Below are positions 1 to 41,722 of a DNA stretch of 41,722 nt, piece after piece. Each line of letters starts with the position of its first letter. Position 1 is the first letter of the stretch. Origin of the DNA: Actinomycetes bacterium (GTDB lineage: Bacteria; Actinomycetota; Thermoleophilia; Gaiellales; Gaiellaceae); NCBI GenBank assembly GCA_025964535.1, contig JAOPYX010000003.1, forward strand, positions 1 to 41,722. The letters are read 5' to 3'. The position numbers were made by a program, and so were the translations under genes. The notes beneath the pieces were generated by a model. That model saw nothing but the letters and a program-made list of their open reading frames with translations. It had not been told where the DNA came from and searched no databases.

Positions 1-2
1 CC

Positions 3-2258
<2,256 letters not shown>

Positions 2259-2262
2259 GCAC

Positions 2263-2580
2263 ATGCGCTGTCGCACCTGTCAGCCGCTGCCCGAGGAGAT
2301 CGCCCGCGCGGCGGAGCTCCTCGGGCGGCGGTGGGTGCTCGCCATTCTCTGGGCGTCGTCCGAGGCGGGCGCCGTGCGCTTCAACGAGTTCAAGCAGGCG
2401 CTCGAGACGATTCCGCCACGGACGCTCGCCGCACGATTGTCGGAGCTCGAGGAGGCGGGCGTGCTCGAGCGGCGTGTCATCGACACCCGCCCTCCACGCG
2501 CCGAGTACCGGCTGACCGACACGGGCCGCCGCCTCGGCGCTCTCGTCGACGCGATGCGGGCCTACGCGGCCCACACCTAG
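2263..2580 (+). CDS. HxlR-type winged-helix transcriptional regulator
   Basis: LLGRRWVLAILW...RFNEFKQAL..IPPRTLAARLSELEEAGVLERR pattern typical of HxlR. Confidence 0.85.
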   Translation: MRCRTCQPLPEEIARAAELLGRRWVLAILWASSEAGAVRFNEFKQALETIPPRTLAARLSELEEAGVLERRVIDTRPPRAEYRLTDTGRRLGALVDAMRAYAAHT

Positions 2581-2584
2581 ATCG

Positions 2585-2603
2585 CCTGCCGCTACGCGGC
2601 GGG
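2585..2603. terminator. Possible hairpin between convergent HxlR and sigma genes
   Basis: CCTGCCGC-TAC-GCGGCGGG stem (one T:G wobble) overlapping the sigma gene stop codon; no clear T tract. Confidence 0.3.
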
Positions 2604-3641
2604 AGAGAGGGCCGCGATCTCCCGCTGTTGCGCGAGCCGGCCGAGTGCCTGGGTCTCGATCTGACGCACACGCTCCCGTGTGATGCCCATCTCCCGGCCG
2701 ATCTGCTCGAGTGACTTGGGCTCCGTCTCCCCGAGCCCGTAACGCGTCACGATCACAAACTTCTCGCGCTCGGGCAGCGTCTCGATCGCCCGGTGGAGCG
2801 CGTCCTCGCCGAGCGCCACGACGACCTCCTCCTCGATGTCCGCGCCGTCCTGGGCGACGATGTCGCCGAACGAGGTATCGCTGTCGCCGACCGCGCGGTC
2901 GAGACTCGCGACGGTGCGTGCGGCGCCGCGTACCTCGCGCACGTGCTTCGCCTTGAGGCCCGTCTTCGTCGCGATCTCCTCGTCGGTCGGCGGGCGATCG
3001 AGCTGCACGAGGAGGTCACGCTCGGCACGGGCGATCTTCTGCTCGCGCTCGACGATGTGAACGGGGATCCTGATCGTGCGCGACTTGTTCGCGACGCCGC
3101 GTTGCACCGCCTGGCGAATCCACCAGGTCGCATAGGTCGAGAACTTGAAGCCGCGGCGCCAGTCGAACTTCTCCACTGCGCGAATGAGGCCGATGATCCC
3201 TTCCTGGATCAGGTCGAGCAGCGAGAGGCCGTGGCCCTGGTACTTCTTCGCGATCGACACGACGAGCCGGAGGTTGGAGTTCACCATCCGATCCTTCGCC
3301 TCCTTGTCGCCTTGCTCGATGCGCTTTGCAAGCTCCACCTCCTCCGCTGCGGTGAGCAGCGGGTAGCGGCCGGCCTCGTTGAGGAAGAGCTGGAGCGAGT
3401 CGCTCGTCATTGCGGCGACCTGTGGGTTCCCGTACGTCGTCTCCTCGACCTCGGGGAGACCGCAGTCGTCGGTGACGTCGATCCCCTTTTGCTCGAGCGT
3501 CTCGTAGAGGGTTGCGATCTCGTCGTCGGGGAGGTCGAGCTCCTGCAGGAGCGTCGTGAACGCGGACAGGTTGACGCAGCCCACCTCCTCGCCGTAGTTC
3601 ATCAGCGCGCGTAGCTGGTCGTAGCTCATGCGCTTCTTCAT
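2592..3641 (-). CDS. RNA polymerase sigma factor, RpoD/SigA family
   Basis: Region 2 [56 protein letters not shown] and region 4 [18 protein letters not shown]...[14 protein letters not shown]. Confidence 0.95.
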
Positions 3642-3670
3642 CCCCGGAGAGCCGGGCTCCTAACCGGATT

Positions 3671-3711
3671 GCGGTGAAGAAACCGTGAAGATCCCTTGGC
3701 GGGTTCACCGC
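3671..3711. promoter_or_regulatory. Inverted repeat in sigma factor/small-protein divergent region
   Basis: GCGGTGAA (3671-3678) and TTCACCGC (3704-3711), perfect 8-bp inverted repeat, plus an internal CCGTGAA copy. Confidence 0.3.
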
Positions 3712-3738
3712 GCGGCCGGGCGGGGTAGACTCGCGACC

Positions 3739-4017
3739 ATGGGCCATCACCCCGTCTGGGAGCTCGTGTTCTTCATGTTGATTCTCAAGATCCCGATCGT
3801 CTATCTCGGCATGGTCGTGGTCTACGCGATCCGGGCCAAGCCGACCCCTGAGGACGGCGTCGTCGTCACCGCGCAGCTCGGGCCGAGTGACTCGGGCTCC
3901 GGTTGGAGCCGGCGGCGTCCGCGCCGCCTCGTGCCTCGCCCGCACGGCGGGCCCTCGCGCACGTACGCGCGCTCCCAGCGCGCCGCCGTCGCTCGCACGG
4001 AGGCAAGCCGCCGATGA
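3739..4017 (+). CDS. Small protein with one N-terminal TM segment and basic C-terminus, unknown function
   Basis: ATG at 3739; MGHHPVWELVFFMLILKIPIVYLGMVVVYAIRAKP; stop overlaps the next ATG. Confidence 0.6.
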   Translation: MGHHPVWELVFFMLILKIPIVYLGMVVVYAIRAKPTPEDGVVVTAQLGPSDSGSGWSRRRPRRLVPRPHGGPSRTYARSQRAAVARTEASRR

Positions 4018-4280
4018 CCGACATCGGCTACGAAGGCGGCGGGTCGCGGCCGTCGGAGACGGTCGCCGGCTTCCTTGCGGCGCTCGCGATCTTCTTCAGC
4101 CTCATCTCGCTCGCGTGGCACCCGCTGCGGTTGATCCTTCCGGCGATCCTCATCGCGTTGATCGCGGCGGCGATCGGCGGCCGGCATCGCCGCCTCGCAT
4201 TCGCCGCGGTGATGATCTCCGCAGCCTGCTTCTTCTTCGGCCTGACGATTGCGGTCGTCACGAGCCGCGGCCTCTGGTAG
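4014..4280 (+). CDS. Small membrane protein (88 aa), unknown function
   Basis: ATG at 4014 (ATGA overlap with upstream stop); two or three hydrophobic segments. Confidence 0.6.
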   Translation: MTDIGYEGGGSRPSETVAGFLAALAIFFSLISLAWHPLRLILPAILIALIAAAIGGRHRRLAFAAVMISAACFFFGLTIAVVTSRGLW

Positions 4281-4310
4281 AGCGCTCCACGCTGCTACAA
4301 AGGGGCTGAA

Positions 4311-7169
4311 ATGGCTTCCCGACCCGAGGTGGACGGACTCAACGCGGGCTACGCGGCGCTCGTGCTCGAGCAATACCTCGACAATCCTTCGGCCGTCTCC
4401 GCCGAATGGCGCGCGCACTTCGAGAACAGCGATCCGGAAGAGCTGCTTGCGATCCAGCCGGGCCTCGCGCGGCTGCTCGAGCATTTCGAGTCGGAGGGCG
4501 GCAACGGGCACGTCGTCGCGGCTCCGCCGGCGCCCGTCGCCGTCGCCGCTCCCGCAGCAGCGTCGGTCGACGACGAGCTCCTGGGTGGCGTCGCCGCCGC
4601 CATGGCCCTCGTCAAGGCGTTCCGCATGCACGGGCATCTCGCCGCGCACCTCGACCCGCTCGGCTCCGAGCCCTCGGGCGACCCTGCGCTCGAGCCGGAG
4701 CGGCTGATCCCGAAGCTGACGCCCGAGCTCCAGGCGCGCATCCCCGCGTCGATGCTCCGCCTCTATGTCGAGGGCGAGACGCTCGCCGACGCGCTGCCGC
4801 GGCTGCGCGAGGTGTACTGCGGCACGATCGCCTACGAGATCGAGCACATCTCCGACCACGAGGAGCGAGTCTGGCTCCGGCAGGCGATCGAGTCCGGCCG
4901 CTACCGCCAGCCGCTCACCGACGAAGAGCGCGTCCGGCTGCTCGCGCGGCTGAGCCAGGTCGAGGGGATGGAGCAATATCTCCGCCGCGCGTTCCTCGGC
5001 CAGAAGCAGTTCTCGATCGAGGGCCTCGACGTGATGGTGCCGATGCTCGACGAGTCGATCGAATTGGCCGCCGAGGCGGGCGCGCACGAGGTCGTGATCG
5101 GCATGGCCCATCGCGGACGCCTCAACGTGCTCGCCCATGTCGTCGGCAGGCCGTACGACGTGATCCTGCGCGAGTTCGAAGGCGAGCGCACGATCGAGGC
5201 GGTCGTCGCGAGCGACGAAGGCGGGACCGGGGACGTGAAATACCACCTCGGCGCCGAGGGCACGCGGGCAACGCACGCGGGGGAGATCACGGTCACCCTG
5301 GCATCGAATCCGAGCCACCTCGAGGCCGTCGATCCGGTGGTCGAGGGTCGCGCGCGCGCCGAGCAGACCGATCGCTCCACGCGCGAGGGGTACCACGACC
5401 CGAGCGTCGCGCTTCCCGTCCTCATCCACGGCGACGCATCGTTCGCCGGCCAGGGCGAGGTTGCGGAGACTCTCAACCTGCAGGGCCTCTCCGGCTATTC
5501 GACCGGCGGCACGCTGCACGTGATCGGCAACAACCAGGTCGGCTTCACGACCGATCCCTCCGACGGGCGCTCGACGCGCTATTCGAGCGACCTCGCGAAG
5601 GGCTTCGACGTCCCGATCATCCATGTCAACGCCGACGACCCCGAAACGGCGATGTCGGCGATCCGGCTCGCGCTGGCCTACCGTCGCCGGTTCGGCCACG
5701 ACGTCGTCGTCGACCTCGTCGGCTATCGCCGTCACGGCCACAACGAGCAGGACGAGGCGGCGTACACGCAGCCGTTGCTCGCCGCGGCGATCGCTGCACA
5801 TCCGACCGTGCGCGAGCAGTACGCGGCGCGCCTGGTCGAGACGCGCGTCGTCACGCAGGAGCAGGCGGACGAGCTCTTCACCGACGTGCAGACGCAGCTG
5901 CGTGCGGCGCACGAGGCCTTGAAGGCGACGTTCACCGAGGCGCCGCCGCGGCCCGCGGCCGACGGACGCACTCCCGCGGGGACTGCGAGCTCCGTCGTCA
6001 CCGCGGTGTCGGCCGACCGCCTGGAGTTGCTGAACGAAGAGTTGCTCCGTGTGCCCGAGTGGTTCACGCCACATCCGAAGCTCTGGAAGCAACTCGAGCG
6101 GCGCCGAACCGCGCTCGAGGAAGGCGGCATCGACTGGGGTCAGGCAGAGGCGCTTGCGTTCGCGTCGCTGCTCGTCGACGGCATCCCCGTCCGGATCACC
6201 GGGCAGGACACCGAGCGCGGGACGTTCTCGCACCGGCACGCCGTCCTGCACGACGTGAATACCGGCGCGACATTCACGCCGATGCAGCATCTCGACGAGG
6301 CCGCAGCGGCGTTCGAGATCCACAACTCGCCGTTGTCCGAGTACGCCTGCGTCGGCTTCGAGTACGGCTACTCCGCCGCCGCGCCGGAGGCACTCGTGCT
6401 GTGGGAGGCGCAGTTCGGCGACTTCGTGAACGGCGCTCAGATCATCATCGACCAGTTCATGTCGGCCGGCCTCTCGAAGTGGAGCGAGACCTCGCGCCTG
6501 ACGCTGCTGCTGCCCCACGGGTACGAGGGGAACGGCCCCGAGCACTCGAGCGCGCGGCTCGAACGGTTCCTCCAGCTTGCCGCGCAGGAGAACATCCGCA
6601 TCGCGAACTGCACGACCTCCGCGCAGTACTTCCATCTCGTGCGACGCCAAGCGCTCGACGCGACCGCGCGCCCTCTCGTCGTGATGACGCCGAAGGGCCT
6701 GCTGCGACTCAAGCAGGCGGGCTCGACGCTCGCGGATCTCTCGGAAGGCGACTTCCAGCCGTTGATCGACGACGCACAGGCCGATCGCGATCAGGTCACC
6801 CGTCTCGTGCTCTGCTCCGGGAAGATCTACTACGACATCGTCGGGCACGAGGATCGCGCGGCCGCGACACGCGTCGCCGTCGCGCGCCTCGAGCAGCTCT
6901 ATCCGTTCCCGGTCGAGCAGGCCGCAGCGTTGCTGCGGGGCTACCCGAACCTGCGGGAGGTCGTCTGGGCGCAGGAAGAGCCGCAGAACATGGGCGCCTG
7001 GCGCGCGATCCGGCATCGGCTCGAGGAAGCGAAGCCGGACGGCGTTCCGCTCCTCTACGTCGGGCGCCCGTGGCGGGCGAGCCCGAGTGAGGGGTATCCG
7101 ACGGCGCACCTGCGTGAGCAGGACCGGATCGTGCGCGCCGCCCTCGCTCCCTCGGCTCTCTCGGCCTAG
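4311..7169 (+). CDS. sucA: 2-oxoglutarate dehydrogenase E1 component (thiamine diphosphate-dependent)
   Basis: N-terminal OGDH motif, GMAHRGRLNVLAHVVGRP, GEVAETLNLQGLSGYSTGGTLHVIGNNQVGFTT, C-terminal WAQEEPQNMGAW; RBS AAGGGG upstream. Confidence 0.95.
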   Translation: MASRPEVDGLNAGYAALVLEQYLDNPSAVSAEWRAHFENSDPEELLAIQPGLARLLEHFESEGGNGHVVAAPPAPVAVAAPAAASVDDELLGGVAAAMALVKAFRMHGHLAAHLDPLGSEPSGDPALEPERLIPKLTPELQARIPASMLRLYVEGETLADALPRLREVYCGTIAYEIEHISDHEERVWLRQAIESGRYRQPLTDEERVRLLARLSQVEGMEQYLRRAFLGQKQFSIEGLDVMVPMLDESIELAAEAGAHEVVIGMAHRGRLNVLAHVVGRPYDVILREFEGERTIEAVVASDEGGTGDVKYHLGAEGTRATHAGEITVTLASNPSHLEAVDPVVEGRARAEQTDRSTREGYHDPSVALPVLIHGDASFAGQGEVAETLNLQGLSGYSTGGTLHVIGNNQVGFTTDPSDGRSTRYSSDLAKGFDVPIIHVNADDPETAMSAIRLALAYRRRFGHDVVVDLVGYRRHGHNEQDEAAYTQPLLAAAIAAHPTVREQYAARLVETRVVTQEQADELFTDVQTQLRAAHEALKATFTEAPPRPAADGRTPAGTASSVVTAVSADRLELLNEELLRVPEWFTPHPKLWKQLERRRTALEEGGIDWGQAEALAFASLLVDGIPVRITGQDTERGTFSHRHAVLHDVNTGATFTPMQHLDEAAAAFEIHNSPLSEYACVGFEYGYSAAAPEALVLWEAQFGDFVNGAQIIIDQFMSAGLSKWSETSRLTLLLPHGYEGNGPEHSSARLERFLQLAAQENIRIANCTTSAQYFHLVRRQALDATARPLVVMTPKGLLRLKQAGSTLADLSEGDFQPLIDDAQADRDQVTRLVLCSGKIYYDIVGHEDRAAATRVAVARLEQLYPFPVEQAAALLRGYPNLREVVWAQEEPQNMGAWRAIRHRLEEAKPDGVPLLYVGRPWRASPSEGYPTAHLREQDRIVRAALAPSALSA

Positions 7170-7174
7170 CGCTC

Positions 7175-8182
7175 GTGCTGCCACGGCGGCTCGAACAGGG
7201 CGACCTCGTCGGCATCGTCTCGCCGTCGTCGCCGGTCGCCGCGGGCACCCCGCGCAGGTTCGAGCGCGGCGTCGCGGAGCTCGAGCGGCGCGGCTTTCGG
7301 GTGCGCGTCGGTGAGCACGCACGGTCGAAGACCGGGTGGACGGCCGGCACTCCGGTCGATCGTGTAGCCGACCTGCACGCGATGTTCGTCGATCCCGAGG
7401 TGCGCGCGATCGTGTGCACGATCGGCGGCTACAACGCGAATCAGCTCCTCGAGTTGCTCGACTACGACCTGATCGCAGCGAACCCGAAGCTCTTCGTCGG
7501 TTTCAGCGACATCACCGCGCTGCACGGCGCGATCCATGCGCGCACGGGCCTCGCGACGATGCTCGGCCCTGCGCTGCTCGGGCAGTTCGGCGAGTACGGC
7601 GGCGTGCACGACTACACGTGGGACGCGTTCGAGCGCGTCGCGATGCACGCGGCGCCCGCGGGCGTCTTTCGCCGGCCGGAGCATTGGTACCCGGAGCGGC
7701 TCTGGTGGGACACGCAGGATGACCGGCCGCGGTGGCCCGAGCCGGCGCCGCCGTGGCGCACGGTTCGCGACGGATCCGGCGAAGGACCGATCGTCGCCGG
7801 CAACGTCAACACGCTGCTGCTCCTGAACGGCACGCCCTGGTCGCCGTCGCTCGACGGGGCGCTGCTCTGTCTCGAGGACGACGAGGAGTACGGCAAGCCG
7901 TGGATGGTCGAGCGGCAGCTCTTCCAGCTGCGGCACCTCGGCGCCTTCGAGCGCGTGGCCGGTGTCGCGTACGGCCGAATCCATCCGGAGTCGGGGTTCG
8001 AGTCGGACGAGTGGATCGACGAGATCCTGTTGCGTGCGACCGCGGGTACGGAGATCCCGGTTGCCGCGGGCCTCGACTTCTCGCACACCGACCCGCTGCT
8101 CACGCTCCCGTGGGGCGTCCGTGCGCGCCTCGACACAGGCGACGAGGTGACGCTCGAGTTACTGGAAGCGGCGGTGGACTAG
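7175..8182 (+). CDS. LD-carboxypeptidase (peptidase family S66)
   Basis: GDLVGIVSPSSPV..., GGYNANQLLELLDYDLIAANPKLFVGFSDITALHGAI (S66 nucleophile Ser region), GTG start. Confidence 0.85.
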   Translation: MLPRRLEQGDLVGIVSPSSPVAAGTPRRFERGVAELERRGFRVRVGEHARSKTGWTAGTPVDRVADLHAMFVDPEVRAIVCTIGGYNANQLLELLDYDLIAANPKLFVGFSDITALHGAIHARTGLATMLGPALLGQFGEYGGVHDYTWDAFERVAMHAAPAGVFRRPEHWYPERLWWDTQDDRPRWPEPAPPWRTVRDGSGEGPIVAGNVNTLLLLNGTPWSPSLDGALLCLEDDEEYGKPWMVERQLFQLRHLGAFERVAGVAYGRIHPESGFESDEWIDEILLRATAGTEIPVAAGLDFSHTDPLLTLPWGVRARLDTGDEVTLELLEAAVD

Positions 8183-8358
8183 CGCGGGCGGCGCGTGGCG
8201 CGACGGAGCTCGAGCAGCTTCGCCGCCGCCTTCGGCCCGTGCTTGCGCGCGAGCGTCAGAGCCTGCTTGCGCTGCTTCGGTGGCAGCCGGCGCCACACGT
8301 CGTACAGCGTGATCGCGATTCCGACGGGGCCGGGGCGGAGCTTGCCGAGGCGAGGCAT
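8179..8358 (-). CDS. Small basic protein, 59 aa, unknown function (absent from supplied ORF track)
   Basis: Reverse-strand reading MPRLGKLRPGPVGIAITLYDVWRRLPPKQRKQALTLARKHGPKAAAKLLELRRATRRPR*; stop overlaps the LD-carboxypeptidase stop. Confidence 0.6.
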   Translation of the reverse strand: MPRLGKLRPGPVGIAITLYDVWRRLPPKQRKQALTLARKHGPKAAAKLLELRRATRRPR

Positions 8359-8367
8359 GACTCCATG

Positions 8368-9189
8368 TTAGTGGGAGTCGTCGCCTCCAGCGTCGCCGTG
8401 CCCGTGTTTATCGCCGGTGCCACCGATGAACGGCAGCTGCGGAGCGACGACCTGGGGCGCCTGCGGAGCGACGACCTGGGGCGCCTGTGGAGCCACGACT
8501 TGTGGCGGCGTCGGGGCCACGACCTGCGGCGGCGTCGGGCTGACGACCTGGACGGCCGCGAGTACCGTGGAGCTCTTGTCGTCTCCCTTGCTTCCGTTGT
8601 TCCCGTTGTTGCCGCCATGGTCGCCGCCGTGCTTGTCCTCGTTGCCCTGACCGTGATGCTGCTCCCCGTCGCCCTGGTGCTTGCCCTCGTTGGGCGCGAC
8701 CGCCGGGGTCTGGGCGAGCCCGCGGTCGGTGGGAGCGGGGATGACAGGAGCGGGGGTCGCGACGGCGACGGGCGCCGCGGCGGGGGCGGGCGCAGGAGCG
8801 ACCGGAGCGGGAGCAGGCTTGGTCGGGGTGGGCTTCGTGGAGCGCGGACGAATGGCAGCCGGCGTCGACGAGACGCCGGCAGCGACGTGCGCGGGCTGCA
8901 CACGGGCCGGATGTGTCGCGGTCGCGGGCGCCTTGATGCGCGTGATCACGATCGTGCGCGCGGGCGGGCCGACGGCGAGTTGGCCGGGGTGCGTCGAGAC
9001 GGCCGAATGCTGGGGCGGCGCCCATGGAGCAGCCTGCACGACGAGCGGGGAGCCGGGGGCCGACGGCAGCGCGGAGGCGCCGAACGCGGGCAGAGTCGGC
9101 TCGCTTGCGAGCAGATGGGCGAATGCCGCCGCGCCCGCCACCGCACCGGCGAGAAGGATCGCCGCGACTGCTCGTCCCATGCCACTCAT
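8368..9189 (-). CDS. Secreted Pro/Ala-rich protein with His/Gly/Asn-rich segment and C-terminal 8-aa repeats
   Basis: N-terminal hydrophobic signal-like segment, PAPAP linker, KHQGDGEQHHGQGNEDKHGGDHGGNN, then (TP/QA)PQVVAP repeats. Confidence 0.6.
   Translation of the reverse strand: MSGMGRAVAAILLAGAVAGAAAFAHLLASEPTLPAFGASALPSAPGSPLVVQAAPWAPPQHSAVSTHPGQLAVGPPARTIVITRIKAPATATHPARVQPAHVAAGVSSTPAAIRPRSTKPTPTKPAPAPVAPAPAPAAAPVAVATPAPVIPAPTDRGLAQTPAVAPNEGKHQGDGEQHHGQGNEDKHGGDHGGNNGNNGSKGDDKSSTVLAAVQVVSPTPPQVVAPTPPQVVAPQAPQVVAPQAPQVVAPQLPFIGGTGDKHGHGDAGGDDSH
8437..8550. repeat. 24-bp tandem repeat (about 4.75 copies) inside CDS
   Basis: CTGCGGAGCGACGACCTGGGGCGC at 8437 and 8461 identical; diverged copies at 8485 and 8509; partial at 8533. 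Confidence 0.9.
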
Positions 9190-9269
9190 GCTCTACTCCC
9201 CCGATGCCGACAACATCACTCGAACGAGTTATCGGCAGGTGCCGGTCCGACCTTGAGGATTGAGCCGAG

Positions 9270-11054
9270 ATGAGGGGCGTCGGGGTGGGAAGCTTCAAGT
9301 TCAAGCTGGTGGTCTACTTTCTGCTGCTCTCGCTCTTGCCGATTGCAGCGGCCTTCTGGGGATTCGCTTCGGTCGCCGGGCAGAGCGCGACGCGGCGCGT
9401 CGACTCGCGGCTCCAGGCCGGGCTGCGCGCATCGCTTGCGGGCTACCAGGAAAAGGTGGACGCCGCGCAGGCGAGTGCCGCGAGGCTCGCGCGCAACCGC
9501 GCGTTCCAGGTCGAGCTTCAGCGCCGGGATGTCGCAGCGCTGACAGCGGCGTTGGGCAAGGCGGCCAACGTGTACGTCGTCGCATCAGGGCACGCACTGC
9601 ACGTGGGGCGGCGCCCCGGCTTGGCGGCGCAGCGTCAGGTGGCCGTCTTCACGCCGACCGGCCTCGCGGGAACCGTCACAGCGTTCGTCCCGTTCGACGC
9701 TGCACTCGTGAAGTCCGTCCGTGCGCGATCGAGCCTTGCAGGTGTCGACGCGCTCGTGCTCGTGCACGGCTCGCGCATCGTCGCCTCGTCGCCCAACGTG
9801 GCCGGCCGGCTGCCGCTCGGCGTCGGGCAGACGCAGACGGTGACCGTGTCCGGCACGCGCTACCGGGCGCTCGTCGGGCCGCCGGTCGGGGAGATTTCCG
9901 GCGTTCGCTTCGCCGTCCTCAGCCCGCAGTCGCTGATCGACTCCGCCAACGCGAGCTCGCGCAACCGCCTGCTCCTGGGACTGCTCGCGTCGCTCGCGCT
10001 CGTCTCGCTCGTCGCCTTCTTCGAGGGGCGCTCGATCGTGCGCACCCTGCGCGGCCTCGGCGAGGCGGCCCACGCCATCGCACGCGGCAGGCTGTCGGAG
10101 CGCGTGCCGGTGCGCGGCAAGGACGAGTTCGCGCTGCTCGGCGTCGCCTTCAACGACATGGCGAACCAGCTCCAGGCGCGGCTCGACGATCTCGAGGACG
10201 AGCGCGGCCGCCTGCGCGACGCGATCACGCGCTTCGGCGAGGCGCTCTCGGCGTCGCACGATGTCGAGCAGTTGCTGCGGGTCATCGTGGAGGCGGCGGT
10301 CGAGGCGACGGGAGCGACCAGCGCGAGCCTCGCGGCCGGCAGCGACGAAGTCGTCGTAAACGGCGACCCGACCGCGACAGGAGAGCGTCTCGAGCTTCCG
10401 ATCACCGCCGGCCACGAGACGTTCGGAACGCTCACGCTGGTCGGCGCCCACTTCACCGCGGAGCAGCGGATGACCGCTTCGTCGCTCGCGTCGCATGCAG
10501 CCATCGCGCTCGAGAACGCGCGGCTCCATCGCATCGTCGAGCGCCAGGCGCTGGTCGACGGGCTGACCGGCATCGCGAACCGCCGCCAGTGCGAGGAAGC
10601 GCTCATCTCCGAGATCGCGCGCGCCGACCGCCTCGCGACTCCGCTCACCCTCGTGCTCGCCGACCTCGACGACTTCAAGGCGATCAACGACGTCCATGGC
10701 CACGCGACCGGCGACGACGTGCTGCGCGAGTTCGCCTCCGTCCTCCGCGCGACCGTCCGCGACTCCGACCTGGCCGGGAGATGGGGCGGGGAGGAGTTCC
10801 TGCTCCTGCTCCCCGGTGCCGACGGAGTGGGCGGAGCCCAGCTGGCCGATCGCGTCCGCGCGTCGCTCAGCGAGCGGTCGTTCGCCGGTCACGCCGGAGT
10901 GGTGGTCTCGGTCACGTGCAGCTTCGGCGTGGCCCAGCACACCCCCGGCCTGAACGAGCGTGAGCTCTTCGCCGCGGCCGACCGGGCGCTCTACCGGGCC
11001 AAGCGGGAGGGCAAGAACCGGGTGGAGATGGACACACCCGTCCGGAGCTTTTAG
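9270..11054 (+). CDS. Membrane diguanylate cyclase: TM/sensor, HAMP, GAF-like, GGDEF
   Basis: Two hydrophobic segments, HAMP region ARGRLSERVPVRGKDEFALLGVAFNDMANQL, GGDEF domain with RDSD-x5-GGEEF. Confidence 0.9.
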   Translation: MRGVGVGSFKFKLVVYFLLLSLLPIAAAFWGFASVAGQSATRRVDSRLQAGLRASLAGYQEKVDAAQASAARLARNRAFQVELQRRDVAALTAALGKAANVYVVASGHALHVGRRPGLAAQRQVAVFTPTGLAGTVTAFVPFDAALVKSVRARSSLAGVDALVLVHGSRIVASSPNVAGRLPLGVGQTQTVTVSGTRYRALVGPPVGEISGVRFAVLSPQSLIDSANASSRNRLLLGLLASLALVSLVAFFEGRSIVRTLRGLGEAAHAIARGRLSERVPVRGKDEFALLGVAFNDMANQLQARLDDLEDERGRLRDAITRFGEALSASHDVEQLLRVIVEAAVEATGATSASLAAGSDEVVVNGDPTATGERLELPITAGHETFGTLTLVGAHFTAEQRMTASSLASHAAIALENARLHRIVERQALVDGLTGIANRRQCEEALISEIARADRLATPLTLVLADLDDFKAINDVHGHATGDDVLREFASVLRATVRDSDLAGRWGGEEFLLLLPGADGVGGAQLADRVRASLSERSFAGHAGVVVSVTCSFGVAQHTPGLNERELFAAADRALYRAKREGKNRVEMDTPVRSF

Positions 11055-11155
11055 TAGTCTCGAACCGGAATCCGGACTGAAACCCGGACCAAAGCGGGCT
11101 ACAATGCCCCCCGGAGGAGAGAGAAATTGGCACGTCCCCGATCGGGAGGAAGGCT

Positions 11156-11491
11156 ATGCCGGTAGAGACACCGTCGTTGTTCGCCGAGGTGATCAAGGAT
11201 CACCTTGCGTTGAAGGAGCAGAACTCCACGCTCGACCGGCACATGCCGATCGACCGCTACAAGAACGAAGACCCGTTCCAGAACCACCCGCTGTTCAAGA
11301 CCGAGGAGCAGGCGCGCCTCGAGGAGACGATGGACGGCGTGCCGGCCTTCGCCGCCGCCCCGGCCGCCGACACGAGCTTGCCCTGGCCCGGCGAGGAGAC
11401 CGCGGAGAACGCGGCACCTCCCGCGGCTGAGATCGAGGACTCAGGCTTCTGGGCCGTCGACCGCGCCCGGGACTTCGACTGGGGCGACTAG
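11156..11491 (+). CDS. Conserved-looking acidic hypothetical protein (111 aa)
   Basis: ATG at 11156 with RBS GGGAGGAAGG; followed by intrinsic terminator. Confidence 0.65.
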   Translation: MPVETPSLFAEVIKDHLALKEQNSTLDRHMPIDRYKNEDPFQNHPLFKTEEQARLEETMDGVPAFAAAPAADTSLPWPGEETAENAAPPAAEIEDSGFWAVDRARDFDWGD

Positions 11492-11540
11492 TAGGTCCGC
11501 GGCGGCGCTGACCCGCCGTCGCACACGGACCGTCTTTTTC

Positions 11541-11576
11541 GGGCGGCGGCCATCCGGTCGCCGCCCTTTTTGTTTT
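11541..11576 (+). terminator. Intrinsic terminator
   Basis: GGGCGGCG-N10-CGCCGCCC hairpin followed by TTTTTGTTTT. Confidence 0.85.
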
Positions 11577-11611
11577 CCGGATGTACGGGTTCCGGCGGGA
11601 GCCCCGCGAGC

Positions 11612-12229
11612 TCACAGCACCGCCGCGACCTTGCGGAGGTCGTCGACGAAACGGGCGAACTCCTGGCGCCGCGCGTCGCCGTCCCGCTGGCGCAGGATCG
11701 CGCTCGGGTGGATCGTCGCCGTCACGAGCTCGGCGAGATCGGAGTCGATCCATTCGCCCCGCTGCTTCGTGACGCGGAACTGCTTGCCGAGGAGCGCCTG
11801 GCCGGCGACCGCGCCGAGGCAGACGAGCACCCGCGGACGCACGACCGCGAGCTCGGCCTCGAGCCAGGGCCTGCAGGCCATCGTCTCCGACCACGTCGGC
11901 TTCTGATGGATCCGCCGCTTGCCACGCCCCACCCATTTGAAGTGCTTCACGGCGTTCGTCACGTAGGTCGTGTCGCGGTCGATGCCGGCCTCCGCGAGTG
12001 CCTCGTCGAGCAGTCGGCCCGCGGGCCCGACGAAGGGACGCCCCTCGATGTCCTCCCGGTCGCCGGGCTGCTCCCCGACGAGCATCACCTCGGCGTTCGG
12101 GCTCCCCTCGCCGAAGACCGTCTGGGTCCCTGTCTCCCACAGCGGGCAGGCTCTGCAGTGCGCCGCGGCCTCGCGCAGGCGCGACAGCGTCGGGCGCTCG
12201 GGGACGAGCGGGGCGGCTGATGCAGCCAT
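11612..12229 (-). CDS. udgX: UdgX-like family 4-type uracil-DNA glycosylase/uracil-DNA crosslinking protein
   Basis: VGEQPGDREDIEGRPFVGPAG, CxxC (HCRACPL), and KRRIH motif GRGKRRIHQKP with the His at residue 108. Confidence 0.85.
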   Translation of the reverse strand: MAASAAPLVPERPTLSRLREAAAHCRACPLWETGTQTVFGEGSPNAEVMLVGEQPGDREDIEGRPFVGPAGRLLDEALAEAGIDRDTTYVTNAVKHFKWVGRGKRRIHQKPTWSETMACRPWLEAELAVVRPRVLVCLGAVAGQALLGKQFRVTKQRGEWIDSDLAELVTATIHPSAILRQRDGDARRQEFARFVDDLRKVAAVL

Positions 12230-12310
12230 CTTCCGGCCCTTACCCACGCGCGGATCCGTCAACTCGTACCTCCGCTGGGGGATGGGAATCCGCATGAAAT
12301 ATGGCGATGC

Positions 12311-15034
12311 TTGACGTATTCGCTTCGATTCCGAGGAGCACGACCTGCGGCAAGTGGCAACCCATACGAAGGGGCACGCGTGGTAGCGCGCCCTGAGTCG
12401 ACCCTCCGGCTGCTGCCGGGGCAGTTCGACGTGCCCACGGACGCAGTGGTCGAGTCGTATCGGCGGCTCGCCGACGTCTTCCACGAGGTGCTCGCCGAGC
12501 AGAGCCTCGACGCGCTGCTCGTACGCATCGCCGACACGCTCGCGGATCTGATCCCGCACGACACCCTCACCATCTACGAGGCCGACGAGGCGCAGGGCCT
12601 GCTCGTCCCGATGCTCGTCCGCGACGAGTACGCCGACGAGATCATGAGGACGCGCATCGGCTTCGACGAGGGCGTGACGGGCTGGGCGGCCCGCAATCGC
12701 GAGGCCGTGCTCGTCAACCAGGCGCACCTGGATCCGCGCGTCGGCGTCGTGCCGGGGACCCCGGTCGACCCCGAGGCGCTGATCTCGATCCCGCTCATCG
12801 CCCGCGCCCAGATCAAGGGCGTGCTCAACATCTATCGCGTCGGCGAGCACGCCGTGTTCAGCGACGAGGATCTCGAGCTCGCGACGCGGTTCGGAGACGC
12901 CGCCGCGCTCGCGCTCGACAACGCGCAGATTCGCGCGCGACTCGAGCATCAGGCGCAGACAGACTCGCTCACCGGGCTCTTCAACCACCGCGCGTTCCAC
13001 GAGCGGCTGCTGACCGCGCTGCAGGAAGCGAGCCGGACGCACAGTCCGATCGCCGTTCTCATGCTCGACCTCGACAACTTCAAGCGGGTCAACGACGTGC
13101 ACGGGCACGGCGTGGGGGACGAAGTGCTGCAGCTGCTCGCCGAGATGCTGCGCTCGTGCGTCCGACCGGAAGACGTCGTCTGCCGCCTTGGCGGCGAGGA
13201 GTTCGGCGTCATCATGAGCGCGTGCGACGGCGCCGACGCGGTTCGTGTCGCGGAGCGCATCGTCTCGCACGCCGGGGAGCTGGACATTCCCGCGGTCGGC
13301 TCCGTCACCGTGTCTGTCGGTCTTGCGCGCGGCCCCGAGCACGCGATGAACCCGCGAGAGCTCGCCGCCTGCGCCGAGGCGGCCATGATGACCGCAAAGG
13401 CGCAGGGCAAGAACCGCATCGTTCTCTACGCCGACGAGGCGACGGAGCGCCCGAACGAGCCGGCGAAGGTACGCGACGTGCGCTCGATCGCGCACCTGAA
13501 GATGCTGCAGAGCCTGAGCGGAAAGCTCAACCGGCTGAACGACGTGCGCCAGATCGGCGACGAGATCGCAGACGAGCTCCGCTCGCTGATCGATTACCAC
13601 AACTGCCGTGTGTCGGTGGTCGACGGCGACGACATCGTCCCCGTCGCGTTCCGTGGCGAGCTTGCCGCCGAGACGTCTGCCCTGCCGCTCGAGCTGCTAC
13701 GCGCAAAGGTGGGCGTCGGCATCACCGGCCGCTGTGCGCAGACCGGCGAGTCGCTCCTGATCGGCGACGCAGCGAACTGCGAGTTCGGCAGCCTCATTCC
13801 CGGGACGCCCATGATCGAGGAGTCGTTGCTCGCGGTTCCGCTGCGCTACGGCTCGCGCGTCGTCGGCGTCATCGTCGTGTCGAAGCTCGGGCTCGACCAG
13901 TTCGACGAGGACGACGTGCGCCTCCTCGAGGTGCTCGGCGGGCACGCCGCGGTTGCAGTCGAGAACGCGAGTCTCTACGAGTCGGCGCGACGCGAGGCGG
14001 AGAGTGCGACCTCGCTGCTGGAGTTCGGCCGGGAGCTCGCCACCGCGGCAAGCCTCGACGACATCCTCGAGCGGGTCGTGAAGTTGAGCGCGGACCTGCT
14101 CGGTTCGCCTCGCACCTCGATCTGGCTCGAGAACTCCGAGGGTCAGCTCGCACCGCGCAAGCTGCACGGCTACACACCCGACGACCGCGCGCGTGTCGAG
14201 CTGCGCCGCTTCGACGTCTCCGACGCGCGCCAAAGGCTCGAGGCAGGGCCCGAGCCCTTCGTGCTCGGACCGGCGCAGATATCGCGCATCACCACCGACC
14301 GGCTCGACGTCGACGTGTCGTACGCCATCGCTCCGATCGAGGTCGGCGAGGGCGTCGGCTATATCGTCGCGGTGCTGCCCACCGAGGAGTTCAGCGAGCG
14401 AGAGCTGCGACTGCTCGGCGGGCTCGCGCACCAGGCCAAGCTCGCGCTCGCGAACGCGAGCAACTACGAAGGGCTCGAGCAGGCCTTCGTCTCGACCGTG
14501 GAGGCGCTCGCAAACGCGCTCGAGGCCAATGACGAGTACACGTCGCGGCACGCACGCTGGATCACCGATCTGTCGTTGCGTGTCGGCGGAGAGCTCGGCC
14601 TCGGCGAGGGCGCCTTGAAGCACCTGGAGCTCGCCGCGCTCCTCCACGACATCGGCAAGATCGGCATCCCGAGCGACATCCTCGCGAAGCCGGGTCGGCT
14701 GACTGCCGAGGAGCGGCGCGTGATCGAGACGCACCCCGCGCTCGGAGAAGGGATCATCGCGCCGATCGACCGGCTCCAAGCCGTGAGGCCGATCGTGCGC
14801 CACTGCCACGAGCGCTGGGACGGTGGCGGCTATCCCGACGGTCTCGCCGGCGACGCCATCCCGCTCGAGTCGCGCATCATCTTCGTCTGCGACGCGTACC
14901 ACGCGATGACGACCGATCGCCCATACCGGAAGCAGCTCAGCCACAGCGAAGCCGTGCGTCGCCTCCGGGACGGTGCAGGCTCGCAGTTCGATGCGCGCGT
15001 CGTCGAGATCTGCCTCGGTTTGCTCAGCCTCTAA
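12311..15034 (+). CDS. Bifunctional c-di-GMP protein: GAF, GGDEF, GAF, GAF-like, HD-GYP
   Basis: GGDEF: RPED-x5-GGEEF; HD-GYP: LLHDIGKIGIP and HERWDGGGYPDGLAG. TTG start uncertain; GTG at 12380 also in frame. Confidence 0.9.
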   Translation: MTYSLRFRGARPAASGNPYEGARVVARPESTLRLLPGQFDVPTDAVVESYRRLADVFHEVLAEQSLDALLVRIADTLADLIPHDTLTIYEADEAQGLLVPMLVRDEYADEIMRTRIGFDEGVTGWAARNREAVLVNQAHLDPRVGVVPGTPVDPEALISIPLIARAQIKGVLNIYRVGEHAVFSDEDLELATRFGDAAALALDNAQIRARLEHQAQTDSLTGLFNHRAFHERLLTALQEASRTHSPIAVLMLDLDNFKRVNDVHGHGVGDEVLQLLAEMLRSCVRPEDVVCRLGGEEFGVIMSACDGADAVRVAERIVSHAGELDIPAVGSVTVSVGLARGPEHAMNPRELAACAEAAMMTAKAQGKNRIVLYADEATERPNEPAKVRDVRSIAHLKMLQSLSGKLNRLNDVRQIGDEIADELRSLIDYHNCRVSVVDGDDIVPVAFRGELAAETSALPLELLRAKVGVGITGRCAQTGESLLIGDAANCEFGSLIPGTPMIEESLLAVPLRYGSRVVGVIVVSKLGLDQFDEDDVRLLEVLGGHAAVAVENASLYESARREAESATSLLEFGRELATAASLDDILERVVKLSADLLGSPRTSIWLENSEGQLAPRKLHGYTPDDRARVELRRFDVSDARQRLEAGPEPFVLGPAQISRITTDRLDVDVSYAIAPIEVGEGVGYIVAVLPTEEFSERELRLLGGLAHQAKLALANASNYEGLEQAFVSTVEALANALEANDEYTSRHARWITDLSLRVGGELGLGEGALKHLELAALLHDIGKIGIPSDILAKPGRLTAEERRVIETHPALGEGIIAPIDRLQAVRPIVRHCHERWDGGGYPDGLAGDAIPLESRIIFVCDAYHAMTTDRPYRKQLSHSEAVRRLRDGAGSQFDARVVEICLGLLSL

Positions 15035-16764
15035 CTCGCGGCCGAGCGCACGCCGGCGCCGCCCGTGAGGTCGTGCGCAAGCCGGCGAAACGGTCCGTCC
15101 GCGGCGAGCAGCTCGCTCTCGGTTCCGCGCTGCACGATGCGTCCTTGCTCGACGACGACGATCTCGTCGGCTCGTCGGACGGTCGACAGGCGATGCGCGA
15201 TGATGATCGAGGTGCGCCCACGCAGCAGGCGGTCGAGCGCCTGCTCGATCAGCACCTCGGTCGGCCGGTCGATGTTCGAGGTCGCCTCGTCGAGGATGAG
15301 GATGCGCGGATCCGCAAGCAGGGCCCGCGCGATCGAGATCAGCTGACGCTCGCCGGCCGAGAGGCCGGAGCCGCCCTCCCGCACGGCGTGCTCGAGGCCG
15401 CCGCTCACCCGTGCTGCAACACGGTCGACGCCGACGGCGGCTGCGGCAGCCTCGACCTCGGCGTCAGTCGCGTCGGGCTTGCCGAAGCGGATGTTCGAGG
15501 CGATGGTTCCGCTGAAGAGGAACGGGTCCTGTAGGACGACGCCGAGCTGGCGCCGATACGAGCGCAGTGAGACCTCGCGCAGGTCGACGCCGTCTACACG
15601 TACGGCGCCCGAGTCGGGGTCGTAGAAGCGGCCGACGAGCCGGGCGAGCGTCGACTTCCCACCGCCGGACTCCCCGACGAGCGCGAGACAACCGCCTACC
15701 GGCACGGTGATGTCGATCCCGTGCAGCACGGGCTCTTTGCCGTACGAGAACACGACCTTGTCGATCTCGAGGTCCCCTTCGATGCGCGGGAGAACGCGTG
15801 CGTTCTCGGGCTCGCGAATGTCGGGCTCCTCGTCGAGAACCGTCGCGATCTTCACCATCGCCGCCGCGCCCGACTGCAGCTGGCCGTAGACGTCGGAGAG
15901 CTCCTGCAGCGGCTGGAACACGAGCTGCAGCAGGTAGAGCGCGGTGATCAGCGTTCCGATCGTGATCGAGTGGTGCGCGAGCAGCGTCGAGCCCGCGTAC
16001 AGCACGGCGCCTGTCGCGACGACGCCGAGGAACTCGATCGACGGGAAGAAGATCGAGAAGATCTTCTGCGTGTAGACGTTCTGCTCGCGGTTCGCCGCGT
16101 TCAGCTCGTCGAACTGCTCCTGTAGGCGGCGCTCGCGGTTGAAGGCCTGCACGACGGCCATCCCCGAGACGGATTCGGCGATCTGCGCGGTCACCGACGC
16201 GATGCGGTTGCGCGTCTCGACGAGCGCCACGTGTGACGTGCGCTGGAACCACCGGGTGAGGACGAGCGCGGGCGGGATGATCGCGAGGACGACGAGACCC
16301 AAGCGCCAGTCGGCGATCAGCAGCGCGATGACCGCCGCCGGCAGCAGCACCAGGTTCGCGACGAGCGTCGGCATCCCCTGCGACAGGACGTCCGAGACGG
16401 CGTCGACGTCGCTCGTCAAGCGCGCGATGATCCAGCCCGCCTTTTGCTGCGAGAAGTAGCGGAGCGAAAGCCCTGTGAGATGGTCGAAGAGATCGCGCCG
16501 CAGCCCGAGCACCATCCGCTGGCCGATGCCTGCGAGACCGCGGATCAGCACGGCCTGGAATACCCACCCCACGGCGGCGACGACGAGGTAGATCGAGACG
16601 ATCACCGTGAGGCGGTGCTCGTTGCCCGCGCGGATGCCCTTGTCGATCGCGTCGCGCACGAGCAGCCAGCCGCCGGTCTGGCACGCCGCGTTTCCGGCTG
16701 CGACGAGGACGAGCAGGAACGCGAGCAGCCGATGGCCTTCGAGGTAGCGCCAGAGCCGGTTCAT
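15031..16764 (-). CDS. ABC exporter half-transporter (TMD-NBD), subunit with canonical catalytic Glu
   Basis: Walker A GESGGGKST, signature LSAGER, Walker B ILILDEATSNID, H-loop IIIAHRLSTV. Confidence 0.9.
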   Translation of the reverse strand: MNRLWRYLEGHRLLAFLLVLVAAGNAACQTGGWLLVRDAIDKGIRAGNEHRLTVIVSIYLVVAAVGWVFQAVLIRGLAGIGQRMVLGLRRDLFDHLTGLSLRYFSQQKAGWIIARLTSDVDAVSDVLSQGMPTLVANLVLLPAAVIALLIADWRLGLVVLAIIPPALVLTRWFQRTSHVALVETRNRIASVTAQIAESVSGMAVVQAFNRERRLQEQFDELNAANREQNVYTQKIFSIFFPSIEFLGVVATGAVLYAGSTLLAHHSITIGTLITALYLLQLVFQPLQELSDVYGQLQSGAAAMVKIATVLDEEPDIREPENARVLPRIEGDLEIDKVVFSYGKEPVLHGIDITVPVGGCLALVGESGGGKSTLARLVGRFYDPDSGAVRVDGVDLREVSLRSYRRQLGVVLQDPFLFSGTIASNIRFGKPDATDAEVEAAAAAVGVDRVAARVSGGLEHAVREGGSGLSAGERQLISIARALLADPRILILDEATSNIDRPTEVLIEQALDRLLRGRTSIIIAHRLSTVRRADEIVVVEQGRIVQRGTESELLAADGPFRRLAHDLTGGAGVRSAAS

Positions 16765-18527
16765 GCTGCGACCACCTCGTCGCCGAACAGCTCGGCGAAG
16801 GCGCCGCCTGCGCGGAGCAGGTCGTGTGGCGTGCCCGACTCGACGATTCGGCCGTCGACCAGCACGACGGCACGGTCGGCGAGCTCCACGGTCGAGAGCC
16901 GCTGCGTCGCCACGAGCACCGTGCGCCCCTGCAGCGCCGGCCGGAGGCGCTTCACGAGCCGCCGTTCCGTGAGCGTGTCGACGGCGGAGAGCGGATCGTC
17001 GAGCACGACGACCCGCGCCTTCGTGACGAGGGCGCGTGCGAGCGCGACGCGCTGACGCTGCCCGCCCGAGAGATTGATGCCGCGCTCTCCGATCAGCGTG
17101 TCGTAGCCGTCCGGCAATCCATCCGCGAACGCGTCGACGCCAGCGGCCTCGCAGGCGGCGAGGACCTCGTCCCAGTCGGCGTCCTCGCGGCCTGCCATGA
17201 GGTTCTCACGCAGAGGCACCGAGAAGAGCACGGGCCGTTGCGTGACGAGTGCGACCGACGCGCGCAGCTCGGCGATCGGCACGTCGCGCGTGTCGACACC
17301 GCCGACGAGCACGCGCCCGTCCGTCGGGTCGTAGAAGCGCGGGAGGAGGTTGAGCAGCGACGTCTTCCCGGATCCGGTCGGTCCGCAGATGGCGACGATC
17401 TCGCCCGGCTCGACGGCGAGGTCGAGATCGTGCAGCACGTCCACCTCGCCGCCGTACGCGAATTGCACGGCCTCGAAGCGCACTCCGAGTGGGCCTGCGG
17501 GCAGCGGCCTCGGGTCGACCGGTTCCGGGAGCGGCTTGATCCCTTCGAGCCACGCGAAGCTGCGGCCGGCCGACGCGAGCGCCCGCTGGCCGAGATTCGT
17601 GATCCACCCGAGCGCCTCGAGAGGCCACACGAGCTGGAGCAGCAGCGTCTCGAAGAGCACGAACTCGCCGATCGTGAGCGAGCCCGAGATCACCTGGCGG
17701 CCGCCGAAGAAGACGACGGCGGCGATGGACAGCGACGGGAGGTAGTAGAGGCCGGGCAGATGCCTCGCTTCGACCCCAGCCTGCCGCAGCACGGTCTCGC
17801 GCACCGCCTGCGCCTTGTCGCCGAAGCGCGAGCGGACCTCGGCTTCGCGGCCGAAGGCCTGCACCATCTCGATGCCCACGACCGCCTCGTCGGCGGCCTC
17901 CGTCACGTCGCCCTTGCGCTCTTGCACCTGTCGCGAGAGCGGCGACACGCGTCGGGCGAACCGCAATGCGAGCACCGTGATCGGCGGCATCGCGACCGCC
18001 GTGTACAGGGCGAGGCGCGGGTTGACGATCACGAGCACGATGCCCGCGGCGACGATCATCATCAGGCTCTGGATCCCCTGAATGAGCCCCCAGCCGATGA
18101 AGTAGCGGATCGGGTAGAGGTCGTTCGTCGCGCGCGAGAGCACCTGGCCCGTGGCGTGCCGGTCGTAGAACGCGCGGGGATAGCGCAGGTAGGCCTGATA
18201 GAGGAGCTCGCGCATGCGCGCCTCGATCCGGATCCCGATGCGCGCGGTCGCGAAGCGCCGCGAGAAATTGACCGCAAACCGGAGCAGGGCGAGCGCGACG
18301 ATCGCAGCGATGTACGGCCAGAGCGGGTGTTTGTGCCCGACGATCGCGTCGTCGATCGCGCGCTGCGTGAGCAGCGGGATCGCGATCGAGATCAGCGTGT
18401 AGGTGAGTGCGAACAGGCAGCCGAGGACGCCGAGCCGCCATTCCGCGCGCCAGAGGCGGAGCAGCCTGCGGAATGTCGGCAGCAGGCCGAGGTCGGGCGG
18501 ATCGACGGGATTCGCGAATTCGGGCAT
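16761..18527 (-). CDS. ABC exporter half-transporter (TMD-NBD), degenerate-site subunit
   Basis: Walker A GPTGSGKTS, signature LSGGQ, Walker B VVVLDDPLSAVD, switch VLVATQRLSTV; overlaps downstream gene by 4 bp. Confidence 0.9.
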   Translation of the reverse strand: MPEFANPVDPPDLGLLPTFRRLLRLWRAEWRLGVLGCLFALTYTLISIAIPLLTQRAIDDAIVGHKHPLWPYIAAIVALALLRFAVNFSRRFATARIGIRIEARMRELLYQAYLRYPRAFYDRHATGQVLSRATNDLYPIRYFIGWGLIQGIQSLMMIVAAGIVLVIVNPRLALYTAVAMPPITVLALRFARRVSPLSRQVQERKGDVTEAADEAVVGIEMVQAFGREAEVRSRFGDKAQAVRETVLRQAGVEARHLPGLYYLPSLSIAAVVFFGGRQVISGSLTIGEFVLFETLLLQLVWPLEALGWITNLGQRALASAGRSFAWLEGIKPLPEPVDPRPLPAGPLGVRFEAVQFAYGGEVDVLHDLDLAVEPGEIVAICGPTGSGKTSLLNLLPRFYDPTDGRVLVGGVDTRDVPIAELRASVALVTQRPVLFSVPLRENLMAGREDADWDEVLAACEAAGVDAFADGLPDGYDTLIGERGINLSGGQRQRVALARALVTKARVVVLDDPLSAVDTLTERRLVKRLRPALQGRTVLVATQRLSTVELADRAVVLVDGRIVESGTPHDLLRAGGAFAELFGDEVVAA

Positions 18528-18627
18528 GGCAAGGCGACGCCGCCCGTCATGCCTTCTCTCCCGGGGCCGTTGACAAGCGGCGCCTTCGACGATAGCAAGC
18601 GTGTCAGCGCGGCAAAAAGGAACGCAA

Positions 18628-19614
18628 CTAGCCGCGCGAGCGCGTACGCGCGAGCGCTGCGAGACCCTCGCTGAAGCTCGGTGGAGCCAACGGTTGCGCG
18701 AACGACTCGCGCGCCTCGGCTACCTCGCGGCGGCGCAGCCCGCGCTCCCGCTCGAGCAGCGCGTTCCGCTCGGCGTCGAGCCCCTGGCGTACCAGTGCGA
18801 GGTCGCGCTCCTTGGCATCGAGTGCCGACTCGCGTTGCGTGAGCGTCCGCTCGCGCTCCTCGACGGCGACGAGCTTCGTCGCGGCGTCGCGTTCGGCCGA
18901 GCCGGTCTGCCGCGCGCCGTGCTCGGCGGCGGTGTCGAGAGCGGCCGCCTGGGCTTCGACCTCCGCAACGCGCGCCTCGAGCTTCTGTCGCTCCGCCTCG
19001 ATCTCCATGCGTGCAGCGGCCAGCGCCTTCTCGCGCTCGTGCACGGCGCGGTCGCGCTCCTCGAGCCGTTCGCGCTCGGCCGTGGTGAGCTCGCGTTCGG
19101 CGTCGGTCGCCGCGAGCTTCGCCTCGGCCGCCTTCAGCTGCGCGGCGAGCTCGCGCTCGCGCTCCGCGAACCGTGCAGCCTCCGTCTCGAGCTCGGCGGC
19201 TTTCGCCTCGACGGCGCGCTCGCGCTCGTCGAGTGCTTGCGCGCGTTCGTGCGTGGCACGCTCGCGTGCCGCAAGCGCGTCGCCGTCGCCGGCCTCGCCA
19301 TGGTCGCGATGCTTCGAGCGCAGGTCGTCGAGCCGCCCCCGGATGCTCGGCCGCCCGCTCTCGAGACGCCGCTTCAGCTCGTCGAGCTCGCGCTCGCGCG
19401 CCGCAACAGCCTCGGCGCGCTCCCGCAGCGACTGCTTCAGTCGCTCCACCTCGATGTCCGCGCCCGTCTCCGCGGCCTGCCGCCGTTCCGCGAGCTCGCG
19501 GGCAAGCCGCAGCAGCTCGACACGGTCGAGATCGGTGCCCGTGTCGTCGCCTGCGTCGGGTCGCCCCGGCGTCTGCGGCGTCCATGTGTCGAAGCCCTCT
19601 TCCCAGCTGTCCAT
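18628..19614 (-). CDS. Long coiled-coil protein, unknown function
   Basis: ATG at 19614; MDSWEEGFDTWTPQTPGRPDAGDD... followed by about 280 residues of Glu/Arg/Ala-rich heptad-like sequence. Confidence 0.7.
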   Translation of the reverse strand: MDSWEEGFDTWTPQTPGRPDAGDDTGTDLDRVELLRLARELAERRQAAETGADIEVERLKQSLRERAEAVAARERELDELKRRLESGRPSIRGRLDDLRSKHRDHGEAGDGDALAARERATHERAQALDERERAVEAKAAELETEAARFAERERELAAQLKAAEAKLAATDAERELTTAERERLEERDRAVHEREKALAAARMEIEAERQKLEARVAEVEAQAAALDTAAEHGARQTGSAERDAATKLVAVEERERTLTQRESALDAKERDLALVRQGLDAERNALLERERGLRRREVAEARESFAQPLAPPSFSEGLAALARTRSRG

Positions 19615-19647
19615 CGGTCTCCACAGTCTGCATGACCCGCTCGGGGG

Positions 19648-19851
19648 ATGGAGGAGAGGGACGCCGGCTCCGATCCTCGCAACGTGAACCGCAAGGTCCT
19701 CTGGATGTGCATGGCCGTCGGCTCGACGGTTGGCGGCTACCTCCCGACCCTCGTCGGCCAGGGCTCGTTCTCGCTCGCGTCGTTCGTCGGCTCTGGGCTC
19801 GGCGCCGTCGCGGGCGTGTTCGCCGCCGCGCGGATCGACGCCGACTTCTAG
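19648..19851 (+). CDS. Small membrane protein (67 aa)
   Basis: Two Gly-rich hydrophobic stretches; convergent stop overlap with the histidine kinase. Confidence 0.5.
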   Translation: MEERDAGSDPRNVNRKVLWMCMAVGSTVGGYLPTLVGQGSFSLASFVGSGLGAVAGVFAAARIDADF

Positions 19852-21599
19852 TCGCGCCGCGGCTGCGATGGGAGCACGAGCATGAAGCGCGCGCCGTGCG
19901 GCAGTGCGTCTTCGTAGAGCAGGTCTCCGCCGTGGGCACGCGCATACGAGCGCGCGATGGCGAGCCCGAGACCCGTCCCGGGCGCGGCCGCCGGCGAGCC
20001 CTGGCCGCGCGAGAAGCGTTCGAAGAGGTCCGGCACGAACTCCACCGCGACGCCGAGGCCGCGATCCTCGACCGACAGGCGGAAGTGACGGTCGCTCTGC
20101 TCCGCGCGCACGATGACGGGCGGCGTCCCGTAGCGGAATGCGTTCGTGACGAGGTTCGACACGATGCGCTCGAGCGCGTTGCGGTCGGCCACCGCGATCG
20201 TGTCGTCGTCGATCACGATGTCGACCGCAGCGGGATCGGCTGCGACTGCCACGACGATCTCTTCGATCTGGTCGCGTATGCGGATCGGCTCCGGGGCGAT
20301 GTCGATCGCCTCGGCGTCGAGGCGAGAGAGGTCGAGTAGTTGCTCGATGAGAGCCGCCATGCGGTTCGTCTGCTGGAGCAACGCGTCCCGCACCTGCGTG
20401 CGCTGCTCCTCGTCGAGGCGATCCGAGAGATGGTGCAGCGTCGTGACGAAGCCGTGAATCGTCGTCATCGGCGTACGCAGCTCGTGTGCTGCGAGCGCGA
20501 CGAAGTTCGACTTCACCTCGTTCGCGCGTTCGAGAGCGATGCGCGCTTGGTGCTCGGCCTGGAAGAGGTTGACGTGGTCGAGCGCGAGCCCCGTGAGCGC
20601 TCCGAGCGTGCGCAGGAGCGCGAGCTCTTCGTCGCCGAAGAACGGCGCATACGGCGACGTCCATACGAAGAGGCTGCCGCCGGGGACATCGAGGTCGACG
20701 ATCTCGGCATCGGGCCACAGTCGCGGCACCTCTCGCCCGAGCTCGAGGCTCGCCCATTCGTCCCCCGGCACGTTCCAGGCAGCGACCAGCTTGCCCTCGG
20801 CGTTTCGGATCGCGATCGCGCGGGCGCCGACGATCGCGGCCGCAGGCTCGAGGACGCGCGACGCGACCTCCTCCTGTGACTGGGCGAAGGAAAAGAGGCT
20901 CGTGATGGCCGCCTGCAATCGAGCCGTCTCGGGACCGCGCCACCACAGGCGAATGAGCGGAGGCGGCGCGAAGCCCAGCAGGAACGCGGCAGCGCTCAGG
21001 GAGCCGAGCACGCCGGAGGCCAGTGAGACCGCCGAGTCACGATCGGATGTGAAGATCGCGAACAGGAGGGCGACGACCAGTCCGGCCGAGGCCAATGCGA
21101 GGAGGTGCATACGGCGGCGTGCGACGGTGGGCTGCGCGGTCCCTGCACGCCACAGCCGGCGCGCGGACACGATCGAGAGCACCGCCCAGTGGATCATGAA
21201 GGCGGCGATGTAGACGATCAGGAACGTGGGTCGCGGCTCGCCGGGCTCGGGCAGCCTCGGTAGCGCGAACGTCCAGAGGACGAGGATGGCGGTCAGCGAG
21301 AAGAGCGCGTTCGCGAGTCGCTTGCCGGCCGGCCTGAAGGCGGTGGTGAAGCGGAAGAGCAGGTAGGGGAAGAGCACGAGCAGTGCAATCGCGATCCGTC
21401 CGAACGCCCGTTCCGGAAGGTTCCCCGGGTGGTTCGGGATGAGGCCGAGGAGGACGATCAGCCCGAGTGAGCTGAAGGTCGCCGCGGCCCACATCGAGGC
21501 CGCATTGCGCCGGTGCCGCCAGTACGCGAGCGCGATGAATCCCAGCGCCGCATAGGCGATGAGATTGACGGTGCGAAAGACCAGTACCGCGCCGTGCAT
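19848..21599 (-). CDS. Sensor histidine kinase: multi-TM N-terminus, GAF, HisKA, HATPase_c
   Basis: H-box FVALAAHELRTPMTTIHGFV, N-box NALERIVSNLVTNAFRYG, GTGLGLAIARSYARAHGG. Confidence 0.9.
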   Translation of the reverse strand: MHGAVLVFRTVNLIAYAALGFIALAYWRHRRNAASMWAAATFSSLGLIVLLGLIPNHPGNLPERAFGRIAIALLVLFPYLLFRFTTAFRPAGKRLANALFSLTAILVLWTFALPRLPEPGEPRPTFLIVYIAAFMIHWAVLSIVSARRLWRAGTAQPTVARRRMHLLALASAGLVVALLFAIFTSDRDSAVSLASGVLGSLSAAAFLLGFAPPPLIRLWWRGPETARLQAAITSLFSFAQSQEEVASRVLEPAAAIVGARAIAIRNAEGKLVAAWNVPGDEWASLELGREVPRLWPDAEIVDLDVPGGSLFVWTSPYAPFFGDEELALLRTLGALTGLALDHVNLFQAEHQARIALERANEVKSNFVALAAHELRTPMTTIHGFVTTLHHLSDRLDEEQRTQVRDALLQQTNRMAALIEQLLDLSRLDAEAIDIAPEPIRIRDQIEEIVVAVAADPAAVDIVIDDDTIAVADRNALERIVSNLVTNAFRYGTPPVIVRAEQSDRHFRLSVEDRGLGVAVEFVPDLFERFSRGQGSPAAAPGTGLGLAIARSYARAHGGDLLYEDALPHGARFMLVLPSQPRRD

Positions 21600-21736
21600 G
21601 CCGCATTCCCCCGAACTCTGTTGCCGGACTCGCTTCCTGCCGGGCGCCCCCTACGAGGCCCGGCCGCTCAACGTTCTGAGGCAGGCGCCGATTACCTGCG
21701 CTGGAACCGTGTGACGACGACCCGAGGAGCACCGCC

Positions 21737-21775
21737 ATGAGGACCACCAATCGGCAACGGACGACCAGAGCATGA
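21737..21775 (+). CDS. Putative 12-aa leader/upstream ORF translationally coupled to cheW
   Basis: ATG AGG ACC ACC AAT CGG CAA CGG ACG ACC AGA GCA TGA (MRTTNRQRTTRA*), SD-like GAGGAG upstream, TGA overlaps ATG of cheW. Confidence 0.4.
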   Translation: MRTTNRQRTTRA

Positions 21776-22197
21776 GCGGCCAGCTCGTCATCTTCGCGCT
21801 GGAGTCGGAGCAGTACGCGCTCCCGATCACCGAGGTCCAGGAGATCATTCGCTACACCGAGCCTCGTGCCGTCTCGTCGGATGCCCCGTGGGTGCGTGGC
21901 GTGATCAGCCTGCGCGGCAAGATCGTGCCCGTGTGCGACCTTGCGGATCGCCTCGGTCTCAGCGGAGAGCGCGCGGACACGGCCAAGATCGTCATCGTCG
22001 AGACCGCCTCCGGCACCGCCGGCGTGATCGTCGACGAGGTGCTCGAGGTCCTGACCGTCGACGACGCGCAGATCGAGAAGCTGCCGACGGCCGGCGCTGC
22101 GTTCATCGAGGCGATCGCCAAGATCGACGACCGCCTGGTCGTGCTGCTCAATTCCGACGGAATCTTCGCCGGTCTCGAGCTCGACCTCGCGGCCTGA
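21772..22197 (+). CDS. cheW: CheW-like chemotaxis adaptor domain protein
   Basis: FALESEQYALPITEVQEIIRY...VRGVISLRGKIVPVCDLADRLGL. Confidence 0.9.
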   Translation: MSGQLVIFALESEQYALPITEVQEIIRYTEPRAVSSDAPWVRGVISLRGKIVPVCDLADRLGLSGERADTAKIVIVETASGTAGVIVDEVLEVLTVDDAQIEKLPTAGAAFIEAIAKIDDRLVVLLNSDGIFAGLELDLAA

Positions 22198-22225
22198 GCA
22201 GCGCGGTCGAGCCCGAGACGCTCGG

Positions 22226-23227
22226 TTACGCGCGCAGCTGCGGTACGACTCGACTGCCGAGGAGCCGCACGCCGTCGTGCTCGTCGAGGCCGTGTGGCCC
22301 GCCGAACTCGACGCGCGTTCCGCCTGCGTCGAAGATCGCGGCTGCCTGCGCGGCGATCTCGTCCGCCGTCCCGGAGAAGGCGAAGCGGTCGAGCAGCTCG
22401 TCGCCGATCTGACGGCCGGCAGCCTTCGCGTCGCCTTCGACGAGCAGGGTGTGGATCCGCTCGATCAACTCCGGCTCGAGCTCGAGTGTCGGATCCAGCG
22501 GGGCGACGACGTCGATGTACATCGCCACCCGAGCTCGGGCGTGGGCCCGCGCCTCGTGGCTGTCGTCGCCGACGACGGTGACCGCTCCGGCGACGAGGCT
22601 CACGGAGCCGCGCTCGCGGCCTGCGGCGTCTTCCGCACGGTCGAGTCGTTCGCGCACGAGGCGGACGAGGTCCGGGTTGGCGGTGCCGCCGAGCTTCAGC
22701 TCGTGCGCCTCCGCTCCGGCGAGCTCGGTCAGCCGCGGCGACCAGGTGCCGATCAACAGCGGGACGGCCGGGCGCTCGACGGGATAGGCGAGCCGGGTCC
22801 CGGAGGCGAGTCGGAAGACCTCGCCTTCGAAGCCGTCGGTGTCGCCTGCGAGCAGCTTCGAGATCACGATCCAGGCCTCGCGGACGGTCGCGGCCGGCCG
22901 GCGCTGCTCGACACCGAGATCACCCAGCCACGCGCCGGCCGCGAGACCGAGGAACGCGCGGCCGTGTGACGCCGTGTCGAGCGCCGCGATCTGGCCCGCG
23001 ATCTCGACGGGGTGGACCGTGTAGGGATTGAGACAGGCTGGCCCGACCCGCACGCGGCTCGTGGCCGCGGCGATCTCGAGCAGGGCCGGCAGCGCGGGTT
23101 GGTACCAGAGGTCGTTGAACGTCGTGACGACGTCGAAACCGGACTCCTCCGCCGTGCGGGCGAGTGCGGCGTACGCCCCCGGCCGCTTGTCCGTCTGCAG
23201 GCCGAGCCCGAGCTCGCGCGGGCTCAC
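22226..23227 (-). CDS. LLM-class, probably F420-dependent, oxidoreductase
   Basis: GLGLQTDKRPGAYAALARTAEESGFDVVTTFNDLWYQPALPALLEIAAATSRVRVGPACLNPYTVHP; GTG at 23227 overlaps upstream stop. Confidence 0.85.
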   Translation of the reverse strand: MSPRELGLGLQTDKRPGAYAALARTAEESGFDVVTTFNDLWYQPALPALLEIAAATSRVRVGPACLNPYTVHPVEIAGQIAALDTASHGRAFLGLAAGAWLGDLGVEQRRPAATVREAWIVISKLLAGDTDGFEGEVFRLASGTRLAYPVERPAVPLLIGTWSPRLTELAGAEAHELKLGGTANPDLVRLVRERLDRAEDAAGRERGSVSLVAGAVTVVGDDSHEARAHARARVAMYIDVVAPLDPTLELEPELIERIHTLLVEGDAKAAGRQIGDELLDRFAFSGTADEIAAQAAAIFDAGGTRVEFGGPHGLDEHDGVRLLGSRVVPQLRA

Positions 23228-23544
23228 GTCAGCTCGGACGTGGGGATCGCGCGGCGTCCGATCCGTTCGATGCGCATGACCACGCGCTCCTCGGGATCGG
23301 GGCAGCACACGAGCGAGTCCTGCTCGAGCCAGTCGCCGGCAGGCAGGCGCCGTTGCTTCGCGGGGAGGAGCGGCAGGACCGCCTGCAGCGCATACAGGCA
23401 GAAGTGCTTGCCTTCCGGGATGCGCAGCCGACTCGACTCCGTCAGCTCGAAGTAGTCGCCGACGGCGAGGCCGCAGACAGAGCGACCCTCGATTCGCTCG
23501 ACGGTGACGCGCAGGTCGTAGAGCTCGGTCGTGTCGCCGCTCAC
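23224..23544 (-). CDS. TIGR04076-like small protein, function unknown
   Basis: DLRVTVERIEGRSVCGLAVGDYFEL...HFCLYALQAVLPLL...CCPDPEERVVMRIERI. Confidence 0.65.
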   Translation of the reverse strand: MSGDTTELYDLRVTVERIEGRSVCGLAVGDYFELTESSRLRIPEGKHFCLYALQAVLPLLPAKQRRLPAGDWLEQDSLVCCPDPEERVVMRIERIGRRAIPTSELT

Positions 23545-23918
23545 AGGCTCTCGCCGGCCGCGTGGTTTCGCCGGACCACCTCGAAGGTCTTCTCGAGCTC
23601 GGCCGTCGGCGTGAACTCGAGCGCGTCGCTGTCCTCCTCGAAGATCACCTTGTGCCCGGGGGCCACGTAGTACGCCTGTCCGGCGACGATCGTCTCCTGC
23701 CGGTCGCCGTAGTCGATCACGATCCGGCCCGTGAACAGGTACCCCCAGTGCGGGGCCTGACAGCGATCGTCGGGGAGCCCTTTCACGAGCGAGGAGGCGT
23801 CCTGGCCCGCCTTCGCGGACTCGAACGCGACCGTTATCCCACCCCAGTCGGCGATGCGGGTCGAATAACCGGGAACGATCTCCTGCAGCGGCAGCTCGTC
23901 GCGGCTTGCGCTCGGCAT
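23541..23918 (-). CDS. Cupin-domain protein
   Basis: HWGYLFTGRIVIDYGDRQETIVAGQAYYVAPGHKVIFEEDSDALEFTP. Confidence 0.8.
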   Translation of the reverse strand: MPSASRDELPLQEIVPGYSTRIADWGGITVAFESAKAGQDASSLVKGLPDDRCQAPHWGYLFTGRIVIDYGDRQETIVAGQAYYVAPGHKVIFEEDSDALEFTPTAELEKTFEVVRRNHAAGESL

Positions 23919-23926
23919 GGCTCTCT

Positions 23927-24340
23927 CTACTTTCTCTCGTTGGGGTCGGCGACGACGGCGTCGAGCTCGACCTCGACGAGCACGCCGTCCGGGATGAAGC
24001 CTTCGACGTAGTGCGTCGTGTTCGCGGGGTCGATGCCCGCGAACGTCTCGGCGTGTGCGCGAATCGCCTCACGCCAGTCGGCGTCGCGCGTCAGGAGCAG
24101 CCGGCTGCGGATCACGTCTGCGGGCTCGCCGCCGAGCTCCGAGACCGCTGCGAGCGCGCGCTGCAGCGATTCGGCGGTCTGCGCGTACGTATCGCCGGGC
24201 GCAAGAGCTCTGCCGTCGTCGCCGGTCGCCGCAGTCGCGCTCGTCGCGATGAACGCGCCCACGCGGACTGCGCGCGAGTACGCAGCCATCTGCTCGAAGG
24301 GACTGCCGCTGCGAGAGTGTGTGCGGACCGGCATCGTCAC
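23927..24340 (-). CDS. RidA (YjgF/YER057c/UK114) family protein
   Basis: YSRAVRVGAFIATSATAATGDDG...DTYAQTAESLQRALAAVSELGGEPADVIRSRLLLTRDADW; start GTG 24340 or ATG 24334. Confidence 0.9.
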   Translation of the reverse strand: MTMPVRTHSRSGSPFEQMAAYSRAVRVGAFIATSATAATGDDGRALAPGDTYAQTAESLQRALAAVSELGGEPADVIRSRLLLTRDADWREAIRAHAETFAGIDPANTTHYVEGFIPDGVLVEVELDAVVADPNERK

Positions 24341-24921
24341 ATCGTCGGCGGTGTGTCGACGCAGACCAGGCGGAGCGGCTTCTTCGCGCTTCCGTTCGAG
24401 AACAGGTGGGGACGCTCGGCCGGGTAGTACGCCGCGTCGCCGGGACCGAGCCGCCGGGGCTCGGCGCCCTCCAGCTCGAGGAGCAGCTCGCCCTCGAGGA
24501 CGAGCAGCCACTCCTCGCCCGCGTGCCGTCCATGCTCCGCGAGCCGGGCGCCCGGCTCGAACTCGACGAGCATCGGCATCATCTGGTGCCGCGTGTCGGA
24601 AGTGAGGAGAAAGACGTCGATGCCCTCCGCCGGCGAGTGCAACAGCTTCCGGTCGTCGGGGCCGACCACCTCCGGATAGCCGCTCGCTGCGTGACCGGGC
24701 ACGAGATCGGTGATCGAGATCCCGTAGAACTCGATCAACCGCACCAGGCGGCCGATCGTGATGTCGCTCTTCTCCTTCTCCACGAGCGAGAGGAACGAGG
24801 CGGAGATGCCGGTCGCCTCTGCAACGTCGGCGAGCGAGAGCTGCCGGGCCTTCCGCACCTCGCGGAGGGTGACGCCGACGGCGGCGTGGGCTGTGCTCTT
24901 TTCGGCGGGACCGATCGTCAT
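24337..24921 (-). CDS. XRE-family transcriptional regulator with C-terminal cupin sensor domain
   Basis: HTH LREVRKARQLSLADVAEATGISASFLSLVEKEKSDITIGRLVRL, then cupin HAGEEWLLVLEGELLLELEGAEPRRLGPGDAAYYPAERPH. Confidence 0.92.
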   Translation of the reverse strand: MTIGPAEKSTAHAAVGVTLREVRKARQLSLADVAEATGISASFLSLVEKEKSDITIGRLVRLIEFYGISITDLVPGHAASGYPEVVGPDDRKLLHSPAEGIDVFLLTSDTRHQMMPMLVEFEPGARLAEHGRHAGEEWLLVLEGELLLELEGAEPRRLGPGDAAYYPAERPHLFSNGSAKKPLRLVCVDTPPTM

Positions 24922-24931
24922 GTGCACATTC

Positions 24932-24959
24932 TTGACACCGCTATTCCCAACAGTAAAGT
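24932..24959 (+). promoter_or_regulatory. Candidate sigma70-type promoter for the oxidase/transporter operon
   Basis: TTGACA (24932-24937), 16-bp spacer, TAAAGT (24954-24959). Confidence 0.45.
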
Positions 24960-24970
24960 GGAGCGCGTGC

Positions 24971-24985
24971 AGCATAGTGCATGCT
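24971..24985. promoter_or_regulatory. Candidate operator palindrome AGCAT-AGTGC-ATGCT
   Basis: Perfect 5-bp inverted repeat with 5-bp spacer; GTGCA pentamers also at 24923 and 24966. Confidence 0.3.
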
Positions 24986-26141
24986 TCGGACAGAACCTTA
25001 CGTGAGCGCCGCGCGCGACGTCGTGGTCGTCGGCGCCGGTGTGACGGGCCTCTCGATCGCGCTCGAGCTCGCCGAAGCAGGCCTCGCGCCGCTCGTACTC
25101 GAACGAACGGGTGTCGCGGCCGAGGCGTCGGGCGTCCAGCCCGGCGGCGTGCGCCAGCAGTGGAGCACGCGGATCAGCTGTGAGCTCGCGCGCGAGTCGT
25201 TCGGCGTCTACCGCGAGCTGGCCGCGCGGCTCGACTCCGATCTGCCACTCGAGTTCGATCGCTGTGGCTACCTCTTCCTCGCACACAGCCAGCCGGCTCT
25301 CGCCGAGCTCGAGCAGAGCGTCGCCCGCCAGAACCAGGCGGGCGTTCCATCGCATCTCGTCACCCCGGAGGAGGCCGCCGTCTTTGCGCCGGGACTCGAC
25401 GTGAGCTCGGTCACGGGCGCGTCGTGGTGCTCCGAGGACGGCTACTTCGATCATCCGCAGGCCGTCGTCGAGGCGTTCGCGCAGGCCGCGCAAGCGCGTG
25501 GCGCGACACTTGCGATCGACGAGGTCACCGCGATCGAGAGCGACGGCGCCGGCTGGCGGCTGCGCCTGCGCACGGGCGTACAGGTCCGCGCGGCGCACGT
25601 CGTCGTCGCCGCAGGCTACGACTCTCCGGAGCTCCTGCGTCCACTCGGTGTCGAGCTTCCGATCGTGCGGGAAGCGCGCCATCTCTTCTTCAGCAACCCG
25701 GTGCCGGAGAGCATTCTTCGTCCGCTCGTCATCTCGTCGGAGCGGCACTTCGCTGCCAAGCAGCTTGCGGACGGGCGGGTGCTCGCGAGCGACCTCTCGG
25801 CGGTCGGGGACCCGGAGGAGGCGCGTCCGCACTGGCGGCAGCACCTGCGGGAGACGATCGAGGAGCTGCTGCCGATCCTGGGCTACGTCTCGCTGCCGCT
25901 GCTCGTGACCGGCTTCTACGACGTCACGCCGGACAACCAACCGGTGCTCGGGCCGATCGCCGGGTTGGAGGGCCTGCATCTGGCCGCAGGCTTCAGTGGG
26001 CACGGCTTCATGCTCGCACCGGCCGTCGGCCGCATCGTCGCAGGGCCTGTGCTCGGACGTGCCCCCGACGAGGCGCTCGAGCGGCTCTCGCTCGACCGCT
26101 TCTCGAACGGCTCCCTGACCCGAGAGCTCCAAACCGTTTGA
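24981..26141 (+). CDS. FAD-dependent DAO-family oxidoreductase (sarcosine/D-amino acid oxidase-like)
   Basis: VVVVGAGVTGLSIALELAEAGLAPLVLER dinucleotide-binding motif; PGGVRQQWS; C-terminal TPDNQPVLGPIAGLEGLHLAAGFSGHGFMLAPAVGR; GTG 25002 is an alternative start. Confidence 0.9.
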   Translation: MLRTEPYVSAARDVVVVGAGVTGLSIALELAEAGLAPLVLERTGVAAEASGVQPGGVRQQWSTRISCELARESFGVYRELAARLDSDLPLEFDRCGYLFLAHSQPALAELEQSVARQNQAGVPSHLVTPEEAAVFAPGLDVSSVTGASWCSEDGYFDHPQAVVEAFAQAAQARGATLAIDEVTAIESDGAGWRLRLRTGVQVRAAHVVVAAGYDSPELLRPLGVELPIVREARHLFFSNPVPESILRPLVISSERHFAAKQLADGRVLASDLSAVGDPEEARPHWRQHLRETIEELLPILGYVSLPLLVTGFYDVTPDNQPVLGPIAGLEGLHLAAGFSGHGFMLAPAVGRIVAGPVLGRAPDEALERLSLDRFSNGSLTRELQTV

Positions 26142-26171
26142 TGACCCCCCACCACGAAGTGAAGGAGTGAC

Positions 26172-27767
26172 ATGACACGCAGGAACAGAGGTTCTGCGCG
26201 CCTGCTCGCGCTCTGTCTCGTCGTACTCGTCGCGGCCGCGGTTGCCGCCACGGCTGCGACGGCGTCGCGCTCGCACGCGGCGGCGAACGACACGCTCGTC
26301 GTCGACAAGTCGTTCGACCTGAAGACCGCCGACCCGCAGCGCCAGTTCGAGCCGACCGGCGGGATCGTCGATCGTGCGCTCTACGACTCGCTGCTGCAGT
26401 TCAAGGGCGCCGACGTCGCGCACCCGCAGCCGGACGCTGCGGCGTCGTACACCGCTTCGAAGGACGCACGCACGTACACCTTCACGTTGCGGCACAACGT
26501 CCGCTTCTCGGACGGCACGCCGCTGACGTCGGCCGACGTCGTGTTCTCGTTCAACCGGCTCGTCAACCTGAAGGGCAACCCGTCGTTCCTGCTCGCCGGG
26601 ATCACGACGAAGGCAAAATGTCTGTACACGGTCGTCATGACGTCGGCGAAGCCGAACCCGGCAATCCCGGTGCTCGTCGCGAACACCTCGCTCGGGATCG
26701 TCAACTCCAAGCTCGTGAAGGCCCACGGGGGCACCGACGCGGTCGGCGCCGATACGGCGGACAAGGCCGAGGGCTTCCTCAACTCCCAGTCCGCCGGAAG
26801 CGGCCCCTACATCCTCAAGACCTACAGCACCACCACGCAGGTCGTGCTGACGGCGAACCCGAAGTACTGGGGCCCGAAGCCGAAGTTCAAGAACGTCGTC
26901 ATCCGCAACGTGAACGCGGCTGCGCAGCTCCTCGACGTGCAGCGGGGCACCAACGAGATCTCGCTCGACCTCTCGCCCGACCAGGCGAAAGGCCTGAAGG
27001 GCGTCCAGGTCCACGGCGTTCCGTCCGCGAACGTCTGGTTCCTCTTCGCGAACAGCAACTCGAAGGTCTCCGACGTCAGCTCGAATCCGCACATCCAGAA
27101 CGCGATCCGCTACGCGCTCGACTACTCCGGCTACGTGCGCCTGGCCGGCTCGGGTGCGGTGCACGCGCTCGGTGTCGTGCCGTCGATGTTCCTCGGCGCG
27201 CTGCCGAAGTCGGCGGCCGTCAAGCAGAACCTGGCCAAGGCGAAGGCTGAGGTCGCTGCATCGGGCCTGAAGTCGCCGAAGGTCTCGCTCGAGTTCCCGA
27301 GCGACATCACCTCCAACGGACTCTCGTTCGGCGTGATGGCACAGAAGGTGAAGTCGGACCTGGAGGCCGTCGGGATCAGCGTCGATCTCGCCGGTAGCCC
27401 GGTTGCAACGTCGCTGAACACGTACCGCGGCGGCACCGAGCAGCTCGGCCTCTGGTACTGGGGCCCGGACTACCCGGATCCCAACGACTACCTCGTCTTC
27501 CTGCCGGGCGAGACGGTCGGCCTGCGCGCCGGCTGGGCCGCAGGCTCGTACCCCGCGCTCGAAGCGCTCGGCAAGAAGGCGGGCTCGACGTCGTCGCCGG
27601 CCACCCGCGGCGCTCAGTTCCAGCAGATCCAGAAGATGCTGAACGCGAAGGGGCCGTTCTACCCGCTCGTGCAGCCGGGCCAGGTCGTTGCTGCATCGAA
27701 GAACCTGACGAGCACCACGTTCAACGTCCTCTACTGGATCGACGTTGCCGCCGTAGGTGCGCATTAA
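26172..27767 (+). CDS. ABC transporter substrate-binding protein, family 5 (peptide/opine type)
   Basis: Signal sequence, DPQRQFEPTGGIVDRALYDSLLQF, YTFTLRHNVRFSDGTPLTSADVVFSFNRL. Confidence 0.9.
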   Translation: MTRRNRGSARLLALCLVVLVAAAVAATAATASRSHAAANDTLVVDKSFDLKTADPQRQFEPTGGIVDRALYDSLLQFKGADVAHPQPDAAASYTASKDARTYTFTLRHNVRFSDGTPLTSADVVFSFNRLVNLKGNPSFLLAGITTKAKCLYTVVMTSAKPNPAIPVLVANTSLGIVNSKLVKAHGGTDAVGADTADKAEGFLNSQSAGSGPYILKTYSTTTQVVLTANPKYWGPKPKFKNVVIRNVNAAAQLLDVQRGTNEISLDLSPDQAKGLKGVQVHGVPSANVWFLFANSNSKVSDVSSNPHIQNAIRYALDYSGYVRLAGSGAVHALGVVPSMFLGALPKSAAVKQNLAKAKAEVAASGLKSPKVSLEFPSDITSNGLSFGVMAQKVKSDLEAVGISVDLAGSPVATSLNTYRGGTEQLGLWYWGPDYPDPNDYLVFLPGETVGLRAGWAAGSYPALEALGKKAGSTSSPATRGAQFQQIQKMLNAKGPFYPLVQPGQVVAASKNLTSTTFNVLYWIDVAAVGAH

Positions 27768-28836
27768 GGCACCGCTGAGCCTGGTGAGGCCGGGACGATC
27801 GCGCGAGCGATCGTCCCGGCCGTTCGTCCGTTTTCTGCTCAGACGGCTCGTCGCGCTCGTGCTGCTCGGCGTCGGCATCACCTTCGTCGCGTTCTGTCTC
27901 ACGAACATCGTTCCGGGCGATCCCGCCGCGGCGAACCTCGGTCAGCGGGCGATCGAGGATCCGGCCGCCGTCGCCGCGTTCCGTCATCACTACGGGCTCG
28001 ACAAGCCGCTCCCGGAGCAGTACGGCATCTATCTCTGGCACATCGTGCACGGTGACCTCGGCCAGTCCGAGCAGAACCACGATGCGGTGACGCACGACCT
28101 CGGACAGTTCATCCCGGCGACGGCCGAGCTCGCGCTGCTCTCGATCTTCGTCGCAGTGGTCGTCGGCGTCGGCCTGGGCGTCATCGCCGCCGTGCGTCGC
28201 AACAAGCTGACCGACCACGTTCTCCGTGTCGTCTCGCTCGGCGGCGTCTCGATGCCGACCTTCTGGATCGCCCTGGTCGGCCTCTATGTCTTCTTCTTCC
28301 GCCTGAACTGGCTGCCTGGAACGGGGCGGCTCGACCCCGTCGTCTCGCCGCCGCCACACCTCACCGGTCTCTTCACCGTGGACGCGCTCGCGGCCGGACA
28401 GTGGTCGACGTTCTGGAACGCGTTCCAGCACCTCGTGCTGCCTTCGCTGGTGCTCGCCGCGTCCAACATCGGTCTGCTGACGCGCTACACCCGCTCCGCC
28501 GTGCTCGAGGTGATCTCGAACGACTACGTCCGCTCGGCGCGCGCGAAGGGGATGCCCGGGCACACGGTCATCCTCCGCCACGTTCTGCGCGCCGCCCTGC
28601 CCACGGTGATCACGGTGATCGGACTCGCCTTCGCCAACGTGATGACGGGTGCCGTGCTCGTCGAGAACATCTTCTCCTGGCCGGGCATCGGCCAGTACGC
28701 GTACCGCTCGGCGACGACACTCGACTTGCCGGCGATCATGGGCGTAAGCCTCTTCGTCGCTGTCGTCTACATCACCGTCAACTTCATCGTCGACGTGCTC
28801 TACGGCGTCATCGACCCGAGGATCCGGCTCGCATGA
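27757..28836 (+). CDS. ABC transporter permease, DppB type (start uncertain)
   Basis: FLLRRLVALVLLGVGITFVAFCLTNIVPGDPAA; EAA-loop region DYVRSARAKGMPGHTVILRHVLRAALP; starts possible at GTG 27757 or GTG 27784. Confidence 0.92.
   Translation: MRIKAPLSLVRPGRSRERSSRPFVRFLLRRLVALVLLGVGITFVAFCLTNIVPGDPAAANLGQRAIEDPAAVAAFRHHYGLDKPLPEQYGIYLWHIVHGDLGQSEQNHDAVTHDLGQFIPATAELALLSIFVAVVVGVGLGVIAAVRRNKLTDHVLRVVSLGGVSMPTFWIALVGLYVFFFRLNWLPGTGRLDPVVSPPPHLTGLFTVDALAAGQWSTFWNAFQHLVLPSLVLAASNIGLLTRYTRSAVLEVISNDYVRSARAKGMPGHTVILRHVLRAALPTVITVIGLAFANVMTGAVLVENIFSWPGIGQYAYRSATTLDLPAIMGVSLFVAVVYITVNFIVDVLYGVIDPRIRLA
27788..27821. promoter_or_regulatory. Strong hairpin, 15-bp perfect stem with GCGA loop
   Basis: GGCCGGGACGATCGC-GCGA-GCGATCGTCCCGGCC just after the SBP stop codon, followed by a modestly T-rich stretch. 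Confidence 0.85.
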
Positions 28837-29729
28837 GTGCACAGGCTCCTGCGCCGCCGATCCGGCTTCGCGTCTGGCAGCGCCGTCGCCCGGTCGTCGG
28901 CAAGGCATGGCGGCACCCGCTCGCGATTGTCGGCCTCGTGCTCGCCGGCGCCTGGATCGTCATCGCGATCTTCGCGCCGCTGATCGCGCCGCACGATCCG
29001 CTCGCGCAGACCGCATCGTCCTTCGCGCACCCCGGCTGGCACCACCTGTTCGGAACCGACGAGCTCGGGCGAGACGTCCTCAGCCGCGTGCTCTTCGGCG
29101 CGCGGCTCTCGATCCCGCTCGCGCTGCTGCTCGTCTCGCTGGCGCTCTTGATCGGCGGGACGCTCGGCGCGGTCGCGGGCTACTTCGGCGGGATCCTCGA
29201 CACGGTCGTCATGCGCGCGTCGGACCTCGTGTTCGCGTTCCCGGCGATCATCCTCGCCATGGTCGTCACGGCGGCGCTCGGGCCGAGCGTCCGGAACGCC
29301 GTGCTCGCACTCGTGATCGTCAGCTGGCCGTCATATGCGCGCGTCGTGCGCGGGCTCGTGCTCTCGACCGGCGACTCGGAGTACGTCGCGTCTGCGCGCC
29401 TCCTCGGCTCGTCCGCGCGTCGCGCGCTGTTGCGCGAGGTGCTGCCGAACGTGCTGGGACCGGTGCTCGTGCTCGCGACGCTCGACCTCGGGAACGCCGT
29501 CCTATTGCTCTCCGGGCTCTCGTTCCTCGGGCTCGGCGCACAGCCGCCGACGCCGGAGTGGGGCGCCGGCGTCGCTGAGGGCACGCAGTATTTCCAGTAC
29601 TGGTGGATCGGGACGTTCCCGGGCATCGCGATCTTCACGGTCGTGCTCGCGTTCAACTTCCTGGGCGACTCGCTGCGCGACGCGCTCGACCCGCAGTCGT
29701 CGTGGTCGCACGGAGGTGACGCCGAGTGA
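28833..29729 (+). CDS. ABC transporter permease, DppC type
   Basis: HHLFGTDELGRDVLSRVLFGARLSIPLALL; SEYVASARLLGSSARRALLREVLPN; ATGA overlap. Confidence 0.93.
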   Translation: MSAQAPAPPIRLRVWQRRRPVVGKAWRHPLAIVGLVLAGAWIVIAIFAPLIAPHDPLAQTASSFAHPGWHHLFGTDELGRDVLSRVLFGARLSIPLALLLVSLALLIGGTLGAVAGYFGGILDTVVMRASDLVFAFPAIILAMVVTAALGPSVRNAVLALVIVSWPSYARVVRGLVLSTGDSEYVASARLLGSSARRALLREVLPNVLGPVLVLATLDLGNAVLLLSGLSFLGLGAQPPTPEWGAGVAEGTQYFQYWWIGTFPGIAIFTVVLAFNFLGDSLRDALDPQSSWSHGGDAE

Positions 29730-30697
29730 CGTTGCTCCGGGTGGAGGATCTGCGCGTGCGGCTGCCGACGTCGAGCGGTCCGGTGACCATCGTCGACGGC
29801 GTCGACTATCAGGTGGAGCAGGGCCAGGTCTTCGGCGTCGCCGGCGAGAGCGGGAGCGGCAAGACGATCTCCGTGCTCGCGCTGATGCAGCTCCTCCCGC
29901 AGGGTGCCCAGGTCGACGGGCGGGCGCTCTACGACGGCCGCGACCTGCTCTCGCTCGGCCCGCGGGCTCTCCAGCAGATGCGCGGCCGTGACATCGCGAT
30001 GGTCTTCCAGGACCCGCTCACGTCGCTCCACCCGATGCTCTCGATCGGCAAGCAGCTGACCGAGCACGTCCGCGTGCACGAAGACGCGTCGCGGGACGTG
30101 GCGAAGCGCCGTGCCATCGAGCTCCTGGAAGAGGTGCGCATCCCCGATCCCGAGCAGGCGTTCCATTCGTTCCCGCATCAGTTCTCCGGCGGCATGCGCC
30201 AGCGCGTCGCGATCGCGATCGCGCTCGCGTGCCGGCCGAAGGTCTTGATCGCCGACGAGCCGACGACGGCGCTCGACGTCACGGTGCAGGCCGGGATCCT
30301 GCGCCTGCTCGATCGGCTGCGACGCGAGAACGGTCTCGCCGTGATCCTGATCACGCACGACCTCGGCGTCATGTCGTCGATCGCGGATCACGTCTCGATC
30401 TTCTACGCCGGACGCATCGTCGAGTCCGGGCCGACGCGGGAACTGCTGACGAAGCCGCGGCACCCGTACACGCGCGCGCTCATCGACGCGCTGCCGCATC
30501 CCGAGGCGGAGGAAGGCTCCGAGCTCGTTGCGATCGGCGGCTCTCCGCCGACGCCGCGCGCCCGCCCGGACGGCTGCGCGTTCCATCCACGCTGTGCCTA
30601 CGCGCGCGAGAGCTGCGAGCTCTCGGTGCCGAGCCTGGTGCCCGTCAGCGACAGCCGGTTGCTCGCGTGTCCCATCGATCCGCTCGGACCGCGATGA
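29726..30697 (+). CDS. Oligopeptide-type ABC transporter ATPase, DppD type
   Basis: GESGSGKTISVLALMQLLP, FSGGMRQRVAIAIALACRPKVLIADEPTTALDVT, C-terminal oligo_HPY-like Cys motif CAFHPRCAYARESC. Confidence 0.94.
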   Translation: MTLLRVEDLRVRLPTSSGPVTIVDGVDYQVEQGQVFGVAGESGSGKTISVLALMQLLPQGAQVDGRALYDGRDLLSLGPRALQQMRGRDIAMVFQDPLTSLHPMLSIGKQLTEHVRVHEDASRDVAKRRAIELLEEVRIPDPEQAFHSFPHQFSGGMRQRVAIAIALACRPKVLIADEPTTALDVTVQAGILRLLDRLRRENGLAVILITHDLGVMSSIADHVSIFYAGRIVESGPTRELLTKPRHPYTRALIDALPHPEAEEGSELVAIGGSPPTPRARPDGCAFHPRCAYARESCELSVPSLVPVSDSRLLACPIDPLGPR

Positions 30698-31674
30698 GCG
30701 TCCTCGAAGTACGCGATCTCGAGGTCGTCTATCGGCCGCACGGCCGCGAGCCGGTTCGGGCGGTGGCCGGCGCGAGCGTCTCGGTCGACCGCGGGCAGAT
30801 CGTCGGGCTCGTCGGCGAGTCGGGGTGCGGCAAGAGCTCGCTCGCACGCGCCGCCGTCGGCCTCGTGAAGCCGGAGGCGGGCGAGGTGCTGCTCGACGGG
30901 AAGCCCTTGCCGCATCTCCGCCGCAAGGCGCGGACGCGCTTCGAGGCGCAGGTGCAGATGGTCTTCCAGAACCCGTTCGCCTCGCTCAACCCGCGCAGGA
31001 CCGTCGGCTCGCAGGTCGCCGACGGGCTCGCGTTCAGCGGCGTGCCGTCGCAGGAGCGCCGCGGGCGGGTCGCCGCGCTGCTCGACGAGGTCGGGATCGC
31101 GGCCGCCGGGATGGGTCGCTACCCCCACCAGTTCAGCGGCGGGCAGCGCCAGCGGATCGCGATCGCCCGCGCGCTCGCTGCAGACCCCGCTGTGATCGTG
31201 CTCGACGAGCCACTGTCGTCGCTCGACGCCTCCGCCCAGGCACAGGCGGCCAACTTGCTCGTGCGTCTCGCACGGGAGCGCGGGCTCGGACTCTTGCTGA
31301 TCTCGCACGACCTCGGGATCGTCCATCACGTGGCCGACGTCGTCAGCGTCATGTACCTCGGCGTCGTCGTCGAGTCGGCGCCGACCCGCGAGCTCTGGCG
31401 CGCGCCGCAACATCCGTACACCGAGGCGTTGATCGGGGCCATCCCGCGCGCCGACGGCTCGGGCCTGCTCCCCGAGGCGTTGCCGGGCGAGGTTCCCGAT
31501 CCCGCGCATCCGCCGAGCGGCTGCCGCTTCCATCCCCGGTGCGCGCACGTCTTCGACCGCTGTTCCGGCGAGGTGCCGCCGCTGTACGACGTCGGCGCCA
31601 ATCGTCAGGCGGCGTGCTTCCTGCGCGACAGCGGCGCCACTCATGCAACCCCCATAGCGAAGGAGCTCACGTGA
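30694..31674 (+). CDS. Oligopeptide-type ABC transporter ATPase, DppF type
   Basis: GESGCGKSSLARAAVGL, FSGGQRQRIAIARALAADPAVIVLDEPLSSLDAS, SGCRFHPRCAHVFDRC. Confidence 0.94.
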   Translation: MSVLEVRDLEVVYRPHGREPVRAVAGASVSVDRGQIVGLVGESGCGKSSLARAAVGLVKPEAGEVLLDGKPLPHLRRKARTRFEAQVQMVFQNPFASLNPRRTVGSQVADGLAFSGVPSQERRGRVAALLDEVGIAAAGMGRYPHQFSGGQRQRIAIARALAADPAVIVLDEPLSSLDASAQAQAANLLVRLARERGLGLLLISHDLGIVHHVADVVSVMYLGVVVESAPTRELWRAPQHPYTEALIGAIPRADGSGLLPEALPGEVPDPAHPPSGCRFHPRCAHVFDRCSGEVPPLYDVGANRQAACFLRDSGATHATPIAKELT

Positions 31675-32810
31675 TCCCAGAGACCGAGTACGCCGAGCGG
31701 CGCGAGAAGCTGGCCGAGCGCATGCAGGAGCAGGGCATCGACGCGCTGTTCCTTCCGCCCTCGTCGGACCTCGAGTATCTGACGGGTCTCGAACGCGACC
31801 TGCCGAGCTTCGGCCAGAGCTCCTACGCGCACGGCTGGGTGACCGGCGTCTTCTTCGCGCCCGGCCGCGAGCCGCTCTACGTGCTGCCGCGGATGTTCGT
31901 CGCCTTCCACCTCTGGGGCAACGAGCCCGCCAACCTGATCACGGTGAACGAGGCCGACGACGGGCGCGCGCTGTTCGGGAAAGCGACCGCGTCGCTCGGC
32001 AAGGTCGGACGGCTCGGCATCGGGGCACGCACGTGGGGCGAGTCCGTGCTGGAGCTGCAGCAGGCGCTGCCGGGCGCAGAGGTCGTCACCGCTACGCCGC
32101 TCGTGAACGAGCTGCGGCGGGTGAAGTCGGCGAACGAGCTCGCATTGATGACGACCGCGTGCGGGATCGTCGACGAGGCGATGGCCGCAACGGCCGAGAA
32201 GGTGCGGCCGGGCGTGACCATGGCAGACCTCGCGGAGGAGGTCGAGCACCAGATGCGCATCCGCGGGTCGCGGACGCCCTCGTTCCCGACGCACATCTTC
32301 TCGTACGGCTACGAGCGCTCGCACGACTCGCAGGCGGCGAGCGGGCTCGAGCCGATCGCAGAGGGCGAGGCCGTGATGTTCGACTTCGGCGCCGTCCACG
32401 CCGGGTACTGCTCCGACTTCGGCCGCACGATCGTCTGCGGTGAGCCGCACCCCGAGTACGCGCACGCGTACGAGGTGATGCTGGCCGCGCAGGAGGCGGG
32501 CCGCGCGGCGGCAGTGCCGGGCGCCCTCGCGTGCGAGGTGAACGCAGCGTGCCGTGCGCCGATCGAGGAGGCGGGATTCGGTGAGTTCTTCCGCCACCGC
32601 ATGGGTCACGGCATCGGTCTCGACGTCCACGAGCAGCCGTTCATCTCCGTCGAGGACCGGACGCCGCTCGAGGCGGGCATGACGTTCACCGACGAGCCTT
32701 CGATCCTCTGGGACGGGCACTTCGCCGTGCGGATCGAGGACGTCGTCGTCTGCGCCGAAGGTGGCGGGCACATGCTGAACGAGCTCTCGGGCGAGCTGGT
32801 CGGGACGTAG
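31671..32810 (+). CDS. M24-family metallopeptidase (Xaa-Pro aminopeptidase/prolidase/creatinase-like)
   Basis: MFDFGAVHAGYCSDFGRT, HRMGHGIGLDVHEQPF, FTDEPSIL, VRIEDVVV supply the D-D-H-E-E metal ligands; creatinase-type N-domain. Confidence 0.92.
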   Translation: MIPETEYAERREKLAERMQEQGIDALFLPPSSDLEYLTGLERDLPSFGQSSYAHGWVTGVFFAPGREPLYVLPRMFVAFHLWGNEPANLITVNEADDGRALFGKATASLGKVGRLGIGARTWGESVLELQQALPGAEVVTATPLVNELRRVKSANELALMTTACGIVDEAMAATAEKVRPGVTMADLAEEVEHQMRIRGSRTPSFPTHIFSYGYERSHDSQAASGLEPIAEGEAVMFDFGAVHAGYCSDFGRTIVCGEPHPEYAHAYEVMLAAQEAGRAAAVPGALACEVNAACRAPIEEAGFGEFFRHRMGHGIGLDVHEQPFISVEDRTPLEAGMTFTDEPSILWDGHFAVRIEDVVVCAEGGGHMLNELSGELVGT

Positions 32811-32830
32811 GAGGCGTCGTACACTCGGGC

Positions 32831-33160
32831 GTGACCGCGTTCTGGATCTGCGCCGGAGTAACAGAAGCAAGCGCACTCGTCAGCCTCGGGTTCTCGGTCG
32901 CCGCGGTGGTCGCTGCTCACGACCAGGCCCGAGCCAATGCGATGTATGCCTCGTCGCGCAGTGTGGCCCTGGCTGTCGTGAGTCTCGTGCCTCTATTCAG
33001 TCAGACACGATCGTCGCTTCTCACCATCGCTCTCGCCATGGTGATCGTTCAGGCGCTCGATGCGGTGGTTGGGGCGACCATTCACGATCGGATGAAGACG
33101 TTCGGGCCTGCGTCACTTGGAATGCTCAACCTGGCGGTGCTCGTGTGGTTCCTCGTTTGA
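32831..33160 (+). CDS. Small multi-TM membrane protein (109 aa)
   Basis: Three or four hydrophobic segments; GTG start. Confidence 0.5.
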   Translation: MTAFWICAGVTEASALVSLGFSVAAVVAAHDQARANAMYASSRSVALAVVSLVPLFSQTRSSLLTIALAMVIVQALDAVVGATIHDRMKTFGPASLGMLNLAVLVWFLV

Positions 33161-33175
33161 GCCCGCCTTGCCAAG

Positions 33176-33203
33176 CGGTGGAGGGGCCGAGGCCCCTCCA
33201 CCG
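33176..33203. terminator. Hairpin between convergent genes (candidate bidirectional terminator)
   Basis: CGGTGGAGGGGC-CGAG-GCCCCTCCACCG, 12-bp perfect stem; no U-tract. Confidence 0.6.
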
Positions 33204-33226
33204 GTGCAGACTCTCGCCGGGCGTAT

Positions 33227-35320
33227 CTACCAGGCGGAGGGTGGCGGCGGCGTAACGAGCGGCGGCCGGTCGTCGCACGTGATCGTGTTCGGCAGCTCCC
33301 ACGCTGCGAGCCACGGGCCAGTCGTTCCGCCGCCGTCGTTGCCGCCGAGGTCGGTCACGGAGAACTCCGAGCCCGACGGCGTGAAGTGGAACGAGCCGCA
33401 GTTGTTGATCCCGACCGCACCGACATGGCGGGCGTCGACGTCTTGGAACGATGCCCCGCCGGCGACGCGTGCGCTCAGCACCGAGGTCCCCGTCCCGTCG
33501 ACGTGGATGTGTGCGAAGTGCACGTTCGAGATCGAGTAGAGGTCCTTCACGGGCCAGTCCGACACGAGCATGATCGCGTTGTAGGTGCTCTGGAGGAAGT
33601 TGTCGCCCGTCACCTGAATGTCTGCCGTGAGCGAGCCTTCGAGCGCATAGAGCCAGATCGCGCCGAGGCCGATCTTCCAGTTGAGCTCGAACGTGCCGGC
33701 CCGCACGGTCGTGTTGTCGGCGAACGCGAGGGTCCCGGCGAACGGGGTCGATCCGAAGCGCGAGCCGGCGTGGAGGCCACTACCCTCGCGCACCGGGTCG
33801 GCTACGACGTTGCTCGAGACCGTGTTGTTTCGACCGCCGTAGACGGCGATCCCGTTGGCGAGCACCGGGCTCTGGATCGTGTTGTGGTCGAAGGTGTTGT
33901 TCGCGTCCACGATCCCCGGGCTCCCGCCGACCGCTTCCGACCACATCGCCATCGCGTCGTCGCCCGTGTTGCGGAACAGGGAGTTCTCGACCCTCGAGCT
34001 CGTCACGCCCTGGTGGAAGTTCACGCCGTCCGCGATCTGGTCTGTGACCACGGTGTTCGCGATCGTCACGTTGTTCATCGGCCCGTCGAGCCAGATGCCG
34101 ACCTTCGTGTGGTGGACGTAGAGCGCGTCGATGGTCGAGTTGCTGAGTGCGCCGCCGATGCCGTTCACCTGGTCGGTGTCGATGCGCTCGCGGACGTCAC
34201 CCTCGATCGCGAAGTCCGAGAGGTGCACGTCGCTGCTCCCCCCGTCGGCCGCGTACTTCCCGTAGAAGCCGACCCCCGTGTGGACAGAGCCGTCCGGCGC
34301 GGGCGCGTCGAGCGTGACCTGATGGCCTTTGACGATCGACCACCAGCTGCCGGCACCCTGGATCGTCACGTGGTCGACGACGATGTGCCTGTTGACCTGG
34401 AACGTGCCGGCGGGGATGAACACGGTCTTGTGCGACAGCTTCGCCGCGAGGATCGCCAGGTCGAACGCACGGGCAGAATCGCGACTGCCCGTGGGATCGG
34501 CGCCGAACTTGGTAACGGAGAGGGAGCCCTCCGGCTGCGCTGCCGGCCCGTCGACCTGCTGGAAGTCGGCGAGATCGATGATGGCCCACGCCGCGTTCGT
34601 GTCGGCCGGCACCGCCAGACGCACGACGTCTCCCGCTCTATAGGTCGTGCCGAGCAGCACGCGCTGCTCGTCGTAGAAGTGCGTCGGCCGGAACGGCGTC
34701 GTCACCGTCGGCGTGGGGGTCGTCGCGGCAGGAACGCACGAGCACTCGGTGATCCACCAATCCGGGTGCAGGAGGCCCACCCTCGGATCGTTCGTGAACG
34801 GATACTGGCTGTAGAGGTACGAGTACTTCGAGGTCAGCGTGATCGTCTGCGGATGCGTGTTGTTGTTTCCCTCCCCGTCGCCGTGGTTGTCGACGGCCAC
34901 GGTGAGCGGCGCGTCGATTCCCCCGCCGGACGGCGCGTCCGGGAGCGAGTAGCGGATCGTCACCGCGTTCGCCGGCCGCGTGAGCGTGAACGCGACGTAC
35001 TGCCCCGCCGTGAGCTTGACGGCCTGCCGGCCCGACGCTTCGCCGGAGAGGGTGTAGGCCGACGTGTCGAACGGGAGGATCGAGCCGTTCGTCGCGGCGT
35101 TCTCGGCCTCCTGCTCGGCGATCCCGAGGCGGGCGCCGCGGCCGGCGACGAGCGACGGGTCGATCGCCGCGACGGTCTCGTGCGCGGCCGCTCTCGTGGT
35201 GCGGGGGCCGGCGGCGCCCGAGGAGGCCGCTGCGAGCGCGACGACCGCGACTGCCGCGACCGCGAAGCTGCGCCGGCGGTACGGGGCGGTGCCGTTCCTG
35301 CCAGGTCCCAGATGAGCCAT
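33227..35320 (-). CDS. Secreted right-handed beta-helix glycoside hydrolase, GH87-like (alpha-1,3-glucanase/mycodextranase)
   Basis: Signal peptide, CBM6/35-like N-domain, then [78 protein letters not shown]. Confidence 0.65.
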   Translation of the reverse strand: MAHLGPGRNGTAPYRRRSFAVAAVAVVALAAASSGAAGPRTTRAAAHETVAAIDPSLVAGRGARLGIAEQEAENAATNGSILPFDTSAYTLSGEASGRQAVKLTAGQYVAFTLTRPANAVTIRYSLPDAPSGGGIDAPLTVAVDNHGDGEGNNNTHPQTITLTSKYSYLYSQYPFTNDPRVGLLHPDWWITECSCVPAATTPTPTVTTPFRPTHFYDEQRVLLGTTYRAGDVVRLAVPADTNAAWAIIDLADFQQVDGPAAQPEGSLSVTKFGADPTGSRDSARAFDLAILAAKLSHKTVFIPAGTFQVNRHIVVDHVTIQGAGSWWSIVKGHQVTLDAPAPDGSVHTGVGFYGKYAADGGSSDVHLSDFAIEGDVRERIDTDQVNGIGGALSNSTIDALYVHHTKVGIWLDGPMNNVTIANTVVTDQIADGVNFHQGVTSSRVENSLFRNTGDDAMAMWSEAVGGSPGIVDANNTFDHNTIQSPVLANGIAVYGGRNNTVSSNVVADPVREGSGLHAGSRFGSTPFAGTLAFADNTTVRAGTFELNWKIGLGAIWLYALEGSLTADIQVTGDNFLQSTYNAIMLVSDWPVKDLYSISNVHFAHIHVDGTGTSVLSARVAGGASFQDVDARHVGAVGINNCGSFHFTPSGSEFSVTDLGGNDGGGTTGPWLAAWELPNTITCDDRPPLVTPPPPSAW

Positions 35321-35381
35321 CAGAGGTTCCTTTCGAACAGGAGGACGCGGACTTTCGTTTTTCTAATCGAATATTGCGACT

Positions 35382-35411
35382 TTCATACAACTTCTTGCAA
35401 TCCGCTGTCAA
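35382..35411 (-). promoter_or_regulatory. Candidate promoter for the minus-strand GH87-like gene
   Basis: Reverse strand TTGACA, 18 bp, TATGAA in an AT-rich patch. Confidence 0.4.
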
Positions 35412-35412
35412 G
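35394..35412. promoter_or_regulatory. Imperfect palindrome CTTGCAATCCGCTGTCAAG overlapping the -35 box
   Basis: Half-sites CTTGCAA and (reverse) CTTGACA, 5/7 matched. Confidence 0.25.
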
Positions 35413-35493
35413 TATGTAACCGTACCCGCGCCTTGCGGCAGGCAGAGGAGCCGGCGACGAAGCCGGCACGTCCTTCAGGAAAGAGGTCGTTGC

Positions 35494-38400
35494 ATGTCGC
35501 ACATGCCAGCACCTTCCCGGTCGCCCGGTCGGCGAGCCAGCCTCAGGAGGCTCGCCCTGGTCGGCGCGATGGCGCTCATGACGGTCGGAGGAGCAGGGGC
35601 CGCCGCCGCCGCAACCGGCGGGGTGGGCGCGTCCCTGCCCTACACCGAGCTCCAAGCCGAGAGCGCCGCCACGAACGGCACCGTGATCGGCCCGAGCTAC
35701 ACCTACGGCCAGCTTGCCGACGAGGCGTCCGGCCGCAAGGCGGTGACGCTCTCGGGAACGGGTCAATACGTCGAGTTCACCCTGCCCTCGACGGCCAACT
35801 CGATCGTCTTCCGCTACAGCATCCCGGACACGGCGAGCGGCTCGGTCTACACGGCGCCGATCGCCCTGTACATCAACGGGACGAAGAACCGTGACTTCAC
35901 GCTGACCAACGCGTACAGCTGGTACTACGGCGGCTATCCCTTCACGAACAGCCCGGGGAGCAACCCGCATCACTTCTACGACGAGGTGCACGCGCTGTTG
36001 CCCTCGATGGCTGCCGGGACGAAGGTCCGCCTCCAGGTCGACACGGCGGGCGCGTCGTCGTACACGATCGACTTCGCGGACTTCGAGCAAGTGGCTGCCC
36101 CGATCGCGCAGCCGGGCGGATCGGTGTCGGTGACGACCTACGGCGCGGACGCCGGCGGTGTCAACGACTCCACGTCAGCCTTCAACCAGGCGATCGCGGC
36201 CGCCGGAGCAGGCGGCACGGTCTGGATCCCGCAGGGCACCTTCAAGGTGACCCAGCACGTCATCGTCAACAACGTGACCGTCACGGGCGCGGGCATGTGG
36301 TACGCGAACGTCTCCGGGAACGGCGTGGGCTTCTACGGGAACTACGCACCGTCTCCGAGCTCGGGCGTCCACCTCTCCAACTTCGCCATCACCGGCGATG
36401 TGCAGGAGCGCAACGACGGCGCGCAGGTGAACGGCATCGGCGGTGCGCTCGCCAATTCGACGGTCTCGGACATCTGGATCGAGCACACCAAGGTCGGCGC
36501 GTGGATGGACGGCCCGTTCGACGGGCTGACCTTCACCCGGATGCGGATCCGCGACCAGACGGCGGACGGCGTCAACTTCCACAACGGCATCACGCACTCC
36601 ACCGTGACGCAGAGCGATCTCCGCAACCTCGGCGACGACGGTCTCGCAACGTGGTCCGAGACGAACGCCGACGCGTTCGACACGTTCAGCTTCAACACGG
36701 TTCAGTACCCGATTCTGGCCAACGGGATCGCGATCTACGGCGGTCACGACAACACCGTGAGCGACAACCGGGTCGTCGACGCGGGCCTGACACAGGGCGG
36801 TGGGATCCACGTCGCACAGCGCTTCAACTCGACGCCCCTCGGCCTGACGACGGTGACGCGCAACACGCTGATCCGCGACGGAAGCCTCGACCCGAACTGG
36901 CAGTTCGGCGTCGGCGCGCTCTGGTTCGACGCCCGCGACGCCGCGATGAGCGGCACCGTGAACGTCGACCAGATCGTCATCCAGCAGAGCCCGTACGAGG
37001 CGATCCAGTTCGTCTCCGGCTCGAGCATCACGAACGTGAACATCTCGAACGCGAGCATCGCGAGCGTCGGCACGTTCGTCGTGCAGGAGCAGGTCGGCGG
37101 CTCGGCCAAGTTCACGAACGTCGTCGCCACACAGGTGCTCGGCCCGGCCGGCCAGTACAACTGCGGCGTCGGCTTCACGGTCATCGACGGCGGCGGCAAC
37201 TCCGGCTGGAACACGACCTACTGCGGGCCGTGGCCCACGCCGCCGAACCCGCCTCCCGTGGGCGTCTCGGCAACCCCGACGGGGCTGAGCTTCGGCTCGC
37301 AGACAACGGGGACCACGAGCGGCGCACAGGCGGTCACCGTGACGAACTCGGGCAGCAGCGCAGTCAGCGTGTCCGGTGTGTCGATCACAGGCGACTACGG
37401 GCAGACGAACACCTGCGGGTCGAGCATCGGGGCAGGCGCTTCGTGCACCGTCAGCGTGACGTTCCATCCGACGGCCAACGGCACCCGGACGGGAACGCTC
37501 ACCGTCTCGACGAGTGACCCCAGCGGACCGACGACCGTGAGCCTCACCGGAACGGGCACCGCGCCCGGGCCGGCGCTCTCGGCATCGCCGGCGAGCCTGG
37601 CGTTCGCGTCGACGGTGGTCGGTACGACGACGGCAGCGCAGTCGACGACTCTGTCGAACAACGGGACGTCGACGGCGACGATCAGCTCCATCGCCGCGAG
37701 CGGGGACTTCGCGCAGACGAACAACTGCGGGACGAGCCTCGCGGTCGGAGCCAGCTGCACCATCAACGTGACGTTCACACCGACGGCAGCCGGTGCCCGC
37801 ACCGGTTCGGTCACCGTCACGAGCAACGCCGTGAACACTCCGACGACCATCTCGCTGTCGGGCAGTGGCATCGGCACGACGACGAACGTCGCGCTGAACC
37901 AGCCGACCTCGGCGAGCAGCTCCGTCAACAACGCGCAGACGCCGAACCTCGCAGTCGACGGAAACGCGAGCAGCTACTGGGAAAGCGCGAACGGCAGCTT
38001 CCCGCAGTGGCTGCAGGTCGATCTCGGCTCGGCTCTGTCGATCGGCAAGGTCGTGCTGAAGCTCCCGCCGTCCACGGCGTGGGGCGCACGGACGCAGACG
38101 CTGTCCGTCCAGGGCAGCACGAACGGGACGACGTTCACGACGCTCGTGAACTCGGCGAGCTACACGTTCGACACGGTAACCGGCAACACGGTGACGATCA
38201 CGTTCGCCGCGTCGTCGCAGCGCTACGTCCGGATCAACATCACGGCGAACACCGGTTGGGCGGCCGGCCAGGTCTCCGAGCTGGAGGTGTACCCGGCGGG
38301 CGGTGGCGGTGGCACGAGCGCGACGCTCTCCACCAACCCGTCGAGCCTCACGTTCGGCAGCACGACCGTAGGCGCGACGAGCGCGTCGCAGTCGGTGACG

Positions 38401-39051
38401 GTGACGAACACCGGCAATGCGGCGGCGTCGGTGACGTCGATCGTGGCGAGCGGCGACTTCGCGCAGACGAACACGTGCGGATCGAGCATCGCCGCCGGCG
38501 CCAGCTGCTCCATCACCGTGACCTTCACGCCGACGGCGAGCGGGACTCGCACGGGCTCGGTCACGATCACGAGCAGCGCCGTCAACAGCCCGACGTCGAT
38601 CTCGCTCTCGGGAACCGGCGCGGCGTCCAACACAAATCTCGCACTCGGCAAGACGATGAGCGCGAGTAGCTCGGTAAACGGGGCGCAAACCCCGAACTAC
38701 GCCAACGACAACAACACCAGCTCCTACTGGGAGAGCGCGAACAACACCTTCCCGCAGTGGCTGCAGGTGGATCTCGCTGCATCGACGAGCGTCAGCAGGA
38801 TCGTCGTCACGCTGCCGCCGTCGACGTCTTGGGCAACTCGCACGCAGACACTGAGTGTCTTGGGAAGCATCGACGGAACGACGTTCACCACGGTGGTTGC
38901 ATCGGCCGGGTACACGTTCAATCCCGCGACCGGCAACACGGTGACGATCACGTTCGGCGCAACGAGCCAGCGGTATCTGCGCCTGAACTTCACTGCCAAC
39001 ACCGGCTGGCCCGCCGGCCAGGCGTCGGAGTTCCAGGTGTACACCAGCTAG
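35494..39051 (+). CDS. Large secreted multidomain GH87-like protein with three ASH-type Ig repeats and two discoidin (F5/8 type C) domains
   Basis: ATG at 35494 (ORF track start 35374 probably too early), signal peptide, [30 protein letters not shown]...[34 protein letters not shown]; later [29 protein letters not shown] and [34 protein letters not shown]. Confidence 0.75.
37573..39048. repeat. Tandem duplication of an ASH + discoidin module (about 730 bp each)
   Basis: Unit 1 about 37573-38303, unit 2 about 38320-39048; shared stretches such as [13 protein letters not shown].WxxRTQTLSVxGSxxGTTFTT and TGNTVTITF. Confidence 0.8.
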
Positions 39052-39061
39052 GGCTGCAGAA

Positions 39062-39098
39062 CCGTGTCGCCGGGAGCCCCGAGCTCCCGGCGACACGG
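39062..39098 (+). terminator. Long hairpin after the GH87-like gene
   Basis: 16-bp perfect stem CCGTGTCGCCGGGAGC-CCCGA-GCTCCCGGCGACACGG. Confidence 0.65.
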
Positions 39099-39164
39099 GC
39101 CCCACGCCGACTAACAGAGGCGTCCGGTGGGCAGGCTCGACGGAAGCGATATGAGAGCTCTGAG

Positions 39165-39659
39165 ATGATCGAGGTCGTCCGCGGCGACATCACGGAGCAG
39201 GACGTCGACGCGATCGTCAACGCAGCGAATTCGACCCTGCTCGGCGGCGGTGGGGTGGACGGCGCAATCCATCGCGCGGCAGGCCCGACCCTCCTCGCGG
39301 AGTGCCGGCTGCTCGGCGGCTGCGAGACCGGCGACGCGAAGGCGACGGCGGCGGGCAACCTCCCGGCGCGCTATGTCATCCACACCGTCGGCCCGGTGTG
39401 GAGCGGCGGCGGCGAGGGCGAGCCGGAGCTCCTGGCGTCGTGTCATCGCCGCTCGCTCGAGGTGGCCGCGTCGCTCGGCTGCAGAACGGTCGCGTTCCCG
39501 GCGATCTCGACCGGCGCGTACGGCTATCCCGTGGAGCTCGCCGCGCCGGTTGCGATCGCGGCCGTGCGGGCGGCGCAAGGGCCGCCGGTCGAGGTCGTGC
39601 GCTTCGTGCTCCACAGCGCGTGGGATCTCGACGTGTTCCGGCGAGCGGTCGCCAGTTAG
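39165..39659 (+). CDS. Macro domain protein (ADP-ribose/O-acetyl-ADP-ribose processing type)
   Basis: [39 protein letters not shown]...[14 protein letters not shown]. Confidence 0.95.
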
Positions 39660-39729
39660 AAGCTCTGAGGACGCCGCAGCGCGTGCACAGCGCGGCCCCG
39701 CGGCCCGTGCTTGTTCTGTTAGAGCTTCT
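39658..39729. terminator. Possible long inverted repeat between convergent genes
   Basis: AGAAGCTCT (39658-39666) and AGAGCTTCT (39721-39729) with GC-rich nested pairing between. Confidence 0.35.
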
Positions 39730-40515
39730 TTAGTCGACCGCGCGTCGGTAGAAGCCGCGCACGCCGATCGCGAGCAGCGCGACGATCGCGAGCGGCATCA
39801 CCGTCAGGCAGATCCACACGGCGATGTGAGGGACGCCGGGGACGAGGGCGGCGCGCAATCCCTCGCTCGCGTAGGTCATCGGATTGGCGGCCGTCACGAT
39901 CTGGAACCAACGCAGCCTGTCGAGCGACGGCCACGGGTACTGGCTGCAGCCGGTGAAGAGGAGCGGCGTGAAGACGAGCGAGAAGACGATGTTGATGCTC
40001 GCGGGCTTGACGGCGGTGCCGAGCACGAGCCCGAGACATGCGCCGAGGACGGAGGCGAGGACGAGCACGGCGAGGAACAGGGGAAGCGCGCTCCAGCGCC
40101 ATGGGATCGAGCCGAGAACGAGGACTCCGATCGGGATCATGAGCACGGTCGCGGCGAGCGCCCGGAGCGTTGCGAAGATGACCTTCTCGGCGGCGACGAG
40201 CCCGGTGTCGATCGGCGCGAGCAGGCGATCCTCGATCTCCTTCGTCCAGCCGAACTCGATCACGAGCGGGAAGGCGAGCGCCTGCATCCCGGTGACCACT
40301 GCCGTCAGTGCGAGCAGGCCGGGGAAGAGCAGATCTGCGTAGCCGGGGCGCGTGTAGCCGAGCGAGCCGAGCACCTTTCCGAAGACGAAGAGCAGGAAGA
40401 GCGGTTGCAGGATCACCTGCGCGAGGAACGCCGGCAGCTCGCGCCAGGTGACGTAGAGGTCGCGTCGCAGGATCGCCAGGAAGGCCGCTGCCTGGTTGTG
40501 ACTCCGCTCGTTCAT
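39730..40515 (-). CDS. ABC-2 type transporter permease (DrrB-like)
   Basis: RRDLYVTWRELPAFLAQVILQPLFLLFVFGKVLG and multiple TM segments. Confidence 0.88.
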   Translation of the reverse strand: MNERSHNQAAAFLAILRRDLYVTWRELPAFLAQVILQPLFLLFVFGKVLGSLGYTRPGYADLLFPGLLALTAVVTGMQALAFPLVIEFGWTKEIEDRLLAPIDTGLVAAEKVIFATLRALAATVLMIPIGVLVLGSIPWRWSALPLFLAVLVLASVLGACLGLVLGTAVKPASINIVFSLVFTPLLFTGCSQYPWPSLDRLRWFQIVTAANPMTYASEGLRAALVPGVPHIAVWICLTVMPLAIVALLAIGVRGFYRRAVD

Positions 40516-41483
40516 CGCAGGGCTCGTCCGGTCAGGCTGATGAAGACGTCCTCGAGGCTGGCATTGCCGACGGTGACGTCGGCGAGGTCGAGACCGCGCT
40601 CGGCGAGAAGCGTGGCCGCAGGCCCGACGAGGAGCGGAGCCTCACGGGAGACGTAGAGCCTGAGGTGCAAGCCGCCGGCTGTTGCGTCGCTCTCGACGCT
40701 TTCGACTCCGGGCAGCGCGCCGAGCGCGTCCACGAGCTCGTCGCGGGACTGTCCGTCGACCGCGCCGGTGCTGAGCTCGAGCGTCGTGCCGCCGGGAAGC
40801 TCGCGCACGAGCGCCTCGGGCGTGTCGATCGCGAGCAGCTTGCCGTGGTCCATGATCGCGACGCGGTCGGAGAGCTCGGCGGCCTCGTTCATGTCGTGCG
40901 TCGTCAGCACGAGCGTGACGCCACGGTCCTTCAGCTCCCGCAGGCGGTCCCAGACGAACAGCCGCGCGGCGGGGTCGAGTCCGGTCGACGGCTCGTCGAG
41001 GAACAGCACCGAGGGCTCGTGCATCAACGCGCGCGCGATCATGATCCGCTGGCCCTGGCCCCCGGAGATGAAGTCCGGCTTGCTGTCGGCGCGGTCGAGC
41101 AGACCGAACTGGTCGAGCAGTGCGTCGGCTCGGCGGCCGCGCTCAGTTGCCGAGACGCCGTGGTAGGCCGCATGGAAGACGAGGTTGTCGCGGATGGAGA
41201 GGGCACGGTCGAGATTGCTGCGCTGCGGCACGACCGCAAAGCGACTGCGCGCGGTGACCGGATCGCGACGGAGGTCGACGCCGGCCACGCGCGCCTCGCC
41301 CGCCGTCGGTCGCGCGCGGGTCGTGAGCATCGCGACCGTCGTCGTCTTGCCGGCTCCGTTCGGCCCGAGCAGGCCGAACACCTCGCCCGCTTCGACGGAG
41401 AAGGAGATCCCGTCGACCGCGTTCACCGGCGCCCGCGGATACCGCTTCACGAGCTCGAGCACCTCGACGCTTGGTGCACTCAC
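40512..41483 (-). CDS. ABC transporter ATP-binding protein (DrrA-like)
   Basis: Walker A GPNGAGKTTT, SGGQGQRIMIARALMHEPSVLFLDEPSTGLDP. Confidence 0.93.
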   Translation of the reverse strand: MSAPSVEVLELVKRYPRAPVNAVDGISFSVEAGEVFGLLGPNGAGKTTTVAMLTTRARPTAGEARVAGVDLRRDPVTARSRFAVVPQRSNLDRALSIRDNLVFHAAYHGVSATERGRRADALLDQFGLLDRADSKPDFISGGQGQRIMIARALMHEPSVLFLDEPSTGLDPAARLFVWDRLRELKDRGVTLVLTTHDMNEAAELSDRVAIMDHGKLLAIDTPEALVRELPGGTTLELSTGAVDGQSRDELVDALGALPGVESVESDATAGGLHLRLYVSREAPLLVGPAATLLAERGLDLADVTVGNASLEDVFISLTGRALR

Positions 41484-41722
41484 CGGGACTCCTCGACGAG
41501 CACGCGCAGTCCCTGAACGAAGTGTGCGCGCGCCTCGGGCTCGAGACGGTCGAGCGCCCGCTTCACCATCGCCACACGCTTCGACGCATGTTCGACGAGC
41601 GGGGCGCGGACATGCTCCGAGACGTTGACGATCGTGCGCCGCCGGTCGCGATCGTCCTCTGTCCGCTCGACGAGGCCGACGCGGCTGAGCTCGTTGACGA
41701 GGAGGCTCGTCGTCGTCGGCGC
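41480..41722 (-). CDS. MarR-family regulator, C-terminal part (truncated by window edge)
   Basis: Reverse-strand APTTTSLLVNELSRVGLVERTEDDRDRRRTIVNVSEHVRAPLVEHASKRVAMVKRALDRL...EESR*; stop overlaps ABC gene GTG. Confidence 0.8.
   Translation of the reverse strand, partial: APTTTSLLVNELSRVGLVERTEDDRDRRRTIVNVSEHVRAPLVEHASKRVAMVKRALDRLEPEARAHFVQGLRVLVEESR

Follow-up and report, generated by a model that had tools for sequence, protein, structure and literature searches.

A divergent GH87 gene pair, one compact and one multimodular, with a candidate common operator in an actinobacterium of the Gaiellaceae

Alpha-1,3-glucan forms a protective layer in several fungi, is a sticky component of dental plaque, and is also present in bacterial biofilms. 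To our knowledge, few enzymes of the glycoside hydrolase family GH87 have been characterised. Members of this family hydrolyse the alpha-1,3-glucan of fungal walls (PMC10696023), and a Streptomyces mycodextranase is also included (PMC11475409, PMC10696023). The described enzymes closest to the pair reported here are Agl-ST from Streptomyces thermodiastaticus HF3-3 (7c7d), Agl-KA from Bacillus circulans KA-304 (5zru), and Agl-FH1 from Paenibacillus glycanilyticus FH11 (6k0m and mutants). The GH87 catalytic unit contains a galactose-binding-like domain, D1, as an integral part, and mutation of D1067, D1090, and D1091 abolishes activity in Agl-KA (PMC6814745). The equivalents of this catalytic Asp triad in Agl-FH1 are D1045, D1068, and D1069 (PMC10696023). 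In Agl-KA the modules DS1-CBM6-TP-DS2-UCD precede the catalytic unit, and its discoidin and CBM6 domains attach to alpha-1,3-glucan and enhance hydrolysis (PMC6814745).

The window, meaning the whole stretch of DNA that was analysed, is a complete contig of 41,722 bases from a genome of 3.19 Mb in 360 contigs, with a completeness of 76.6%. Two GH87 genes diverge from a common gap of 173 bp. The compact enzyme, P0001 (697 amino acids; ORF calls), is encoded on the reverse strand at 33227..35320, and the multimodular enzyme, P0002 (1185 amino acids), on the forward strand at 35494..39051. The open reading frame listed for P0002 was 35374-39051 (+), but the true start is almost certainly ATG 35494, because the N-terminal MS at this codon is common to five full-length relatives in the alignment. 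The outer coordinates and opposite directions given in the initial annotation were thus correct, but the start it used for P0002 was 120 bp too early. In an alignment of 607 columns, the catalytic units of the two proteins shared 43% identity (E 2e-129), a similarity far above chance level. Genes for a peptide ABC transporter and an M24 peptidase lie on one side of the pair, and genes for a macro-domain protein and an ABC-2 transporter on the other; no alpha-glucan genes were found among these window neighbours. That the pair is unexpected next to housekeeping genes, as had been proposed, is a weak point, since actinobacterial GH87 genes occur in many contexts, although in the host's order few genomes have one (4 of 129).

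Both enzymes are ordinary members of the well-known family GH87, and their membership is secure. The Pfam models PF22815 and PF22816 (CatAgl_D1 and CatAgl_D2) matched both proteins above cut-off, with 103 and 77.6 bits, respectively, for P0001 and 173 and 54.8 bits for P0002. The best solved relative of both was Agl-ST (phmmer E 1.7e-88 for P0001 and 1.6e-123 for P0002), followed by Agl-KA and then by Agl-FH1 and its mutants. An NCBIfam search of both proteins returned no match to a GH87 model; the library apparently contains no GH87 model, and the null result was therefore not counted against membership. The AF2 model of P0001 (pTM 0.83) was compared with known structures using Foldseek and gave a target TM-score of 0.91 against 7c7d and a range of 0.78-0.91 over the GH87 structures 7c7d, 5zru, and 6k0*. 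GH28 and the alginate epimerases, which ranked next, gave target TM-scores of 0.41-0.61 and E-values about 18 orders of magnitude weaker. Placement of P0001 in GH28, with the alginate epimerases, or in another beta-helix family was rejected on these far weaker sequence and fold matches. The initial annotation had suggested such a structural overlay and had named GH28, PL6, and GH55 as assignments that would speak against GH87; the overlay placed P0001 closest to GH87 entries. The GH87 assignment is borne out for both proteins by the two Pfam halves, the solved relatives, and the Asp triad.

The catalytic Asp triad is conserved in both proteins in sequence alignments. In P0001 it consists of D431 (34028..34030, reverse strand), which corresponds to Agl-KA D1067 and Agl-FH1 D1045 and was also aligned by phmmer to 5zru and 6k0m, and of D454-D455 (33956..33961, reverse strand), which correspond to Agl-KA D1090-D1091 and Agl-FH1 D1068-D1069. 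The residues in P0002, numbered from ATG 35494, are D358 (36565..36567, forward strand) and D381-D382 (36634..36639, forward strand), placed by alignment to the published triad (PMC6814745). The diagnostic stretch previously claimed for both proteins is present in each, as ...HTKVGIWLDGP...ADGVNFHQG...RNTGDDAMAMWSE in P0001 and as ...ADGVNFHNG... in P0002.

According to Pfam, P0001 is a bare catalytic unit without accessory domains. It comprises a signal-like N-terminal segment, the galactose-binding-like D1 (residues 71-256; 34553..35110, reverse strand; Pfam), the right-handed beta-helix D2 (residues 296-612; 33485..34435, reverse strand; Pfam and AF2), and a short Pro-rich tail. Its D1 holds a Cys/Trp insert of about 28 residues (WWITECSCVP...) that was seen by alignment in all seven members of the compact clade described below and was absent from the aligned GH87 proteins outside it. 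P0002, on the forward strand, has D1 (35635..36093; Pfam) and the beta-helix D2 (36112..37248; Pfam, with the boundary set by alignment to 7c7d), followed by five extra modules, three Ig-like and two discoidin. These are two tandem choice-of-anchor-D (ASPM/Hydin-type Ig-like) domains (37267..37836; Pfam and NCBIfam, first boundary by eye), a discoidin (F5/8 type C) domain (37909..38283; PF00754), a third choice-of-anchor-D domain (38323..38619; Pfam and NCBIfam), and a second, C-terminal discoidin domain (38656..39048; Pfam and alignment). The choice-of-anchor-D model NF012200 matched three stretches (172 bits) and PF00754 matched two. Among the solved relatives of the first P0002 discoidin domain are those of a glucanase/chitosanase (2rva, 4zz5). 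The CBM-like N-terminal domain noted earlier is indeed common to both proteins, but it is D1, integral to the catalytic unit, and not an accessory CBM. Both N-termini, read by eye, begin with a basic stretch containing RR followed by a hydrophobic Ala/Val-rich segment, and both proteins are probably secreted.

Agl-ST has the same D1, beta-helix D2, and catalytic Asp triad as both proteins. P0001 differs from it in lacking a discoidin domain and in carrying the Cys/Trp insert, and P0002 differs in its five extra modules. The active-site neighbours are ADGVNFH in the window enzymes as compared with ADGLNLN in Agl-ST. A GH87 gene in another genome, at zero tree distance from Agl-ST (G469), encodes a C-terminal discoidin-like stretch. 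Agl-KA has the same catalytic unit and residues as the pair and likewise uses discoidin domains, but the modules of P0002 come after the catalytic unit and not before it, and no CBM6 was found in P0002 in the Pfam search. Agl-FH1 resembles the pair in fold and in its catalytic Asp equivalents, although it is only about 22% identical to P0001 in the fold alignment.

Relatives were obtained by scanning 84,980 species genomes, which yielded at least 580 confirmed candidates, of which 80 were kept. These 80 loci were mostly from Actinomycetes (Rugosimonospora, Actinomadura, Kribbella, Streptomyces, and others) and matched P0002 along most of its length, with best-segment identities of 53-67%; the host of P0002, in contrast, probably lies outside the Streptomyces class, since the genome G469 noted above belongs to the host's phylum but not to its class. 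Five full-length relatives of P0002 were aligned and were 64-67% identical to it. Three of the five have all five extra modules, and the other two lack one or more of the anchor-D domains. In a maximum-likelihood tree built from 111 catalytic domains (quick method, SH-aLRT support only), P0001 and P0002 fell into separate, strongly supported, old clades of GH87, and Agl-ST fell into another clade on a long branch. The compact clade has seven members: besides P0001, it includes G027 and G080, both from the family of the host, G283 from the Streptomyces-like family f25, a further two genomes from one other family, and Hamadaea tsunoensis. No solved structure falls within the compact clade or the clade of P0002, and no activity data for either clade were found among the sources that could be searched.

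The common domain core and the adjacent, divergent genes might suggest a recent tandem duplication in this lineage. However, the two proteins are 43% identical to each other, as against 76% between P0001 and the G027 enzyme and up to 76% between P0002 and an Actinomadura enzyme; they belong to the separate clades described above, and in several genomes the compact form is the only one of the two. A recent duplication was rejected by the 111-domain tree and is extremely improbable. The two genes are better regarded as representatives of distinct clades, of which the multimodular form is common in Actinomycetes and the compact form is sporadic. The combination of the two is not unique, because Hamadaea carries both in tandem; their divergent layout was found only here among the loci compared. 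In many Streptomyces, a GH87 gene is accompanied in tandem by a second, distant one. The patchy distribution of these genes points to gains and losses, perhaps through transfer. No empty insertion site was found in the genus, in which homologues of the flanking genes (best 60-77% identity) lie on separate contigs. A different divergent GH87 pair was seen in Microbispora corallina (L017:6248-7375 and 8133-9749), with a distant partner on the other strand. In a Chloroflexi metagenome-assembled genome (fen_1071; L070:8091-14209), two tandem multimodular-clade GH87 genes grouped with P0002 in the tree, possibly through inter-phylum transfer or as a mis-binned contig. A further GH87 gene (L088:3023-4795, genome G028) adjoins a gene for an Rv2525c-like glycoside-hydrolase-like protein.

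P0001 and P0002 probably hydrolyse alpha-1,3-glucan such as that in fungal walls and in biofilms. One or both might instead be mycodextranases acting on nigeran, an alternating alpha-1,3/alpha-1,4-glucan, or on another mixed alpha-glucan. GH87 does contain the Streptomyces mycodextranase, the clades of both window proteins lack a solved member, and their active-site neighbours are unlike those of Agl-ST, but Agl-ST, the solved enzyme most similar to each, is an alpha-1,3-glucanase with about 40-48% identity to them, and we consider this alternative unlikely. Activity on alpha-1,3-glucan is the reading preferred here for both enzymes. Genomic context bears on how the products might be used. In G027 the compact orthologue is followed by two same-strand GH65 genes of the kojibiose/maltose phosphorylase kind (L087:4227-8932), the only case of GH65 near GH87 among the loci compared. 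GH65 also includes nigerose phosphorylase. These GH65 genes support alpha-glucan use, and the G027 locus is likely an alpha-glucan utilisation cluster. Neither GH65 nor a GH18 chitinase was found in the 76.6%-complete host genome. The downstream pathway of G027 is therefore not seen in the host at this level of completeness, and the case for fungal wall lysis is weakened to the same limited extent.

The pair had been described earlier as degrading fungal cell walls or alpha-glucan. GH87 membership supports this description in part; a fungal cell-wall role is possible, but alpha-1,3-glucan is also found in bacterial biofilms and the family includes mycodextranases as well. It is improbable, in our estimate, that the two enzymes serve mainly as an antifungal (mycolytic) weapon and not as a feeding system. 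The action of GH87 enzymes on fungal wall alpha-1,3-glucan and the discoidin domains like those of glucanase/chitosanase would fit a weapon, but the failure to find GH18 in the incomplete genome, the phosphorylase-type GH65 genes beside the compact relative in the host's family, and an upstream motif resembling a carbohydrate-use operator fit it poorly. Feeding is the role preferred here.

The divergent control region (173 bp, 35321..35493) has 54% GC as compared with about 68% around it. Motif enrichment pointed to a candidate operator at 35372..35401, made up of TATTGCG (35372-35378) and TTCTTGCAAT (35392-35401), with half-sites that are inverted (ATTGC-19-GCAAT) and that span the putative promoters of both genes. 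The putative P0001 promoter, read from the sequence, is TTGACA-18-TATGAA (35382..35411, reverse strand), with TTGCAAGAA within its spacer. A consensus promoter scan, which demands T as the last -10 base, returned nothing, this promoter included. The putative P0002 promoter was assigned by eye at 35395..35423 (forward strand), where TTGC and T(A/T)ACCGT are 22 nt apart, as in the Actinomadura homologue (L008). One control region for a compact and a multimodular enzyme, as the initial annotation had it, is confirmed, and the region bears a motif common to GH87 genes.

Elements of the TTCTTGCAA/TATTGC type were strongly enriched upstream of actinobacterial GH87 genes. Counts were made in the upstreams of 107 GH87 genes, of 542 other genes from those loci, and of 84 controls with clear upstream DNA of GC <=66%. 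At least one motif variant was present in 89%, 11%, and 31% of these sets, respectively, TATTGC, the commonest variant, in 64%, 4%, and 14%, and TTCTTGC in 37%, 3%, and 11%, all drawn from related, non-independent sequences. TTCTTGC occurred in six of seven compact-clade upstreams (Fisher p 2e-8 versus controls), and the upstream of the G283 compact gene has an inverted pair, CTGCAAG...CTTGCAG. Genome-wide, the exact site TTCTTGCAA was not enriched (5 occurrences versus 6 for a reversed control), and the remaining four sites showed no link to alpha-glucan genes. Six LacI-type genes were found in the host genome.

In Streptomyces lividans the core of the MalR site is CTTGCAG, in direct or inverted repeats, an arrangement shared by MalR, Reg1, and AcrC operators; the AcrC site, CTTGC(A/T)G, likewise lies between two divergent genes, in their promoter region (PMC5526262). 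The half-sites in the control region, CTTGCAA and TATTGC, resemble this core but differ from the exact CTTGCAG heptamer pair of these operators. We infer that the candidate operator is MalR-like and serves both GH87 genes. The TTGC-rich elements could alternatively be promoter -35 sequences only, with no operator, a possibility of some weight though not the one we favour. It would agree with TATTGC as the commonest variant and with TATTGCG at -35 spacing before TTACCGT in the multimodular clade, but TTCTTGC/GCAAGAA and the paired CTGCAAG...CTTGCAG are located elsewhere and on both strands, the six compact-clade upstreams included. A -35 element common to these genes may account for part of the TATTGC signal.

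Taken as a whole, the mechanism proposed here is one that we regard as likely: P0001 and P0002 would be secreted, inverting GH87 endo-alpha-1,3-glucanases under one switchable control region. The discoidin domains of P0002 would hold insoluble glucan so that it is cut on the spot, and P0001 would be a freely diffusing partner whose substrates are soluble oligosaccharides or chains already loosened. Central in the beta-helix cleft of each enzyme, one Asp would serve as general acid and another would activate water. The products would be nigero-oligosaccharides, imported and degraded as nutrients. Until breakdown products of alpha-glucan appear, both genes are probably repressed by a LacI/MalR-type regulator bound at the TTGCAAGAA/TATTGC elements.

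The pair adds GH87 enzymes from an actinobacterium outside the Streptomyces class and highlights a compact subfamily without a solved structure, and the candidate operator offers a testable switch for bacterial alpha-1,3-glucan use. The compact clade and the candidate regulon might each, with moderate probability, surprise a specialist. A tentative further idea, which we doubt more than we credit, is that the actinobacterial GH87 genes form an undescribed MalR-like alpha-1,3-glucan regulon and that the compact Cys/Trp-insert clade is a functionally distinct subfamily. Such a subfamily might, for example, act on soluble or mixed-linkage oligosaccharides and be coupled to GH65 phosphorylases.

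Just past the P0002 stop, a perfect 16-bp hairpin (39062..39098, forward strand; fold z-score -6.4) is a probable terminator of this gene; the inverted repeat is GC-rich and lacks a T-run. The macro-domain protein just downstream of the pair (39165-39659) is of the O-acetyl-ADP-ribose deacetylase family; of 15 other genomes from the genus, only one encodes a close homologue (77%).
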